Positions 1-64,000 of a stretch of 64,000 bases of DNA are shown here, one piece after another. A model generated the notes under the pieces. That model was not told the origin of the DNA, made no database searches, and saw only the letters and a list, made by a program, of their open reading frames with translations. The DNA lies in the NCBI RefSeq assembly GCF_034259325.1, contig NZ_JAXIVS010000013.1, forward strand, positions 124,001 to 188,000, given 5' to 3'. This DNA comes from Hyalangium ruber (GTDB lineage Bacteria > Myxococcota > Myxococcia > Myxococcales > Myxococcaceae). Within the stretch, counting starts at the first letter, position 1, and every line of letters starts with the position of its first letter. Both the position numbers and the translations under genes were made by a program.

Positions 1-39
1 AACGAGCGCCTCGAGTTCCAGAGCCCCGCGCCCTTCTAA
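1..39 (+). CDS. C-terminal end of an unidentified protein (partial)
   Basis: One frame stays open from the window edge to a TAA at 37-39 and gives twelve residues ending in QSPAPF. The gene starts outside the window. The tail is too short to assign a family. Its position upstream of infC on the same strand means it could share a transcript with infC, although about 240 nt of leader-like sequence lies between them. Confidence 0.4.
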   Translation, partial: NERLEFQSPAPF

Positions 40-220
40 GGTCGGCAGGCGCACATAGCGGGCGTTATCTCTGGCATTACCGGCCACGGTCAGGGAAAGT
101 GTGCCACGAGCTCTCCCTCCTACCGTGCAAGCGGGCACTTGTAGGCACTCCTGTGCGTCGCGGGACGCGAGAAGGGGGGGCTGCCGCACATCCGTGCCCG
201 GTCCCCTGTCGTACCGAAGG

Positions 221-250
221 GGCCTGTCCCATCTTCAGAGGGGACGGGCC
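221..250 (+). promoter_or_regulatory. infC leader hairpin
   Basis: Ten bases at 221-230 pair with 241-250 (nine Watson-Crick pairs and one G-U) around a ten-base loop, ending 13 nt before the Shine-Dalgarno at 264-269. CCCCT at 203-207 could instead pair with AGGGG near 218-222, whose last bases belong to the first stem, so two mutually exclusive folds are possible. This resembles an attenuator or translational control leader. The fold is seen in the sequence; its function is inferred. Confidence 0.35.
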
Positions 251-277
251 TGAAACCCAATTCAGGAGGAAAGTCAC

Positions 278-958
<681 letters not shown>

Positions 959-966
959 TCGACGCC

Positions 967-997
967 TGCACGCGGTGGACGCGATCCACCGCGTGTA
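967..997. terminator. Hairpin between convergent infC and galK
   Basis: An 11-bp perfect stem (969-979 with 985-995, 5-nt loop) is extended by an A-T and a G-U pair to 967-997. It lies 8 nt after the infC stop and 16 nt before the galK stop on the opposite strand, so it can serve both. There is no long T run. Confidence 0.6.
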
Positions 998-1013
998 GCG
1001 CACCGAAGGTGCC

Positions 1014-2141
1014 TCAAGCCCCCGCGGACTGGGGCACCAGGATCGTCGGCCGCTGGCCCGAGCGGGCCGCGTAGCTCTGCGCGATCCGCGTGGCCACGGC
1101 CGCTCCGGTGCCCTCCCGGGCCATCATGACCACGGAGCCGCCGAAGCCACCTCCCGTGAGGCGCGCGCCGTAGACGTCCGCATCCGCCCGCGCCAGGTCC
1201 ACGAGCAGATCGATCTCGGGGACGGAGACGTCGTAGTCGAGCCGCTGCGAGTCATGCGAGGCGTAGAAGAGGGTGCCCAGCCGGCGGAGATCTCCACCGC
1301 GGAGCGCCTCCACCGTGGCCAGCACCCGGGCATTCTCCGTCACCACGTGCCGCACGCGCCGGCCCAGGGGATCGGGCAGCGTCTCGGCGCGGGGGAGATC
1401 CGCCTCGGTCAGGTCTCTCAGCTGCGCGACGCCGAGCATCGCCGCGGCGCGCTCGCACTCCGCGCGCCGGGTGCGGTAGTCGCCGCCCGCGACGCTGTGG
1501 GTGACGCCCGAGTTGATGACGATCGGATCCAGGCCAGGCGGTAGCGGTACCCGCTCGTAGCGCATGTCCCGCGTGTCGAGGAACAGCGCGGACCCCTGAC
1601 CGGCGATGTGAACGGCCATCGGGTCCATCACGCCCACCGGCGCGCCGACGAAGTCGTTCTCTACCTTCTGGCCCAGCTGCGCGAGCCGGACCTCGTCGAT
1701 GGGCAGGGAGAACGCCTCGCGCAGGGCCCTCAGGAGGCACACGTCCAGCGAGGCGCTCGAGGACAGCCCGCTGCCCAGGGGGACCTCGGAGGAGATGCGC
1801 ACCTCGAACCCCGACAGCGCGTGCCCTTCGCGCCGGAGCACCTGGGTGACGCCCTGCACGTAGTCGAGCCAGCCCCGGTCATGGGCCTCCTGGCCCAGCT
1901 CGAACTCCAACACCTCGCCGGCGCGGCTCTTGTTGACGCTGAAGGCGCGCACCTTCGAGTCCTGCCGCCGCCGCAGCTCGACGTGCGTCTGCTGTGGGAT
2001 GGCCATCGGCAGCACGAAGCCGCCGTTGTAGTCGGTGTGCTCGCCGATCAGGTTCACCCGCCCGGGGGTGTGCGCGACGAACTCCGGGGGATGTCCGAAC
2101 AGCTCCTGGAAGGAAGGGGCCACGTCTGCTCTCGGGGTCAT
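1014..2141 (-). CDS. galK: Galactokinase
   Basis: GHMP-family kinase phosphorylating alpha-D-galactose to galactose-1-phosphate, the first Leloir step in the cytoplasm. At 375 aa it has the normal length. The galactokinase signature PGRVNLIGEHTDYNGG is near residue 26, the ATP-binding motif LGSGLSSSASLD lies mid-protein, and TGGGFGGSV is near the C-terminus. The ATG overlaps the stop of the upstream GH43 gene by 4 nt (2138-2141), so the two are probably translationally coupled. The coupling suggests that galactose is the sugar released by the neighbouring glycosidase. No galT or galE is present in the window. Confidence 0.96.
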   Translation of the reverse strand: MTPRADVAPSFQELFGHPPEFVAHTPGRVNLIGEHTDYNGGFVLPMAIPQQTHVELRRRQDSKVRAFSVNKSRAGEVLEFELGQEAHDRGWLDYVQGVTQVLRREGHALSGFEVRISSEVPLGSGLSSSASLDVCLLRALREAFSLPIDEVRLAQLGQKVENDFVGAPVGVMDPMAVHIAGQGSALFLDTRDMRYERVPLPPGLDPIVINSGVTHSVAGGDYRTRRAECERAAAMLGVAQLRDLTEADLPRAETLPDPLGRRVRHVVTENARVLATVEALRGGDLRRLGTLFYASHDSQRLDYDVSVPEIDLLVDLARADADVYGARLTGGGFGGSVVMMAREGTGAAVATRIAQSYAARSGQRPTILVPQSAGA

Positions 2142-3754
2142 TCAGGGGTGATGCGCAGCGAGTCGAACCGGGCCGAGGCCCCCGCGATGCCGCCCGAGGT
2201 GAGCGCCACGCGGATGCCGCGATCCCAGGGGGGCAGGTACTCGCCATTCACCTCGTCGCCCACGTTCGTCCAGTCGGTACCGTTGGAGCTCACCGCGAAC
2301 CGGAACAGGTAGCCCGACTTGCCCACCATGCGCAGGTGCAGCTTCTTGTCCGGGGCCTCGGGCGCGTCCACGGTGGTGACCACCTGGTGATTGTTTCCCT
2401 GGCGGCGCCACACCTCGAGCTTGCCCGCCTTGAGGGCAATGCCCAGCGCGTTCTCGGGATCGCCATAGGCCGACAGCCCCGCCACGGTGCCCGTGGCGAT
2501 GCCGCTCAGGTCCAGGATCGTCTCCGCCGTGTAGTCGCCGGAGCGGGTGGCGCGGGCCAGTACGCCACCGATGACGTCCTCAGCGCGATCAGCGGGGGGC
2601 GCGAGGGTGAGCATGCCGTCGGCCACGCTGAAGGTCGGCTTGCGCCAGTTGGGCCACACCCAGCCGAGCGCCAGCGTCGCGGCGCTGAACTCATCGACGA
2701 GGGCCGGAGCCTTCGGCATCAACTGCCCGCCCACGCCCCGGCGCTGGTTGATCGCGGGCCAGCCATCCTCGCCCCACACGACGGGATCCAGCACGCCCTG
2801 CCGGCCGACGTAGACCGAGTCCTTGGTGCTGTAGGCGTGGTACAGGAAGTAGTCGCGGCCCTGCGGATCCGTCACCACGCTGCCGTGGCCCGGGCACTTC
2901 CACGTCTCGTTGTTCTTCATGATGGGGTTGAGCGGGTGCTTCTCCCAGCCATGGAGCAGGTTCTTCGAGCGGGCCACACCCACGCCGTAGTTGCAGGCCC
3001 GGCCGCAGCAGCCCGCACCGGCGTAGAACATGTAGAACCAGCCGTTGCGCTTGATGAAGTGCGGGCCCTCGATGAGCTGCCCCTCCCACGGCACGTCATT
3101 GATCAGGATCGACGTCTTCTCGCCCTCCAGCCGGGTGCCATCCTCGGACAGCGGCTGGGCCCAGAACGGGGTGGGCAGGCCGCGGCTGTTGCCGTCCTCC
3201 TTCCACACCAGGAAGAGCTTGTCGTTCTCGTCGCGGATCAGCGCGCCGTCGATGGAGCCCAGCTCCTGGCAGACCAGCGGGCCATGGTCCGTATACGGCC
3301 CCTGCGGCTGCGAGGCGGTCGCCACGGCGATACACAGCGGGCCGCCGCGCTTCTTCGCCGTGTAGAAGACGAAGTAGCGGCCATTGTCCACGGCGAGCTC
3401 CGGCGCCCAGTAGTTGGCCTCGGACCACTCGGGCGGGTTCTGGAAGATGTGGCCCACCAGCTCCCAGTTGAGCAGATCCGTGGACTTGAGCAGCGGGTAC
3501 TGGGGCGCCCACTCCGACGAGGTCGCCGAGGCCCAGTACTCGTTGCCCACGCGGATCACCGACGGATCCGCGAAGTCGCCGGGGAGGATCGGGTTCACCA
3601 CCTGGAGCGGGGGAGGGGGCGGGGTGGGCTGCTCCGGAGTCGGCGGCACGGGCCGCGGGGCCAGCTCATCCGAGGAACAGCTCGGCGCGGAGAGCGCCGC
3701 CAGCACGGTCAACGAGAACAGGGCTGCGGAAAGAAAGACACCGCGGGAGCGCAT
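2138..3754 (-). CDS. GH43 glycoside hydrolase lipoprotein (first of two)
   Basis: 538 aa. A lipoprotein-type signal with candidate lipid Cys26 (SAPSC) and a Pro-rich linker are followed by a GH43 five-bladed propeller (about 50-350). The three acidic positions of the family are visible: Asp in DFADPSVI (base), Asp in GSIDGALI (pKa modulator) and Glu in LIEGPHFI (acid). A C-terminal beta-sandwich of the DUF1349/concanavalin type begins at DEFSAATL. GH43 enzymes release arabinofuranose, xylose, galactose or galactofuranose from the chain end. Coupling to galK and proximity to a Galf-type importer favour a galactose-releasing role; this is inference. A CC pair (GAGCCGRAC) is unusual and may form a disulfide. 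Ribosome-site match is weak. Confidence 0.88.
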   Translation of the reverse strand: MRSRGVFLSAALFSLTVLAALSAPSCSSDELAPRPVPPTPEQPTPPPPPLQVVNPILPGDFADPSVIRVGNEYWASATSSEWAPQYPLLKSTDLLNWELVGHIFQNPPEWSEANYWAPELAVDNGRYFVFYTAKKRGGPLCIAVATASQPQGPYTDHGPLVCQELGSIDGALIRDENDKLFLVWKEDGNSRGLPTPFWAQPLSEDGTRLEGEKTSILINDVPWEGQLIEGPHFIKRNGWFYMFYAGAGCCGRACNYGVGVARSKNLLHGWEKHPLNPIMKNNETWKCPGHGSVVTDPQGRDYFLYHAYSTKDSVYVGRQGVLDPVVWGEDGWPAINQRRGVGGQLMPKAPALVDEFSAATLALGWVWPNWRKPTFSVADGMLTLAPPADRAEDVIGGVLARATRSGDYTAETILDLSGIATGTVAGLSAYGDPENALGIALKAGKLEVWRRQGNNHQVVTTVDAPEAPDKKLHLRMVGKSGYLFRFAVSSNGTDWTNVGDEVNGEYLPPWDRGIRVALTSGGIAGASARFDSLRITPE

Positions 3755-3925
3755 GGGGGAGGCACCTTGATGGGGGGGCGGGAGACTACGGCGGTGAAGA
3801 TTCGGGGGTCAACGCATCATCACCCCGTGCATTGATATGTCTTTTCAGCCGGGTTCGTCTGGAAATCAACACAACCTCCAACGCGCCGCGTCGGGAGGCG
3901 CGAGGGGTGGATTGTGTTGTTGGTC

Positions 3926-3954
3926 TTGACACACTCTGGTGGCGTGTATCAGAT
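3926..3954 (+). promoter_or_regulatory. Sigma-70-like promoter in the divergent GH43 intergenic region
   Basis: A perfect TTGACA at 3926-3931 is followed by weak -10 candidates TATCAG (3947-3952, 15-nt spacer) or TCAGAT (3949-3954, 17-nt spacer). It points toward the GH43/importer operon starting at 4037. Just upstream, CAACACAA (3867-3874) and TTGTGTTG (3912-3919) form an 8-bp inverted repeat that could be a regulator site serving both divergent operons in 3755-4036. Confidence 0.4.
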
Positions 3955-4036
3955 GCGCACCCTCTCGCACGGCGCCCGCCTCCGGGCTGCCTGGGAATGA
4001 CCAGCCGTCAAATAGACCCGGAAGGGGGAAGTGGAC

Positions 4037-5917
4037 ATGCGGAGAGGGCCGTCCTCATCGCGAGGTGGTAGCCGGACCGGAGCGCTGCTCACCGTGCTCG
4101 CACTGCTGGCTACCGCCTGCGCGGATGACCAGTTGGTGCCTCCGCCTGGTCCTCCGGTACCCGAGCCGGAGCCCGAGCTGACCCTGGTGGCCAAGAGCTA
4201 CACCAATCCCCTCCAGATCTCGATTCCGAGCGGGGGACAGGTCGAGAACTGCCCCGACCCGACGGTCATCCGAGGCCAGACGGAGGGCGACACCGCCTGG
4301 TACATGTTCTGCACAGCCGATCCCCTGAACGATGAAGACAGGGACAACGCGGATGCATACAAGGAACACCTGATCCCGATCCTGAAGTCAGACGATCTGG
4401 TGGATTGGACATACGTCGGTGACGCATTGGCGGAGCGTCCGAGCTGGGCAAGGCCTGACTCCGATATCTGGGCGCCCGAGGTCGTCTATTTCTCAAACAA
4501 ATATTATTTGTATTACACGGTCCCCGATGTGCTGGAAGGCGGCAGCGCCATCGGTGTCGCCACCAGCGACAGCCCCGTCGGCCCTTGGACTCACTCGGCG
4601 AAGCCGGCCGTGGAGCCTCATGAGTCGCCTTGCTGCGGTGACTCCCGGCGCTGGGTCTTCGACCCCGAGGTCATCGTCGACGCAAAGGGTGACAAATACA
4701 TCTATTACGGCAGCTATTTCGGTGGCATCTCGGTGCGCAAGCTCTCCGCGGATGGGTTGACCTCCGATCCGTTCTCGCAGGTGGAGGTCGCGGTCTCCAA
4801 TCGCTACGAGGCGCCCAGCGTCATCCAGCATGGCGGGTACTACTACCTGCTGGCCTCTGCCACGGACTGCTGCAAAGGGCCGCTCACTGGCTACAGCGTC
4901 TTCGCGGGGCGCTCCAAGGACCCTTGGGGCCCGTTCGTGGATCGCGACGGCGTGCGCCTCACCACCAACCGTGTCGGCGGCACGCCCGTGCTCGGCCTCA
5001 ATGGCAACAAGTGGGTGGGCCCCGGCCACAATACGATCGTGACGGACTTCGGCGGGCAGGACTGGATCCTCTACCACGCCATCGACCGGCAGCGGCCCTA
5101 CCTGGCGCCGATGCCCAATGGTGATCTGCCCCCCCGTCGCCAGGCGCTGATGGACGCGCTGGACTGGGTGGATGGCTGGCCGGTGGCCCGTGGCGGCTTC
5201 GGCGCCTCGGACACCGAGCAGCCCGCGCCGGCGGCCCAGCCGGGCCAGAAGAGCCGCTACCAGTTGGTCGTTGCCCGGCAGGACGAGCCGGGGGCGGCCA
5301 TCCCCTCGGCCACGGATGAGTTCAGCGGGCTCACGGTGGGCACGCAGTGGGGTTGGGTCCGTGCTCCGGTGGGCCCCTTTGCCGGAGTCTCGGAGGGCCA
5401 GCTGCACCTGAACACCCAGAATGCCGACCTCTTCGAGGGCAACAACAGCGCCGCCATCCTGTGGCAGCCGGCTCCCAGCGGGAACTACCTCGTGGAGACG
5501 AAGCTCCACATGAACCTGCCGCCGACGAGCTGTTGCTTCAACTTCGTGCAGGCGGGCCTCCTCATCCACAGCGATGACGACAACTACGTGAAGCTGGTCC
5601 ACTTCTCGAACTGGGAGACGCGGCAGATCGCCTTCGCCAAGGAGCTGGGCCCGGTGGTGCCGGACCGCTATCCGCGCTACGGCGAGACCTTCGGCGGCCC
5701 CGCTGGCGAGACGGTCTGGCTGCGCATCGCCCGGCGCACCCAGGGCGACGAAGAGCTGTACACGGCCTACTCCAGCCTGGATGGCACGCTCTGGAGCCGG
5801 GCGGGAACCTGGACGCACAAGTTTGGGGAAGACGCGCGGATCGGACTGGTGTCGATGTCGGGCACGGGCTTCACCGCCTCGTTCGACTACGTGCGCGTCT
5901 ACACGCTGAAAGACTAG
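4037..5917 (+). CDS. GH43 glycoside hydrolase lipoprotein (second of two)
   Basis: 626 aa from the ATG at 4037, chosen over a GTG at 4031 because the GGGGGA ribosome site (4024-4029) would abut the GTG. Lipoprotein signal with Cys28 (LATAC) and a PPPGPPVPEPEPE linker. GH43 motifs are NCPDPTVI (base Asp), WVFDPEVIVD (second Asp) and NRYEAPSVI (acid Glu). A C-terminal beta-sandwich starts at DEFSGLTV, the same architecture as the divergent GH43. There are three Cys-Cys pairs (SPCCGD, DCCKGP, SCCFNF). Likely anchored outside the inner membrane, acting on a furanoside or galactan. The gene sits 28 nt upstream of the importer genes on the same strand, so it probably leads that operon. Exact specificity cannot be read from the sequence. 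Confidence 0.88.
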   Translation: MRRGPSSSRGGSRTGALLTVLALLATACADDQLVPPPGPPVPEPEPELTLVAKSYTNPLQISIPSGGQVENCPDPTVIRGQTEGDTAWYMFCTADPLNDEDRDNADAYKEHLIPILKSDDLVDWTYVGDALAERPSWARPDSDIWAPEVVYFSNKYYLYYTVPDVLEGGSAIGVATSDSPVGPWTHSAKPAVEPHESPCCGDSRRWVFDPEVIVDAKGDKYIYYGSYFGGISVRKLSADGLTSDPFSQVEVAVSNRYEAPSVIQHGGYYYLLASATDCCKGPLTGYSVFAGRSKDPWGPFVDRDGVRLTTNRVGGTPVLGLNGNKWVGPGHNTIVTDFGGQDWILYHAIDRQRPYLAPMPNGDLPPRRQALMDALDWVDGWPVARGGFGASDTEQPAPAAQPGQKSRYQLVVARQDEPGAAIPSATDEFSGLTVGTQWGWVRAPVGPFAGVSEGQLHLNTQNADLFEGNNSAAILWQPAPSGNYLVETKLHMNLPPTSCCFNFVQAGLLIHSDDDNYVKLVHFSNWETRQIAFAKELGPVVPDRYPRYGETFGGPAGETVWLRIARRTQGDEELYTAYSSLDGTLWSRAGTWTHKFGEDARIGLVSMSGTGFTASFDYVRVYTLKD

Positions 5918-5945
5918 TTTCATTGCTCACACCTGGAGAGACCCA

Positions 5946-6926
5946 ATGAGATGGATGATCGCGGTAGCGCTGGTAGCGCTGATGGGCTGTAAGCAGGAGT
6001 CCGCGGAGAAGCCTCAGCAGCCCGCGGGAGAGGCCACGCCGCCGGCCGCCGCGAAGAAGCTCGTGGTGGGCTTCTCGCAGGTGGGCGCCGAGAGCGCCTG
6101 GCGCACGGCGGAGACGAAGTCCATCCGCGGCGAGGCCGAGAAGCGCGGCGTGGACATGAAGTTCTCTGATGCCCAGGGCAAGCAGGCCAACCAGATCCAG
6201 GCGCTCACCTCGTTCATCGCGCAGAAGGTGGACGTCATCGTCCTGGCCCCCGTCGTCGAGACCGGCTGGGAGGTCGTCCTTACGCAGGCCAAGGAGGCCG
6301 GCATCCCGGTCATCCTCGTGGACCGTGGCATCAAGGTGAGCGACGAGAGCCTCTACACCACGCTGATCGCCAGCGACTTCGTGGAGGAGGGGCGCATGGC
6401 GGCCGAGTGGCTGGCGAAGAAGACCAACGGCAAGGCCAACATCGTGGAGCTGCAGGGCACCACCGGCTCCGCTCCGGCGATCGATCGCCAGAAGGGCTTC
6501 ATGGAGGTGCTGCAGAAGTTCCCGGACATGAAGGTCATCAAGACCCAGAGCGCCGACTTCACCCGCGCCAAGGGCAAGGAAGTGATGGAGGCCTTCATCA
6601 AGTCGGACCGCGCCAACATCCAGGCCGTCTACGCCCACAATGACGACATGGCCCTGGGCGCCATCCAGGCGCTCGAGGAGGCGGGCATGAACCCGGGCAA
6701 GGACGTCACCCTCATCTCCATCGACGCGGTGAAGGGCGCCTTCGAGGCCATGGTGGCCGGCAAGCTGAACGCCACCGTGGAGTGCAACCCGCTGATGGGG
6801 CCGCTCGTGTTCGACACGATCAACAAGGTCCGCGCGGGCGAGAAGGTGCCGAAGTTCATCCAGAACAAGGATCAGCTCTTCGAGCAGGCGAACGCGGCGC
6901 AGGTCATCGGGACTCGTGAGTACTGA
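5946..6926 (+). CDS. ytfQ: Sugar ABC transporter substrate-binding lipoprotein (YtfQ type)
   Basis: 326 aa with a short lipoprotein signal (Cys15, LMGC). Periplasmic-binding-protein fold of the ribose/galactofuranose class, with LVVGFSQVGAESAWRTAET at the N-terminus, VDVIVLAPV, VILVDRGI, YAHNDDMALGAIQAL and TVECNPLMGP. The last motif and overall pattern resemble E. coli YtfQ, which binds galactofuranose. GGAGAG precedes the ATG. The following ATPase gene starts inside its 3' end. The gene order SBP-ATPase-permease-permease is that of ytfQ-ytfR-ytfT-yjfF. L-arabinose is an alternative ligand. Confidence 0.88.
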   Translation: MRWMIAVALVALMGCKQESAEKPQQPAGEATPPAAAKKLVVGFSQVGAESAWRTAETKSIRGEAEKRGVDMKFSDAQGKQANQIQALTSFIAQKVDVIVLAPVVETGWEVVLTQAKEAGIPVILVDRGIKVSDESLYTTLIASDFVEEGRMAAEWLAKKTNGKANIVELQGTTGSAPAIDRQKGFMEVLQKFPDMKVIKTQSADFTRAKGKEVMEAFIKSDRANIQAVYAHNDDMALGAIQALEEAGMNPGKDVTLISIDAVKGAFEAMVAGKLNATVECNPLMGPLVFDTINKVRAGEKVPKFIQNKDQLFEQANAAQVIGTREY

Positions 6927-8442
6927 GCCGCTCCTCGTCGCGCGCGGTGTCGAGAAGCGCTTCCCCGGGGTCCACGCCCTCGCCGGCGTGGACCTCGATG
7001 TGCGTGCGGGTGAAGTGCATGCCCTGATGGGGCAGAACGGCGCCGGCAAGTCGACGCTGATCAAGATCCTCACCGGGGTCTACGCGCGCGACGGGGGGAC
7101 GATCACCTTCGAGGGGCGCGACTTCCGGCCGCGCTCTCCGGGGGAGGCCCAGCGTCAGGGCATCAGCACCATCTACCAGGAACTCAGCCTGGTTCCGACG
7201 TTGACGGTCGCGGAGAACCTGTTCCTGGGGCGCGCGCCCCGGCGCTGGTTCGGCATCGACTGGCGCACCATGCGGCGCAAGGCAGCGGAGATCCTCGCCA
7301 CCTTCGACTTGCGCGTGGACGTCGATCAGCCGTTGGGGACGATGTCGGCCGCGGTCCAGCAGTTGGTGGCCATCGCTCGGGCGGTGCAGACGGAGGCCCG
7401 GGTCATCATCATGGATGAGCCCACCTCCAGCCTCGACAGCCACGAGACGGAGATGCTGCTCGACGTGATTCTTCGGCTGAAGAACCGGGGCCTGGGCATC
7501 GTCTTCGTCACCCACTTCCTGGAGCAGGTCTACCGGGTCAGTGACCGCATCACCGTGCTGCGCAACGGCGCGCTCGTGGGGACGTACGAGGCGGCGAAGC
7601 TCACGCGCCTGGAGCTCGTCTCCCACATGCTGGGCAAGGTCCCGGAGGAGATGGAGCCAGCCCTGGAGCCGCATCCCGAGAGCCAGGGGACGGCCGTCGT
7701 GGCCGCCCAGGGGTTGGGGCGGCGCGGCGTGGAACCCTTTGACCTGACGATCCACCAGGGCGAGGTGGTCGGGTTCGCCGGCCTGCTGGGCTCGGGGCGC
7801 ACGGAGGCCGCGCGCCTGCTGTTCGGCGCCGACCATGCTCGGAGCGGCACGGTGAATGGCGCCTCGCCCAAGAGCCCTCGCCAGGCCATCGAGCAGGGGA
7901 TGGCGTTCTGCCCGGAGGACCGGAAGGCCGACGGCATCTTCCCGGAGCTGTCGGTGCGGGAGAACATCGCGCTGGTGCTCCAGCGCAAGCTGGGCTTCCG
8001 GGTCTCGCGCGCGCGGCAGGAGAAGCTCGCGCAGGAGTTCGTGACGAAGCTCAGCATCAAGACGCCCTCGGTCGAGCAGCCCATCCGGCTGCTGAGCGGT
8101 GGCAACCAGCAGAAGGTCATCCTCGCCCGGTGGCTGGCGTACGAGCCGCGCCTGCTCATCCTCGACGAGCCGACGCGCGGCATCGACATCGGCGCCAAGG
8201 GCGAGATCGAACGCCTCATCCGTCAGCTCTCCCAGAAGGGGCTCTCGGTCCTCTTCATCTCGGCGGCGCTGGAGGAGGTGCTGCGGCTGTCCCACCGCAT
8301 CGCCGTCTTCCGGGATCGAAAGAAGATCGGTGAGCTCTCGCGGACGACGCTTCCCGAGGTCATGAAGATGATTGCCGGCGAGGAGGGGCAGCCGCCCGAG
8401 GGCATGAAGCAGGCTGCAGGTGAGGAAGGCCATGCGCCATAG
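6916..8442 (+). CDS. ytfR: Sugar ABC transporter double ATPase (YtfR type)
   Basis: 508 aa CUT2-type ATPase with two nucleotide-binding domains. The first has Walker A GQNGAGKST and Walker B VIIMDEPTSSLD. The second has a degenerate P-loop (GLLGSGRTEAARLL), the signature LSGGNQQK and Walker B LLILDEPTRGID. One active and one impaired site is normal for this class. It energises import through the two permeases that follow. The GTG start at 6916 overlaps the binding-protein gene by 11 nt, so translational coupling is likely. Confidence 0.95.
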   Translation: MSTEPLLVARGVEKRFPGVHALAGVDLDVRAGEVHALMGQNGAGKSTLIKILTGVYARDGGTITFEGRDFRPRSPGEAQRQGISTIYQELSLVPTLTVAENLFLGRAPRRWFGIDWRTMRRKAAEILATFDLRVDVDQPLGTMSAAVQQLVAIARAVQTEARVIIMDEPTSSLDSHETEMLLDVILRLKNRGLGIVFVTHFLEQVYRVSDRITVLRNGALVGTYEAAKLTRLELVSHMLGKVPEEMEPALEPHPESQGTAVVAAQGLGRRGVEPFDLTIHQGEVVGFAGLLGSGRTEAARLLFGADHARSGTVNGASPKSPRQAIEQGMAFCPEDRKADGIFPELSVRENIALVLQRKLGFRVSRARQEKLAQEFVTKLSIKTPSVEQPIRLLSGGNQQKVILARWLAYEPRLLILDEPTRGIDIGAKGEIERLIRQLSQKGLSVLFISAALEEVLRLSHRIAVFRDRKKIGELSRTTLPEVMKMIAGEEGQPPEGMKQAAGEEGHAP

Positions 8443-9412
8443 GAACTTCTGGCCGCTGGTGGCGCTGGCGGCGCTGCTGGTCTTCAACCTGTTGTTCACC
8501 ACGGGCTTCGCGCGGATGGAGTTCCGAGACGGCCGGCTCTTCGGCACGCTCGTGGACATCTTCCAGAACGGCGCGCCCGTCATGCTGCTGGCCGTGGGGA
8601 TGACGCTGGTCATCGCCCTGGGCGGCATCGATCTCTCCGTGGGCTCGGTGATGGCGCTGTCAGGGGCGGTCGCGGCGCTGCTGATGACGGAGCAGGGGCT
8701 GTCGGTCCCCGTGTCGATCGCGGCCGCGCTGGCCTTGGCGCTGGGCGTGGGGGCTGTGAACGGGGCGCTCGTCACCTACGGGGGCGTCCAGCCCATCATC
8801 GTCACGCTGGTGACGCTGGTGATGGGGCGGGGGCTGGCGCAGACGCTCACCGGAGACCAGAAGGTCCGCTTCGAGAACCCGGCCTTCGAGTTCATCGGCA
8901 ATGGCACCGTGCTGGGCCTGCCGTTCGCGCCGCTGCTGGTGGCGGCGGTGGCGCTGGTCGTCTGGCTGCTGCTGCGCAAGACGGCCACGGGGCTCTACCT
9001 CGAGGCCATGGGTGGCAACCCCCAGGCGGCCCGGCTCTGCGGGCTTCGGGTCCACGTCATCCGGATGCTGGCCTTCATGGCCTGCGCGCTGTGCGCGGGC
9101 TTCGCCGGGCTCATCGCGGCGGCGGACATCAAGGAGGCCGACGTCGCCAACGCCGGGCTCTACCTGGAACTGGATGCCATCCTGGCCGTGGTGCTCGGAG
9201 GCACCAGCCTGACGGGCGGGCGCGCCAACCTCGTGGGCTCGCTCATTGGCGCCACGTTCATCCAGACGCTCACCATCATGTTGCAGATGCGCGGCGTCAT
9301 CACCGAACACACGCTCATCATCAAGGCGATCGTGGCGCTGACGGTGTGCTTCATGCAGACGCCCTCGTTCGAGCGGCTGGTGCGGCGCCTGCGCCCCGCG
9401 GAGGGCGCATGA
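8432..9412 (+). CDS. ytfT: Sugar ABC transporter permease (YtfT type)
   Basis: 326 aa inner-membrane permease of the BPD_transp_2 (ribose/galactofuranose) family, with multiple hydrophobic helices and the family motif VGMTLVIALGGIDLSVGSVMAL. The ATG at 8432 is preferred over a GTG at 8420 because a GAGG lies just upstream of it. It overlaps the ATPase gene by 11 nt. It probably forms a heterodimer with the next permease to make the translocation channel. Confidence 0.92.
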   Translation: MRHRNFWPLVALAALLVFNLLFTTGFARMEFRDGRLFGTLVDIFQNGAPVMLLAVGMTLVIALGGIDLSVGSVMALSGAVAALLMTEQGLSVPVSIAAALALALGVGAVNGALVTYGGVQPIIVTLVTLVMGRGLAQTLTGDQKVRFENPAFEFIGNGTVLGLPFAPLLVAAVALVVWLLLRKTATGLYLEAMGGNPQAARLCGLRVHVIRMLAFMACALCAGFAGLIAAADIKEADVANAGLYLELDAILAVVLGGTSLTGGRANLVGSLIGATFIQTLTIMLQMRGVITEHTLIIKAIVALTVCFMQTPSFERLVRRLRPAEGA

Positions 9413-10368
9413 ACTTCCTTCGCAAGCACATCACCGTGTTGGCGGGCGTGTTCGCCTACGTGCTGCTCTACGCCATCGCGGCGACCCGGTACGACGGCTT
9501 CCTGTCGCTGCCGGTCTTCATCAACTTCCTGTCCAACAACGCGGTGCTCGGCATCGTCGCGGTGGGCATGACGTTCGTCATCCTCTCCGGTGGGATCGAT
9601 CTCTCCGTCGGCGCCGTCATGTCCTTCTCCAGCGTGCTCATCGGCGTGCTGATCATGAAGTACCAGTGGAACGTGTTCGCCGCGATCGGCGTGGCCCTGG
9701 CGTGCGGGACGACGCTCGGCGCGCTGATGGGCGCCGTCATCCACACCACCGGCATCAAGCCGTTCATCGTCACCCTGGCGGGCATGTTCTTCGTGCGGGG
9801 TCTGGCGTTCATCATCCACCTGGAGTCGATCGCCATCTCCGAGCCACGTCACACCGCCCTCGCGGTGATGCGCCTCGGCCCGCTACCCCTGACCGCGGTC
9901 CTGTTCCTGGCTTTCGTCGCCATCGGTTGGTACGTGGCGGTGCTCACCCCCTTCGGGCGGAGCGTCTACGCGCTCGGAGGAGGGGAGGAGGCCTCGCTGC
10001 TGATGGGCCTCCCCGTGCAGCGCACCAAGATGGCCGTCTATGCCGTGAGCGGCTTCTGTGCGTCCTTCGCTGGTGCCGTGCTCACCTTCTACCTGTCGAG
10101 CGGCAGCCACCTGGAGGGCGTCGGGATGGAGCTCGATGCCATCGCCACCGTGGTGATTGGCGGGACGCTGCTGGCGGGCGGAGTCGGCTCGGTGTTCGGC
10201 ACGCTCATTGGCGTGCTGATGCTGGGGCTCATCCTCACGTCCATCACCTACGAGGGAATGCTCAGCTCGGGGATGAGCCGGGTGGCCATCGGCGGGCTGC
10301 TGCTCTCGTTCGTGCTGCTGCAGAAGCTCCTGACGCGGCGCGTGGTCGGGGTCGGCCGGGCCACCTGA
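9409..10368 (+). CDS. yjfF: Sugar ABC transporter permease (YjfF type)
   Basis: 319 aa, second permease of the same family, with VGMTFVILSGGIDLSVGAVMSF and about eight to ten membrane segments. Its ATG overlaps the stop of the first permease (9409-9412), completing a tightly coupled four-gene importer. In E. coli the homologous pair YtfT-YjfF imports galactofuranose. A strong hairpin follows at 10388-10424. Confidence 0.92.
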   Translation: MNFLRKHITVLAGVFAYVLLYAIAATRYDGFLSLPVFINFLSNNAVLGIVAVGMTFVILSGGIDLSVGAVMSFSSVLIGVLIMKYQWNVFAAIGVALACGTTLGALMGAVIHTTGIKPFIVTLAGMFFVRGLAFIIHLESIAISEPRHTALAVMRLGPLPLTAVLFLAFVAIGWYVAVLTPFGRSVYALGGGEEASLLMGLPVQRTKMAVYAVSGFCASFAGAVLTFYLSSGSHLEGVGMELDAIATVVIGGTLLAGGVGSVFGTLIGVLMLGLILTSITYEGMLSSGMSRVAIGGLLLSFVLLQKLLTRRVVGVGRAT

Positions 10369-10387
10369 GGCCTCGGGCCAAAGCAGA

Positions 10388-10424
10388 GGCCCCGGATGCG
10401 CGTGAAGGTGCGCAAGCCGGGGCC
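10388..10424. terminator. Strong hairpin between the convergent importer and SBP genes
   Basis: GGCCCCGG at 10388-10395 pairs with CCGGGGCC at 10417-10424, and an inner TGCGC/GCGCA stem (10397-10401 with 10410-10414) closes the loop. It lies between the yjfF stop and the stop of the convergent binding-protein gene, so it can terminate both transcripts. Confidence 0.7.
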
Positions 10425-10455
10425 CGGGTTACTGCCGCCTAGCGAATCGGAGAGC

Positions 10456-11721
10456 TCACCACTTGCCGTTCTTGGCGATGCCCTTGATCTTCGTGTCGGC
10501 CTTCTTGAGGTTCTCGGTCGCCGTGCCCTTGCCGGAGAGCGTGGAGTAGACGGCGTTGCGGAACTCGGTGCTCACCTGGTTGTACTTCGCGCCGGTGATC
10601 GTCGGCCGCGGCACCGCGTTCATGAAGGTGTCGAAGAGGCTGGCGAAGAACGGGTTGGCCTTCAGCAGCTCCTCATCCTTGTAGAGGCTCGCGATGGTGG
10701 GGTTGAACGCGCCCACCACCGCCCGGCGCTTCTGCTCCTCGGGGCCCGTCAGGTACTTCACCAGATCCACCGCGATCTCGGGATGCTTGGAGTACTTGGG
10801 CACGCCCAGGTTCCAGCCGCCCAGCGTCCCCGTGGACTTGCCGTCCGCGCCGCCCTTGGGCAGCGCCATCACGCCCACCTTGCCCGCGACCGGGCTGTCC
10901 TTGGAGTTCGCCAGCGCCCACGCGTACGGCCAGTTGCGCATGAACACCGCATTGCCGGACTGGAAGGTGCCGCGCGCGCCCTCCTCCTCGTAGGCCAGCG
11001 CGCCCTTGGGCACCACGTTGCCCACCAGCGAGGAGAAGAACTGGATGGCCTCCACGGCCTTGGGGTTGTTGAGGGTGACCTGGCCCTTGGAGTCCACGAT
11101 CGTGCCGCCGCCGAAGGAGTCCACCCACTCCAGCGCGTTGCACGTCAGGCCTTCGTACGCCTTGCCCTGGAAGACGAAGCCCACCAGCTTGCTGTTGCCC
11201 GCCTTCTTCTCGGCCTCCAGCACCGTTTTGGCCACCTGGGCCAGCTCCTGCCACGTGGTGGGCGGCTTCTGTCCGTGCTTCTCCAGCAGATCCATCCGGT
11301 AGTAGAGCAGGCCCGCGTCGGTGAACCAGGGCATGGCCACCAGCTTCCCGTTCACCGTGTTGTTCTTCACGATGGGCTGGAAGTGCTGCTGGAGCACCTC
11401 CGCCGGGAAGTAGGGCGTCAGGTCGAGGAAGTGGTTGGCCACGATGCCCGGCCAGATGACGTCGAGGCGCGCTACGTCCACATCCGTCGAGCCCGCCGCC
11501 AGCAGCTGCTGGAGTTGCGCCAGCTCCTGCGAGGAGTCCGTCGGCGCGCTCATGATCTGCACGGTGTGCCCGGTCTTCTTCGACCAAGCCTCCACACCCT
11601 GCCTGCAGAGGGTCTGCTCCATTCCCACGCTGCCACAGGAGACGGAGATCGTCTCCGCCTGTGCCAGCTGCGGGGAGACAAGCGCTACCGCTGCCACGAG
11701 CCCTGACAATGCCTTCTTCAT
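10456..11721 (-). CDS. CUT1-type sugar ABC substrate-binding protein, orphan
   Basis: 421 aa. A Sec signal (MKKALSGLVAAVALVSPQLAQA) precedes an extracellular solute-binding protein family 1 fold with ARLDVIWPGIVANHFLDLTPY, MPWFTDAGLLYYRMDLL and ALAYEEEGARGTFQSGNAVFMRNWPYAW split across the domain. It resembles trehalose/maltose-binding (ThuE-like) proteins. The start is fixed by AGGAGGGG 8 nt upstream of the ATG. It lies 16 nt downstream of the GH31 gene, so an alpha-glucoside ligand is likely. No CUT1 permeases or ATPase are adjacent; the importer beside it is of the other class and has its own binding protein. It must therefore use permeases encoded elsewhere or act as a sensor. Confidence 0.88.
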   Translation of the reverse strand: MKKALSGLVAAVALVSPQLAQAETISVSCGSVGMEQTLCRQGVEAWSKKTGHTVQIMSAPTDSSQELAQLQQLLAAGSTDVDVARLDVIWPGIVANHFLDLTPYFPAEVLQQHFQPIVKNNTVNGKLVAMPWFTDAGLLYYRMDLLEKHGQKPPTTWQELAQVAKTVLEAEKKAGNSKLVGFVFQGKAYEGLTCNALEWVDSFGGGTIVDSKGQVTLNNPKAVEAIQFFSSLVGNVVPKGALAYEEEGARGTFQSGNAVFMRNWPYAWALANSKDSPVAGKVGVMALPKGGADGKSTGTLGGWNLGVPKYSKHPEIAVDLVKYLTGPEEQKRRAVVGAFNPTIASLYKDEELLKANPFFASLFDTFMNAVPRPTITGAKYNQVSTEFRNAVYSTLSGKGTATENLKKADTKIKGIAKNGKW

Positions 11722-11737
11722 GTGTGTGCCCCTCCTG

Positions 11738-14134
11738 CTACGAAACGACTTCCAGCCGCTGCCAGCCGCCCTCGACTTCCACCGTGAGGACTCCGTCCGC
11801 GAAGCGGTGCTGCCGCGCTCCGTGTACCTGGCGTGGCGCGGACAGGCCGTAGACGCACAGGGTCTCCTGCTTGCGCGCCTGGGGCAACTCCCCCTCCACG
11901 CTGCGCTCGAGCACGAGCCGACCTCCAGTCCACTCACCCGCGAGCCGTGTCACCCGTGACGCGCCGTAGCCATCTCCCGCGTCCTCGTACAAGCGGCCCT
12001 CCACGCGAGGCCCCGCGTGGATGTGCCAGGTGAGGTGAGACCAGTTGGCCGTGGTGGTGTGCAGCGCGGGCTCGGTGAGGGCCAGGGCTCCTCCCTCCCG
12101 GAGCCACAGCGGCACCGTGTCCAGCGGCGCCTCGGCCAGCAGGTGCCGCCGCCCCTCGACGATCTCCCCGGAGGGTGCGAGGTTGAAGAAGGGCAGCCAG
12201 CGGCCCTCGGGCAGGTACACGTGCCGCCGCGTCCGGCTCTGGCGCACCACGGGGGCCACGAGCAGGTCTCTGCCAAAGAGGAACGCGTCATCCATGCGCA
12301 GCGCCTCCACATCCCCCGGCGCGTACATGACGAGGGGCCGCATCGCGGGCAGGCCCTCCACCGAGGACTGGTGCATCAGCGTGTAGAGGGTGGGCAGCAG
12401 CCGGTAGCGCCGCTCCAGGGCTTGGCGGGTGAGGGAGAGGTAGGGCTCACCGAAGCGCCAGGGCTCCTGCGGAGGCGTGCCCTTGCCGGAGTGGTTGCGC
12501 AGCATGGGGTAGAAGGCGCCCAGCTGCGTCCAGCGCACGAGCATCTCTCCGCTCGCCCGGCCCAGGAAGCCGGGCACGTCCACGCCAGCGAAGGACACGC
12601 CGGACAGGCCCAGCCCCAGCAACATGGTGACGGAGAGCTCCAGGTGGGCCCAGTAGCTGGAGTTGTCCCCCGTCCACACCGCGGAGTAGCGCTGGATGCC
12701 CGCCGAGCCCGCGCGCGTCAGCAGGAAGGGCCGGCGCTCCGGGGCGAACTCGCGCATCCCCTCGTACGCCGCGCGCGCCATGCCGAGCGCGTAGACGTTG
12801 TGGACCTCCAGGTGGCGCTTGTCGCCGTGCCGGGCGTCGTGCGGCAGCGTGGGCCCCTCCACCTTGCCCAGGTCCGCCGCGGCGGCCGTGACGATGGCGA
12901 ACGTGTCCTGGCCATTGATCAACTTGAAGCAGGCCGGCTCGTTCATGTCATTCCAGAAGCCGGCGATGCCCGCCTCGATGAACTCCCGGTGCTGCTGGCT
13001 CCACCACTTGCGCACCGGCTCGCGGGTGAAGTCCGGGAACGTGGCGGGCTTGGGCCACACCTCGCCGAGCAACACGCCGCCTCGGTCGTTTCGCACGAGG
13101 TAGTCGCCGGCGAGCGCCTCGTCATAGATGCGGTAGCCCGGCTCGGCCTTCACCCCGGGATCGATGATGGTGATCAGCCGCACGCCCTGCGCGGCTGCCT
13201 CTTTGGCCAGCCCCGCCGGGTCCGGGTAGCGGGTGCGATCCCACGTCCAGACCTTGTAGCCCTCCATGTAGTCGATATCGAGGTACACGGAGTCCAGCGG
13301 GAGCCGCCCCGCGCGATAGCCGTGGATGACGGCGCGGATGTCACCCGCGTTCTCGTAGCCCCAGCGGGACTGCTGGGCGCCCAGGCTCCAGAGCGGGGGC
13401 AGGGGATGGCGTCCGGTGAGCGCGGTGTAGCGCCGCACCACCTCCTCGGGCATGGGGCCGGCGAAGACATAGGCATCCAGCTCGGGGCCGGAGGACTCCC
13501 ACTTCACGAGGGCGGGATTCTCGGCCGCGACGTCCGCCTCCAGCCTCCACGACTCGTCGAGGAAGAAGCCCCAGGCGACGCCGTCTCGCAGGCCCATGCT
13601 GAAGGGAATGGACTGGTAGAGCGGATCCGTGTCCGGGTGGTGCGGCAGCACGTCCGTGTTCCAGAAGACGAAGTGCATGCCCCGCTTGTCCAGCGCCCCC
13701 ACCTTCTCGCCGAAGCCCAGCCAGGCCTCCTCGGGTGGGGTGCGCAGCGCGAGCCGTGAGCGGAAGCGCGTCACGGGGTAGTCGGGCATCGCCTCGCCCG
13801 AGAAGCCCTCGCACCGGGCAAGCTCTTTCCCCGCGGCGTCTCGCAGGAGCCAACTGCCCTGATCGGGCTGCACCTCCAGCGACAGCTCCTCTGTTCTCAC
13901 CACCGCGACCTCGCCGCGCGCCTCCTGGCGGAACGAGAGCGGCCGCTCCGGTTGCTCCAGCACAGCCCAGGACTGCTTGGCGGGCAGCTCGCGGAGCGTG
14001 AGCGCGGCGTGGCCCAGGCAGGGCAGGTGCCGCAGTCGGAGGACTCCTGGCAGGGGGCTGCGGACCTCCAGCGCGGCGCGTGCGCCCCAGAAGATGATGC
14101 GAGTGGGGTCAACCGTGATGTCGTCGAAGCGCAT
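11738..14134 (-). CDS. GH31 alpha-glucosidase (cytoplasmic)
   Basis: 798 aa with no signal peptide. GH31 landmarks: N-terminal beta-sandwich with WLGFGEKVGALDKRG; catalytic barrel with LDSVYLDIDYMEGYKVWTWD; nucleophile Asp in GFWNDMNEP; acid/base Asp in WTGDNSSYWAHL; and the substrate-site FAGVDVPGF. C-terminal beta-domains follow. It probably hydrolyses imported alpha-glucosides such as nigerose, maltose or isomaltose to glucose. It leads a two-gene operon with the orphan sugar-binding protein 16 nt downstream and follows the GH87 gene on the same strand, separated by a terminator. Confidence 0.94.
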   Translation of the reverse strand: MRFDDITVDPTRIIFWGARAALEVRSPLPGVLRLRHLPCLGHAALTLRELPAKQSWAVLEQPERPLSFRQEARGEVAVVRTEELSLEVQPDQGSWLLRDAAGKELARCEGFSGEAMPDYPVTRFRSRLALRTPPEEAWLGFGEKVGALDKRGMHFVFWNTDVLPHHPDTDPLYQSIPFSMGLRDGVAWGFFLDESWRLEADVAAENPALVKWESSGPELDAYVFAGPMPEEVVRRYTALTGRHPLPPLWSLGAQQSRWGYENAGDIRAVIHGYRAGRLPLDSVYLDIDYMEGYKVWTWDRTRYPDPAGLAKEAAAQGVRLITIIDPGVKAEPGYRIYDEALAGDYLVRNDRGGVLLGEVWPKPATFPDFTREPVRKWWSQQHREFIEAGIAGFWNDMNEPACFKLINGQDTFAIVTAAAADLGKVEGPTLPHDARHGDKRHLEVHNVYALGMARAAYEGMREFAPERRPFLLTRAGSAGIQRYSAVWTGDNSSYWAHLELSVTMLLGLGLSGVSFAGVDVPGFLGRASGEMLVRWTQLGAFYPMLRNHSGKGTPPQEPWRFGEPYLSLTRQALERRYRLLPTLYTLMHQSSVEGLPAMRPLVMYAPGDVEALRMDDAFLFGRDLLVAPVVRQSRTRRHVYLPEGRWLPFFNLAPSGEIVEGRRHLLAEAPLDTVPLWLREGGALALTEPALHTTTANWSHLTWHIHAGPRVEGRLYEDAGDGYGASRVTRLAGEWTGGRLVLERSVEGELPQARKQETLCVYGLSAPRQVHGARQHRFADGVLTVEVEGGWQRLEVVS

Positions 14135-14161
14135 GAGGGCTGGAGCCTACATAGACGGAAA

Positions 14162-14191
14162 CGAGGCTGCCCATCGGAATGGGCAGCCTCG
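14162..14191 (-). terminator. Rho-independent-type terminator after the GH87 gene
   Basis: A perfect 13-bp stem (14162-14174 with 14179-14191) with a 4-nt loop lies 24 nt beyond the GH87 stop. On the minus strand the stem is followed by TTTCCGTCT, a modest U-rich tail. It separates GH87 from the GH31 operon. Confidence 0.75.
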
Positions 14192-14215
14192 CGTGAAATC
14201 AGCGCTGGGCGAGCG

Positions 14216-17200
14216 CTACCAGTTGTTGCCACCTCCGTTGACGACGCTGAAGCCGGAGCCGGCCTGGTTGGCGAACTTCGCGGTGGGGGCGTTGTTCACC
14301 GTCACGTTGGTGAAGGTGGCGCCACCCCGCGCCGTGGGCAGCACCTGGATGCCGTAGTTCGTCGGGTTGCTGATCGAGATGTTCTGGAAGGCCAGGTTGG
14401 TGAACACGCCCCCGTTGTTGCTCTGGATGCTGATGCCCTGGTACGTCGGATCGATGATGTCGACGTTCTTGACGGTGATTCCGGTGGTCGGGTTCTGGTC
14501 GGCACGCAGCCAGATCGAACCGAACTGCTGCCCGCCCCAGTAGGTGCCGCCACTGCGGACGATGGTCAGTCCGTCGATGGTGGCGGACTGCATGGGGTAG
14601 GGGTTGAACTCGGAGCTGATGGTCAAGCCCGGGTAGGTGAGCGTGTCGTAGACGACGCTGTTCTCGATCCGGTTGCCCACGCCGCCGTAGATGGCGAAGC
14701 CCGCCGCGCGCCAGACGATCTGGACGGTGCAGTTGCGGATGACGTTGTTGGTGGCCGGCTGGGGGTAGAGATCGGTCGCGGACCAGATGGCGAAGGCGTC
14801 ATCGCCCGTGTTGCGGGCGTGGGAGTTCTCCACCACGCTGTCCTTGGTGCCGTTGCAGAGGTTGACGGCGTCCGCGCCCGTGTTGCGGAAGCGCACGTTG
14901 CTGATGCGGAGGTTCGTCGACTCGGACGGACCGCCGACCCAGTAGCCGCACTGGACGTGCTCGACCCACATGTTCTCGATGACGGTGTTCTTGAAGGCCG
15001 AGTTGACCCAGGCCTTGCCGCCCTGCGTGCGCAGGCCGTCCGTGTTGCCGAAGATGGCGAAGTGGCGGAACTGCGCGCCGTCACCGGTGATGATGAAGCC
15101 CGTCTGGCCCCAGCCCGCATCCTCCTGGAGGCTGGCGTTGAAGAGCTTGGTGTGCCAGATGCCCGCGCCCTGAATCGGGATGCCCTTGATCTGGTACTTG
15201 TTGGTCTGGTTGTAGGTGCCCGGCGGCAGGTAGACGCCCGCGAACCGGCCCGCCTGGGCCGCCCAGATGGCCTGGTTGATCGCGTTGTCGTCGGAGAGGC
15301 CGTCGTTGGGGATCGCCGGCTCCCAGCCGTTGCCCGCCTCGGTGACGTCGACGAAGCCCGCCGGCTTGGGAAGGGGCGCCGCCACCAGCTCGAGGTCGAT
15401 GAAGTCGATCGCGTAGTGCGGAGAGGTGTCGCCCGAGTCCTTCTGCAGGCGGACGGTGGCGCCCGCGGGGATGGTGGTGCTCAGCAGCTTGTGGGCCTCG
15501 TCGTAGATGCGCCGGGGGGCGCCGGCCGAGGGGTTGTTGTACTGCGTGGCGTCATCGCCATAGACCCAGGCCTGCTTGGAGGAGAGGTTGAGGACGCCCT
15601 GCTTGGCGCCGTTGACGTAGAGGCTCAGCGTCGCCTGGATGCCGCCGCCGCCGGCCGCGTCGGGCATGCTGTTGCGCACGACGATGGCGTTGGCGGGAGC
15701 GACGGTGGTCCACTCCACGTACTGGCCGGTCGCGTTGAGCACGACCGCCTTGCGGCCCGAGGCCTCGCCCGCGATGGTGCCGAGCTCGCGGCTGGGGCCG
15801 TGGACCGTGCCGTTGGTCCGCCCGTTCTCGGCCTCGTACTCGATCCAGGGCACGTTGGCGCCGCGACCGACGAAGAGGCTCGAGGCCAGGGTGTTGTTGC
15901 TCTCCACGGCCTCGGCGATGGCGCCCGAGGGGTCGACCGTCGCGAGGAGGGTGTGGTTGCCGTTGGTGGCCGTCCACGTCCCGCCCAGGGTGACGACGGC
16001 GGATGCGCCCGCGGCCAGGGAGGAGGGACCGGTGCCGTTCAGGGTCGTCGCGCCGTCAATGGCCAGCCGCACCGCGACGGCCGTGCCGGACGTTGAATTG
16101 AGGCCCTTGTTGGAGATCGTCACCGAGTAGGTGACCGCGTTGCCCGCCGAGGGCGTGGTCGGAGTCCAGGAGATGGACTGGACGATGAGGTCCGGACCGG
16201 GGAGCTGCGTCACCGTGATGTTCTTGGTGAAGCCGTTGTTGTTGTCGTTGAACTCGGCGATGGCGTTGTCCGGATCCACGGTGGCGGTGATCGCATGGGT
16301 GCCGTTGGCGGTGGACCAGGTGGAGCTCGCCGTCAGCGTCGCGCTCGCGCCGGCCGCGATGGACGTCGTCGGGTTCGCCGCCGCGACCTCCTGGCCGTTC
16401 ACTCGGAAGGAGACTTTGTGGGCAGCGTTCGGGCTGGCCGCGGTGCCGCTATTGCGCACGACCGCGCGCAGCGTGATGGCCTCGCCCTCCTGGGGAGGAT
16501 TGTGGGCCGCCGTCCACTGGATGTCGGTCACCGTCAGGTCGGCCCGCTGCGAGGAGGTGGGCGCGACGGTGATGAAGTCCAGGTTGATGTTCGCGCCGTC
16601 CCCGGCGTCGAACTGGTAGGTCACCGGGTTGCTGCCCGCGTTCAGGTAGACGGTCTCGACTTTGTTTGCCCACGTCGTCCAGGCGCCGGTGGTGGGCAGG
16701 GCGCTCTGGCCCAGCTTCGCGCCGTTCACGTAGAGGGAGATGCTGGAGTCCGCGAAGCCGTTGCCGTAGCGCAGGCTCACGTCGTACCAGCCGGCGCTGG
16801 TGACCGAGACGTTGAACCGGGTGCTGGCGCCCTGGGTCCAGTAGCCCTCCACGAAGCCCGTGCCGCTATAGCCGGGGTGGTTGCTGTTGATGCCGGCGCC
16901 GCCGCTCAGGGTCGCCGACTCCGCCTCGTACTTGGAGCCGCCCGTGCTCGCCGCGTAGGTCGCGGTGATCGTCGCCGCGGCCGCGGTCATGGTGTACGTG
17001 GTCGACGCCGCGCTGGCGTTGCCGAAGCTCGAGGCGACTCCGCCCGTCCAGCCGTTGAAGACCTGCCCGGAGGGAGGGGCGTTGGCGCTGATGCTCACGG
17101 CCGTTCCGGCTGCGTACGAGCCGCTCCCCGTGCCGTTGTTGACGGTCAGGGCATAGGTCGTCGTTCCGCCGGACGGCGTGCCGAAGACCTGGAACTCGGC

Positions 17201-17701
17201 GAGCTGGCCGCCCGTGCCGCCGCTGTTCGCGGTGAACTGAAGGCGGACCTCGCTGACGGTGGCCGTCACGGGGATCGTCACCTGATTGCCGCTCGCGGGG
17301 TTGAAGGTGTAGGTCGCCGAACCCACCAGGGTCGAGAAGGTGCTCGTGCTCGCGTTGTGCCCCAGCACGGAGAGCGTCTGGGTGCGCGTGCCCCAGATGC
17401 TGTCCGGGTTGAGCTGCAGCACGACCGAGCTGAGGGTGTGGTTGCCGCCGAGGTTCACCGTCAACGTATTGGGATAGGCATTGGGCGCCCCTTCCCAGTA
17501 GGTGCCCCGGTTGCCGTCATTCGCGTTCGTCGCGGCGTAGACCTGCGTATAGGAGGAGGCCGTGATGGCTTTGCCCTGCGCTACGTTCTGATCCAGCGCG
17601 AGCGCCACGACGCCGGTGTCTCCGGAGGCTTGTCCCGGGGACTCGCAGGCGCTGATGAACAACGGGAGCAGCAGCAGCACGAACAGGTTCCTGATTTTCA
17701 A
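14216..17701 (-). CDS. GH87-type alpha-1,3-glucanase lipoprotein, multidomain
   Basis: 1161 aa from a TTG at 17701. A GAGGAG ribosome site lies just upstream, and the TTG start yields a clean lipoprotein signal with Cys19 (FISAC). Apparent order: discoidin/F5-8C domain (about 38-178), InlB-type beta-repeat (180-250), CBM6/35-like module starting KYEAESATL (258-378), two CARDB domains (ADLTVTDIQW and PDLIVQSISW), then a module starting WIEYEAENGRTNG and a right-handed beta-helix. The helix begins with DGLSDDNAINQAIWAAQ and YLPPGTYNQ and carries Asp-rich turns NTDGLRTQGG, TGADAVNLCNG and NTGDDAFAIW. This matches GH87 mutanases and mycodextranases, endo-acting on alpha-1,3-glucan. Export and carbohydrate-binding modules suit attack on fungal walls. 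Exact linkage specificity is not proven by sequence. Confidence 0.85.
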   Translation of the reverse strand: MKIRNLFVLLLLPLFISACESPGQASGDTGVVALALDQNVAQGKAITASSYTQVYAATNANDGNRGTYWEGAPNAYPNTLTVNLGGNHTLSSVVLQLNPDSIWGTRTQTLSVLGHNASTSTFSTLVGSATYTFNPASGNQVTIPVTATVSEVRLQFTANSGGTGGQLAEFQVFGTPSGGTTTYALTVNNGTGSGSYAAGTAVSISANAPPSGQVFNGWTGGVASSFGNASAASTTYTMTAAAATITATYAASTGGSKYEAESATLSGGAGINSNHPGYSGTGFVEGYWTQGASTRFNVSVTSAGWYDVSLRYGNGFADSSISLYVNGAKLGQSALPTTGAWTTWANKVETVYLNAGSNPVTYQFDAGDGANINLDFITVAPTSSQRADLTVTDIQWTAAHNPPQEGEAITLRAVVRNSGTAASPNAAHKVSFRVNGQEVAAANPTTSIAAGASATLTASSTWSTANGTHAITATVDPDNAIAEFNDNNNGFTKNITVTQLPGPDLIVQSISWTPTTPSAGNAVTYSVTISNKGLNSTSGTAVAVRLAIDGATTLNGTGPSSLAAGASAVVTLGGTWTATNGNHTLLATVDPSGAIAEAVESNNTLASSLFVGRGANVPWIEYEAENGRTNGTVHGPSRELGTIAGEASGRKAVVLNATGQYVEWTTVAPANAIVVRNSMPDAAGGGGIQATLSLYVNGAKQGVLNLSSKQAWVYGDDATQYNNPSAGAPRRIYDEAHKLLSTTIPAGATVRLQKDSGDTSPHYAIDFIDLELVAAPLPKPAGFVDVTEAGNGWEPAIPNDGLSDDNAINQAIWAAQAGRFAGVYLPPGTYNQTNKYQIKGIPIQGAGIWHTKLFNASLQEDAGWGQTGFIITGDGAQFRHFAIFGNTDGLRTQGGKAWVNSAFKNTVIENMWVEHVQCGYWVGGPSESTNLRISNVRFRNTGADAVNLCNGTKDSVVENSHARNTGDDAFAIWSATDLYPQPATNNVIRNCTVQIVWRAAGFAIYGGVGNRIENSVVYDTLTYPGLTISSEFNPYPMQSATIDGLTIVRSGGTYWGGQQFGSIWLRADQNPTTGITVKNVDIIDPTYQGISIQSNNGGVFTNLAFQNISISNPTNYGIQVLPTARGGATFTNVTVNNAPTAKFANQAGSGFSVVNGGGNNW

Positions 17702-17861
17702 TCCCGTCTCCTCGTCTTGAAAGCGGTTAGCACGCATCCACGCCGGGCCAGACTCAGGGTATGTGTCGCGATGCGTCAGAATGCGGAGGGAACTGGGTGA
17801 GTTCACTCGCAATTCTCAAAGACACCTCTAGAGCCGTTTTCTCTGTCAGTAAAGAAGTCTT

Positions 17862-17875
17862 TGAAAGCGCCTTCA
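17862..17875. promoter_or_regulatory. LacI-type operator candidate 1
   Basis: TGAAAGCGCCTTCA is a palindrome with one mismatch from TGAAAGCGCTTTCA, a typical LacI-family sugar-repressor operator. It lies about 160 nt upstream of the GH87 start within the 326-nt gap 17702-18027. A related site sits 64 nt away. Apart from these sites and the dyad at 17972-18009, the gap shows no gene. Confidence 0.45.
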
Positions 17876-17924
17876 GGTTTTGATTCGAAGGATTCAATGC
17901 CCAGGCGTCGACTCTCTGCGTCAA

Positions 17925-17939
17925 TGAGAGGCGCTTTCA
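17925..17939. promoter_or_regulatory. LacI-type operator candidate 2
   Basis: TGAGAGGCGCTTTCA keeps the right half of the GCGCTTTCA operator; the left half is imperfect. Its centre is 64 bp (about six helical turns) from the first site, a spacing compatible with a bridging repressor. Confidence 0.35.
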
Positions 17940-17971
17940 GAAAAAATCGAATGGCGCAGTGTGCCGAGCCC

Positions 17972-18009
17972 GGGTACTCCGCAGTGGGACCGCGAAGTGC
18001 GGAATACCC
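17972..18009. promoter_or_regulatory. Interrupted palindrome upstream of the YcaC-type gene
   Basis: Twelve-base arms at 17972-17983 and 17998-18009 are complementary except at one position, with 14 nt between them. It ends 18 nt before the ATG at 18028 and overlaps the likely 5' leader, so it could be an operator or an RNA hairpin. Confidence 0.4.
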
Positions 18010-18027
18010 AACACTCGGAGAAGACCC

Positions 18028-18675
18028 ATGAACAAGCCCTATAGCCGTCTGGATCGGGACAACGCGGCGGTGCTGCTGGTGGACCATCAGGCCGGTCTGC
18101 TGTCGCTGGTCCGCGACTTCAACCCGGATCAGTTCAAGAACAACGTGCTCGCCCTGGCCGACCTCGCGGCCTACTTCAAGCTCCCGACCATCCTGACGAC
18201 CAGCTTCGAGGACGGCCCCAACGGTCCGCTGGTCCCGGAGCTGAAGGAGAAGTTCCCGAAGGCGCCGTTCATCCCGCGCCCCGGTCAGATCAACGCCTGG
18301 GACAACGAGGACTTCGTCAAGGCGGTGAAGGCCACGGGCCGCAAGCAGCTCATCCTCGCGGGCGTCGTGACCGAGGTCTGCGTCGCCTTCCCGGCGCTGT
18401 CGGCCATCGCCGAGGGCTTCGAGGTGTTCGTCGTGACCGATGCCTCCGGCACGTTCAACGAGATCACCCGTGACGCCTCTTGGAGCCGCATGACGCAGGC
18501 GGGCGCGCAGCTCATGACGTGGTTCGGCGTCGCCTGTGAGCTGCACCGCGACTGGCGCCGGGACGTGGAGGGGCTGGCGGCGCTGTTCTCGAACCACATC
18601 CCCGACTACCGCAACCTGATCACCAGCTACAGCCTGATGAAGGGCACCAACCCCCTGCCCAAGGCAGTGCCCTGA
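18028..18675 (+). CDS. Isochorismatase-family hydrolase (YcaC type)
   Basis: 215 aa cysteine hydrolase. The catalytic Asp is in AAVLLVDHQAGLL and the nucleophile Cys in LAGVVTEVCVAFPAL, with the cis-peptide VVT just before it. Lys115 of GRKQLILAG is the likely third residue. The length and the C-terminal YRNLITSYSL resemble E. coli YcaC, an octameric hydrolase of unknown substrate. CGGAGAAG precedes the ATG at 18028. A long interrupted palindrome lies in the leader, and two hairpins follow. The convergent neighbour is an alpha/beta hydrolase. Confidence 0.9.
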   Translation: MNKPYSRLDRDNAAVLLVDHQAGLLSLVRDFNPDQFKNNVLALADLAAYFKLPTILTTSFEDGPNGPLVPELKEKFPKAPFIPRPGQINAWDNEDFVKAVKATGRKQLILAGVVTEVCVAFPALSAIAEGFEVFVVTDASGTFNEITRDASWSRMTQAGAQLMTWFGVACELHRDWRRDVEGLAALFSNHIPDYRNLITSYSLMKGTNPLPKAVP

Positions 18676-18684
18676 GGCACTGCC
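18663..18684 (+). terminator. Hairpin with the YcaC-type stop codon in its loop
   Basis: GGCAGTGCC (18663-18671) pairs with GGCACTGCC (18676-18684) around the 4-nt loop CTGA, which contains the stop codon. A second hairpin follows immediately. Confidence 0.45.
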
Positions 18685-18686
18685 TG

Positions 18687-18713
18687 CCAGCCCCTTCCCC
18701 CCGAGGGGGCTGG
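18687..18713. terminator. Second hairpin between convergent genes
   Basis: A 9-bp stem (CCAGCCCCT at 18687-18695 with the AGGGG/CTGG arm at 18704-18713) sits 2 nt before the stop of the convergent hydrolase gene. It could end either transcript. Confidence 0.45.
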
Positions 18714-18714
18714 G

Positions 18715-19536
18715 TCAGCCCCGGGCGAACGCCAGCAGGTCGGCGTTGAGCTGATCCTTGTGGGTGGCGGCGAGGCCGTGATCGCCACCGGGGTAGACCT
18801 TCAGCGTCGCGCCCTTGACCAGCTTCGCCGAGAGGCGGGCCGAGGTGTCGATCGGGACGATCTGGTCATCGTCGCCGTGGATGATCAGCGTCGGCACGTC
18901 GAACTTCTTGAGGTCCTCGGTGAAGTCGGTCTCCGAGAAGGCCTTGATGCAGTCGAGCTCGGCCTTGAGGCTGCCCATCATGCCCTGCATCCAGAAGCTG
19001 TCGCGCATGCCCTGAGAGACCTTCGAGCCCGGGCGGTTGGCGCCGAAGAAGGGCGTGGTCAGGTCCTTGAAGAACTGCGAGCGATCGGCGGCCACGCCCT
19101 TGCGGATGCCGTCGAACGCCTCGATCGGTTGTCCGCCGGGATTGGCGGCGGTCTTGAGCATGATGGGCGGCACGGCGCCGACCAGCACCGCCTTGGCGAC
19201 GCGGCTCGTGCCGTGGCGGCCGATGTAGCGCGCCACCTCGCCGCCGCCCGTGGAGTGGCCCACGAGGATGGCGTTCTTGAGGTCCAGCGTCTCGATCAGC
19301 GCGGCGAGGTCATCCGCGTAGGTGTTCATCTCGTGGCCGCCCCAGGGCTGGCTGGAGCGCCCATGGCCGCGCCGGTCGTGGGCGATGGTGCGAAAGCCGT
19401 TGGAGGCCAGGAAGACCATCTGGTCCTCCCAGGCGTCGGCGGTGAGCGGCCAGCCATGGCTGAACACCACCGGCTGACCCGAGCCCCAGTCCTTGTAATA
19501 GATGCGCGTGCCGTCCTTCGTCGTGATCGTCGTCAT
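18715..19536 (-). CDS. Alpha/beta hydrolase (non-heme chloroperoxidase/arylesterase type)
   Basis: 273 aa. The nucleophile elbow is [13 protein letters not shown]. The acid Asp is in [11 protein letters not shown] and the His in [12 protein letters not shown]. The oxyanion-hole segment [16 protein letters not shown] and [16 protein letters not shown] are typical of cofactor-free haloperoxidase/esterase relatives. No signal peptide, so cytoplasmic. It is convergent with the YcaC-type gene and divergent from glyoxalase I, in a group of small stress or detoxification enzymes. The natural substrate is unknown. Confidence 0.92.
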
Positions 19537-19616
19537 GTGTGGTGCCCTTCAGAATGGGTTGCGCGCCCACGATAGGCACTGCGCCTCGACCGTCAATCGT
19601 GCGACAAGGAGGGGGC

Positions 19617-20003
<387 letters not shown>

Positions 20004-20030
20004 CAGGCAGCGCCGGGCTCTGTTTACGGC

Positions 20031-21380
20031 TCACGCCGACAGCCATAGCTGCGGGAGTTCCTTTCCGAGCGCCCGCGTGCCGAAGTCCCGCATCGCCGAG
20101 TTGACCGCCTCGGCGAAGGCGGGGGAGAGCGCTCCGGGGGAAGCCGAAGGGGCGATGACCGGCACGTCCGTTCGGGGCTGGTCGCGGGTGATGCACTCGG
20201 TGAGCGAACCCACCGGGCGTGCGGCCACCACGTCCGAGTAGCGTCGGCTCTGCGCGGTCCGGCCCCAACGCTCGCCGATGAACTTGAGGATGGACGTGTG
20301 GTCGAACGCTTCGGCATGGGCAGGGCGGAGCACCTGGCCCGCGTCCACGAGCGGCGACACGACGAAGAGCGGTACGCGCGGGCCGAGCGACTCGTAGGGC
20401 GCGTAACGCACGCCCGTTGGTGGCTGGGTCGCGATGCGTGGCGGCGAGACATGGTCGAAGAAGCCGCCGCTCTCGTCGTAGGTGATGACCAGCAGCGTGC
20501 GCGACCAGCGCTCCAGGTTCAGCAGCAGCGCCGAGTAGATGCGTGCCAGGAAGCGCTGGGCCCGCGCTACCGTGACGGGCGGGTGATCGTCCGTCGGGTC
20601 GGGGTCCATGGCGTCCTCGTAGCCGGGCTCGATGTAGATGATGCTGGGAGCGCTGGTGTTGCTCTCGTGAGCCCAATCGAAGCCGAAGCGGCTGAAGCTC
20701 CGGAAGTGCGTGTGCTGCGTGAGGATGGGCAACTGCCAGCTCTTGACGAGGAAGGTGAAGGGGAAGGCTCCGTCGCTGTACACGCGCCAGCGCACTTTGT
20801 TGCGGTTGCAGAAGTCGTAGACGAGCTCGTGGTCCGGCAGTACCAGGCCGTTGTCCTCGACCCGACTGAAGCCCGAGAGCGCCATCATCCGGTTGGCCTG
20901 TGTCCCCGCGGGGACCGGCTGGAACCAGCGATCGGAGATGGCGAAGTTGTCCGCGAAGAAATGCGCCGTGTGTACCTCGTCCGGCGTGAAGTACCCCATC
21001 ACCATCCGCGTGTGCTCCGGCCGGCCCCAGTGGGAGTCGTTCTGGTGCGCCCGCGCGTACTCCGGGACGAAGCCGTCCATCGGGTAGCGATTCAGCGCCG
21101 GGTCGAAAGTGCCCAGTTGCCGGCGGAAGCTCGCCCGGTTGTGCGGTGGGTCCTTCGGCGGGAAGTTCGGATTGCTCAGCGGGTAGGGCCGGCAGTCGAT
21201 GTTCTTGAATTGGAAGGCCGGCAGCGTCCGGCCATCGGCGCCCACCTGGATGCCATCCACCACGGGCCTGCCGGGCTGGCGATAGGCCGGCAGGCTCCGG
21301 TAGCCCAGCATGTGGTCGAACGACCGGTTCTCCAGCATGACGATGATGAGCGTGCTGACGCTCTGCGGATTCGCGGGCAT
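20031..21380 (-). CDS. Phosphoesterase of the phospholipase C / AcpA family
   Basis: 449 aa. The N-terminal LIIVMLENRSFDHMLGY is the metal/nucleophile signature of this family (bacterial phospholipase C and acid phosphatase AcpA). Further family motifs are FFADNFAISDRWFQ, NRMMALSG and TYDESGGFFDHVSPP. It should cleave phosphate esters such as phosphatidylcholine. Most relatives carry a Tat or Sec signal, but this one starts directly at the catalytic core. It is either cytoplasmic or exported by another route. It lies 63 nt downstream of the sigma-54 activator on the same strand, with a GGGGAGG ribosome site, so it may be that operon's output or a separate unit. Confidence 0.87.
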   Translation of the reverse strand: MPANPQSVSTLIIVMLENRSFDHMLGYRSLPAYRQPGRPVVDGIQVGADGRTLPAFQFKNIDCRPYPLSNPNFPPKDPPHNRASFRRQLGTFDPALNRYPMDGFVPEYARAHQNDSHWGRPEHTRMVMGYFTPDEVHTAHFFADNFAISDRWFQPVPAGTQANRMMALSGFSRVEDNGLVLPDHELVYDFCNRNKVRWRVYSDGAFPFTFLVKSWQLPILTQHTHFRSFSRFGFDWAHESNTSAPSIIYIEPGYEDAMDPDPTDDHPPVTVARAQRFLARIYSALLLNLERWSRTLLVITYDESGGFFDHVSPPRIATQPPTGVRYAPYESLGPRVPLFVVSPLVDAGQVLRPAHAEAFDHTSILKFIGERWGRTAQSRRYSDVVAARPVGSLTECITRDQPRTDVPVIAPSASPGALSPAFAEAVNSAMRDFGTRALGKELPQLWLSA

Positions 21381-21408
21381 GGTCCCTCTACCTCCCCGGT
21401 AAAGGTGT

Positions 21409-21426
21409 GGCGGGGAGTGGCCCGCC
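21409..21426 (-). terminator. Short hairpin between activator and phosphoesterase genes
   Basis: A six-base GC stem (21409-21414 with 21421-21426, 6-nt loop) lies between the two same-strand genes. With no T tract, it may be a weak terminator or only partial attenuation. Confidence 0.25.
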
Positions 21427-21443
21427 GTGGGGAGGCGCCGCGC

Positions 21444-23009
21444 TCAGCCCTCGTCCGAGAGCCCGTACTCCTTGAGCTTGCGCGCCAGCGTGTTGCGGCC
21501 GATCTCCAGCGCCTTCGCCGCCGCCGTGCGGTTGCCCTTCACCGCCTCCAGGACATGGAGGATGTGGCGCCGCTCGACCTCCGCCAGCGGGAGCAAGCCT
21601 GGAGGCGGCGCCGCCGAGGCCGTGGCCTCACTGGTCACGGGCACGACCCGGTCCACCGTGGGCAGGGGAAGGTGCTCTTCGAGGATCTCTCCCTCGCACA
21701 GCACCACCGCGCTCTCGACGCAGTTCTCCAGCTCGCGCACGTTGCCTGGCCAGCGGTAGCTCTTGAGCCGACCCAGCGCCGCCGCGCTCAGCTTCGGTTG
21801 CTCCAGCCGGTGCCGCTTCGCCGCCGCCGCCACGAAGTGCCGCGCCAGCCGCTCGATGTCGTCTCCTCCGCGCTCGCGCAGGGGAGGGAGGACGATCTCC
21901 ACCACCTTGATGCGGTAGTAGAGATCCTCGCGGAACTTGCCCTCGGCCACCATGCGCGCCAGATCGCGGTTCGTCGCCGCGACGATGCGCACGTTCACCT
22001 TGACCGTGTGCGTGCCGCCCACGCGCTCGAACTCGCGATCCTGCAGCACGCGCAGCAGCTTGCCCTGCACCGGCAGCGGCAGCTCACCGATCTCGTCGAT
22101 GAACACCGTGCCGCTGTCGGCCGCCTCGAACTTGCCCGGCACCCGGTGGTCGGCTCCGGTGAAGGCGCCTTTCTCGTGGCCGAACAGCTCGTTTTCGATC
22201 AGCGTGGCCGGCAGCGCCGCGCAGTCCACCTTCACGAAGGGCTTGTCCCTCCGAGGCCCGTTGACGTGGACGGCCCGCGCGAACAGCTCCTTGCCGCAGC
22301 CGCTCTCGCCGCGCAGCAGCACCGTGGCGTCCGTGGGCGCCGCCTTCTGTACCAGTCGGTAGATGGACTTGAGCTGCGCCGACTCACCGATGATGCGGTT
22401 GAAGAAGTAGCCCACTGGCGCGTGCGGCTGTTCCTTCGCTCGCTTGAGCTCCTGGTAGAGGCTGGTGCTCTGCAGCGCCGTGCTCACCTGCGAGGCGATC
22501 GCCGTCAAGCGATCGGTGTCCTCCTCCGTGAACCGTCCGCCACCCAGCCGGTTGAGCACCTGGAGCACGCCGTAGATGGTGCCCTCCGCGTCTCGCAGAG
22601 GCACCGCCAGCAGGCTCGTGGTGCGGTAGCCCGTCAGCCGGTCGATGTCGGCGAAGAACAGGGGCTCGCCCTTCAGGTCCGTCAGGCTCACCGGCGTGCC
22701 GACCTGCGCCACGTGGCCCGCCACACCCTGGCCGAGCTTCACCCGGATCTGCGACACCTCGGGCAGGTGCGCCGCGCGGGAGAACAGCTCGCCGCGCGCC
22801 GGGTCCAACAGCCACAGCGTGCCGCGATCGGCCTGCATCGTCACGGCGATGCGGTCGACGAGCGTGTGCAGGAACGCATCGAGATCGACTTCGCGCCCGA
22901 CGAGGCCGCCGACCGAGAGCAGGACCTGACTGACATCCGAGGGCTGAGGCATGGTGGGCAGCGGCGGCAGAACGAACGCCGTGGCGGCACCATAGCATTC
23001 GAAGCGCAT
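21444..23009 (-). CDS. Sigma-54-dependent transcriptional activator with GAF domain
   Basis: 521 aa enhancer-binding protein. A GAF sensor (about 30-175; [28 protein letters not shown]) is followed by an AAA+ sigma-54 domain: Walker [13 protein letters not shown], the sigma-54-contacting loop GAFTGA, Walker [12 protein letters not shown] and arginine-finger region [11 protein letters not shown] Fis-type HTH ends the protein ([26 protein letters not shown]). The start at 23009 follows an AGGGGG site; the internal ATG at 22952 has none. It begins 11 nt after the metallo-beta-lactamase stop, so the two are co-transcribed. No receiver domain is present, so control is probably through the GAF ligand. 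Confidence 0.95.
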
Positions 23010-23020
23010 CGCACCGCCCC

Positions 23021-23860
23021 CTATGCACTCACCGTGTGACCCAGGAGGATGCGCTTGCCCTCTCGCGCCGGCTCGGTGGCGAAGAAGTGGTTGCGGGCCT
23101 CCTCGGCCATGTTCTCCACCACGTCGTCGTTGTGCGCCGGGTCGTGGTGGAACAGCAGCAGCCGGCGGGCGTCCACCGCCTGGGCCACCTGCGCCGCGTC
23201 CACCATGGTGGAGTGGCCCCAGCCCTTCTTGGGCATTCCCACCTTGCCCTCGTACTCCGCGGGCGTGTACTGCGCGTCCAGGCAGAGCGCGTCGGCACCC
23301 TCGAGCAGACGGCCCACGTCGCCGCTCAGGCTGTCGCGCGCCAGCTCCACGTCCGTGGCGTAGACGAAGGTGTGGCCGTCCGCCTCGATGCGGTAGGCCA
23401 GACAGCCCTGCGGGTGGGGCACGTCGATGGGCGTGACGCGGAAGGGGCCCACCTCGACGGTGCGGCCGTGCAGGGCCGAGGCGAACGCCATCTTCGAGCG
23501 CATGATGGAGAGCGGGACGGGGAAGTTGGGCGGCTCCATCTGCCGGGCGAGCACGCTCTGCAGGGCCTGATCGCCGTTGGCGCCCGGGCCGTACATTGTC
23601 AGCTCGGTGGTGCCCAGGTACGCGGGGGTGAAGAAGGGAAAGCCCTGAACGTGGTCCCAGTGCAGGTGCGAGAAGAACATCGTCGTCTTCTGGGGAGGGC
23701 CCTCGCGCATCATGATCTCGCCGAGGGAGCGGATGCCCGTGCCCGCGTCCAGGATGAGGCGCTGGCCCTGGCTGGTGACCTCCACGCAGGCTGTGTTGCC
23801 GCCGATGCGCGAGCCCGAGACCGCGATGCTGCCCCGAACGCCGAAGAACCGGATTTCCAT
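23021..23860 (-). CDS. Metallo-beta-lactamase-fold hydrolase
   Basis: 279 aa. MBL fold of the RNase Z/PhnP/cyclic-nucleotide phosphodiesterase-like group, with the N-terminal EIRFFGVRGSIAV, metal site FFSHLHWDHVQGFPFF, DAGTGIRSLG, an Asp ligand in YATDVELAR and later His positions near HSTMVDAAQ and HHDPAHNDD. No signal peptide. A GGAGA site precedes the ATG at 23860. It is the first gene of an operon with the GAF/sigma-54 activator and is preceded by a sigma-54-type promoter. It may make or destroy the small ligand sensed by the GAF domain; this is inference. Confidence 0.9.
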   Translation of the reverse strand: MEIRFFGVRGSIAVSGSRIGGNTACVEVTSQGQRLILDAGTGIRSLGEIMMREGPPQKTTMFFSHLHWDHVQGFPFFTPAYLGTTELTMYGPGANGDQALQSVLARQMEPPNFPVPLSIMRSKMAFASALHGRTVEVGPFRVTPIDVPHPQGCLAYRIEADGHTFVYATDVELARDSLSGDVGRLLEGADALCLDAQYTPAEYEGKVGMPKKGWGHSTMVDAAQVAQAVDARRLLLFHHDPAHNDDVVENMAEEARNHFFATEPAREGKRILLGHTVSA

Positions 23861-23921
23861 GGTGCGTCTCCCTCGAAGTGCTGTCGGCCCGGTGCGGCCG
23901 CGCTGTCGTTCCTGGGCTAAA

Positions 23922-23936
23922 GCAGGGACGATGCCA
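23922..23936 (-). promoter_or_regulatory. Sigma-54 promoter upstream of the MBL-activator operon
   Basis: On the minus strand the sequence reads TGGCAT-CGTCC-CTGC. It keeps the invariant GG and GC with exact 12-nt register and differs from TGGCAC-N5-TTGC at two positions. It would start transcription about 50 nt upstream of the MBL start codon. This suggests that the operon encoding a sigma-54 activator is itself sigma-54-dependent. Confidence 0.6.
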
Positions 23937-24086
23937 GAGCCTAAATGCCCGGAATGACATGGGGAGGGGGAGGGGTGTACCGTCCTGGTGCCCCAATTTG
24001 GATCGCCCTGGATCAGGACGCTCGCGCCATTCCGGAACATCCGGGCTGGCGAGGAAGTCTTGTTTCAGACGGGCGTCCGTTGGCCT

Positions 24087-25386
<1,300 letters not shown>

Positions 25387-25398
25387 GCGCTCCACCAA

Positions 25399-25426
25399 TG
25401 AGCCCAAGGTTACCTGAAGGGGCTCA
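25399..25426 (-). terminator. Hairpin between the homogentisate operon and the toxin gene
   Basis: TGAGCCC (25399-25405) pairs with GGGCTCA (25420-25426) around a 14-nt loop that contains the small palindrome AGGTTACCT. It overlaps the fumarylacetoacetase stop and ends 12 nt before the toxin ATG. It may weaken read-through into the toxin. No T run. Confidence 0.4.
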
Positions 25427-26425
25427 AGCTCCGACCACCTGGTCGATGGCCCCGAAGATCGTGCCGGCTTCATCCCGCATCTCGATGCGCACCCGGTTGC
25501 CCCGCTTCAGGAACGGCGTCTTGGGCGCGCCGCTCTGGAGCGTCTCGACCGTGCGCAGCTCCGCGATGCACGAGTAGCCCGCGCCACCCTCGCTCACGGC
25601 CTTGCCTGGCCCCCCGTCAGGGCCACGGTTGGACACCGTGCCCGAGCCGATGATCGTCCCCGCGCACAGCGTGCGCGTCTTGGCCGCGTGCGCCACCAGC
25701 GTGCCGAAGTCGAACGTCATGTCCACGCCGGCGTTCGCACGCCCGAATGGCTGGCCATCGAGGAAGACCTCGAGGGGGCGGTGCAGCTTTCCATCACGCC
25801 ACGCCGTGCCAAGCTCGTCAGGCGTGACGAACACCGGCGAGAGCGCCGACGCCGGCTTGGACTGGAAGAACCCAAAGCCCTTCGCCAGCTCATCCGGAAT
25901 CAGGTTCCGCAACGACACGTCGTTGACGAGCCCGACCAGCACGACTGCTCCCAGTGCCTGCTCACGCGTCGCCCCCAGGAGGACATCGCGCGTCACGACC
26001 ACGACCTCTCCCTCCATGTCGCAGCCCCACGACTCGTCCGCGAGAGGGATGGGCTGGCATGGGCCCAGGAAGCCGTCCGAGCCACCCTGGTACATCAACG
26101 GGTCGGTCCAGAACGTCGCGGGCATCTCCGCCTTGCGCGCCTTGCGCACCAACTCGACGTGATTCACGTACGCCGAGCCGTCCGCCCACTGATAGGCGCG
26201 AGGCAGGGGCGCCGCACACCGCGTGGGGTCGAACGGCTCACCCGCGAGGTCTCCCTTTTCCAGTCGCTCCGCGAGCGAACGCAGCAGGGGCGCGCAACGG
26301 TCCCACTCATCGAGCGCGGCCTGCAACGTCAGCGCGATGGCCGATGCATCCGCCTGCCGCTTGAGATCCTTCGACACGACCACCAGGCGGCCATCCCGCC
26401 CCACGTTCAGGGATGCGAGCTTCAC
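25424..26425 (-). CDS. Fumarylacetoacetate hydrolase family protein
   Basis: 333 aa, FAH fold. N-terminal [20 protein letters not shown]; catalytic region with [43 protein letters not shown] (acidic metal ligands), [16 protein letters not shown] and [21 protein letters not shown]. It cleaves fumarylacetoacetate (or maleylacetoacetate-derived product) to fumarate and acetoacetate, the last step of tyrosine/homogentisate breakdown. It starts at a GTG that overlaps the homogentisate dioxygenase stop by 4 nt (26422-26425), so the two are coupled. No maleylacetoacetate isomerase is seen nearby. Confidence 0.93.
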
Positions 26426-27732
26426 TTTGGAGCCTCTTCCTTGGAAGGCACCTGGGCCTTGCGCAGATCGGCCCAGCAGGCGTCGTAGTCCGACTGCAGC
26501 GCCGGGCTCTCCATCGCCGCGCGTGTCGGCGCGATGACCCAGCGGGTCTCGAACATGAACGCGAGCGTGTTGTCGATCTTCCGCGGCGCGAGGTCCGCGG
26601 CGACCGCCGCCTCGTAGGTCTTCCGGTCGGGACCATGTGCGCTCATGCAGTTGTGGAGCGACGCTCCTCCCGGCACGAATTGGTCCGCCTTGGCGTCGTA
26701 GACCCCGTGGACCAGCCCCATCAGCTCGCTCATCACGTTGCGATGGAACCACGGCGGCCGGAACGTGTTCTCCGCGACCATCCACCGGGGCGGGAAGATC
26801 ACGAAGTCGCAGTTCGCGGTCCCCGGTGTATCGCTCGGGGACGTCAGCACCGTGAAGATCGACGGGTCCGGGTGATCGTAGCTCACCGTGTTGATCGTGT
26901 TGAACCGCGCGAGATCGTACGTGTACGGGACGTGCGTGCCGTGCCATGCGACGACATCGAACGGCGAGTGGTCGATCGTCGTCTCCCACAGGTTGCCCTG
27001 GAACTTCTGCACGACGCGCGTCGGCCGCTCGATGTCCTCGTAGCTCGCCACCGGCGCGATGAAGTCTCGCGGGTTCGCCAACCCATTGGAGCCAATGGGC
27101 CCCAGCTCCGGGAGCCGGAACGGCGCGCCGTAGTTCTCGCAGATGTAGCCGCGCGCCGGCCCCTCCGGCAGCTCCACGCGCATGCGCATCCCGCGCGGGA
27201 TGAGCGCGACATGACCGGGAGGAACCTCCAGCACGCCCAGCTCGGTCACGATCCGGAGCGCCCCGGACTGGGGGACGATGAGCAGCTCGCCGTCGGCGTT
27301 GAAGAACGCGGTGTCGATCATCGACGCGTTCGCGGCGTAGAGATGCACCGCCGCGCCCGCGCCCATGGCGGGGGAGCCATTGCCTCCCAGCGTGAGCAGT
27401 CCCTCGAGGAACGTGGTCGGCGCCGTCGGTAGCGGCAGCGGATTCCAGCGCAGCCGGTTGGGGGAGGGGGGAACCTCGGTGAACGGCCCACTGCGCAGCT
27501 TGCCTGCGTCCGTCTGCCGGTACGGCGGGTGGGCCGCGCTCGGTCGCAGTCGATAGAGCCACGTCCGCCGGTTCTCATGGCGCGGCGCCGTGAACGCCGT
27601 GCCCGAGAGCTGCTCGGCGTAGAGGCCGAACGCGACGCGCTGCGGCGTGTTCTGGCCGACGGGGAGCGCACCGGCGATCGCCTCCGATACGTGCTCGTTC
27701 CCGAACCCTGATTGGTGGCGGAGCTTTTCCAT
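26422..27732 (-). CDS. hmgA: Homogentisate 1,2-dioxygenase
   Basis: 436 aa Fe(II) ring-cleavage enzyme opening homogentisate to maleylacetoacetate. Family features: [18 protein letters not shown] at the N-terminus, [24 protein letters not shown], the Fe/substrate region [25 protein letters not shown] split across the active site, [10 protein letters not shown] and [16 protein letters not shown] lies 4-5 nt before the ATG. It is the middle gene of a MarR-hmgA-fumarylacetoacetase array. The 41-nt gap to the MarR gene is strikingly AT-rich and looks like a promoter/operator. Confidence 0.97.
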
Positions 27733-27742
27733 GGCACCTCAG

Positions 27743-27770
27743 ATAGTAACAAATGAAACCAAATTGACAA
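27743..27770 (-). promoter_or_regulatory. AT-rich promoter/operator directly upstream of hmgA
   Basis: On the minus strand, TTGTCA (27765-27770) and TACTAT (27743-27748) are separated by 16 nt. The -10 is only 10 nt from the hmgA ATG, so the leader would be about four nt. The repeats TTTGGTTTC and TTTGTTAC in the spacer could be bound by the neighbouring MarR protein. The block stands out in the GC-rich surroundings. Confidence 0.5.
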
Positions 27771-27773
27771 GCT

Positions 27774-28241
27774 TCACGGGCCTTGCTTCAGGGCGCGGCT
27801 CGCGGCGCGTTCGATCCGCTCGAGCAGCGAGCGCAACAGAGCGCGCTCATCGGGCCCGAGCTCGGCGAGCACCTCGGCCTCGGCCTCGAGCGCCGCGGGC
27901 GCCACGCGCTCGTAGATGCGCCGGCCCGCGGCGGTGAGTGACAGGCGGCGCGAGCGGGCGTCGCTCTCGCTCGTGGCGCTCCGAACCAGTCCGCGCTCCT
28001 CGAGGGAGCGCGCGGCGCGGCTCACCGGGACCTTCTCCATCCGCGTGCGCTTGATGAGCTCGAGCTGCGTGCGCTCGCCGTCCTCTCCGAGCACCGCGAT
28101 GAGTCGCCACTCCTGGGTGCTCAGGCCGTATTGCTCCGCGTATACGCGGGCGACCCGTTGGCTGACGACGTTCGCGGCGACCGAGAGGCGGTAGGGGAGG
28201 AACTCGTCGAGGGTCAGGCTCGCGGTGCGCGCTCGGCTCAT
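27774..28241 (-). CDS. MarR-family transcriptional regulator
   Basis: 155 aa winged-helix repressor type. The DNA-binding core is LSTQEWRLIAVLGEDGERTQ with recognition-helix segment KVPVSRAARSLEERGLV and wing SESDARSRRLSLTAAGRRIYE; terminal helices form the dimer. It sits 41 nt upstream of hmgA on the same strand and very probably controls homogentisate catabolism in response to an aromatic ligand. The chosen ATG has no ribosome site, but TATATT (minus strand, 28249-28254) lies 7 nt upstream, so the mRNA may be leaderless. It is 35 nt downstream of the Cys-rich lipoprotein gene. Confidence 0.88.
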   Translation of the reverse strand: MSRARTASLTLDEFLPYRLSVAANVVSQRVARVYAEQYGLSTQEWRLIAVLGEDGERTQLELIKRTRMEKVPVSRAARSLEERGLVRSATSESDARSRRLSLTAAGRRIYERVAPAALEAEAEVLAELGPDERALLRSLLERIERAASRALKQGP

Positions 28242-28248
28242 CGCGCCG

Positions 28249-28254
28249 AATATA
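28249..28254 (-). promoter_or_regulatory. Possible -10 element of the MarR gene (leaderless start)
   Basis: The minus strand reads TATATT, ending 7 nt before the ATG at 28241, which would place the transcription start at or next to the A of the start codon. No convincing -35 is visible 16-18 nt upstream, so the call is weak. Confidence 0.3.
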
Positions 28255-28276
28255 GCCGCCGCGGAAGCAGCTTGGC

Positions 28277-30208
28277 TCAGCGAGACCAGCGGGCCACGTT
28301 GCCCTGTGAACCCGCCAACCAGAGCTCGTGCGGGCTCACGCCGTCGATCGCGATGGGCGTCCAGCTGACCGTGTGGAAGTCGTCCCAGGTCGTGCCATCG
28401 AACACGTAGACCGTCTTGTCGTTGGCGACGAGGTAGATGACGGTGTCGCTGTAGGAGACGGCGTCCCGGATATTCGTGGGGGTGTCGTTCGGCTCCAGTC
28501 GGGGCAGCTCGCTCCAAACCCCTTTGACGCCCTTGAGCACCACGCCCTTGTCTCCCACCGCATGCGCGAGTTGGCCATGCACCATATGCACGCTGCGCAG
28601 GAAGAAATCAGTGGGCAGTGAACCCGGCAGCGTCTCACGGGTCCATGCGTTGCCCGTGGGAGAAGAGCGGAAGATCCGCGGCTCGTTGACCGAGGACACC
28701 GACTCCGCGCCCACCGCCAGCAGGTTCGTGGGGCTCGTCCCATGAATGGCCCGGAGGTTGGCACCCACCCGCGCTGTCTCCGTGACCGTGCCTGCGCCCG
28801 TGCCCATGTGCTCCCACCGGTAGATGCGCCCGTCGCTCGCCACCGCGAAGAGCGTGGTGCTCGCGCCGTTCTCGAAGCCCACCAGCCCGTTGATGCTGAC
28901 GCTTTGCCCTGAGTTCACGGTCGCGCAGCCGTTCTCCGCCAACGCCCGCGTGGCGAGCACGCCGTCGGACGAGGCCATGAAGACGCGTCCGTCCGCACGC
29001 GCCCAGGCGCTTCGCCAGCTCCCCGTGCAGTCGGTGTAGAGCGTCGCGGTGGACTGCTCCACGTGCGCCAACTGGTTGGTGCCCACCGCCCACGCCTTGT
29101 TCTCCGCGTAGGAAGCCACGGCGTCCCACTGGGTGGAGCCCGTGTTGGAGACGGTCCTCCAGCTCACCGAGGCACACGTCGGCGGATCGTCCACCACGCC
29201 ATTGCAGTCATTGTCCAGCCGATCGCAACGTTCCGTTCCCCCGTTGAAGGCGAACGGGGAGCTGTCGTTGCAGTCGCTCGGGCTGGTCACGGCCCCGGGC
29301 GCAGGCGCCACGCAGCTCATCGCGGCGAAGGTGCCCGCGCGCCCGTCCCCGTCCTCATCCACGTACCAGTTGCTGGGCGAAGTGGGACTCACGCACGCGG
29401 CGCTGGTGGTGCTCTGGCACGTGACGGTTCCGCCGCAGCCCTGGCTCGTGGTGCATGTCGTGCCCGCACCGAAGGTGTCATCCACCACGTCGTCGCAGTT
29501 CTCGTCCTGCCCGTCGCACAGGGACTCCGCCTGATCCGGGCGGAAGTTGGCCTTGGAATCGTCGCAGTCCCGGTTGTTGGCCGCGTAGCCCGCGGGTCGG
29601 GTGCAGCTCACCAGGGGCTGGCGCAGAGGGTCCCTGTCTCCATAGCCGTCTCCGTCCGCGTCGCGAAAATAGGTGATCGCTCCCGTCGCGTCCGACTCGT
29701 CGCCCGAGCAGTTGTCGTCCTTGCCATTGCAGATGTCGGGAGCGTTCGGGTTCACCTGGCGGTCATCGTCATCGCAGTCCGAGCCTCCCTGCGCCGTGCT
29801 CACGAAGCCGTCATCGTCCAGGTCCTCGGCCCGGAGCTCCATCTTCACCGGCAGCACGCCCTCCTCGGGGACCTCGGCTTCCAGCGTCTGCGTGTCCACC
29901 TGCCGCCGGTTCGTATCGGCACAGCTGCGCTCGTACGCCGTGGCCGTCAGCACCAGGTTCCGACTCCAGCCCTCCTGGCGGAAGACGGCCACGAGCAGCT
30001 CCTTGCTGGGAGCAGGAGGGGTGCCCAGCACCAGCTCCTCGAGCTTCTCGCGAGAGGGGTCCTCCTTGTCCGAGGCCTTCAGCGTGAGGCACCCGGGGCG
30101 GAACGTCGCGTAGGAGAGCTCCACCCGCAGCGCACCCGCCTGCGGCTCCGCACGCTTGCACCCGCTGGCCAACAGCACGACCCACAGCCCCATCAGGAAT
30201 AAACGCAT
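28277..30208 (-). CDS. Lipoprotein with Asp/Cys-rich metal-binding repeats
   Basis: 643 aa lipoprotein (MRLFLMGLWVVLLASGC). The N-terminal part (about 20-130) is unrecognised. About residues 130-340 hold repeats of the myxobacterial 'putative metal-binding motif' type, with calcium-loop-like DLDDDGFVS, DADGDGYGD and DEDGDGRAG alternating with Cys-bearing GSDCDDDDRQVNPNAPDICNG, CDGQDENCDDVVDD and CDRLDNDCNGVVDD. The C-terminal half looks like a beta-propeller (WDAVASYAENKAWAVGT, FAVASDGRIYRWEH, LLAVGAESV, ELWLAGSQGNVARWSR). Probably outer-membrane or surface attached; no enzymatic role can be assigned. Mildly upstream of the MarR gene on the same strand. Confidence 0.8.
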   Translation of the reverse strand: MRLFLMGLWVVLLASGCKRAEPQAGALRVELSYATFRPGCLTLKASDKEDPSREKLEELVLGTPPAPSKELLVAVFRQEGWSRNLVLTATAYERSCADTNRRQVDTQTLEAEVPEEGVLPVKMELRAEDLDDDGFVSTAQGGSDCDDDDRQVNPNAPDICNGKDDNCSGDESDATGAITYFRDADGDGYGDRDPLRQPLVSCTRPAGYAANNRDCDDSKANFRPDQAESLCDGQDENCDDVVDDTFGAGTTCTTSQGCGGTVTCQSTTSAACVSPTSPSNWYVDEDGDGRAGTFAAMSCVAPAPGAVTSPSDCNDSSPFAFNGGTERCDRLDNDCNGVVDDPPTCASVSWRTVSNTGSTQWDAVASYAENKAWAVGTNQLAHVEQSTATLYTDCTGSWRSAWARADGRVFMASSDGVLATRALAENGCATVNSGQSVSINGLVGFENGASTTLFAVASDGRIYRWEHMGTGAGTVTETARVGANLRAIHGTSPTNLLAVGAESVSSVNEPRIFRSSPTGNAWTRETLPGSLPTDFFLRSVHMVHGQLAHAVGDKGVVLKGVKGVWSELPRLEPNDTPTNIRDAVSYSDTVIYLVANDKTVYVFDGTTWDDFHTVSWTPIAIDGVSPHELWLAGSQGNVARWSR

Positions 30209-30404
30209 CGCTGGTGGATTCCCGGGCGCACGCCCGTCTGGTGGGGCCCCCTCCGCAGAGGACGCCCAGAGGAACTGGAATCCCCCTTAGTCCGCCGAGC
30301 GGGCGAACGTCCAGACAGGCGAGAAGTCGATGGCCCTACATCCCGCGCTTCGTTATATGGCGCTCCAACGAGTCCCCCGCACCTCGTCCGACGCCCGGCC
30401 TTTC

Positions 30405-31787
30405 ATGTTTACCGCTCGACTCTTCCTCGGCGCCCCGTTGTGTGCCTGCCTCGTCCTCACGTCGCTGGATGCCAGAGCGCAGACCTCGGAGCCAGCCCCC
30501 CCAGTGGCGCCCGCCGCGCCCACGGCTTCGCCTTCGGAGACTCCGGCCGCGGAGCCGCTGACCCTGGAGCGCGCCGTGGAGCTTGCCTCGGAGCACAATG
30601 AGCGGGCGCTGGCGGCCCAGCAGCGCGCCGAGGCCGCGGACGCTCGGGTGGCCCGTGCCCGTGCCTTCTTCTTCCCCGAGCTGACGGTTACTGGCACCTA
30701 CACCCGCCGCCTGCGCGAGTCGGTGCGAAATGTGGCGGGCCAACCGACGGTGCTGCAACGACGCAACGCGTTGGGCGCCACGGCCGTGGCCCGCATGTCC
30801 CTGTTCGACGCGCGGGGCTTTCCGCTGTACCGGGCGGCGCGGTTGGAGGGCGAGGCGGCGGAGCTGGAATCGCGCGAGGAGCGCCGGCTGGTGGCCTTCG
30901 AGGCGGCGGATGCCTTCCTCACCACGCTGGGTACACAGCAGGTGTATGAGGCCGCCGTGCGGCGGCTCGACTTCGCACAGCAGACGCTGCTGGACGCCAA
31001 GGCCCGGGCGGAAGCAGGGCTGGCCAGCACCAACGACGTGACTCGCGCGGAGCTGGAGGTGTCCAGCGCCGAGGTGGAGCTGGCCCAGGCCCGTGGCGAG
31101 GCCCAGGCGAGCCGGCTCGAGCTGGGCTACCTGCTGGTCGCTCCCGTGGAGGGCGCGCTGGCCCTGCCGGAGCCGTTGCTGGCCGAGGCGTCGCGATCGA
31201 CCGAGGGCCTGAGCGCGCTGGCGCAAGGCGCCGAGGCGCGACGCCTGGATCTTCTCTCCACGAGGCTCCGGGTGCAGGCGCAGGAGGCCTCCGCCCGTGA
31301 ACCCCTGGCCCGCCTCTTCCCCACGCTGGGCGTGTCGGGGCAGTACCGCATCACCAACGAGTCGGGGCTCATCGGCAACCAGGGCGATGGGTTCGTCGCC
31401 CTCGATCTGACGTGGAACCTCTTCGATGGTGGTGAGCGGTACGCGGAGCGCCGCGAGCGGGTGGCGCTGACGCACGCTCTGGAGCTGGAGGCTACGGCGC
31501 GCACGCGCCGTGTGGGCGTGGACATTCAACGCGCGCAGGTGGCGCTGGACAACGCGCGGGCCGCGCTGCGGCAGAGCGAGCTGGCGGCGACGCAGGCGCG
31601 CAGGAACGCGGAGGAGACAGGGATTCTCTACCGGCAGGGGCTGTCCACCGCGCTGGCGGTGGCGGATGCCTCGCTTCGCCTCTTCGAGGCGGAGGTGGAG
31701 CTGGCCCGCACGCGCTACAGCCTGGGCGTGGCGCTGTTGGATCTTCGAGCCGCCGTGGGACTCGATCCTCTCGGGAAGGAGCCGTAA
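30405..31787 (+). CDS. TolC-family outer membrane efflux protein
   Basis: 460 aa from ATG 30405, which gives a Sec signal (ending SLDARAQ). Two outer-membrane-efflux repeats of long amphipathic helices are visible: LTLERAVELASEHNERALAAQ with FFFPELTVTGTYTRR, and a second beginning near LGVSGQYRITNESG. The pattern AGLASTNDVTRAELEVSSAE and the GLSTALAVADASLRLFEAE helix are typical. It would form the outer-membrane channel of the efflux pump encoded by the two following genes; its stop and the next ATG overlap (TAATG). In-frame ATGs at 30330 and 30357 would give longer N-termini without a leader-like signal. Ribosome site is weak. Confidence 0.92.
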   Translation: MFTARLFLGAPLCACLVLTSLDARAQTSEPAPPVAPAAPTASPSETPAAEPLTLERAVELASEHNERALAAQQRAEAADARVARARAFFFPELTVTGTYTRRLRESVRNVAGQPTVLQRRNALGATAVARMSLFDARGFPLYRAARLEGEAAELESREERRLVAFEAADAFLTTLGTQQVYEAAVRRLDFAQQTLLDAKARAEAGLASTNDVTRAELEVSSAEVELAQARGEAQASRLELGYLLVAPVEGALALPEPLLAEASRSTEGLSALAQGAEARRLDLLSTRLRVQAQEASAREPLARLFPTLGVSGQYRITNESGLIGNQGDGFVALDLTWNLFDGGERYAERRERVALTHALELEATARTRRVGVDIQRAQVALDNARAALRQSELAATQARRNAEETGILYRQGLSTALAVADASLRLFEAEVELARTRYSLGVALLDLRAAVGLDPLGKEP

Positions 31788-33007
31788 TGCGAGGCATGGG
31801 ACTGGTGGCCCTGGCGGCCGTGGCGCTCGCCATGGGGACGGGGTGTGGCGGCAAGGGGGGAGGAGACGCCGCGGGCGGGGAAGCGCCAGCCGGCAAGGCG
31901 GGAGCGGGTGGCGCGGGAGGGAAGGGCGGTGGACGCGGGGCGATGCAATTTCCCGTGGAGGTGGCGCCCGTGGAGTCGCGCGACGTGGAGTACGTCGTCA
32001 GCGCGGTGGGCTCCGTGGAGGCCTTCGAGCAGGTGCAGATCACCGCGCGGGTGGCCGGCGTGGTGGAGCGCGTCCTGTTCACCGAAGGGCAGACGGTGAA
32101 GAAGGGCGACGCGCTGGCGGAGATCGAGCCCACCCGCTACAGCCTGGCCGTGGCCTCGGCGAAGGCGGCGCTGGAGAAGGCGCAGGCCTCGGCCTCGGAG
32201 GCCCAGGCGGGCGCGCAGCGGCGGGCGACGGTGAACGAGCAGCGCCCCGGCCTGTTGCCCGCCGAGGAGCTGGAGACCTTCCAGACGCGCGCACGCACCG
32301 CGGCGGCCGAGGTGAGCGCGGCCAAGGCGGCGCTGGATCAGGCGGAGCTGAACCTGCGGGACGCGTACGTGCGCGCTCCCATGGACGGAGTGCTGCAGAC
32401 GCGCACCGTGCAGACGGGCCAGTACGTGAACCCCGGCTATGTGATGGCCACGCTGCTGCGGCGCGATCCGCTGCTCCTGCGCTTCCGCGTGCCGGAGGCG
32501 GACGTGGCGCGGCTCCAGCCGGGCATGGAGGCGCGCTTCACGGTGCGCACGGATGGGCGCACGTACACCGGGAAAATCACCCACGTGGCGGCGGCGGCGG
32601 ACGATCAGAGCCGCATGGTGCCGGTGACGGCGGAGGTGAAGGGCGAGGAGGCCACGGCGCTGCGGCCGGGCGCGTTCGCCTCGGTGTCGGTGCCGGTGGA
32701 GACCTCGAAGGGCTCGCCGGTCATCCCGCAGACGGCGGTGCGCCCCAGCGAGCGTGGCTTCCTGGCGTTCGTGGTGGAGGGGGACAAGGCGCGCGAGCGC
32801 GTGCTGGAGCTGGGCATGCGCACCGCGGACGGGCGGGTGGAGGTGAAGGAGGGGCTGAAGCCGGGCGAGACGCTGGTGGTGCGCGGCGCCGAGGCGCTCA
32901 AGGAGGGCGCGCCGGTGCGCGTGGTGGAAGGGCAGAAGCCGCCCTTGACGGGTGAGCCGCGCCAGCAACCGGTCGAGAAGAGCAGCACGGGAGGTGCCGG
33001 GCAATGA
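31787..33007 (+). CDS. RND efflux periplasmic adaptor lipoprotein
   Basis: 406 aa membrane-fusion protein. Lipoprotein signal (ALAMGTGC) with a Gly-rich linker. The hairpin/lipoyl portion contains VVSAVGSVEAFEQVQITARVAGVVERVLFTEGQTVKKGDALAEIEPTRY split by the coiled-coil (A-rich 110-190) and DAYVRAPMDGVLQTRTVQTGQYV. Beta-barrel and MP domains follow (VPVETSKGSPVIPQTAV). It bridges the inner-membrane pump and the TolC channel. The ATG overlaps the TolC stop, and its own stop overlaps the pump ATG, so the three are made together. Confidence 0.94.
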   Translation: MRGMGLVALAAVALAMGTGCGGKGGGDAAGGEAPAGKAGAGGAGGKGGGRGAMQFPVEVAPVESRDVEYVVSAVGSVEAFEQVQITARVAGVVERVLFTEGQTVKKGDALAEIEPTRYSLAVASAKAALEKAQASASEAQAGAQRRATVNEQRPGLLPAEELETFQTRARTAAAEVSAAKAALDQAELNLRDAYVRAPMDGVLQTRTVQTGQYVNPGYVMATLLRRDPLLLRFRVPEADVARLQPGMEARFTVRTDGRTYTGKITHVAAAADDQSRMVPVTAEVKGEEATALRPGAFASVSVPVETSKGSPVIPQTAVRPSERGFLAFVVEGDKARERVLELGMRTADGRVEVKEGLKPGETLVVRGAEALKEGAPVRVVEGQKPPLTGEPRQQPVEKSSTGGAGQ

Positions 33008-36000
33008 GCATCACCGAGGCCTGCATCAAGAAACCTGTCTTCGCGTGGATGCTCATGGCGGCCACCATCGTCTTCGGACTGGTGGCGGCCCAGCGCATCG
33101 GCATCAGCCAGTTCCCGGACGTGGACTTCCCCACCATCAACATCTCCGTCACCTGGGAGGGCGCCTCTCCCGAGGCGGTGGAGAGCGATCTGGTGGAGCC
33201 CATCGAGGAGGCGGTGATGCAGGTGGAGGGCGTCAAGTCCCTCACCTCCACCGCGCGCCAGGGCAGCGCCTCCATCACCGTGGAGCTGGACCTGTCGCGC
33301 AACGTGGATCTGGCGCTCCAGGACGTGCAGACGAAGGTGAGCCAGGCGCAGCGGCGGTTGCCGCAGGACGTGGATCCGCCGGTCATCTCCAAGACGAACC
33401 CGGAGGACCAGCCGATCATGTGGATCGGCCTGTCGGGGCCCTTTGCCCCGCAGGTGCTGAGCGACTACGCGCGCTACCGCATCAAGGAGAAGCTCCAGAC
33501 GGTGGAGGGCGTGGGTGAGGTGACGCTGGGCGGCGCGCTGGAGCGCAACGTGCGCATCTGGGCGGACGCGGGGAAGCTGGACGCACGGGGGCTCACCGTC
33601 GCGGACGTGATCGCCGCGCTGCAGCGCGAGCACGTGGAGTTGCCCGCCGGCCGCATCGAGACGGAGGGGCGCGAGGTCAACGTCCGCATCATGGGCGAGG
33701 CGCTGGACCTGGAGACGCTGCGCAACATCGTCGTGCGGGAGCAGCAGGGCGCCCCTGTGTACCTCTCCGACGTGGCGCTGGTGGAGGACGGCTTCGAGGA
33801 CGAGCGGCGCCTGGCGCGCGTGGACGGCAATCCCGCGCAGGGCATGGGCATCCGCAAGCAGCGCGGCGCCAACGCGGTGGCCGTGGCCGAGGGCGTGCAT
33901 GCCGTGCTGGATCAGCTGCGCAAGGAGCTGCCCGAGGGCATGCTGCTGGGCGTCAACTTCGACTCCACGCGCTTCATCGAGGAGAGCGTCCACGAGATCG
34001 AGATCGAGCTCTTGCTGGCGTGTCTGCTGACGGCGCTGGTGTGCTGGATGTTCCTGGGCTCGCTGTCCAGCACGCTCAACGTGGTGCTGGCCATCCCCAT
34101 GTCGCTGCTGGGCACGGTGGCCGTCATCTACTTCCTGGGCTTCACGCTCAACACGTTCACGTTGCTAGGGCTGGCGCTGGCGGTGGGCATCGTCGTGGAC
34201 GACGCCATCATGGTCCTGGAGAACATCTACCGGCACGCGGAGACGGGCAAGGATCGGGTGAGCGCCGCGCGCGAGGGCACGCAGGAGATCACCTTCGCGG
34301 CGCTGGCGGCCACGCTGGCGGTGGTGGCCATCTTCATCCCCGTGGTCTTCATGAAGGGGATCATCGGCAAGTTCTTCCTCCAGTTCGGCGTCACCCTGTG
34401 CGTGGCGGTGCTGCTGTCCTACGTGGAGGCCATCACCCTGGCGCCGGCGCGCTGCGCGCAGCTGCTCAAGACTTCGCGCGAGCACCGCGGCAAGGTGGGC
34501 CTGCTGGTGGACCGGGGCTTCGAGAAGCTCGAGGGCCTGTACGCGCGGGTGCTGGCCCAGGCGCTCAAGCGGCCGTGGTGGGTGCTGGGCGGCGCGGCGG
34601 TGATGCTGGGCGCCTCGGTGTTCGCCTTCCAGGCGCTGCCAAGCGAGTTCGTGCCCTCGCAGGACCAGAGCCGGCTCAACGTGCGCCTGCAGACGGCGGT
34701 GGGCAGCAACCTGGAGGAGACGAACCGGCTCTTCAAGCGCGCGGAGGCCTTCGCCATCAGCCGGCCCGAGGTGCAGCGCGTGTTCGCCGTGGTGGGAGGC
34801 TTCGGCGGCGGTGGTGGCTCGGTGAACTCGGGCAACCTGATGGTGACCCTGAAGCCCCCCAGCGAGCGCATGAGCCAGGCGGAGTTCCAGCAGGTGCTGC
34901 GCAAGGAGCTCAACTCGTACCCGGGCCTGCGCGCGGTGGTGCAGGATCTATCGCAGAGCGGCTTCACGGCTCAGCGCGGCTTCCCGGTGGAGTTCAGCGT
35001 GCGCGGCTCGGACTGGGAACGGCTGGTGGAGTCCAGCGCGCAGATCCGCGAGAAGCTGCAGGCCAGCGGCAAGGTGGTGGACGTGGACACGGACTACCAG
35101 CTCGGCATGCCGGAGCTGCGTATTACTCCGGATCGGGCGCGCGTGGCCGACCTGGGCATCTCCGTCGAGACGGTGGCCTCCACCCTCAACGCGCTGGTGG
35201 GCGGGGTGCGGGTGGGCAAGTACAGCGCGGGCGGGCGGCGCATCGACGTGCGGCTGCGCCTGCTGGCCGATCAGCGCTCGCGGCCCGAGGATCTGTCGCG
35301 GCTCAAGGTGCGCACCGCCAGTGGCGAGTTGGTGCCGCTCTCCTCTCTGGTGAAGCAGGAGGAGCGCCCCGCGCTGCAGGCCATCACCCGCCGGGACCGT
35401 GAGCGCGCCATCAGCGTCTTCGCCAACGTGGCGCCGGGCGCGAACCAGGAGGAGGCGCTGGCCTTCGTGGAGCAGGCCGCCAAGGAGCTGCCGGGCGGCA
35501 CCCGCGTGGTGCTGGGCGGGGCCAGCGTGGCCTTCCGTGAGTCGATGAGCAGCCTGCTGTTCGCGCTCTTCCTCGGGATTGGCGTGGCGTACATGGTGCT
35601 CGCCTCGCAGTTCAACTCGTTCCTGCACCCGGTGACGGTGCTCACCATCCTACCGCTGTCGGTGGCGGGCGCCGCCTTCGCGCTGCTCGCCGCGGGCACC
35701 ACGCTGAACATCTTCAGCATGATTGGCCTGCTGCTCCTCATGGGCATCGTGAAGAAGAACTCCATCATCCTCATGGACTACGCCCTGCAGCAGCGCGAGC
35801 AGGGGCTGGACGCGGTGGAGGCCATGCAGCGCGCGGGTCCGGTGCGTCTGCGGCCCATCCTCATGACGTCCATCGCCACGATGATGGCGGCCGTCCCCGC
35901 CGCGCTCGCGCTGGGCGCCGGCAGCGAGACGCGCCAGCCCATGTCCATCGCGGTGCTCGGCGGCCTCTCGGTGTCCACCGTGCTGAGTCTCCTCGTGGTG

Positions 36001-36093
36001 CCCGCCTTCTACGTGGTGGCCGATCGCTTCTTCAGCCGTCGCCGCCGCGCGGAAACTCCCGACAAGTCCGAGCCTCGGCCCGCCGAAGGCTGA
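33004..36093 (+). CDS. RND-family efflux transporter (HAE1/AcrB type)
   Basis: 1029 aa, full length for AcrB-type pumps: 12 membrane helices with large periplasmic loops after TM1 and TM7. N-terminal KKPVFAWMLMAATIVFGL and FPDVDFPTINISVTWEGASP; proton-relay Asp pair in GIVVDDAIMVLENIYRH; relay Lys in LLMGIVKKNSIILMDYAL; family segment MTSIATMMAAVPAAL. It expels hydrophobic or amphipathic compounds using the proton gradient through the TolC and adaptor partners encoded upstream. No local regulator gene. Substrate cannot be read from sequence. Confidence 0.95.
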   Translation: MSITEACIKKPVFAWMLMAATIVFGLVAAQRIGISQFPDVDFPTINISVTWEGASPEAVESDLVEPIEEAVMQVEGVKSLTSTARQGSASITVELDLSRNVDLALQDVQTKVSQAQRRLPQDVDPPVISKTNPEDQPIMWIGLSGPFAPQVLSDYARYRIKEKLQTVEGVGEVTLGGALERNVRIWADAGKLDARGLTVADVIAALQREHVELPAGRIETEGREVNVRIMGEALDLETLRNIVVREQQGAPVYLSDVALVEDGFEDERRLARVDGNPAQGMGIRKQRGANAVAVAEGVHAVLDQLRKELPEGMLLGVNFDSTRFIEESVHEIEIELLLACLLTALVCWMFLGSLSSTLNVVLAIPMSLLGTVAVIYFLGFTLNTFTLLGLALAVGIVVDDAIMVLENIYRHAETGKDRVSAAREGTQEITFAALAATLAVVAIFIPVVFMKGIIGKFFLQFGVTLCVAVLLSYVEAITLAPARCAQLLKTSREHRGKVGLLVDRGFEKLEGLYARVLAQALKRPWWVLGGAAVMLGASVFAFQALPSEFVPSQDQSRLNVRLQTAVGSNLEETNRLFKRAEAFAISRPEVQRVFAVVGGFGGGGGSVNSGNLMVTLKPPSERMSQAEFQQVLRKELNSYPGLRAVVQDLSQSGFTAQRGFPVEFSVRGSDWERLVESSAQIREKLQASGKVVDVDTDYQLGMPELRITPDRARVADLGISVETVASTLNALVGGVRVGKYSAGGRRIDVRLRLLADQRSRPEDLSRLKVRTASGELVPLSSLVKQEERPALQAITRRDRERAISVFANVAPGANQEEALAFVEQAAKELPGGTRVVLGGASVAFRESMSSLLFALFLGIGVAYMVLASQFNSFLHPVTVLTILPLSVAGAAFALLAAGTTLNIFSMIGLLLLMGIVKKNSIILMDYALQQREQGLDAVEAMQRAGPVRLRPILMTSIATMMAAVPAALALGAGSETRQPMSIAVLGGLSVSTVLSLLVVPAFYVVADRFFSRRRRAETPDKSEPRPAEG

Positions 36094-36120
36094 GCCCCGC
36101 CACCCGCTGGGTGGTGGGCT

Positions 36121-36200
36121 GTAGCTCCACGTGGGTGTGGCCGATTAACGGGCTCGCCAGTCTTCTGGGCGACGTTGGCCGGACTCACGTGGAGACCTAC
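36121..36200 (+). promoter_or_regulatory. Long leader stem masking the ribosome site of the DUF4382 gene
   Basis: GTAGCTCCACGTG (36121-36133) is complementary to CACGTGGAG (36186-36194) plus CTAC (36197-36200), with a 2-nt bulge. The 3' arm contains the GGAG Shine-Dalgarno (36191-36194) and ends at the ATG. The interior can fold further (GGCC/GGCC; CGCCAG-TCTT-CTGGGCG). A folded leader would block initiation. Alternatively, each CACGTG is itself a palindromic protein site. Confidence 0.5.
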
Positions 36201-37109
36201 ATGTACCGCATGCAAATCCTGGCGACCTTTCTCTTCACCCTCACCCTGGGCCTGATCGGCTGTGGGGGCGAGAGCAAGGTGACCATCAAGCTCACCGACG
36301 CCCCGGGCGATTTCAAGCGCGCCGTCGTCACCATCTCCGAGGTCGAACTGCTGGGCGAGGGCGAGAACAACCGCGTCGTCCTCCTGAACGAGGCGAAGAC
36401 CACCGATCTCATCACCCTGGCCAATGACACGGCGGACCTGGTGAAGGACGCCACTGTTCCGGCCGGCACTTATAAAGAGCTGCGCTTCGTCATCACCGGC
36501 GCCTTCATCGAGGTGGAGCAGGAGGACGGCTCCACGAAGATCTACGCCTCGTCTCCGGACTACGCGGGCCTGCCCGAGGGCGCCCAGGTCGCCGGCGAGC
36601 TGCAGATGCCCAGCTACGGCACCTCCGGCCTCAAGGTGAAGATCGCCGATCCGGTCGCCGTGGAGGGTGAGCAGAAGGTCATCCTCGTGGACTTCGACGT
36701 GGCGCAGAGCTTCGGCCGTCAGGCGGGCGGCTCCGGCCGCTGGGTGATGAGCCCCGTCATCAAGGCCGCGGAGATCACCTTCAGCGGCACGGTGACGGTG
36801 ACGCTGACCGCCGGCGCGGGCGTGACCCTGCCCAGCCAGGACGGCCAGCAGATCACGCTGGGCCAGTTCAAGGCCACGCTCACCAACACCGGCAACAGCA
36901 CCGAGACGGTGGCCTTCACCGACGCCAACGGCGACGGCACGTTCGAGGCCCAGTTCAAGTTCCTCATCCCCGGGGACTTCTCCGCGGACATCCTCGCTCC
37001 GGAAGGGGTGAGCTTCGCCACCAGCCCGGCTCATCCGGCCGCGGTGTCCGTGGGCAGCGGCAAGCAGGTCAGCGTGGCGTTCACGCTGACCTCGGCCGAG
37101 ATTCGCTAG
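36201..37109 (+). CDS. DUF4382-type lipoprotein
   Basis: 302 aa from ATG 36201 (GGAG 6 nt upstream), with lipobox GLIGC. The N-terminal VTIKLTDAPGDFKRAVVTISEVEL and GTYKELRFVITGAFIEVE are typical of DUF4382 carboxypeptidase-like beta-sandwich domains (about 20-190); a second beta-domain (ITFSGTVTVTLTAGAGV to the end) resembles a carboxypeptidase-regulatory-like fold. No catalytic residues are evident; probably a cell-envelope protein. Its leader contains a long self-complementary stem covering the ribosome site, and it starts 107 nt after the efflux operon. Confidence 0.8.
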   Translation: MYRMQILATFLFTLTLGLIGCGGESKVTIKLTDAPGDFKRAVVTISEVELLGEGENNRVVLLNEAKTTDLITLANDTADLVKDATVPAGTYKELRFVITGAFIEVEQEDGSTKIYASSPDYAGLPEGAQVAGELQMPSYGTSGLKVKIADPVAVEGEQKVILVDFDVAQSFGRQAGGSGRWVMSPVIKAAEITFSGTVTVTLTAGAGVTLPSQDGQQITLGQFKATLTNTGNSTETVAFTDANGDGTFEAQFKFLIPGDFSADILAPEGVSFATSPAHPAAVSVGSGKQVSVAFTLTSAEIR

Positions 37110-37163
37110 AGCATGTAGAGTCAGGGAGGTAGCCCGCGTGAAGCCGTGCTCAAGGGAGAGATC

Positions 37164-38510
37164 ATGCTCCGCCCCCTCAGCTCTGCTGCCTCACGCGTGC
37201 TCAGGCTCCTGCTCTGGCTGACCTGTTTCGGACTGGGGCTTGTCGTCGCTGTCAGCAGCGACGACACCCTGGATTACAAGCACCCCCTGGCCGAAGGGAC
37301 TCCCATCTGCGGGCGGCCCGACTTCAACCAGATGTTCCCGTACTCCCTCCGCTCCACGAAGTACCCGGTGATGGTGCATTACTACCGCGAGGTGGAGAAG
37401 GAGACGGCCCAGAAGGTCCTCGGGTACATCGAGAAGGGCTGGGACTATCACGCCAACCAGCTCGGCATGCGCCCGGCCATCACGGACGCGAGCGAGTGCG
37501 GCCCCGATGACGCCTTCGACGTCTTCGTGTGGAAGGGTCACCGCGGCTGCCTGGTCAACGCGCTCTCCGGCGAGGACTCCACCGCGTGGGATGACCGGCG
37601 CGGCTACATGATCGTCGATGCCTGGGGCCCCTACGGTGGCTCCGAGCTCGAGGAGACCGTCGTCCACGAGATGGCGCACGCCTCCCAGGCCGCGGATGAC
37701 TGGTACGAGTCGCCCATCACCTTCGAGATGTCGGCGGTCTTCACGGATCAGGTCTACGCCAACCGCTACATCAAGACGTATCTGAACGACTTCCAGGCCC
37801 ACCCCGATTGGGCGCTCGACTACTACGACAAATACGAGACCTGGTACATGTACGGCTCGTCGCTGTACCTGCTCTACCTGAAGGATCGCTTCTTCGACGG
37901 CCAGCCGCGCTTCATCTCGGACATCTGGCTCGCCTCTCGCAACCCCCCAGGCGCGCAGGACGATCAGACGCTCAATGATCCGGACTTCGCGGATGCGATC
38001 GACGGGTTGCTGAGCTCGCAGGGCTCGAGCTACGTCCAGACCGTTCCGGAGTTTTCGCGGTGGCGCTGGTACACGGGCGATCACGTCGATGACCGCCACT
38101 TCCGGCACTTCAAGGACGGCCTGGACAACCTCAAGGCGGCGAAGCTCACGCTGGCGGCCCAGCAGGAGGCCGCGCCCGGGACGATTAGCATCACCGAGAA
38201 CGCGCCGATGATGCTGGGCACGAGCTACATCGAGCTGTCGGCGGGCGCGAGCACTCCCGAGGCGGTCTACGTGTCCCTACAGGCCCCGAACGACGTGCGG
38301 CGCCGCTTCGTGGTCCAGGCCGTGCCCGGGCTGACGCCGGACTCCGATGGAGAGATCCTCGATCTCGCGTCCGGTCCGAAGCCGCTCGAGTTCGCAGCCG
38401 ATCAGCGCCGGACCCTCATCGTGACCGTCGTTCCGACGGGGACGTATGATCCGGACCTCAGGAGCAACGACCGGCACCCGTTCTCGGTCGCCCTCTCGGA
38501 CCGCCCGTAA
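37164..38510 (+). CDS. Exported putative zinc metallopeptidase (HEMAH motif)
   Basis: 448 aa from ATG 37164 (GGAG upstream; a GTG at 37146 is less likely). An N-terminal hydrophobic segment (LLLWLTCFGLGLVVAV) acts as signal or anchor. The centre carries ETVVHEMAHASQ, an H-E-x-x-H zinc-protease motif, followed by ESPITFEMSAVFTDQVY, where a Glu could be the third ligand. The C-terminal third (from about 330) is a beta-rich domain ending FSVALSDRP. It does not match a peptidase family I know well, so activity is a prediction. Neighbours are exported or envelope proteins; it lies 54 nt after the DUF4382 gene on the same strand. Confidence 0.65.
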   Translation: MLRPLSSAASRVLRLLLWLTCFGLGLVVAVSSDDTLDYKHPLAEGTPICGRPDFNQMFPYSLRSTKYPVMVHYYREVEKETAQKVLGYIEKGWDYHANQLGMRPAITDASECGPDDAFDVFVWKGHRGCLVNALSGEDSTAWDDRRGYMIVDAWGPYGGSELEETVVHEMAHASQAADDWYESPITFEMSAVFTDQVYANRYIKTYLNDFQAHPDWALDYYDKYETWYMYGSSLYLLYLKDRFFDGQPRFISDIWLASRNPPGAQDDQTLNDPDFADAIDGLLSSQGSSYVQTVPEFSRWRWYTGDHVDDRHFRHFKDGLDNLKAAKLTLAAQQEAAPGTISITENAPMMLGTSYIELSAGASTPEAVYVSLQAPNDVRRRFVVQAVPGLTPDSDGEILDLASGPKPLEFAADQRRTLIVTVVPTGTYDPDLRSNDRHPFSVALSDRP

Positions 38511-38578
38511 TCTCGGGCCTGGGCGCCCCCATGGGGGATTAAATCTGACAAGTAGGGAGCAATCCGCCCCGGATCGGC

Positions 38579-38584
38579 TATAAT
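38579..38584 (+). promoter_or_regulatory. Consensus -10 hexamer of the Flp-like pilin gene
   Basis: A perfect TATAAT lies 30 nt before the ATG at 38615. A -35 at 17 nt spacing is not recognisable (CTGACA at 38545-38550 is 28 nt away). The preceding 70 nt are AT-richer than the surroundings. A hairpin-prone CCCCCATGGGGG sits at about 38526-38537. Confidence 0.45.
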
Positions 38585-38614
38585 GGCAGTGAAATCCGGT
38601 ATAAGGAGCCTTCC

Positions 38615-38911
38615 ATGAGCCTCCCCATGCCCAAGCGCCAGCGTCGTTCCTCGGGCCAGAGCCTGACGGAAGTCATCATCATCATCTTCCTCGTCGGCAT
38701 CGGCGCCATCGGGATCGTCACGTTGTTCGGCGACAACATCAAAGGGCTGTTCGGGGCCAGCTCGGAGAGCCTGATCGGGGCGCCGAACGTGGAGAACCCC
38801 GGCACCGCGGCCAACAACGTGAACTGGAACATGAAGGGCGGCACGGTGTCGCCCTACGCGGAAGGTGGCTGCGGCGCGACCGGCAGCTGCTCGGTCGGCT
38901 ACAACCCCTGA
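38615..38911 (+). CDS. Small Flp/Tad-type pilin-like protein
   Basis: 98 aa. A basic leader (KRQRRSSG) is followed by QSLTEVIIIIFLVGIGAIGIVTLFG, the layout of class III (type IVb) prepilins: cleavage after Gly, Glu at +5, then one long hydrophobic helix. The remaining 50 residues are Gly/Asn-rich with two Cys near the end (GGCGATGSCSVGYNP) that could form a disulfide. AGGAG precedes the ATG. It stands alone, with its own TATAAT promoter and no tad secretion genes nearby, so partners must be elsewhere. It could be a TadE-like minor pilin. Confidence 0.72.
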   Translation: MSLPMPKRQRRSSGQSLTEVIIIIFLVGIGAIGIVTLFGDNIKGLFGASSESLIGAPNVENPGTAANNVNWNMKGGTVSPYAEGGCGATGSCSVGYNP

Positions 38912-38929
38912 GGCGGCGGGGCGTCCGCC

Positions 38930-39997
38930 TCAGCTCTTCACGCGCGCCGCCTCGCGCAGCATCTGGTGGGCGCGCCGCAGCATGTCCACGGTGGTGTCCC
39001 AGCCCACGCAGGCGTCCGTCACCGAGCAGCCGTAGCGCAGCTGCGACAGGTCGGCGGGGATCGGCTGGTTGCCCGCCTCGAGGAAGCTCTCGACCATCAG
39101 GCCCACCACCGAGCGGTTGCCCTCGCGGAGCTGGTGCATCACGTCCCGCATCACCAGCGGCTGCAGCTCCGGCTTCTTCCAGGAGTTGGAGTGCGAGCAG
39201 TCGACCACGATGTTGCCTGGCAGCTTCGCCTTGGCGAGCGCCTGCTCGGCGAGCGCGATCGACACCGTGTCGTAGTTGGGCCGCCCGCCTCCCCCTCGAA
39301 GCACCAGGTGGCCGTAGGCGTTGCCGCCCGTGCGGATGATCGAGGACACGCCGTTCTCGTTGAGCCCCAGGAAGCTGTGCTTGCGGGACGCGGAGAGGAT
39401 GCCGTTGACCGCCGCCTCCAGCGAGCCGTCGGTGCTGTTCTTGAATCCCACCGGCGTCGAGAGCCCCGAGGCCATCTCGCGGTGCGTCTGGGACTCCGCC
39501 GTGCGCGCGCCGATCGCGGTCCAGGAGATCAGATCGCCGTAGTACTGCGGCGCGATGGGGTCGAGCGCCTCGGTGGCCGCCGGCAGGCCAAGCTCGGCCA
39601 CGTCCAGCAGGAAGCGGCGGCCGCGCTCCATGCCCTCCTCGATGTGGAAGGAGTCGTCCATCCGCGGGTCGTTGATGAAGCCCTTCCAGCCCGTGGAGGT
39701 GCGCGGCTTCTCGAAATACACCCGCATCACCACGTGGATCGTCTCCTTCACCTCGTCGGCGAGGGCGCGCAGCCGGCGCGCGTAGTCGAGGCCCGCCACG
39801 GGATCGTGGATGGAGCATGGGCCGACGATGACGAAGAGGCGCGGATCCTTGCGGTCCAGGATGTCCATCAGCGCGCGGCGGCCGGAGAGGACCGCCTGGG
39901 ACGCGCGTTCGGTGAGCGGTACGCGCGCCTTGATCTCGGCGGGCGAGGGCATGTGGTCGAAGCCAACGACATTCAGGTTTTCGGTGCGAGCGGTCAT
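38930..39997 (-). CDS. 3-deoxy-7-phosphoheptulonate (DAHP) synthase, class I
   Basis: 355 aa, AroF/G/H type, condensing phosphoenolpyruvate and erythrose-4-phosphate in the first shikimate step. Motifs: VIVGPCSIHDPVAGLDYARRL, VMRVYFEKPRTSTGWKG, GARTAESQTHREMASGLS, PVGFKNSTDG, LRGGGGRPNYD, DCSHSNSWKK and SITDACVGW-like SVTDACVGWDTT. The ATG at 39997 matches family length, although no ribosome site is evident; a longer form from an upstream ATG (MRLFQGM) is possible. The subtype by feedback amino acid cannot be told. Monocistronic, convergent with the pilin-like gene and divergent from a serine hydrolase. Confidence 0.95.
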   Translation of the reverse strand: MTARTENLNVVGFDHMPSPAEIKARVPLTERASQAVLSGRRALMDILDRKDPRLFVIVGPCSIHDPVAGLDYARRLRALADEVKETIHVVMRVYFEKPRTSTGWKGFINDPRMDDSFHIEEGMERGRRFLLDVAELGLPAATEALDPIAPQYYGDLISWTAIGARTAESQTHREMASGLSTPVGFKNSTDGSLEAAVNGILSASRKHSFLGLNENGVSSIIRTGGNAYGHLVLRGGGGRPNYDTVSIALAEQALAKAKLPGNIVVDCSHSNSWKKPELQPLVMRDVMHQLREGNRSVVGLMVESFLEAGNQPIPADLSQLRYGCSVTDACVGWDTTVDMLRRAHQMLREAARVKS

Positions 39998-40073
39998 GGT
40001 GCGAATGCCGAGAGCGACAGGGAACATGCCTTGAAAGAGCCTCATCCTATTAAAAGTGAGGCGCCAAGGCTGC

Positions 40074-40163
40074 TCAGAAGCGGTGCGCCCAGTGGAGCGT
40101 CGCCACGGCCCCTCCCTCGCTCTCGTAGTACTCCATGACCACGGTGTGCTCGCCCGGGGAGGG
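40074..40163 (-). pseudogene. Remnant of a PA14-domain C-terminus
   Basis: The minus strand encodes 29 residues, including GEHTVVMEYYESEGGAVATLHW, ending at a TGA at 40074. That is how PA14 carbohydrate-binding/adhesion domains finish. Upstream the frame no longer looks like PA14 and soon overlaps the start of the serine hydrolase gene (40272) on the other strand. It looks like the stump of a larger gene cut during rearrangement. It occupies most of the otherwise empty 39998-40271 interval. Confidence 0.5.
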
Positions 40164-40271
40164 CCAGCGGGTGGCGCGGTAGGGGGTGGGGCCCTCGTGC
40201 GGACCCCTGTCGGCTGACGCGCGGATGCTGCTACCCGCGGGCATGGGGACTGCTGTATCGATGTGGTTTCC

Positions 40272-41426
40272 ATGCCCGCTCCCGTTCACGCGAAAGTCGC
40301 CTTTTTCGCCACCGCCTGCTTGCTGATCGGATGCACCGGCGTCACTTCGAGTACCCGGGGGAGCTCCACCGTGGATCCGCTCTTCGCCGCCTATGACAAC
40401 CCGGATCATCCGGGTGCCAGTGTCGTCGTGATTCACGAGGGCAGGGTGGTGCTCAGTCGCGCCTATGGACTGGCGGACCTCTCGGCACGCACCCCCGCCA
40501 CGCCGGAGACTCAGTATCGGCTCGCCTCGCTCACCAAGCAGTTCACGGCCACCGCCATCATGCTCCTGATCCAGCAGGGTCGGCTCCAGTACGACGATCG
40601 CGTGGTCGATGTGCTCCCGGGCTTCCCGGCGTATCTGGGCGAGGTCCGCATCCGGCACCTGCTCCAGCACACCTCCGGCATCTGGGACTACGAGGCCTTC
40701 GTCCCGGCCACCCAGCCCGAGCAGGTGAAGGATCGCGACGTCCTGGCGCTGCTCACGCGCGCGGACCGCACGTATTTCCCTCCAGGGACTTCGGTGCGCT
40801 ACAGCAACTCCGGGTACGCGGTGCTGGCGCTCATCGTGGAGCAGGTGGGCGGGATGCCCTTCTCCCGTTTTCTGAGCGAGCAGGTCTTCACGCCGCTCGG
40901 CATGCGCTCGACGGTGGCGCACGAGGAGGGCGTGTCCACGGTGGCGCGGCGCGCCTATGGCTATGTGGCCGATGGGGATGGCTTCCGGCCCCGAGACCAG
41001 AGCCCCACCAGCGCCGTGCTGGGAGATGGGGGCATTTACTCCTCCGTGGCGGAGTTGGTCGCGTGGGATGCCGCGCTGGACGCGCACACGCTCGTCTCCG
41101 AGGCCACCCAGAAGCTCGCGTGGACGCCAGCGATGCTGCCGGGGGACACGTCCGCGCGTTACGGCTTCGGGTGGTTCATCGATGAGGACGAGGGGAGGGT
41201 GCGCCTCTCGCACCACGGTGAGACCAGTGGCTTCACCAACGCGATTGTGAAGTACCCGGCGCAGCGGCTCACGGTCATCGTCCTGACGAACCGCGCCGGT
41301 GGAGAGCCGTGGCGGATCGCGCAGCAGCTCGCGGATCTGTGGCTGGCTCCCCCGGCTGGACAAGGGCAACACGCGCCCGTCGCGACACGCCCCTGGCCCT
41401 TCGAGTCCATGCCCAACGCGCGGTGA
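40272..41426 (+). CDS. Beta-lactamase-fold serine hydrolase lipoprotein
   Basis: 384 aa from ATG 40272. The N-terminal FFATACLLIGC is a lipoprotein signal. Class C beta-lactamase/DD-peptidase fold: catalytic SLTK (S-x-x-K) in RLASLTKQFTA, the Tyr motif VRYSNSGY (Y-x-N) and a third-strand HHGETSGF (H-x-G). HLLQHTSGIWDYE and EQVFTPLGMRSTV are typical of esterase/peptidase members of PF00144. It probably acts in the periplasm on D-amino-acid peptides or esters. Convergent with the PilZ gene (9 nt apart). Confidence 0.9.
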   Translation: MPAPVHAKVAFFATACLLIGCTGVTSSTRGSSTVDPLFAAYDNPDHPGASVVVIHEGRVVLSRAYGLADLSARTPATPETQYRLASLTKQFTATAIMLLIQQGRLQYDDRVVDVLPGFPAYLGEVRIRHLLQHTSGIWDYEAFVPATQPEQVKDRDVLALLTRADRTYFPPGTSVRYSNSGYAVLALIVEQVGGMPFSRFLSEQVFTPLGMRSTVAHEEGVSTVARRAYGYVADGDGFRPRDQSPTSAVLGDGGIYSSVAELVAWDAALDAHTLVSEATQKLAWTPAMLPGDTSARYGFGWFIDEDEGRVRLSHHGETSGFTNAIVKYPAQRLTVIVLTNRAGGEPWRIAQQLADLWLAPPAGQGQHAPVATRPWPFESMPNAR

Positions 41427-41435
41427 GCGGGGCGG

Positions 41436-42056
41436 CTACCGGACCTCGGGAACCGGCGACGCCTGGAGGTAGGGCTTGAGCCGCTCCTCCAACGACTGCT
41501 TGTCGGTGAACACGACAGAGGCCCCCGCGCGGCCGGAGCCCTGGGGCAGGGTGATGTAGACCACCGTGGCCTCGTGCTCCAGCGTCTCGCCCGCGAAGTC
41601 CAGGCAGAGGCTGATCTGCACCTTGTCCTGGATGCGCAGCACCTTGTCCGTCGCCACGAACGTGCCCCCCGTTCGCAGCTCCCGCTCATAGGTATCTCGA
41701 AGTTGCTGGGCCGAGGCGAAGTGCAGCTCGAAGGAGGGCTTGCCCGTGTCCACCATGTCGGCGATCACCTCGCCCGGGTACAGGAAGCGCACCCCGAAGC
41801 CGCCGTCCTCCACCTGCCTCAGCTCGGGCGGCACCATCCGGTGCCGCTGAACGATGCCCTCGAACAGCGCGAAGTTGCCGTCATCCCCCTGCACCTGGAG
41901 GTGGAGGCGCGTGTCGAGCGGAACCAGGTGGTTCGAGACGATGAAGGCGCCGCCCTTGGAGATGTCACCGGTGAAGCCGGACTGCGACAGGTCCTCCGTG
42001 CCAAACCGGACCGTGTACCGCTTCTTGAATCTTCGGTGCCTCCGCTTCTCCGACAT
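41436..42056 (-). CDS. PilZ-domain protein (two PilZ-like halves)
   Basis: 206 aa. The first half has the c-di-GMP-binding signature of PilZ: an Arg cluster (RRHRRFKKRYTVRF) and GDISKGGAFIVS (D-x-S-x-G-G). The second half (about 105-200) repeats a beta-barrel of similar length (ELRTGGTFVATD, QISLCLDFAGETLEHEATVVYI) but lacks the Arg motif. It is a probable c-di-GMP effector linked to motility or surface behaviour. GGGAGG precedes the ATG. It sits 36 nt downstream of the VIT-VWA gene on the same strand and may be co-transcribed with it. Confidence 0.88.
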   Translation of the reverse strand: MSEKRRHRRFKKRYTVRFGTEDLSQSGFTGDISKGGAFIVSNHLVPLDTRLHLQVQGDDGNFALFEGIVQRHRMVPPELRQVEDGGFGVRFLYPGEVIADMVDTGKPSFELHFASAQQLRDTYERELRTGGTFVATDKVLRIQDKVQISLCLDFAGETLEHEATVVYITLPQGSGRAGASVVFTDKQSLEERLKPYLQASPVPEVR

Positions 42057-42092
42057 CGGGCGCCTCCCAGCTGGACCCCCCTATAGCGTAGG

Positions 42093-44399
42093 TTACCTCA
42101 GGAAGGCCTGCAGCTTGTCGGCGCCCTCCTCCCCGTCCGGGCCGATGATGACGCTCTTGTCCTTGGCCACCCGCACCACCACCCGCTCTCCCAGGGCCAG
42201 CGCTGCCTTCAGCTCGGGCCGCTCCCGGAGTAGTGCAAAGTAGGCCTTGGAGAGGAATTTCACCTTGAACTGCTTGCCTGGGCTGGTAAGGGCCTCGGAG
42301 TCGATCCAGCCGCCGTCCCGGAAGATGAACGTCCGGCCCGAGGCCACCCGCACCGGCTCGCTCGCCGACGGCCCGCGCTCCTGCTCCTTCATCTTCTTCA
42401 TGGCGCGCGAGACGGCCACGCCGCTCTTGCCCTCGGCCTTCGACAAGGACTCGGCTGGGGCCGGGGCCGCCGCGGGAGCGCTCGCACTCCCGCCTCCCCG
42501 GGTCATTCCGCTGAGGACGCCGTTGAAGTCCTCGTCCGCCGCCGACTCCTGCATCGGCGCACCCTTCGGCTCGGGGCGGGGCGTTCCCGGCCGGTCATCC
42601 CACGGCCGCATGACCGGCGGCGGCGGCGGGGCGTTGGTCACCACCGGCGTGTCCTCGATGACCAGGTAGCTGGTGTACGGGGTGACGATGCCGAACTTCT
42701 TGCCCAGGGTGATGACCTCGTCGCGCAGCTCGGGCTTCTCGCCGCGCAGGCGGATCTCCTCCAGCAGGAAGCCCACCTTGCGGATGGCCCACAGCCGGGG
42801 GATGAAGTCGTCGCTCGTGTCCACCTTGGGCGCGGTGGTGCCGTAGTCGAAGGTGCGCTTCTCGCCGTTCACGTAGCCGGTGAGCACCACCTTGGCGTCG
42901 CCGGACTTGCGGTAGCGGCCCATCACCACCAGCTGCGTGCCCTTGAACAGGTCCGGCAGCTTGCGCGGGTACAAGTCATACGCGTCGATGGAGGCCATCT
43001 CCAGCGCCAGGTCCGAGAGCACCGGGTGGCTCACCTTGTCGTAGAAGCTGGAGATCTTCGTCTCGAACTCCTTGCCGTCGCGCACGAAGTCCGAGGTGCC
43101 GGTGCCCTCGGCCGAGAGGCGATCCAGCAGCCGCGCGTTCAGGTCCTCGCCGACGCCGAAGGTGAACAGGCGCGTCTTCACCTTGCGCGCCTCGCGGGCG
43201 TGCTGGGCGATGGTGTTCTCGTCCGTGTCGCCAATCGTCGGCAGGCCATCGGTGATGAACAGCAGCAGGTGCGGGGTGGGGGACTTGCCGTCGTTGTCCT
43301 GGAGCCCGCGCACCAGCGCCTCGTCGATGGCCGTGCCGCCGATGGCCTCCAGCTGGTTCACGAAGGAGACGGCCTTCTCGATGTTCTCCTTGTTCGCCGT
43401 ACGCAGCGCCGGGAAGAGCGGCTCCACGTCCGTGGAGAAGCGCACCACGTTGAAGGTGTCCTGGGGGTTGAGGCGCGTGACGCAGTACTTGAGCGCGTCC
43501 TTGGCGATCTGCATGCGGTTGCCCTGCATGGAGCCGGAGGTGTCGATGACGAAGGTGACGCGCTTGGCGGCCACCTCGCTGGGGTTCACCTCCGTCTTCG
43601 GGGCGATGAGGGCCACGAAGTAGCCGGGCTCATCCGCCTGCTTGTACGTGAGCAGCGACAGGCCCACCGCCTTGTCCGAGACGGAGAAGTACAGGTCCAG
43701 ATCCTTGGTCAGGTCCGCGCCGCCCACCTGCTCCAGGCCCACCAGGGCGGTGTTCTCGTCGCGGCGCGACACGTCCATCTGGTGCGTGGGCGAGTAGATG
43801 CTGCGCAGCGGCACCTTGGAGCGCACCCGGGCGCTGAAGGTGAAGTCGTTCTTCGCCGTGCCCCCCACCAGCTTCCAGTCCTCGGGCTGCGCCTTGGCCG
43901 TGGCCCCGAGCGGGTAGTGGTAGTGGTACAGGCCGCTGGAGAAGTTGAGCACCTGGCTGAAGGCCAGCTCGATCTTCTGCTCGCCCCGCGCGGGCACCGG
44001 GAAGACGCGCACCCGGAACACATCCGAGTCCACGTACTCGAGCAGGCCCGGGTCCGCCAGGCGCCGGACGATGCCCTCGTAGATGGTGGTGGCCTTCTCC
44101 TTCTCCAGCACCTCGCCCTTGGTCTTCTGCCCGTTGACCCACAGGTAGAACTCAGAGAGCGCCGCGCCCTTGGGCAGCGGGAAGATGTAGTGCGCCTCCA
44201 GCTGGGAGGGCCCGTCGTTCTGGAACACCTGCTCGACGCGGGTGACGGCCGTGCCGTCGTGGATCTCCACGCTCACGCGCTGGCTCTTGATGGCCAGGGG
44301 CCGCGCGTTGGGCGAGGTGGGCAGAAGCAAACCCTGGGCCGAGGCGAGCACCGGCAGCAGGAAGGCGGCGAGCAACAGCAGACGTTGAGGGGCGTACAC
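42093..44399 (-). CDS. Exported VIT + von Willebrand factor A domain protein
   Basis: 768 aa. A Sec signal (LLLLAAFLLPVLASAQ) precedes a VIT domain (about 30-160; SVEIHDGTAVTRVEQVFQNDGPS, HYIFPLPKGAALSEF, ATTIYEGIVRR) and a VWA domain (about 285-460) with the MIDAS motif FVIDTSGSM. The region after 560 is a Pro/Ala-rich linker and a basic segment (RAMKKMKEQERG). The end (SGRTFIFRDGGWIDSEAL, YFALLRERPELKAALALGERVVV) is a short conserved-looking tail. Relatives resemble inter-alpha-trypsin inhibitor heavy chains; the function is probably adhesion or a protein scaffold in the envelope. Divergent from the next gene. Confidence 0.9.
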   Translation of the reverse strand: MYAPQRLLLLAAFLLPVLASAQGLLLPTSPNARPLAIKSQRVSVEIHDGTAVTRVEQVFQNDGPSQLEAHYIFPLPKGAALSEFYLWVNGQKTKGEVLEKEKATTIYEGIVRRLADPGLLEYVDSDVFRVRVFPVPARGEQKIELAFSQVLNFSSGLYHYHYPLGATAKAQPEDWKLVGGTAKNDFTFSARVRSKVPLRSIYSPTHQMDVSRRDENTALVGLEQVGGADLTKDLDLYFSVSDKAVGLSLLTYKQADEPGYFVALIAPKTEVNPSEVAAKRVTFVIDTSGSMQGNRMQIAKDALKYCVTRLNPQDTFNVVRFSTDVEPLFPALRTANKENIEKAVSFVNQLEAIGGTAIDEALVRGLQDNDGKSPTPHLLLFITDGLPTIGDTDENTIAQHAREARKVKTRLFTFGVGEDLNARLLDRLSAEGTGTSDFVRDGKEFETKISSFYDKVSHPVLSDLALEMASIDAYDLYPRKLPDLFKGTQLVVMGRYRKSGDAKVVLTGYVNGEKRTFDYGTTAPKVDTSDDFIPRLWAIRKVGFLLEEIRLRGEKPELRDEVITLGKKFGIVTPYTSYLVIEDTPVVTNAPPPPPVMRPWDDRPGTPRPEPKGAPMQESAADEDFNGVLSGMTRGGGSASAPAAAPAPAESLSKAEGKSGVAVSRAMKKMKEQERGPSASEPVRVASGRTFIFRDGGWIDSEALTSPGKQFKVKFLSKAYFALLRERPELKAALALGERVVVRVAKDKSVIIGPDGEEGADKLQAFLR

Positions 44400-44485
44400 G
44401 GCGGGGTCTCTCCTCCGGAATCCGAGGCCTTCCCGGCCATCAACGCACCAGTCGCGAAAAGAATCTATCGGGCTATGGTGGGCCG

Positions 44486-45277
44486 ATGATCCCGCCGGTG
44501 AGTGCCCGCATCCTCGCGCAACTCCTGCTCTTTCTCCTGGCTTCCCAGGCGCTCGCGCAGTCCGCTCCGTCCGCCCAGTCCCATGTCGTGGACCCCCAGA
44601 CCGGGCTCTCGCTGGGCTTCCAGGTGAAGGCGGGCATCACCTGCGTCGTGGTGCCCGAGAACCTGTACGATCCCGAGGCCTGTGAGGGGATTCCCTCCCG
44701 GGGCTCCTCCACGGCTCCGAGTGTGGAGAAGAGCCTCCAGGCCCTGGCGGTGCTGCGGCAGGGCGAGGCGATGGTCATGCTGACCGCGTCGAGCATCTCC
44801 CGGCCGGGAATCGGCCAGATGCGCGAGCAGCAGCTTCGCGGCTTCATCGAGGCGACGATGGCGCGGCTGGCCGAGGACTTCGGCACCGCTCCTCGGCTCG
44901 CCGGGGGCGAGGACGCGCCGTACACGCTCCAGCGCATCGGAGAGATTCCCGTGGCCCGGTGGGAATATTCCACGGAGCTCAAGGCTGGGGATCCCCAGGA
45001 GAACGTGGCCAGCGGCGTGGCCTACCTGGTGCCCTCGCGGGACTCGCTCACCATCATCTCCTTCAATACCCACAAGCAGTACCTGGCCGTCGCGCGCGAC
45101 TTCGGGGAGCAGGTGATGTCCACGCTGAAGCTGCCGCTCACGGTCGACGCGGCGGGCTTCGGGGCCAGTTCGGTGCTCGACGCGAGCCCCGTGGCCATCA
45201 CCGCCCTGGTAGCGAGCAGCCTGATCTTCGTGCTGCTGGGCGGAGTATGGCTGTGGTGGCGGCGAGGAAGAGGTTAG
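44486..45277 (+). CDS. Exported hypothetical protein with C-terminal membrane anchor
   Basis: 263 aa. A signal peptide (LLLFLLASQALAQ) precedes a globular domain (about 30-220) and a C-terminal transmembrane helix (ITALVASSLIFVLLGGVWLWW) followed by basic RRGRG, which would leave the domain in the periplasm. I recognise no family; it has two Cys (ITCVVVPENLYDPEACEG) that may form a disulfide. It lies 11 nt upstream of the NYN-LOTUS gene and divergent from the VIT-VWA gene. Confidence 0.7.
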   Translation: MIPPVSARILAQLLLFLLASQALAQSAPSAQSHVVDPQTGLSLGFQVKAGITCVVVPENLYDPEACEGIPSRGSSTAPSVEKSLQALAVLRQGEAMVMLTASSISRPGIGQMREQQLRGFIEATMARLAEDFGTAPRLAGGEDAPYTLQRIGEIPVARWEYSTELKAGDPQENVASGVAYLVPSRDSLTIISFNTHKQYLAVARDFGEQVMSTLKLPLTVDAAGFGASSVLDASPVAITALVASSLIFVLLGGVWLWWRRGRG

Positions 45278-45288
45278 GGTGGTGTTTC

Positions 45289-46239
45289 ATGAACGGACAT
45301 AAAGATCACCGCATCGCTCTGTTCCTCGACTTCGAGAACCTGGTCACCAACACCGGCATCAGCTCCAAGGGCTTCGATCTGCAGCCCTCGATCGACCGAT
45401 TGCTGGAGAAGGGCAAGGTGGTGTTCCGCCGCGCCTACTGCGACTGGTCCCGCTTCGGGGATGCCAAGGCGCGCCTGCACGAGCACGGTGTGGAGCTGAT
45501 CGACGTGCCGCCCTCCACGCGGGCGGGCAAGAACGGCGCGGACATGCGCCTGGTCATCGACGCGCTGGAGCTGTGCTACGCGCGCGAGCACATCGACACC
45601 TTCGTCATCGGCTCGGGCGACAGCGACTTCTGCCCGCTGGCCTACAAGCTGCGCGAGAACGGCCGCACCGTGATCGGGCTGGCCGTGAAGGGCTCCACCT
45701 CGCCCCTCTTCGTGAAGGCGTGCGACGAGTTCCTCTACCTGCGCTCCCGGGAGTCTCGCGGGGAGAGGCCCGAGAAGGACTCCGTCAGCGCCGAGGAGCC
45801 CTCGCAGGGCGGGCGCGGCCACCGCGCCAAGGGGCATGACAAGGACAAGGGCGGTGAGCGCGAGGCCCCCACGGGCAAGCAGAAGAGCCAGCCGAAGGTG
45901 CCGGACATCGCCCGCTCGGTGGTGAAGCGCCTGCTGGGCGGAGCGACGGGCCCCCTCAACCCCTCGCTCATCAAGGAGACCATCGTCCGCAAGGAGCCGG
46001 ACTTCGACGAGCGAGACCACGGCTTCCCCACCTTCGCGCGACTGCTCGCGGCGATGGAGCAGGAGGGGCTGCTCAAGCGCCAGCAGCAGGGCCGCCAGTG
46101 GTACGTGGTCTCTCCCGAGACGGAGACGGCCCCGGGGAAGAAGGGCGGCGGGCAGAACAAGCGCCACGCCGAGCCCGTGGAGGAGGAGGCCGACGAGGAT
46201 CTGGAGGAGTACCCGGATCCCGAGGACGCGGAGGGCTGA
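45289..46239 (+). CDS. NYN-domain (LabA/DUF88) protein with C-terminal LOTUS/OST-HTH domain
   Basis: 316 aa. N-terminal NYN/PIN-like nuclease domain (about 8-145) with acidic active-site positions in IALFLDFENLV, GADMRLVIDALE and IGSGDSDFCPLAYKLRE. A charged, low-complexity linker follows (150-200). The C-terminal PDIARSVVKRLLGGATGPLNPS ... FPTFARLLAAMEQEGLLKR (about 205-275) is an OST-HTH/LOTUS RNA-binding domain, and the tail is acidic. NYN-LOTUS proteins are predicted RNA-processing or surveillance factors; the catalytic Asp residues are kept, so it may cut RNA. Only 11 nt separate it from the upstream membrane-anchored protein. Confidence 0.88.
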   Translation: MNGHKDHRIALFLDFENLVTNTGISSKGFDLQPSIDRLLEKGKVVFRRAYCDWSRFGDAKARLHEHGVELIDVPPSTRAGKNGADMRLVIDALELCYAREHIDTFVIGSGDSDFCPLAYKLRENGRTVIGLAVKGSTSPLFVKACDEFLYLRSRESRGERPEKDSVSAEEPSQGGRGHRAKGHDKDKGGEREAPTGKQKSQPKVPDIARSVVKRLLGGATGPLNPSLIKETIVRKEPDFDERDHGFPTFARLLAAMEQEGLLKRQQQGRQWYVVSPETETAPGKKGGGQNKRHAEPVEEEADEDLEEYPDPEDAEG

Positions 46240-46263
46240 GACGCCCCCCGCGCCGGCGGTTCG

Positions 46264-47691
46264 CTACTTGCGGACCGCCGTCAGCAGCGCCTCGATGGAC
46301 TTGCGCGCATCGCCGAAGAGCATGCGCGTGTTGTCCAGGAGGAACAGCGGGTTGTCCACGCCCGCGTAGCCGGCGGCCATGCCGCGCTTGAGCACCACCA
46401 CGAGCTTGCTCTTCCACACCTCCAGCACCGGCATCCCGTAGATGGGGCTGGAGGCATCATCCAGCGCGCCTGGGTTGACGATGTCGTTGGCGCCGATGAC
46501 GAGCACCGCGTCGGTGCTCGTGAAGTCGTGGTTGATGTGCTCCATCTCCAGCACGACGTCGTAGGGGACGCCCGCCTCGGCCAGCAGCACGTTCATGTGC
46601 CCCGGGAGCCGGCCGGCCACCGGGTGGATGGCGAAGCGCACGGTGACGCCCTGCTCGCGCAGCGCGCGGGTGAGTTCCTGCACGGCGTTCTGCGCGCGCG
46701 CCACCGCCATGCCGTAGCCCGGCACGATGATGACGCTCTTGGCCGTGCGCAGCCGGGCCGCCGTCTCGTCGACGGACAGCTCACGCACCTCGCCGGAGCG
46801 GGGACCCTCGGAGGGCTTCACGTCGCCGGTGCCGAAGCCGCCGAACACCACGTTGAGGATGGAGCGGTTCATCGCCCGGCACATGATGATGGAGAGGATG
46901 GCGCCGCTGGCGCCCACCAGGGCTCCGGTGACGATGAGCAGGTCGTTGGCGAGCACGAAGCCCGCCGCCGCCGCCGCCCACCCCGAGTAGCTGTTGAGCA
47001 GCGACACCACCACGGGCATGTCCGCGCCGCCGATGGCCATCACCAGGTGGATGCCTAGCGCGCCCGCCAGCACCGTCATGAGCAGCAGCCAGATGAGGCC
47101 CTGGCCGGGGCCCGAAGCGTTCACGAAGGGCACCGCCAGCCCGATGATGCCCGCCGCGATGCCGGCGTTGAGCAGGTGCCGGCCCGGCAACAGCAGCGGC
47201 TTGCCGGAGAGGGTGCCGCGCAGCTTGGCCCAGGCGATGATGGAGCCCGTGAAGGTGAGCGCGCCCACGGCCACGCCCACCCAGATCTCCACCATGGCGA
47301 CGACGTGGGCCGCGCCCCCGCCGGCCACCGCCGCGTGCTCCGAGCGGGGGGCCAGATAGGAGGAGATGCCCACCAGCACGGCGGCCAGGCCGACGAAGCT
47401 GTGGAGGATGGCGACCAGCTCCGGCATGCCGGTCATCTCGACGCGGCGCGCGAGCACGACGCCCACGGCCCCGCCGACGACCACCGAGCCGATGAGCAGG
47501 GCCATGCCGGGGCCCACGGCGCCGGCGCCCGTCATGAACCAGGTAACGCCGGCCACGGCCACGGCGAGCGCCATGCCGAGCATGCCGTAGAGGTTGCCGC
47601 GCGCCGCGGTCTCCTGCTTGGACAGGCCGCCGAGGCTGCGGATGAAGAGGACGCCCGACATCAGATAGGCGACGGTGGTGACGCCGTTCAT
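46264..47691 (-). CDS. pntB: NAD(P) transhydrogenase, beta subunit
   Basis: 475 aa. An N-terminal membrane domain with about nine helices (to 280) precedes the NADP(H)-binding domain III, with [63 protein letters not shown] split over the fold and the C-terminal [19 protein letters not shown]. It couples proton flow to hydride transfer from NADH to NADP+. The ATG overlaps the pntA stop by 4 nt (47688-47691). Convergent with the NYN-LOTUS gene. Confidence 0.96.
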
Positions 47692-49259
47692 GCGCCACCT
47701 CCGGGGTTGCGGCGGAACATCTTGAGCATGCGTTGAGTCACGAAGAAGCCGCCGCAGATGTTGATGGCGGCCACGAGCACGGCGAGCGCGCCCAGGATGG
47801 AGGCGAGATCAATCTCGCCGCCTCCGATCTGGAGCATGCCGCCGATGATGATGATGCCGCTGATGGCGTTGGTGACGCTCATCAGGGGCGTGTGCAGCGC
47901 GGGGGTGACGCTCCAGACGACCTGCCAGCCGACGAAGCACGCCAGGATGAAGACGGTGAAGTGCTTGAGGAAATCGGCGGGGGCGAAGCGGCCCAGGACG
48001 AAGAGCAGGGCGATGACTCCCAGGCCGCCAACCGTGGTGCCCCAGGCGCGGTTGGTGGGGGCCATGATGGCGTGCTGCTGGGGCTTGGCGTCCACGGGCG
48101 GCGGCTTGGGGGCCGGCTTCGGCGCGGGAGCGGGGGAGGGCTCCTTGCGCGGCGGCGGCGGCAGCAGCTCGCCTCCGTAGGTGAGCAGCGCCGGGCGCAC
48201 CACGTCGCTCTCCAGGTCCACGCGGAACTTCTCACCGGCTCCCATCTCGGTGATGAGGTGGACGATGTTGTTGGCGAAGAAGCGGCTGGCGGTGCCGGCC
48301 ATGCGGCTGGCCAGATCCGTGAAGCCGATGATCTTCACCCCGTTGAAGTCGACGATCTCCCCGGGCTTGCACAGCTCGCAGTTGCCGCCCTGCTCGGCGG
48401 CCATGTCCACCACGATGGAGCCGGGCTTGAGCTTCTCCACCACGTCCCGGGGCAGCAGGATCGGCGCGCGGGTGCCGGGCACCAGGGCGGTGGTGATGAT
48501 GACGTCCACCTCGGCGGCCTGCTTGCGGAACAGGGCCATCTCCGCCTCGATGAACTCCTTGCTCATCGTCTTGGCGTAGCCGCCTCCGCCCTCGCCGCTC
48601 TCCTGGATGTCGACCTGGAGGAAGGTGGCGCCCAGGCTCTCGATCTGCTCGCGCGCGGCGGCGCGGACGTCGAAGGCGCGGACCTCGGCGCCCAGGGCCT
48701 TGGCGGCGGCGATGGCGGCCAGGCCCGCGACTCCCGCGCCGATGATGAGCACGCGGGCCGGAGGCGTGGCGCCGGCGGCGGTGATCTGCGGACCGAAGAA
48801 GCCCTGGTAGTGCTGGGCCGCTTCGATGACGGCCCGGTACCCGGCGAGGTTCGCCATGGAGCTGAGCACGTCCATCTTCTGGGCGCGGCTGATGCGCGGG
48901 ATGCGCTCCAGGGCAACGGCGGAGAGCTTGAGCGACTGGAGGACGGGAGGCAGCTCCGGGTTGCGCTCTGGCTGGAGCAGCGAGATGAGCGTGGTGCCGG
49001 GGCGGGCCCGCTGAGCCTCATCCGGGGTAGGGGGCCGCACCTTCACGATGACATCGGCCGCCTGCCACAAGGCCTCGGGCGAGTCCGCCAGGGTGGCGCC
49101 CGCCTCGACGTAGGCGGCATCGGTGAGGCCCGAGTCGGTGCCCGCGCCCTTCTCGATCTGCACCTCGAAGCCGAGGTCGCGCAGCTTGCGGGTGGACTCG
49201 GGCGTGGCGGCCACGCGCCGCTCGCCCGGGAGGATCTCACGTGGAACGCCGATACGAAT
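47688..49259 (-). CDS. pntA: NAD(P) transhydrogenase, alpha subunit (apparent AUU start)
   Basis: 523 aa. NAD(H)-binding domain I (AlaDH/PNT N and C parts; [41 protein letters not shown]) is followed by a Pro-rich linker ([11 protein letters not shown]) and three to four C-terminal membrane helices, so it is the fused alpha1-alpha2 form. The start is unusual. AAGGAGG (49266-49272) sits 6 nt before an ATT at 49257-49259, which aligns exactly with Met1 of E. coli PntA (MRIGIPRE). The only upstream ATG (49310) has its G-rich run directly against it and adds 17 foreign residues, and no GTG or TTG lies between. Co-translated with pntB. Confidence 0.93.
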
Positions 49260-49385
49260 CGCCGGCCTCCTTGATAAAGGTGCGCGGACGATAGCCGTAA
49301 ACGGCGCCATCCCCTACCAGAGAACAACCCAACGGGTTCCGGGGGGCCCGGTTGCCCTGGAAGGGGGCGTCCCGGCGAGCGGAGG

Positions 49386-49907
49386 CTACTCCTTCTCGTC
49401 ATCTCCGAAGGAGAGGCGGCAGTCGGAGTTCTCGAGGGCTTTGTCCACGAAGCTCCTCGCGAGATCCTTGCCGTTGAGGTTGATGCTGAGGCTGGACTGC
49501 TTGCCCCCCACGCTGGCGTCCTCGTCCATGCGGAGCGAGCCCCCCAGCGCCACCACGTCTCCGTCCACCCGGGCCTTGCCCTTGAGGACCAAGTCTCCGC
49601 CCAGGGCGATCACATCTCCCTTCACCTCGGCGCCCTCCTCGATGGTGACCTTGCCCTGGATGACGACGACGTCCTCCACCACGGCGCCCTTGCGGATGGT
49701 GATGTTGCCGTCGATGGCGACCGCGTCCTTGATTTTCTCACCGGCCTTCACGATCAGATCCGAGCCTTGAACGGCGCGGCTCCCGTTCTTGGAGTGGATG
49801 GCGCAGCGCACCTTGGGCTCCGGCTCCTTCTTGTCGGTGTCATCGGCCAGGGCAGGCAGGGCCAGGAGGCTGACGAGGGCCAGGGTCGGGGCGAACATCG
49901 AGCGCAT
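49386..49907 (-). CDS. Secreted bactofilin-like beta-repeat protein
   Basis: 173 aa. A Sec signal (MRSMFAPTLALVSLLALPALA) precedes a run of hydrophobic six-to-seven-residue turns (DAVAIDGNITIRKGAVVEDVVVIQGKV, then DVIALGGDLVLKGKARVDGDVVALGG), the left- or right-handed beta-helix pattern of polymer-forming bactofilins. Unlike cytoskeletal bactofilins it is exported. The end contains a Cys and an acidic tail (DDEKE). It may be a periplasmic or surface structural protein. It lies upstream of pntA on the same strand, with 126 nt between. Divergent from the GNAT gene. Confidence 0.72.
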   Translation of the reverse strand: MRSMFAPTLALVSLLALPALADDTDKKEPEPKVRCAIHSKNGSRAVQGSDLIVKAGEKIKDAVAIDGNITIRKGAVVEDVVVIQGKVTIEEGAEVKGDVIALGGDLVLKGKARVDGDVVALGGSLRMDEDASVGGKQSSLSINLNGKDLARSFVDKALENSDCRLSFGDDEKE

Positions 49908-50005
49908 TGAGAGGGCTCCAAGGAAGAGGGTGCCTCTTCCCTACGCGGAGCGGCGCCTTCCATTGCAGGGGCCTGTCACGTCGCCTGCCGCTAGACTCGT
50001 GGGGG

Positions 50006-50590
50006 ATGCTCGCCCTGCCCCCACCTGTCGAGGTCACCCTTCGGGATGGCCGCAACTGCCTCATCCGCCCTGCCGCGCCCGAGGACTTCGTCGGGCTGTT
50101 CGAGCTCGAGCGGGCCATCGTCCGCGCCCGGCACGGCGTCGTGAAGCACGAGGACGAGCTGCCCGGGGATGTGGCCTCCTACGCGGATGTTCAGGTGCGC
50201 GCGGGGCTCGCGGCGACGGATGGCTCGGCGTGCCAGCTCGTGGCGGAGCTGGAGGGCAGGGTGGTGGGCGAGGCGTCGATCCTTCGGCTCCGGTTCCGCA
50301 TGGTGAACCACGTGGGCGTGCTGGGCATCGGCGTACTCCCGGGAGCCCAGGGCCTCGGCATCGGCCGGGCGATGATCGAACACCTTCTGGCCTGGGCACG
50401 CTCGCACCGGGACGCGGACGGAGGCGGCGTGCGGAAGGTGGAGCTGGGGGTGAGAGCCGACAACCTGAAGGCCGTCGAGCTCTACCGCGCGCTGGGCTTC
50501 GTGGTGGAGGGAACGCGCCGAGGCCTGGTCCGCGCGGACGACGGCACGTTCGTGGACAGCCTGTCGATGGCGCTCTTCATCCCGCGCTAG
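50006..50590 (+). CDS. GNAT-family N-acetyltransferase
   Basis: 194 aa from ATG 50006. GNAT fold: N-terminal VTLRDGRNCLIRPAAPEDF, beta4-beta5 region LGIGVLPGAQGLGIGRAMIEHLL with the acetyl-CoA pyrophosphate loop (P-G-A-Q-G-L-G-I-G), then VELGVRADNLKAVELYRALGFVVEG, the typical final strand/helix. It acetylates an unknown amine (amino acid, peptide or small molecule). It converges on the small membrane protein gene with a 14-nt overlap of 3' ends. Confidence 0.9.
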   Translation: MLALPPPVEVTLRDGRNCLIRPAAPEDFVGLFELERAIVRARHGVVKHEDELPGDVASYADVQVRAGLAATDGSACQLVAELEGRVVGEASILRLRFRMVNHVGVLGIGVLPGAQGLGIGRAMIEHLLAWARSHRDADGGGVRKVELGVRADNLKAVELYRALGFVVEGTRRGLVRADDGTFVDSLSMALFIPR

Positions 50591-50993
50591 GGACGAGAGC
50601 AGGGGCCGAGCGCCGCAGCCCGACGTACTGCAGCCCGGCGAAGGCGGCCACCGCGAGCGCCTGGAACGAGGTGAAGAGGTAGCCCAGGGTCGTGGGCTCG
50701 GCCCAGCCGCTCACCATCAGCAGCACGCTGTCGATGACCCACAGCAGGTTGAGGACGACGATCGCCCAGACGACGCGGCGCGAGATGTTGCCCCGCGCGG
50801 CGAGGTACACCAGGAAGGCAGCGAAGGGCAGCAGGCTGAGGCCGGCGATGCGCAGCAGGTCCACGTTCAGCCCGAGCAGCCCGCCCAGGGGGCTGGCGGC
50901 GAGCAGCATCAGGAGCCCAGTGCTGCCACTGATGACTCCGTCGGCCAGCAGGACACGGCGCAGCAGGTTCCACGAAGCGGTCAGGGTGCTCAT
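50577..50993 (-). CDS. Small four-helix membrane protein
   Basis: 138 aa from ATG 50993 (GGAGAA 8 nt upstream). Four hydrophobic helices: VLLADGVISGSTGLLMLLAA, IAGLSLLPFAAFLVYLAA, VVWAIVVLNLLWVIDSVLLMV and LGYLFTSFQALAVAAFAGLQY. This looks like the small integral membrane proteins often regulated with MmyB-type XRE regulators, and such a gene is divergent here. No catalytic residues; function unknown. Its 3' end overlaps the GNAT gene. Confidence 0.82.
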   Translation of the reverse strand: MSTLTASWNLLRRVLLADGVISGSTGLLMLLAASPLGGLLGLNVDLLRIAGLSLLPFAAFLVYLAARGNISRRVVWAIVVLNLLWVIDSVLLMVSGWAEPTTLGYLFTSFQALAVAAFAGLQYVGLRRSAPALVPSAG

Positions 50994-51086
50994 AACGGGT
51001 GTTCTCCAATGAGAGAGGTGAGCGCGACGGCGCTTCCGGCGTCCGTTGCGTGAGACACAAGATGCGCGCCGGCCCGTCTGGAGTCG

Positions 51087-51103
51087 ATTACGTCCGAGGT
51101 AAT
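51087..51103. promoter_or_regulatory. Palindromic operator between XRE regulator and membrane protein
   Basis: ATTACCTCGGACGTAAT (minus strand) has inverted ATTAC/GTAAT arms around a 7-nt core. It lies 36 nt before the XRE start and 94 nt before the membrane protein start, well placed for one regulator to control both genes. Confidence 0.55.
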
Positions 51104-51138
51104 TGGTGGGATGACCTCGCGCCTCTATCTTCCGAGGC

Positions 51139-51957
51139 ATGACGACTCAGAGCCGCCCCGTGGGAGAGCTGCTGCGCATGTGGCGCCAGCGCCGCAGCAT
51201 CAGCCAGCTCGATCTGGCGTGTCGCGCGGAGGTGTCCGCCCGGCACGTGAGCTTCCTGGAGACGGGCCGCTCCCAGCCGAGCCGGGAGATGGTGCTGCTG
51301 CTCGCCGAGGAGCTCGACATTCCCCTGCGTGACCGCAACACGCTGCTGGTGGCCGCCGGGTTTGCGCCGGTCTACGCGGAGCGGAGCCTGGATGATCCGG
51401 CGCTCCAGGCCTCACGGCAGGCGGTAGACCTGGTGCTCGCCGGGCATGAGCCCTATCCGGCGCTGGCCGTGGATCGGCACTGGACGCTGCTCGCCGCCAA
51501 TCGCGCGGTGGGGGCGCTCCTCGTGGGGATCGCGCCGGAGATGCTCCAGCCTCCGCTCAATGTCTTGCGGCTCAGCCTGCACCCCTCGGGGCTGGCGCCT
51601 CGCATCGTCAACCTGGAGCAGTGGCGGCACCACGTGCTCACACGGTTGCACCGGCAGGTGGAACTCACCGCCGATGCGACGCTCGCCGCGCTCTATGACG
51701 AACTCCGCGGATATGGCGCGCATGGCGACACCTCCCAGAAGTTCGCCCGGGAGCCGGACTACGCGGGGGTGGTCCTGCCGATGCGTCTCCAGACGCCGCA
51801 CGGGGTGCTGTCGCTCATCAGCACCATCACGGTCTTCGGCACGCCGACCGACATCACCCTCTCGGAGCTGGCGATCGAGTCCTTCTTCCCCGCGGATGCC
51901 AAGACGGCCGAGATCCTGAGGAGCCTCTCTGTCGACGCGCCGCGTCAGGCCAACTGA
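51139..51957 (+). CDS. XRE-family regulator with MmyB-like ligand domain
   Basis: 272 aa. An N-terminal HTH (about 8-65; LLRMWRQRRSISQLDLACRAEVSARHVSFLETGRSQPSREM is the region) is followed by a PAS-like MmyB ligand-binding domain (LAVDRHWTLLAANRAVGALLVG, LNVLRLSLHPSGLAPRIVNLEQW). Members usually repress a divergent enzyme or membrane gene and bind a short palindrome; the operator-like site at 51087-51103 and the divergent four-helix gene fit this. Ligand unknown. Confidence 0.92.
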   Translation: MTTQSRPVGELLRMWRQRRSISQLDLACRAEVSARHVSFLETGRSQPSREMVLLLAEELDIPLRDRNTLLVAAGFAPVYAERSLDDPALQASRQAVDLVLAGHEPYPALAVDRHWTLLAANRAVGALLVGIAPEMLQPPLNVLRLSLHPSGLAPRIVNLEQWRHHVLTRLHRQVELTADATLAALYDELRGYGAHGDTSQKFAREPDYAGVVLPMRLQTPHGVLSLISTITVFGTPTDITLSELAIESFFPADAKTAEILRSLSVDAPRQAN

Positions 51958-52073
51958 AGTCCCTGTCACAAATGCGCGGTGGCTTCTCTGACGATCGCCG
52001 GGAAGATCTTTTGCCGGGTTCGTTCTTCCGGCAGACCGCCCCCATGAAGGGGGGATCTTCCCAGAGGCGCACC

Positions 52074-53216
52074 ATGTTCTTGTCCCGCACCACCCTCTGC
52101 TTCTCCCTGCTGTGCTCGATGTCGGCCTGTGGTCCCGAGCTCGCCGCTCCCGACCCGGAGCTCTCGCGGTCCCAGTCCTCCGTGGTCGTCGACCCGTGGC
52201 CCACGGGCCAGCGCATCGCCGTGAGCATCCCGAACGGGGCGCTCGGCTACACCCTCGACGGCTACCTGTACCTGCCGACGGGCACGCCCACGGATCCGGA
52301 GACACCGGCCGAGGACAAGGTGCCCGCGGTGGTGATGCTCCACGGCTGCGCGGGGCTCTTCAACGCCTCGGGCGAGATCAAGCGCGTCTTCGACAACGCC
52401 AGCACGACCGCCTCGCAGCAGGGCTGGGCCCAGCGCGCCATGGACGCCGGCATGGCCGTGCTCCTCGTGGACAGCCTGACCACGCGAGGGCTCTCGGACG
52501 GCTCGGACGTAACGGTCACCCGCAACGGCACGCCCACCACCGTCACCATCACCAAGGGCATCTGCAAGGAAGGAAGCGGCTACCCGGGCGATGACGTGCT
52601 CCACACGCTCGGCGTCGAGGAGACGACACAGCGTCCCCAGGACGCGCTCGCGGCCCGGCAGTTCCTCGCCACCGTGCCCGGCATCGACACCAACCGCGTG
52701 GGCGTGCTCGGCTGGTCCCATGGAGGCAGCACCCTCATGGCCCTGCTGGCTCACTCCAACACCTGGACCAGCGGCTCGCAGACCCTGACGGGCCCGGCGC
52801 CGCTCTACAACGGCGCCAAGCCCTTCAAGGTGGGCTACGCCTTCTATCCGGGCTGCGGCCTGGAGACCCGCGACGCAGACAACGGCGCCACGGACCTGAG
52901 CGCGGAGCGCAATTACGGCGGGCTCAGCCTCACCGGCACCGTGGCCAACAGCACCTGGATCCCCAACGTGCCGTTCCGCCTCGTCATGGGCACCTCGGAC
53001 TCGCTGCTCACCAACTGCCGTGACCGCCGCATGGTGAAGGCGAAGCAGCTCGCCCTCTCGGACGCGTCGGTGGCGGACGCCTATCCCTCCAGCGTCCGCC
53101 ACAGCTTCGACGAGGCCTTCACCACCGGCGGCTCCTTCACCCAGGCCGACGTGGACGCCAAGGTCACCTACGATCAGGAGGCCCTGGACTTCCTCACGAC
53201 CCACCTCGACCCGTAA
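52074..53216 (+). CDS. Secreted dienelactone hydrolase-family lipoprotein
   Basis: 380 aa from ATG 52074 (GAGG 6 nt upstream; an ATG at 52044 is possible). Lipobox-like SMSAC. Alpha/beta hydrolase: oxyanion strand VPAVVMLHGCAGLF, nucleophile VGVLGWSHGGSTLM and C-terminal His in SVRHSFDEAF. Asp in VLLVDSLTTRG or LVMGTSDSLL is the candidate acid. Long surface insertions around 115-150 and 240-290. Probably an exported esterase with unknown substrate; convergent with the TrpB2 gene. Confidence 0.85.
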   Translation: MFLSRTTLCFSLLCSMSACGPELAAPDPELSRSQSSVVVDPWPTGQRIAVSIPNGALGYTLDGYLYLPTGTPTDPETPAEDKVPAVVMLHGCAGLFNASGEIKRVFDNASTTASQQGWAQRAMDAGMAVLLVDSLTTRGLSDGSDVTVTRNGTPTTVTITKGICKEGSGYPGDDVLHTLGVEETTQRPQDALAARQFLATVPGIDTNRVGVLGWSHGGSTLMALLAHSNTWTSGSQTLTGPAPLYNGAKPFKVGYAFYPGCGLETRDADNGATDLSAERNYGGLSLTGTVANSTWIPNVPFRLVMGTSDSLLTNCRDRRMVKAKQLALSDASVADAYPSSVRHSFDEAFTTGGSFTQADVDAKVTYDQEALDFLTTHLDP

Positions 53217-53222
53217 GGGGAC

Positions 53223-54578
53223 TCAGGCGCCGATCTTGGGCAGCGCGGCCATCGAGCGCTCGATGGCTTCGCGCGGGTACTCGAAGTCCTCGAGCTGTCC
53301 GGCGAGGTACTGGTCATACGCGGCCAGATCGAAGTGCCCGTGCCCCGAGAGGTTGAAGAGGATGACGCGCTCGCGGCCCTCCTGGTCGGCCCGGCGCGCC
53401 TCCTCGATGGCGGCCTTGATGGCGTGCGAGCTCTCCGGAGCGGGCAGGATGCCCTCCGCCTTGGCGAAGAGCAGGGCCGCCTCGAAGCAGCCCTTCTGGG
53501 GGAAGGCGACGCCCTCGGCGAGTCCCGAAGCCACCAGCTGGGACACCAGGGGGCTGGCGCCGTGGTAGCGCAGGCCGCCCGCGTGGATGCCCGGCGGCAT
53601 GAAGTCATGCCCCAGCGTGTGCATCTTCATCAGCGGCGTCATCTTCGCCGTGTCGCCGAAGTCGTAGGTGTACACGCCCCGGGTGAGCGTGGGGCAACTG
53701 GTGGGCTCGGCGGCCACCAACCGCACCTGCCTGCCGTGCATCTTGTCGCGCGCGAAGGGGAAGGCGAGGCCGGCGAAGTTGCTGCCGCCGCCGTGGCAGC
53801 CGATGACGACGTCCGGGTACTCGCCCGCGAGCTTCATCTGCTCCTGGGCCTCCAGCCCCACTACCGTCTGGTGCAGGCACACGTGGTTGAGCACCGAGCC
53901 CAGCGCGTACTTCGTGTCCTCGTGGGTGGCCGCGTCCTCCACCGCCTCGGAGATGGCGATGCCCAGCGAGCCCTGGCTGCGCGGATCCTTCTGGAGGATG
54001 CCTCGGCCGGCGTTCGTCTTGTCCGTGGGCGAGGCGAACACCTCGGCGCCCCAGGTGCGCATCAGCGAGCGCCGGTAGGGCTTCTGCTCGTAGCTGATCT
54101 TCACCATATATACGGTGACGGCGAGCCCGAAGAGCTGGCCCGCGAAGGCCAGCGAGCTGCCCCACTGACCGGCGCCTGTTTCCGTAGCCAGCCGCCGCAC
54201 GCCCGCCTTCGCGTTGTAGAAGGCCTGGGGCACCGCCGTGTTGGGCTTGTGGCTGCCCGCGGGCGAGACGCCCTCATACTTGTAATAGATGTGGGAGCGC
54301 GTGCCGAGCTGCTGCTCCAGGGCGCGGGCGCGGAACAGCGGCGAGGGCCGCCAGCGGGCCAGCGCGGCGCGCACCTCCTCGGGGATGGGGACCTCGCGCT
54401 GGGCGCTCATCTCCTGCTCGATGAGGGCCATGGGGAACAGCGGCGCCAGGTCGTCCGGCTTCACGGGCTGGAGCGTGCCCGGGTGCAGCACGGGCGCCGG
54501 AGGGGAGGGCAGATCCGGGATGATGTTGTACCAGTGGCGGGGGATCTGCTCGTCGGAGAGTAGGTACTTCAAGGGCAT
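53223..54578 (-). CDS. TrpB2-type tryptophan synthase beta-like protein
   Basis: 451 aa PLP fold-type II enzyme. The PLP Lys is in [17 protein letters not shown] and the phosphate loop in [31 protein letters not shown] is the substrate segment. The long form with the N-terminal [23 protein letters not shown] and the C-terminal [21 protein letters not shown] identifies the TrpB2 class rather than the common TrpB1. It may make tryptophan from indole and serine, or deaminate serine. GGAGG lies 7 nt before the ATG. No trpA or other trp gene is nearby. Confidence 0.92.
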
Positions 54579-54649
54579 GGCCGGGCCTCCTGCGACGCGT
54601 GGAAGCGCGGGAGTGTACCGCGCGGGCATGCCCCGCTTCACTGCTGGTC

Positions 54650-56830
<2,181 letters not shown>

Positions 56831-56920
56831 GGCGGACCGCCCCCCAAGGGAAGATCCTGGTTTTCCGGTGAAACTCAGGGAAAACGCAAGGCTTTGCCAC
56901 GCTGCGTTGTAAACCCGACG

Positions 56921-57781
56921 TCAGACGCTGGGGGCGATGCGGCGGTAGCGCGCCTCGATGAAGAGATAGAGGGCGTAGGCGACGAGCCCCGCGGCGGTGA
57001 TGCCCAGGAGCACGACGCCGTGAGGCTGTCGGGCCAGGATGGCCAGGGCCTCGCCCAGCCCCTTGGCTTCGCCGGGATCGGCCTGCAGCGCGGCGCGGAT
57101 GAAGAAGGCGCCAATGAGGAGGAACACGCCTCCGCGCGCGGCCAGCCCGAAGCGGCAGAGCTGCACGGCGGTATGCGCGCGGTTCGGCGCCAGGCGCTGA
57201 AGGTCCAGCTTGCGGCGGAAGTTCGCGGTGAATGCCTTGTGGAACTCCTTCACGGCGTAGCCGATGACGACCAGCCCCACGAGCGCCACCAGCACCTGTC
57301 CCAGGGGCTGCTCGAGCAGCCGCGCCGTCCAGCCTCGGGTGCTGGTGCCCTCGCGAGGGGCGCCGCCCAGGGCGCGCTGCGCGGCGGTGAGCGCGAGGCC
57401 GGCGTAGAGGGCGCCTCCCGCGAAGTAGGCCACCCGCTTCACCAGCGCCTTGCCGCGAGTGCCCACGTGCTCGGGATCCAGGAACGCCTGGACCCAGCGC
57501 CACACGACGAAGCCCACGAGGCCCACGGCGAGCAGCGCGAGCAGGAACCGGCCGAAGGGCTGGTGGGCCACGCTCTCCACGGCTCCGTGGCTGTCGGTGG
57601 TGCGCCCCCCTTGGCCTAAGGCCAGCCGCAGGGCCAGGGTGCCGATGATGGCGTACACGACGCCCTTGGCTCCGTAGCCCAGCCTCGCACAGCGCTCCAC
57701 CCAGCCGCCGCGCGCTGACGCACGCACCTCGTCAGGCACCCGCCCCCAGTTGGGGGATCGCGTCACATTCACCGTTGCCAT
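56921..57781 (-). CDS. DUF1206 membrane protein (three two-helix repeats)
   Basis: 286 aa. Three repeats, each a Gly/Tyr-Lys/Arg-Gly motif followed by two helices: RLGYGAKGVVYAIIGTLALRLAL; RVAYFAGGALYAGLALTAA; RFGLAARGGVFLLIGAFFIRAAL, with 'QPFGRFLLALLAVGL'-like second helices. This is the DUF1206 architecture; function is unknown. AGGGG lies before the ATG. It sits between two sensor kinases on the same strand, with 106 nt to the upstream kinase gene. Confidence 0.88.
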   Translation of the reverse strand: MATVNVTRSPNWGRVPDEVRASARGGWVERCARLGYGAKGVVYAIIGTLALRLALGQGGRTTDSHGAVESVAHQPFGRFLLALLAVGLVGFVVWRWVQAFLDPEHVGTRGKALVKRVAYFAGGALYAGLALTAAQRALGGAPREGTSTRGWTARLLEQPLGQVLVALVGLVVIGYAVKEFHKAFTANFRRKLDLQRLAPNRAHTAVQLCRFGLAARGGVFLLIGAFFIRAALQADPGEAKGLGEALAILARQPHGVVLLGITAAGLVAYALYLFIEARYRRIAPSV

Positions 57782-57887
57782 GTCCGCCCCTCCCTCGACG
57801 CTGTCGCGCCGCTAACGGTGTTCACGGCGCACCCAGGCGCCAGCGCGTGCCTGGTCGGCTGGGCTCCTTGCGAGCGGGGGCGGCAGC

Positions 57888-60650
57888 TCAGCCGGTGGAG
57901 GGCCGCGCCAGGTCCTCGTCGGAGCGAGAGGGGGAGAAGTCCCTGCCAGAGGGCGCGGGCACCAGGGGGAGGCTGAAGGAGAACGTCGAGCCTGCCTCGG
58001 GAGAGCTCGCCACCCAGATGCGTCCGCCCTGGGCCTCGATCATCTGCCGGCTCAGGTGCAACCCGAGCCCCACCACCCCGGTGTAGCCCTGCGCCCCAGG
58101 AGGCAGTGGCTCGTAGAGGGGCTCGAAGACATGGGGTTGGCGCTCCGGTGGAATTCCCGGGTCCTGGTCGTGAACGGAGACCACGACCTCTTCGTCCTGC
58201 CTGCGCGCCTTGATCTCGATCGCCTGGCCGGGGAACGAGTACCGGACGGCGTTCTCCAGCAGGTGCGTCACCACATCCCCGATGAACTGGCGGTCGGCCT
58301 GGACGAAGAGCGGGCCGGAGGCCTCGATGGAGATCGGGTTCTCCGTGGTCCGGGCGAGGTTCTCCACCCGCTCGCGGATCAGCTCCAGGAGATCGAAGGT
58401 CTCGTGCTCCTGCGTGCGCGGTCCGGGCGCCATCCGCACGGCCGTGAACAAGTGCTCCACCAGCCGGGCGATCCGGCGCGTGTTGCGCATGATGGCGGTG
58501 AGGCCCTTCTTCTGGCGGGGCGTGGAGTCCTCGTGGTGCAACAGCATCTCCGCCCAGGTCTGGATGGTGGTGACGGGCGTCTTCAGCTCATGGGCCGCGG
58601 CGGACATGAACTCCTCGCGCAGGCGCAGGGCCTCGCGCACCTGCTGGAACAGGCGCGCCTTCTCGATGGCCACGGCGAACAGCCGGCCCACGGTGGAGTA
58701 GAACTCCAGCTCCCGGCTGGAGAAGCGCCGGGGCGCATACGTGCAGCAGGTCATCACTCCCACCAGGCGATCCTGTGAGAGCAGCGGCAGCGCCGCGATC
58801 CCCCGGAAGGGCTCTTCGGTGAGCATGCACGAAGCCGGGCACTCCTCTTCCGACTGGGTGTCCTCGACGGTCTGGATGTGCTTCGTCAGGGCCGCATGCG
58901 CCGTGAGCACGGGCGCATCGAAGGGCAGGTGATGGAGCTGCTCTCTCACCCCCAGACGGTGGGAGGCGATCAGGGTGAGCTCCTGGCGCTCGGGCTCGGC
59001 CAGCCAGAGCCCCAGCGCATCTACCCCCAGGGAATGGAGGCACTGCTCGATGAACACCTGGGCGATGCGCTCGAGCTCCACTTCGCTGACCAGCGCCTGG
59101 CCAATCCGGGCCAGCGCCAGCTCCTGGTCGAGCAGCCGCGCCAGATCGTCTTCCGCCTGCTTTCGCGCGGTGATGTCCCGGATGACGACCTCTCCGAGGA
59201 TGATCTGCCCCGAGGCATCCCGGACCGGGGCGCCGTTGACGCTGAGCAGGCGCTGTTTGCCATCCAGGCTGCGCAGGCGGATCTCCGCGTCGGTGAACGT
59301 CTCCCCCGACAGCGCGCGGAGGACGGGCATCTCCTTCGCCTCCAGCGGGCGCCCATCGGGGTGCCGGATGTCATAGCGCTGGAGGTACTCGGGCAGCGAC
59401 CGCTCGAACTCGGAGTAGCTCTTGAGCCCGAGCAGCCGCAAGCCCGAGGGGTTGGTGCCGACCAGTCGCCCATCCCGGCCGGCGAGGAAGATGCCATCCG
59501 GCACGCTGGCGATGATCGCCGCCAGCTCGAGGGCCTGCCGCTCGGCCTCCTTGTGCAGGGCGTTGACCTCCTCCTCTCGGCGGATGACCTCCGTGGCCAT
59601 GGCGTTGAAGGCGTTGCCCAGGTCCTCCATCTCATCGCCCGTGTGGATCCGCACGGTCGCGTCCCGATCGCCGCGCTCCAGGGCCTGGGCGGCCGCTCGG
59701 AGCTGATGCACCGGGCGGGCGTAGAAGCGCGCCAGCACGAAGGCCAGCAGGGCGTTGAGCAGGAGGATGCCCGTGAAGGCCAGGAGCTTGACGCGCAGCT
59801 CCGAGAACAGCGGGGCCAGCGCGACGTCGCGGGGAATGGACACGCCCACGGCCCACGGATACCTCGGCACGGGGGCGAAGGCCCCCATGTGCTCGTCACC
59901 GATGAAGGGGTTGGTGAACCGATCGAGCTGGCGGCCGATCCCCGACGCCGCCTCGCGGAGGGCCCCGAGTTCCATGAGGGCGTCGCTCTGCCGATAGGGC
60001 AGGTGGGAGGAGCCCGTGTGGAAGGCCAGCCGGCCCTGGGAATCGGCCAGGAAGATCATCTGATCCTGTTGAAGGCGGGCGTCCACGAAGCGATAGGCCA
60101 GTTGCTCGGAGCGGATCATGATGTTGACCACGCCGATGGGCGTGCCCTGGGGCCCGCGGATGGGGATGCAGGCGACCAGCCCCGTGCGCGTGGGGCGTTT
60201 GAGCTCCAGCACCTCGGAGATGATGGGGACGTTGGCGGCCATCACCTGCTGGAAGTACCGGCGGTCACGGATGTTGAGCCTGGGCGTCGCGGGCTGAGAG
60301 GGATCTCCCCAGCCCCGGTTGACGCCGTTGGCGTCATAGACACCGATGGAGTCATAGAGCGGGCTGTGCGTGACCATCTTCTTCAGGTGCGGATCCAGCA
60401 CCTGGGGGTCCAGCGTCCGCAGCATCGGATCCTGCGCGATGGCCCAACCCAGACCGATGGCGCTGTCGAAGACCTCGGACACCTGCACGGCGACGGAGCG
60501 GGCCGTCATCGACTGGGACACCAGGATGGTCTGCCGGGTCCTCTGCAAATCCGACAGGAAGCCGGCGATCAGCAGGATCAGCACCGGCAGCAGGATGATG
60601 CTGAAGGCCATGAGGAGCTTGGCGTGGATGTGCAGACGTGGGCGGCTCAT
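57888..60650 (-). CDS. Membrane sensor histidine kinase (Cache-HAMP-PAS-GAF)
   Basis: 920 aa. TM1 (LLMAFSIILLPVLILLIAGF), a large periplasmic double-Cache domain (to about 285; MLRTLDPQVLDPHLKKMV, VNIMIRSEQLAYRF), TM2 (LLAFTGILLLNALLAFVLA), HAMP (RPVHQLRAAAQALERGD), PAS (380-500; GIFLAGRDGRLVGTNPSGLRLLG), GAF (520-680), HisKA (AAAHELKTPVTTIQTW with the phospho-His) and HATPase (LLENAVRYS, QDPGIPPER, GLGLHLSRQMIEAQ). It senses an extracytoplasmic ligand. Its ATG overlaps the Ser/Thr-kinase stop by 4 nt (60647-60650), so the two form one unit and may signal together. No receiver domain. Confidence 0.95.
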   Translation of the reverse strand: MSRPRLHIHAKLLMAFSIILLPVLILLIAGFLSDLQRTRQTILVSQSMTARSVAVQVSEVFDSAIGLGWAIAQDPMLRTLDPQVLDPHLKKMVTHSPLYDSIGVYDANGVNRGWGDPSQPATPRLNIRDRRYFQQVMAANVPIISEVLELKRPTRTGLVACIPIRGPQGTPIGVVNIMIRSEQLAYRFVDARLQQDQMIFLADSQGRLAFHTGSSHLPYRQSDALMELGALREAASGIGRQLDRFTNPFIGDEHMGAFAPVPRYPWAVGVSIPRDVALAPLFSELRVKLLAFTGILLLNALLAFVLARFYARPVHQLRAAAQALERGDRDATVRIHTGDEMEDLGNAFNAMATEVIRREEEVNALHKEAERQALELAAIIASVPDGIFLAGRDGRLVGTNPSGLRLLGLKSYSEFERSLPEYLQRYDIRHPDGRPLEAKEMPVLRALSGETFTDAEIRLRSLDGKQRLLSVNGAPVRDASGQIILGEVVIRDITARKQAEDDLARLLDQELALARIGQALVSEVELERIAQVFIEQCLHSLGVDALGLWLAEPERQELTLIASHRLGVREQLHHLPFDAPVLTAHAALTKHIQTVEDTQSEEECPASCMLTEEPFRGIAALPLLSQDRLVGVMTCCTYAPRRFSSRELEFYSTVGRLFAVAIEKARLFQQVREALRLREEFMSAAAHELKTPVTTIQTWAEMLLHHEDSTPRQKKGLTAIMRNTRRIARLVEHLFTAVRMAPGPRTQEHETFDLLELIRERVENLARTTENPISIEASGPLFVQADRQFIGDVVTHLLENAVRYSFPGQAIEIKARRQDEEVVVSVHDQDPGIPPERQPHVFEPLYEPLPPGAQGYTGVVGLGLHLSRQMIEAQGGRIWVASSPEAGSTFSFSLPLVPAPSGRDFSPSRSDEDLARPSTG

Positions 60651-63600
60651 GGGAACACCTGCGTTGGGGTGGAAGTGAGTGCGGACGGCCCCAGCCGCTG
60701 TTGTGCAAGACGCGCGAAGGTGAACGCTTCTTGAGCGAGGGCCACCTCCAGGGCCCGCTGGAAGCTGACCTGGCTCTCCTGCTCACGACCGAGCGCGCGC
60801 AGGCTCTCGCCCCGGAGGCGATGGAGCGCCGATTCGTAGAAGCGCTCCTCTCCCAGCTGGGCCAGCGCCTTGTTCACCACCTCCAGCGCTTGCCGGGGCT
60901 GTCGCTGCCACAGGTGGATCTCCGCGAGCATGCCGAGGTTGTGGTGGTTCTGGTCGCTCCGGAGCCCGGAGGCCCGCCAGTTCTCGAGCCCCTGTCGCAT
61001 GAGCGCCAGGCCCTGGGAGCCCCACCCGAGCCCGGCCATGGCCCAGCTTCGCAGCAGCGCCGACCAGCCCTGCCACAGCCGGAAGTGGTGCTCGCTCGAG
61101 AGCGCCAGGCAGCGCTCCGAGAGCTCGAGCGTGGTGGCGGCATCCCCCCGGTATTGGCAACCCAGCGCCACATGCTGGAGGGCGAAGGCGGAGGTATGGA
61201 GGTGGCCGATCCGGCCCGCCAGCTCCATGGCCTCTTGGCTCCAGAGTCGGGCCTGCTCCAGCTCGCCTCTCCAGGAGAGGATCGTCGAGCCGTAGGCCAG
61301 CCCCGCGACCTCGGGATCCACCCAATGTCGCCGTGCCAGGAGCCGGTGCTGCTCCAGGGGGAAGTGGGCGTTTTCCAGCGAGCGCTCGATCTGCTCTATC
61401 GCGGCGCGGCCCTGTCCCCGGGTGAAGGCCACCACGGCCTCCATCCAGTGCCCCAGGGCGAGGAACTCCCGGTGTCGCTGGCGCTGGCCGAGCGTGACCA
61501 GCCGCTGGGCCAGCTTGTGCGCCTGGACCAGCTCTCCGCGCGCCATGTTGAAGGCGAACGGCCCCCAGTAGGACAGCTCCAGCCGGGGCAGCACCTCGCC
61601 CACCTCGTCGAACAGCACGTGTACGCGGGCATAGGTCCGCTCGGCCTCGGGGGACTGGTAGCCCTGCACCTGCACCAGGGGCATGCCCAGCGTCAGCAGG
61701 AGCTGAAGCTCTTCCCCCTTGCGCTGAGCGGTGTCAGGCAGCTCTCGCAGCAGCTTCAGCGCCTGGTTGAGGTGGCCCATGGCCTCCTGGTAGGCCGAGC
61801 GCTGGCTGGCATGGGCTCCGGCGCGGGCCCACCAGCGGACGGCCGACGCGTGCTGGCCTGCTCGGGTGTAATGGTGGGCCAGCAGCTCCGGGCGTGACTC
61901 CGCGACCTCGGGGAATTGCCGCTCCAGCACCTCGGCGATGCGCCGGTGGTACTCGCGCCGGGTGTCGCGCACCAGGGACTGCGCGGCCGCCTCCTGGATG
62001 AGGGAGTGCCGGAAGTAGTACTCCGCGCCGCGGGAGCTGGGCTCGCTCGGCTGGAGGATGCCCGCCGCGACCAGCCCTTCCAGGTCTCGCTGCCGCGAGG
62101 CCTCCGACTGCTGCGTCAGGGCCGCCAGCAGCGCGCTGGAGAAGCGTCGCCCGACCACGGCGCCGAGCTGTGCCAGCGCCTTCTGCCGGGGAGGCAGCTC
62201 GTCCAGTCGCGCCAGCAACACCTCATGCAGGCTCAGGGGGATGGAGAAGGAGGGGGCCTGGCTGCCCCGTGGCTCCAGGAGGATGCGCGTCATCTCCTCC
62301 ATGAAGAGCGGCACGCCCTCCGTCCTCTGGACGAGCTGCCGTACCAGCTCCGGCTCCAGGTCCTGGCCGTGGGTCATCTCCCGGACCAGCGACGCGGAGT
62401 CCGCCTCGGACAGCCGCTCCAGCTCCAGGAGCCGGACGCCGGGCGGCTCCAGCGGCGCATACCGCAGCTCGGAGCGGCTGCTGAGCAGCAGCAACACCCG
62501 GGACTGCCGCACCGACTCGAGCAGCCAGGCCAGGAACTCCAGGGTGGAAGGATCGGCCCAATGCACGTTCTCCACCACGGCCAGCACGGGACGCTCCCGG
62601 GCCAGGTTGCGCAGCAGGGTGCCCAGCGCCTCGAAGGCCAGGGACTTCTGTCGTTCGGGCGTGAACGGCAACTGCCCCTCCGAGGAGGGAGACAGCAGCG
62701 AGGCAAGCGCCTGCACGTGCTCGCTGGAGAGCCCGAGCGCGAGCAGCCGCGGCTCCATGGCGCGCTGGGAAGAGGGCGGGAGGCCCTCCGGGAGGGCACC
62801 CTGGAGCAGGCGCTGGAGCAGCTCGATGAGGGGGTGGAGCGCGCTGGCGGTGAACTGCGGGCCACAGAGGGCCTTCAGGCGATAGCTCTCCTCGGAGGCC
62901 ACCTGGACGCGCACCTCGTGGATGAGGCGGCTCTTGCCCAGCCCTGCCTCGCCCCGAAGGAGCACGGCGCTGCCTTGCCCCCGCCGGGCTTGCTCCCACA
63001 GGCCGAGCAGCTCCCGCAGCTCCCGCTCTCGGCCCACCAGGGGCGTGAGCCCGAAGGCCGCGCGCCGCTGATCGAAGCGGGAGCGCGCCTTGCGCTTGCT
63101 CAACGCGCGGTACATCGCCACCGGGCGGTTGGTGGGCAGTCCCTCGGGAGTGGCCGAGCCCCGGGCCTCCAGCTCGAAGGCACCGCGCACCACGGTGCGG
63201 GTGGAGGCGGTGAGGAGCACGGTGTTGGGCTCCGCCTGCCGGGCCAGCCAGGCGGCCACCTCGGGGGCGTCTCCGGCGAGCGCGGGCGCGTCCGGCTCCA
63301 GCGTCCCAGTGCTCTCCCGCAGCGCCACCCGGTCCGTGTGGATGCCGACCTTCACGGCGAACCCGGGAGGAGGCCGGCGCGCGAGCTGCTGCTGGAGCAC
63401 CTGGGGGAAGCTCTCCGTCAGGAGCATCCCCGCCTGGACGGCGTTTCGGGCGTCCCCCTCCTGGACCTGGGGATAGCCGAAGCAGGCAAGCACCTGGGAG
63501 CCCATGGACAGCATGATCGAGCCGCCACAGCGGCTGAGGAACTCGGCGCAGCCATGATGGAAGGCGGCCTCCAGCTCATCGCGCTCCTCGGAATCGAGCG

Positions 63601-64000
63601 ACTCTGGCCGGCCGGCCGACACACAGCACACGAGCGTCACCTGGCGGCGCTCGGGGGGACGGGCCTGTCCTTGCTTGCGGCGCAGCCCGAGGCGCTCGCT
63701 CACCTCTTGGAGCTCCTCCAGCAATTCCTGGCCGGAGGGAATCCGCCGGGCGGGATCCTTGGCCAGGGCGGCGGCGACCAGCGGCTCCAGCTCCGAGGGC
63801 AGCTCGGGGTTGCTCTCGCGCAGCGAGGGCATGGGCCGTGGAGAGAGCACGGCGTCGCGGATGCGGTCGGGGACTCGGGAAGGGAAGGGCAGCGTGCCGG
63901 TCAGCAGCTCGTAGAGCATCACCCCGGCGGCCCAGATGTCCGTGCGCTCATCCTGCGGCTCGCCGCGCCACTGCTCCGGCGACATATAGGCGGGGGTGCC
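60647..64000 (-). CDS. Ser/Thr protein kinase - degenerate cyclase - AAA ATPase - TPR protein (5' partial)
   Basis: At least 1117 aa; the kinase N-lobe and catalytic loop lie outside the window. The visible part begins at the activation segment GTPAYMSPEQWRGE and DIWAAGVMLYELLTG. A class III cyclase-like domain follows (RRQVTLVCCVSAG, SMGSQVLACFGYPQ), in which both metal-binding Asp positions are replaced (V and S), so it is probably inactive. Next come an AAA_16/STAND-type ATPase (LVGRERELRELL, GEAGLGKSRLIHE, VLAVVENVHWADPSTLEFLAWLLE) and TPR-like helices to the end. This is a common myxobacterial signalling scaffold. It overlaps and probably co-translates with the Cache histidine kinase. 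Confidence 0.93.
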   Translation of the reverse strand, partial: GTPAYMSPEQWRGEPQDERTDIWAAGVMLYELLTGTLPFPSRVPDRIRDAVLSPRPMPSLRESNPELPSELEPLVAAALAKDPARRIPSGQELLEELQEVSERLGLRRKQGQARPPERRQVTLVCCVSAGRPESLDSEERDELEAAFHHGCAEFLSRCGGSIMLSMGSQVLACFGYPQVQEGDARNAVQAGMLLTESFPQVLQQQLARRPPPGFAVKVGIHTDRVALRESTGTLEPDAPALAGDAPEVAAWLARQAEPNTVLLTASTRTVVRGAFELEARGSATPEGLPTNRPVAMYRALSKRKARSRFDQRRAAFGLTPLVGRERELRELLGLWEQARRGQGSAVLLRGEAGLGKSRLIHEVRVQVASEESYRLKALCGPQFTASALHPLIELLQRLLQGALPEGLPPSSQRAMEPRLLALGLSSEHVQALASLLSPSSEGQLPFTPERQKSLAFEALGTLLRNLARERPVLAVVENVHWADPSTLEFLAWLLESVRQSRVLLLLSSRSELRYAPLEPPGVRLLELERLSEADSASLVREMTHGQDLEPELVRQLVQRTEGVPLFMEEMTRILLEPRGSQAPSFSIPLSLHEVLLARLDELPPRQKALAQLGAVVGRRFSSALLAALTQQSEASRQRDLEGLVAAGILQPSEPSSRGAEYYFRHSLIQEAAAQSLVRDTRREYHRRIAEVLERQFPEVAESRPELLAHHYTRAGQHASAVRWWARAGAHASQRSAYQEAMGHLNQALKLLRELPDTAQRKGEELQLLLTLGMPLVQVQGYQSPEAERTYARVHVLFDEVGEVLPRLELSYWGPFAFNMARGELVQAHKLAQRLVTLGQRQRHREFLALGHWMEAVVAFTRGQGRAAIEQIERSLENAHFPLEQHRLLARRHWVDPEVAGLAYGSTILSWRGELEQARLWSQEAMELAGRIGHLHTSAFALQHVALGCQYRGDAATTLELSERCLALSSEHHFRLWQGWSALLRSWAMAGLGWGSQGLALMRQGLENWRASGLRSDQNHHNLGMLAEIHLWQRQPRQALEVVNKALAQLGEERFYESALHRLRGESLRALGREQESQVSFQRALEVALAQEAFTFARLAQQRLGPSALTSTPTQVFP

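Follow-up and report, generated by a model that had tools for sequence, protein, structure and literature searches.

An earlier note on this DNA had proposed that pntA, which encodes an NADPH-producing membrane enzyme and lies in a 64,000-nt stretch of the Hyalangium ruber genome (the window), starts at AUU. Not many bacterial genes are known to use this start codon. The locus raises the question of whether translation begins at the AUU or at an ordinary codon nearby, and what such a start would mean for production of the enzyme.

Identification of pntA and its predicted start codon

The features needed to locate the start are as follows.

47688–49259, minus strand: pntA, NAD(P)(+) transhydrogenase subunit alpha, 523 codons from the AUU plus the stop codon
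49257–49259, minus strand: predicted AUU start codon of pntA; the homologous position is ATT in 11 and ATC in 2 distinct PntA sequences that lack a canonical start nearby
49266–49272, minus strand: AAGGAGG, Shine–Dalgarno (SD) sequence of pntA, 6 nt before the AUU (shuffle P 0.0005)
49308–49310, minus strand: ATG at codon −17, rejected as an alternative start (no SD match, frame not conserved)

The gene from the TGA stop codon at 47690–47688 to the in-frame ATT is a clear PntA, with a full-length match above a curated cut-off. Its product scored 639 bits with TIGR00561 (cut-off 444), residues 2–518 aligning with positions 1–511 of 511, and 677 bits with NF006942 (cut-off 383). The Pfam domain AlaDh_PNT_N began at residue 4, and PDB 1x13, 'NAD(P) transhydrogenase subunit alpha', matched the product with an E value of 5e-112. 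The genome contained one close pntA; the only other match was 35% identical and covered residues 3–300. On the minus strand, positions 49259–49236 read ATT CGT ATC GGC GTT CCA CGT GAG, which encodes I/M-R-I-G-V-P-R-E. The TIGR00561 and NF006942 matches both began at residue 2.

The AAGGAGG that had been claimed 6 nt before the ATT at 49257–49259 was present at 49272–49266 of the minus strand, and an SD sequence this long at this spacing had a chance of 0.0005 in 2000 dinucleotide shuffles of a 60-nt leader. Reading in frame upstream, we found that the ATG at 49310 (codon −17) was the sole canonical codon before a stop at codon −19, so that, as claimed, no ordinary start lies between this ATG and the ATT. 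The first canonical codon downstream was a GTG at +15, and neither the ATG nor the GTG was preceded by an SD match as long as 4 nt. The span of 47688–49310 under which the gene had been listed is that of the ATG-based reading frame and had to be corrected, the gene from the AUU covering 47688–49259. The 61-nt start region folded no better than its shuffles (z +1.03), and no Rfam family was detected in the window at threshold. The window pntA, having no usable canonical start, a good SD sequence and a conserved codon, is predicted to belong with the genes that start at AUU or AUC.

Two further elements lie in the leader upstream of the AUU.

49288–49293, minus strand: TATCGT, −10-like box (consensus match), 28–29 nt before the start
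49294–49305, minus strand: GCCG-TTTA-CGGC, small inverted repeat read from the leader alignment of the close group (the window gene and its three nearest orthologues)

The −10-like box reads TATCTT in the three nearest orthologues, and the inverted repeat just upstream of it reads GCCGC-N5-GCGGC in all three, with a changed loop; the repeat is a possible operator. In the close-group leaders, indels of 1 nt occurred between the upstream stop and the ATT and the block of inverted repeat and TATCnT was conserved; the indels indicate that the longer frame is not conserved, and the leader is thus conserved in the form of non-coding DNA.

Conservation of the start codon among PntA homologues

Relatives consisted of the best 80 of 551 named, a family sample in which 94 of 96 genomes had some match, and a phylum sample in which 34 of 195 genomes had a match at E 1e-140. 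Codon 1 was read by alignment at 110 loci, and removal of 7 that were identical over 1700 nt left 103 distinct sequences. Fragments (L107, L121, and L122), paralogues of 44–46% identity (L108–L111 and L120) and distant sequences (L117–L119) were not counted, and L010 was counted as canonical for its GTG at −1, though GGAGGTG lies 6 nt before ATC in that locus. We left 25 sequences with less than 53% identity to the window protein, in which the site was ATG in 24 and AAA in one, out of the tree, which was made from the remaining 78.

The three nearest orthologues (G042, G040, and G041; 89–90% identity) kept the ATT, with AAGGAGG or AGGAGG 5–6 nt before it; the pntA of G042 has the same sequence as that of Hyalangium versicolor (L003), and no close pntA was found in G036–G039, which carry the same genus code as the three. 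The pattern AAGGAGG-N6-ATT, which the earlier note had suggested following in relatives, is conserved in this sense throughout the close group, and nine further sequences had ATT (L089, L112, L095, L100, L006, L013, and L014) or ATC (L101 and L036) with an SD match. In all 13 AUU/AUC sequences the SD match spanned 4 nt or more at a spacing of 5–7 nt, and in 12 of them it spanned at least 5 nt, a length that shuffles reached in 1–6% of trials per sequence. The weaker cases were L100 (4 nt, shuffle P 0.2) and the borderline L089 (P 0.057) and L112 (P 0.050).

Canonical codons were scarce around these sites. In L083 (from G040) there is a TAG at codon −4 with no AUG, GUG or UUG between it and the ATT; L089, L112, and L095 had no canonical codon between the upstream stop and the site, and L100 had none within 37 codons upstream. 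The next 24 codons downstream contained none in L083, L089, L112 or L095. In the remaining AUU/AUC sequences a canonical codon was present 7 to 38 codons upstream, and the nearest (−7 in L006, −8 in L101, −12 in L014, −14 in L013 and L084, −17 in L085 and L036) had no SD match. Further upstream, AGGAG precedes a TTG of L084 (codon −28) by 11 nt, and GGTG accompanies a GTG of L036 (codon −53).

Codon usage also bears on the site. With the site itself set aside, ATT accounted for 0–6% of Ile codons in 10 of the 13 genes, for 10% in L036, 12% in L101, and 38% in L095, and for one of 37 in the window pntA; an internal Ile codon at the site would mostly be ATC. Because ATT is rare among the Ile codons of most of these genes, the ATT at the site is not kept as an internal Ile codon: its presence at 11 of 13 sites had a probability of 6e-14, and at 8 of 10 sites, with the close group counted as one sequence, of 2e-9, sequences being taken as independent in both calculations.

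Alternative explanations of the start

The pntA frame could be translated from the ATG at 49310 to give a PntA with an extension of 17 residues, in which the ATT is an internal Ile codon. This ATG is the only in-frame AUG upstream and is the codon that gene callers limited to ATG, GTG, and TTG pick, but we consider its use very unlikely. The earlier note had called it poorly placed. It has no SD match, and indels disrupt its frame in relatives: upstream of the ATT, the three nearest orthologues carry a TTG (at −17 or −14) or nothing, with 1-nt indels between, and L083 has the in-frame TAG at codon −4. The −10-like box sits between this ATG and the ATT, so the 5' end of the mRNA would fall downstream of 49310. 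A start at 49310 would, in addition, leave the SD sequence without a purpose and make the ATT an Ile codon of a kind that is rare in this gene. Initiation further downstream, for example at the GTG of codon 15, which is present in the window, would give a shortened PntA; the absence of an SD match at this GTG, the loss of the beginning of AlaDh_PNT_N that it would cause, and the lack of any canonical codon among codons 1–24 in L083–L085, L089, L112, and L095 make this extremely improbable. That the ATT is a sequencing or assembly error for ATG has a vanishingly small probability, since the same ATT was found in four separate close-group genomes and in seven further distinct sequences; nothing was found in support of such an error. 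Frameshifting into pntA from another frame is unlikely in L089, where the last 70 nt of the leader have no ATG, GTG or TTG in any frame. We conclude that pntA has no ordinary usable start and almost certainly begins at AUU, as the earlier note had proposed; the proposal is strongly supported by the SD sequence, by conservation and by the lack of a usable alternative.

We also searched the whole 10.8-Mb genome for this arrangement. The pattern AAGGAGG-N4–8-ATT occurred 25 times, compared with 8 times for the backwards pattern, and 15 of the 25 sites opened a frame of at least 60 codons. At the pntA site GC3 was 0.94 and the frame extended 18 codons upstream; the eight other sites with GC3 of at least 0.84 had upstream frames of at least 50 codons holding canonical starts. 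The runner-up, L134, which has no canonical codon upstream, was rejected, its DUF5953 domain starting at residue 63 and an ATG lying 41 codons downstream. Among the 15 frames, only that of pntA looks like a coding start without another usable start. A looser second form of the SD, GGAGGTG-N3–5-ATY, gave 200 matches against 85 for the reversed control, and pntA may not be the only AUU/AUC-start gene of the genome.

Phylogenetic distribution of the AUU start

A tree of the 78 PntA proteins was calculated after removal of the first 8 residues; it is a quick tree with many unresolved forks. All 13 AUU/AUC sequences (11 AUU and 2 AUC) fell in one clade of 35 mostly myxobacterial sequences (SH-aLRT 98). 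The start type changed at least 4 times on the tree compared with a shuffled mean of 12, a count that gives no direction, does not distinguish gain from loss of AUU, and treats sequences that are not independent. No sequence inside the clade had a canonical codon at the site, whereas AUG, GUG or UUG occupied the exact codon in 31 of the 43 sequences outside it (Fisher 3e-12), where the pntA of other bacteria encodes the same protein with a homologous N-terminus; ATT, ATC or ATA was at the site in no distinct sequence outside.

The other 22 of the 35 clade sequences use GTG or ATG upstream of the site, at codon −1 to −3 in 21 of them and at −19 in one, and their codon at the site is ATC in six, TCG in five, ACC in three, and others in the rest, but never ATT. 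These 22 sequences show that AUU is not needed for function. The simplest reading would be a single loss of AUG near the base of the clade, after which AUU was retained and, in a few later cases, the start shifted to GUG or AUG 1–3 codons upstream.

The upstream starts were also poor in SD sequences. At the nearest canonical start of the 22 sequences, a match of at least 5 nt was found in none and one of 4 nt in six. When the best in-frame canonical start within 25 codons was taken, an SD of at least 5 nt was present in 1 of 35 sequences inside the clade (L094, with a TTG at −5) and in 14 of 43 outside (P 0.001), and one of at least 4 nt in 8 of 35 and 29 of 43, respectively, so the contrast is graded and not absolute. 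The clade is composed of two architectures, an SD with AUU or AUC (13 of 35) and an upstream GUG or AUG without an SD of at least 5 nt (22 of 22 upstream-start sequences), and as a whole it appears to steer clear of the usual pairing of an SD with AUG at pntAB. A −10-like box 6–8 nt before the upstream start, the arrangement of a leaderless mRNA, scored at least 4 in 5 of the 22 sequences (0.8 expected); 17 had no such score.

Two side observations concern such boxes. In L093, L094, L099, and L104, a CATATT box lies 6–8 nt before the GTG of pntA, which suggests a leaderless mRNA. In the paralogous PntA genes L108–L111, TATGCT was seen by eye 7 nt before the ATG.

Organization of pntAB and proposed effect of the start

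The gene that follows pntA is pntB.

46264–47691, minus strand: pntB, adjoining pntA; Pfam PNTB, 624 bits (cut-off 31.7)

With the stricter NF006974, its product scored 629 bits, below the cut-off of 689. The ATG of pntB at 47691–47689 overlaps the TGA of pntA by 4 nt, with GGAGGTG just upstream. The 4-nt overlap was found in 12 of 12 testable AUU/AUC sequences, although in L095, L006, and L036 an ATG one codon later (1-nt overlap) would serve pntB equally; in the 22 other clade sequences it was found in 19, while pntB started at +4 in two and the locus ended early in one.

These arrangements suggest that pntA production is restrained at translation initiation. The initiator tRNA would decode the AUU at 49259–49257 as Met to give MRIGVPRE, and the near-perfect SD sequence 6 nt upstream would recruit the ribosome and partly offset the weak codon. 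Since pntB starts inside the stop codon of pntA, this single weak initiation probably sets the level of both subunits through coupling, and the AUU would be an inherent brake on an enzyme that sits in the membrane and translocates protons. By analogy with the output of AUN starts in Staphylococcus aureus, in poor medium about 10% of that of AUG, and with IF-3 discrimination, low pntA output is likely. An AUU start read with Met, a strong SD sequence, and a throttle on both subunits very probably form the best explanation of the locus as a whole.

Like other AUU starts, that of pntA would be expected to give more output when IF-3 is scarce. The proposed tie between NADPH supply and IF-3 through this start is plausible as a reasonable extrapolation from infC, and a static low-output start fits the same data. 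We give about an even chance to the reading that the AUU is static and low in output, or near-neutral and offset by its strong SD, with no signalling by IF-3. The weak codon is accompanied by SD matches, as this reading expects, and the AUU gene cvfC1 of S. aureus has low output with no medium-dependent effect, according to PMC13009471. Set against it, PMC4611024 and PMC2268962 describe discrimination by IF-3 against such codons in Escherichia coli, from which some sensitivity is expected. The same sources describe IF-3 as antagonizing both non-canonical and leaderless starts in E. coli (PMC2268962, PMC4611024). A broader proposal, in which pntAB is an IF-3-gated operon throughout the clade, with two start architectures through which NADPH supply would be linked to IF-3, seems to us unlikely; a point against it is that no canonical start has a 5-nt SD in 29 of the 43 sequences outside the clade either. 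In Myxococcus (M. xanthus), the IF3 gene is dsg, which is needed for development, judging from reference titles in PMC2129111.

Putative start codons of infC

The window also carries a gene for IF-3 itself.

278–958, plus strand: infC (IF-3), one of two copies in the genome, with a putative start at AUC (278–280) or AUU (281–283)

The AUC/AUU start that had been noticed for infC was borne out: AGGAGG at 264–269 is followed after 8 nt by ATC at 278–280 and ATT at 281–283, and the first canonical in-frame codon is a GTG at 362 (codon 29). We prefer AUC to AUU as the probable start on the basis of spacing. Downstream of this copy, on the opposite strand, lies a galactokinase-like gene (1014–2141). 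The second copy (L208, at G000:C15:105353–105964) is 73% alike, and a scan of stretches around the two copies found no L35 or L20 motifs nearby. An infC match was present in 26 of 27 genomes searched, with two copies in six (G000, G040, G041, G042, G014, and G015). Among 32 copies read, 23 had no canonical in-frame codon between the upstream stop and a point some 15 codons inside the match, and nine (L179, L185, L188, L191, L198, and L206–L209) had at least one. By eye, the usual codon at the infC N-terminus was ATC, and in four copies of genus g4 (L187, L189, L192, and L196) it was CTG, at which these genes appear to start, with AAGGAGT or AAAGGAGT followed by CTGGCTCTCGC. No co-variation of infC and pntA start types was seen by eye.

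Discussion

E. coli infC starts at AUU. Genes of this kind, among them the infC of the window, resemble pntA in having a non-canonical AUN start behind an SD sequence without a canonical alternative; the product of infC, however, is the discriminating factor itself, which makes autoregulation possible, whereas pntA is metabolic and has no direct IF-3 feedback. In S. aureus, infC starts at AUA, according to PMC13009471. A reference title in the same paper (Binns and Masters 2002) gives an AUU start for E. coli pcnB, which is, like pntA, a non-infC gene with an AUU start limiting its expression, but is another gene in another phylum. A further parallel is given by S. aureus cvfC1 (AUU) and ccpN (AUA), for which PMC13009471 reports conserved starts, extended SD sequences, and, in poor medium, an output of about 10% of that from AUG. 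The conserved non-canonical start with an extended SD is shared with pntA, and ccpN also touches central metabolism; these Firmicutes genes are known from ribosome profiling and reporters, whereas the pntA start is predicted from sequence. Borrelia burgdorferi pncA/BBE22, described in PMC13398362 as having an AUU start missed by databases, is likewise an enzyme gene of nicotinamide-nucleotide metabolism, but it lies on a spirochaete plasmid and encodes an unrelated protein. Of 66,438 ancestral AUG/GUG starts reconstructed in a survey of start-codon evolution, 2 had switched to AUU (PMC5622118). We found no paper on an AUU-starting pntA in the open-licence PMC literature, and pntA is predicted to be a new, deeply conserved addition to the small set of native AUU-start genes.

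Callers limited to ATG, GTG, and TTG would misplace the start of pntA, as the list of open reading frames for the window does. In this central metabolic operon, AUU appears to have persisted through deep divergence, and its retention, although a single substitution would restore AUG, speaks for selection in favour of a weak start. The AUU of pntA provides a natural experiment on the purpose of AUU starts.
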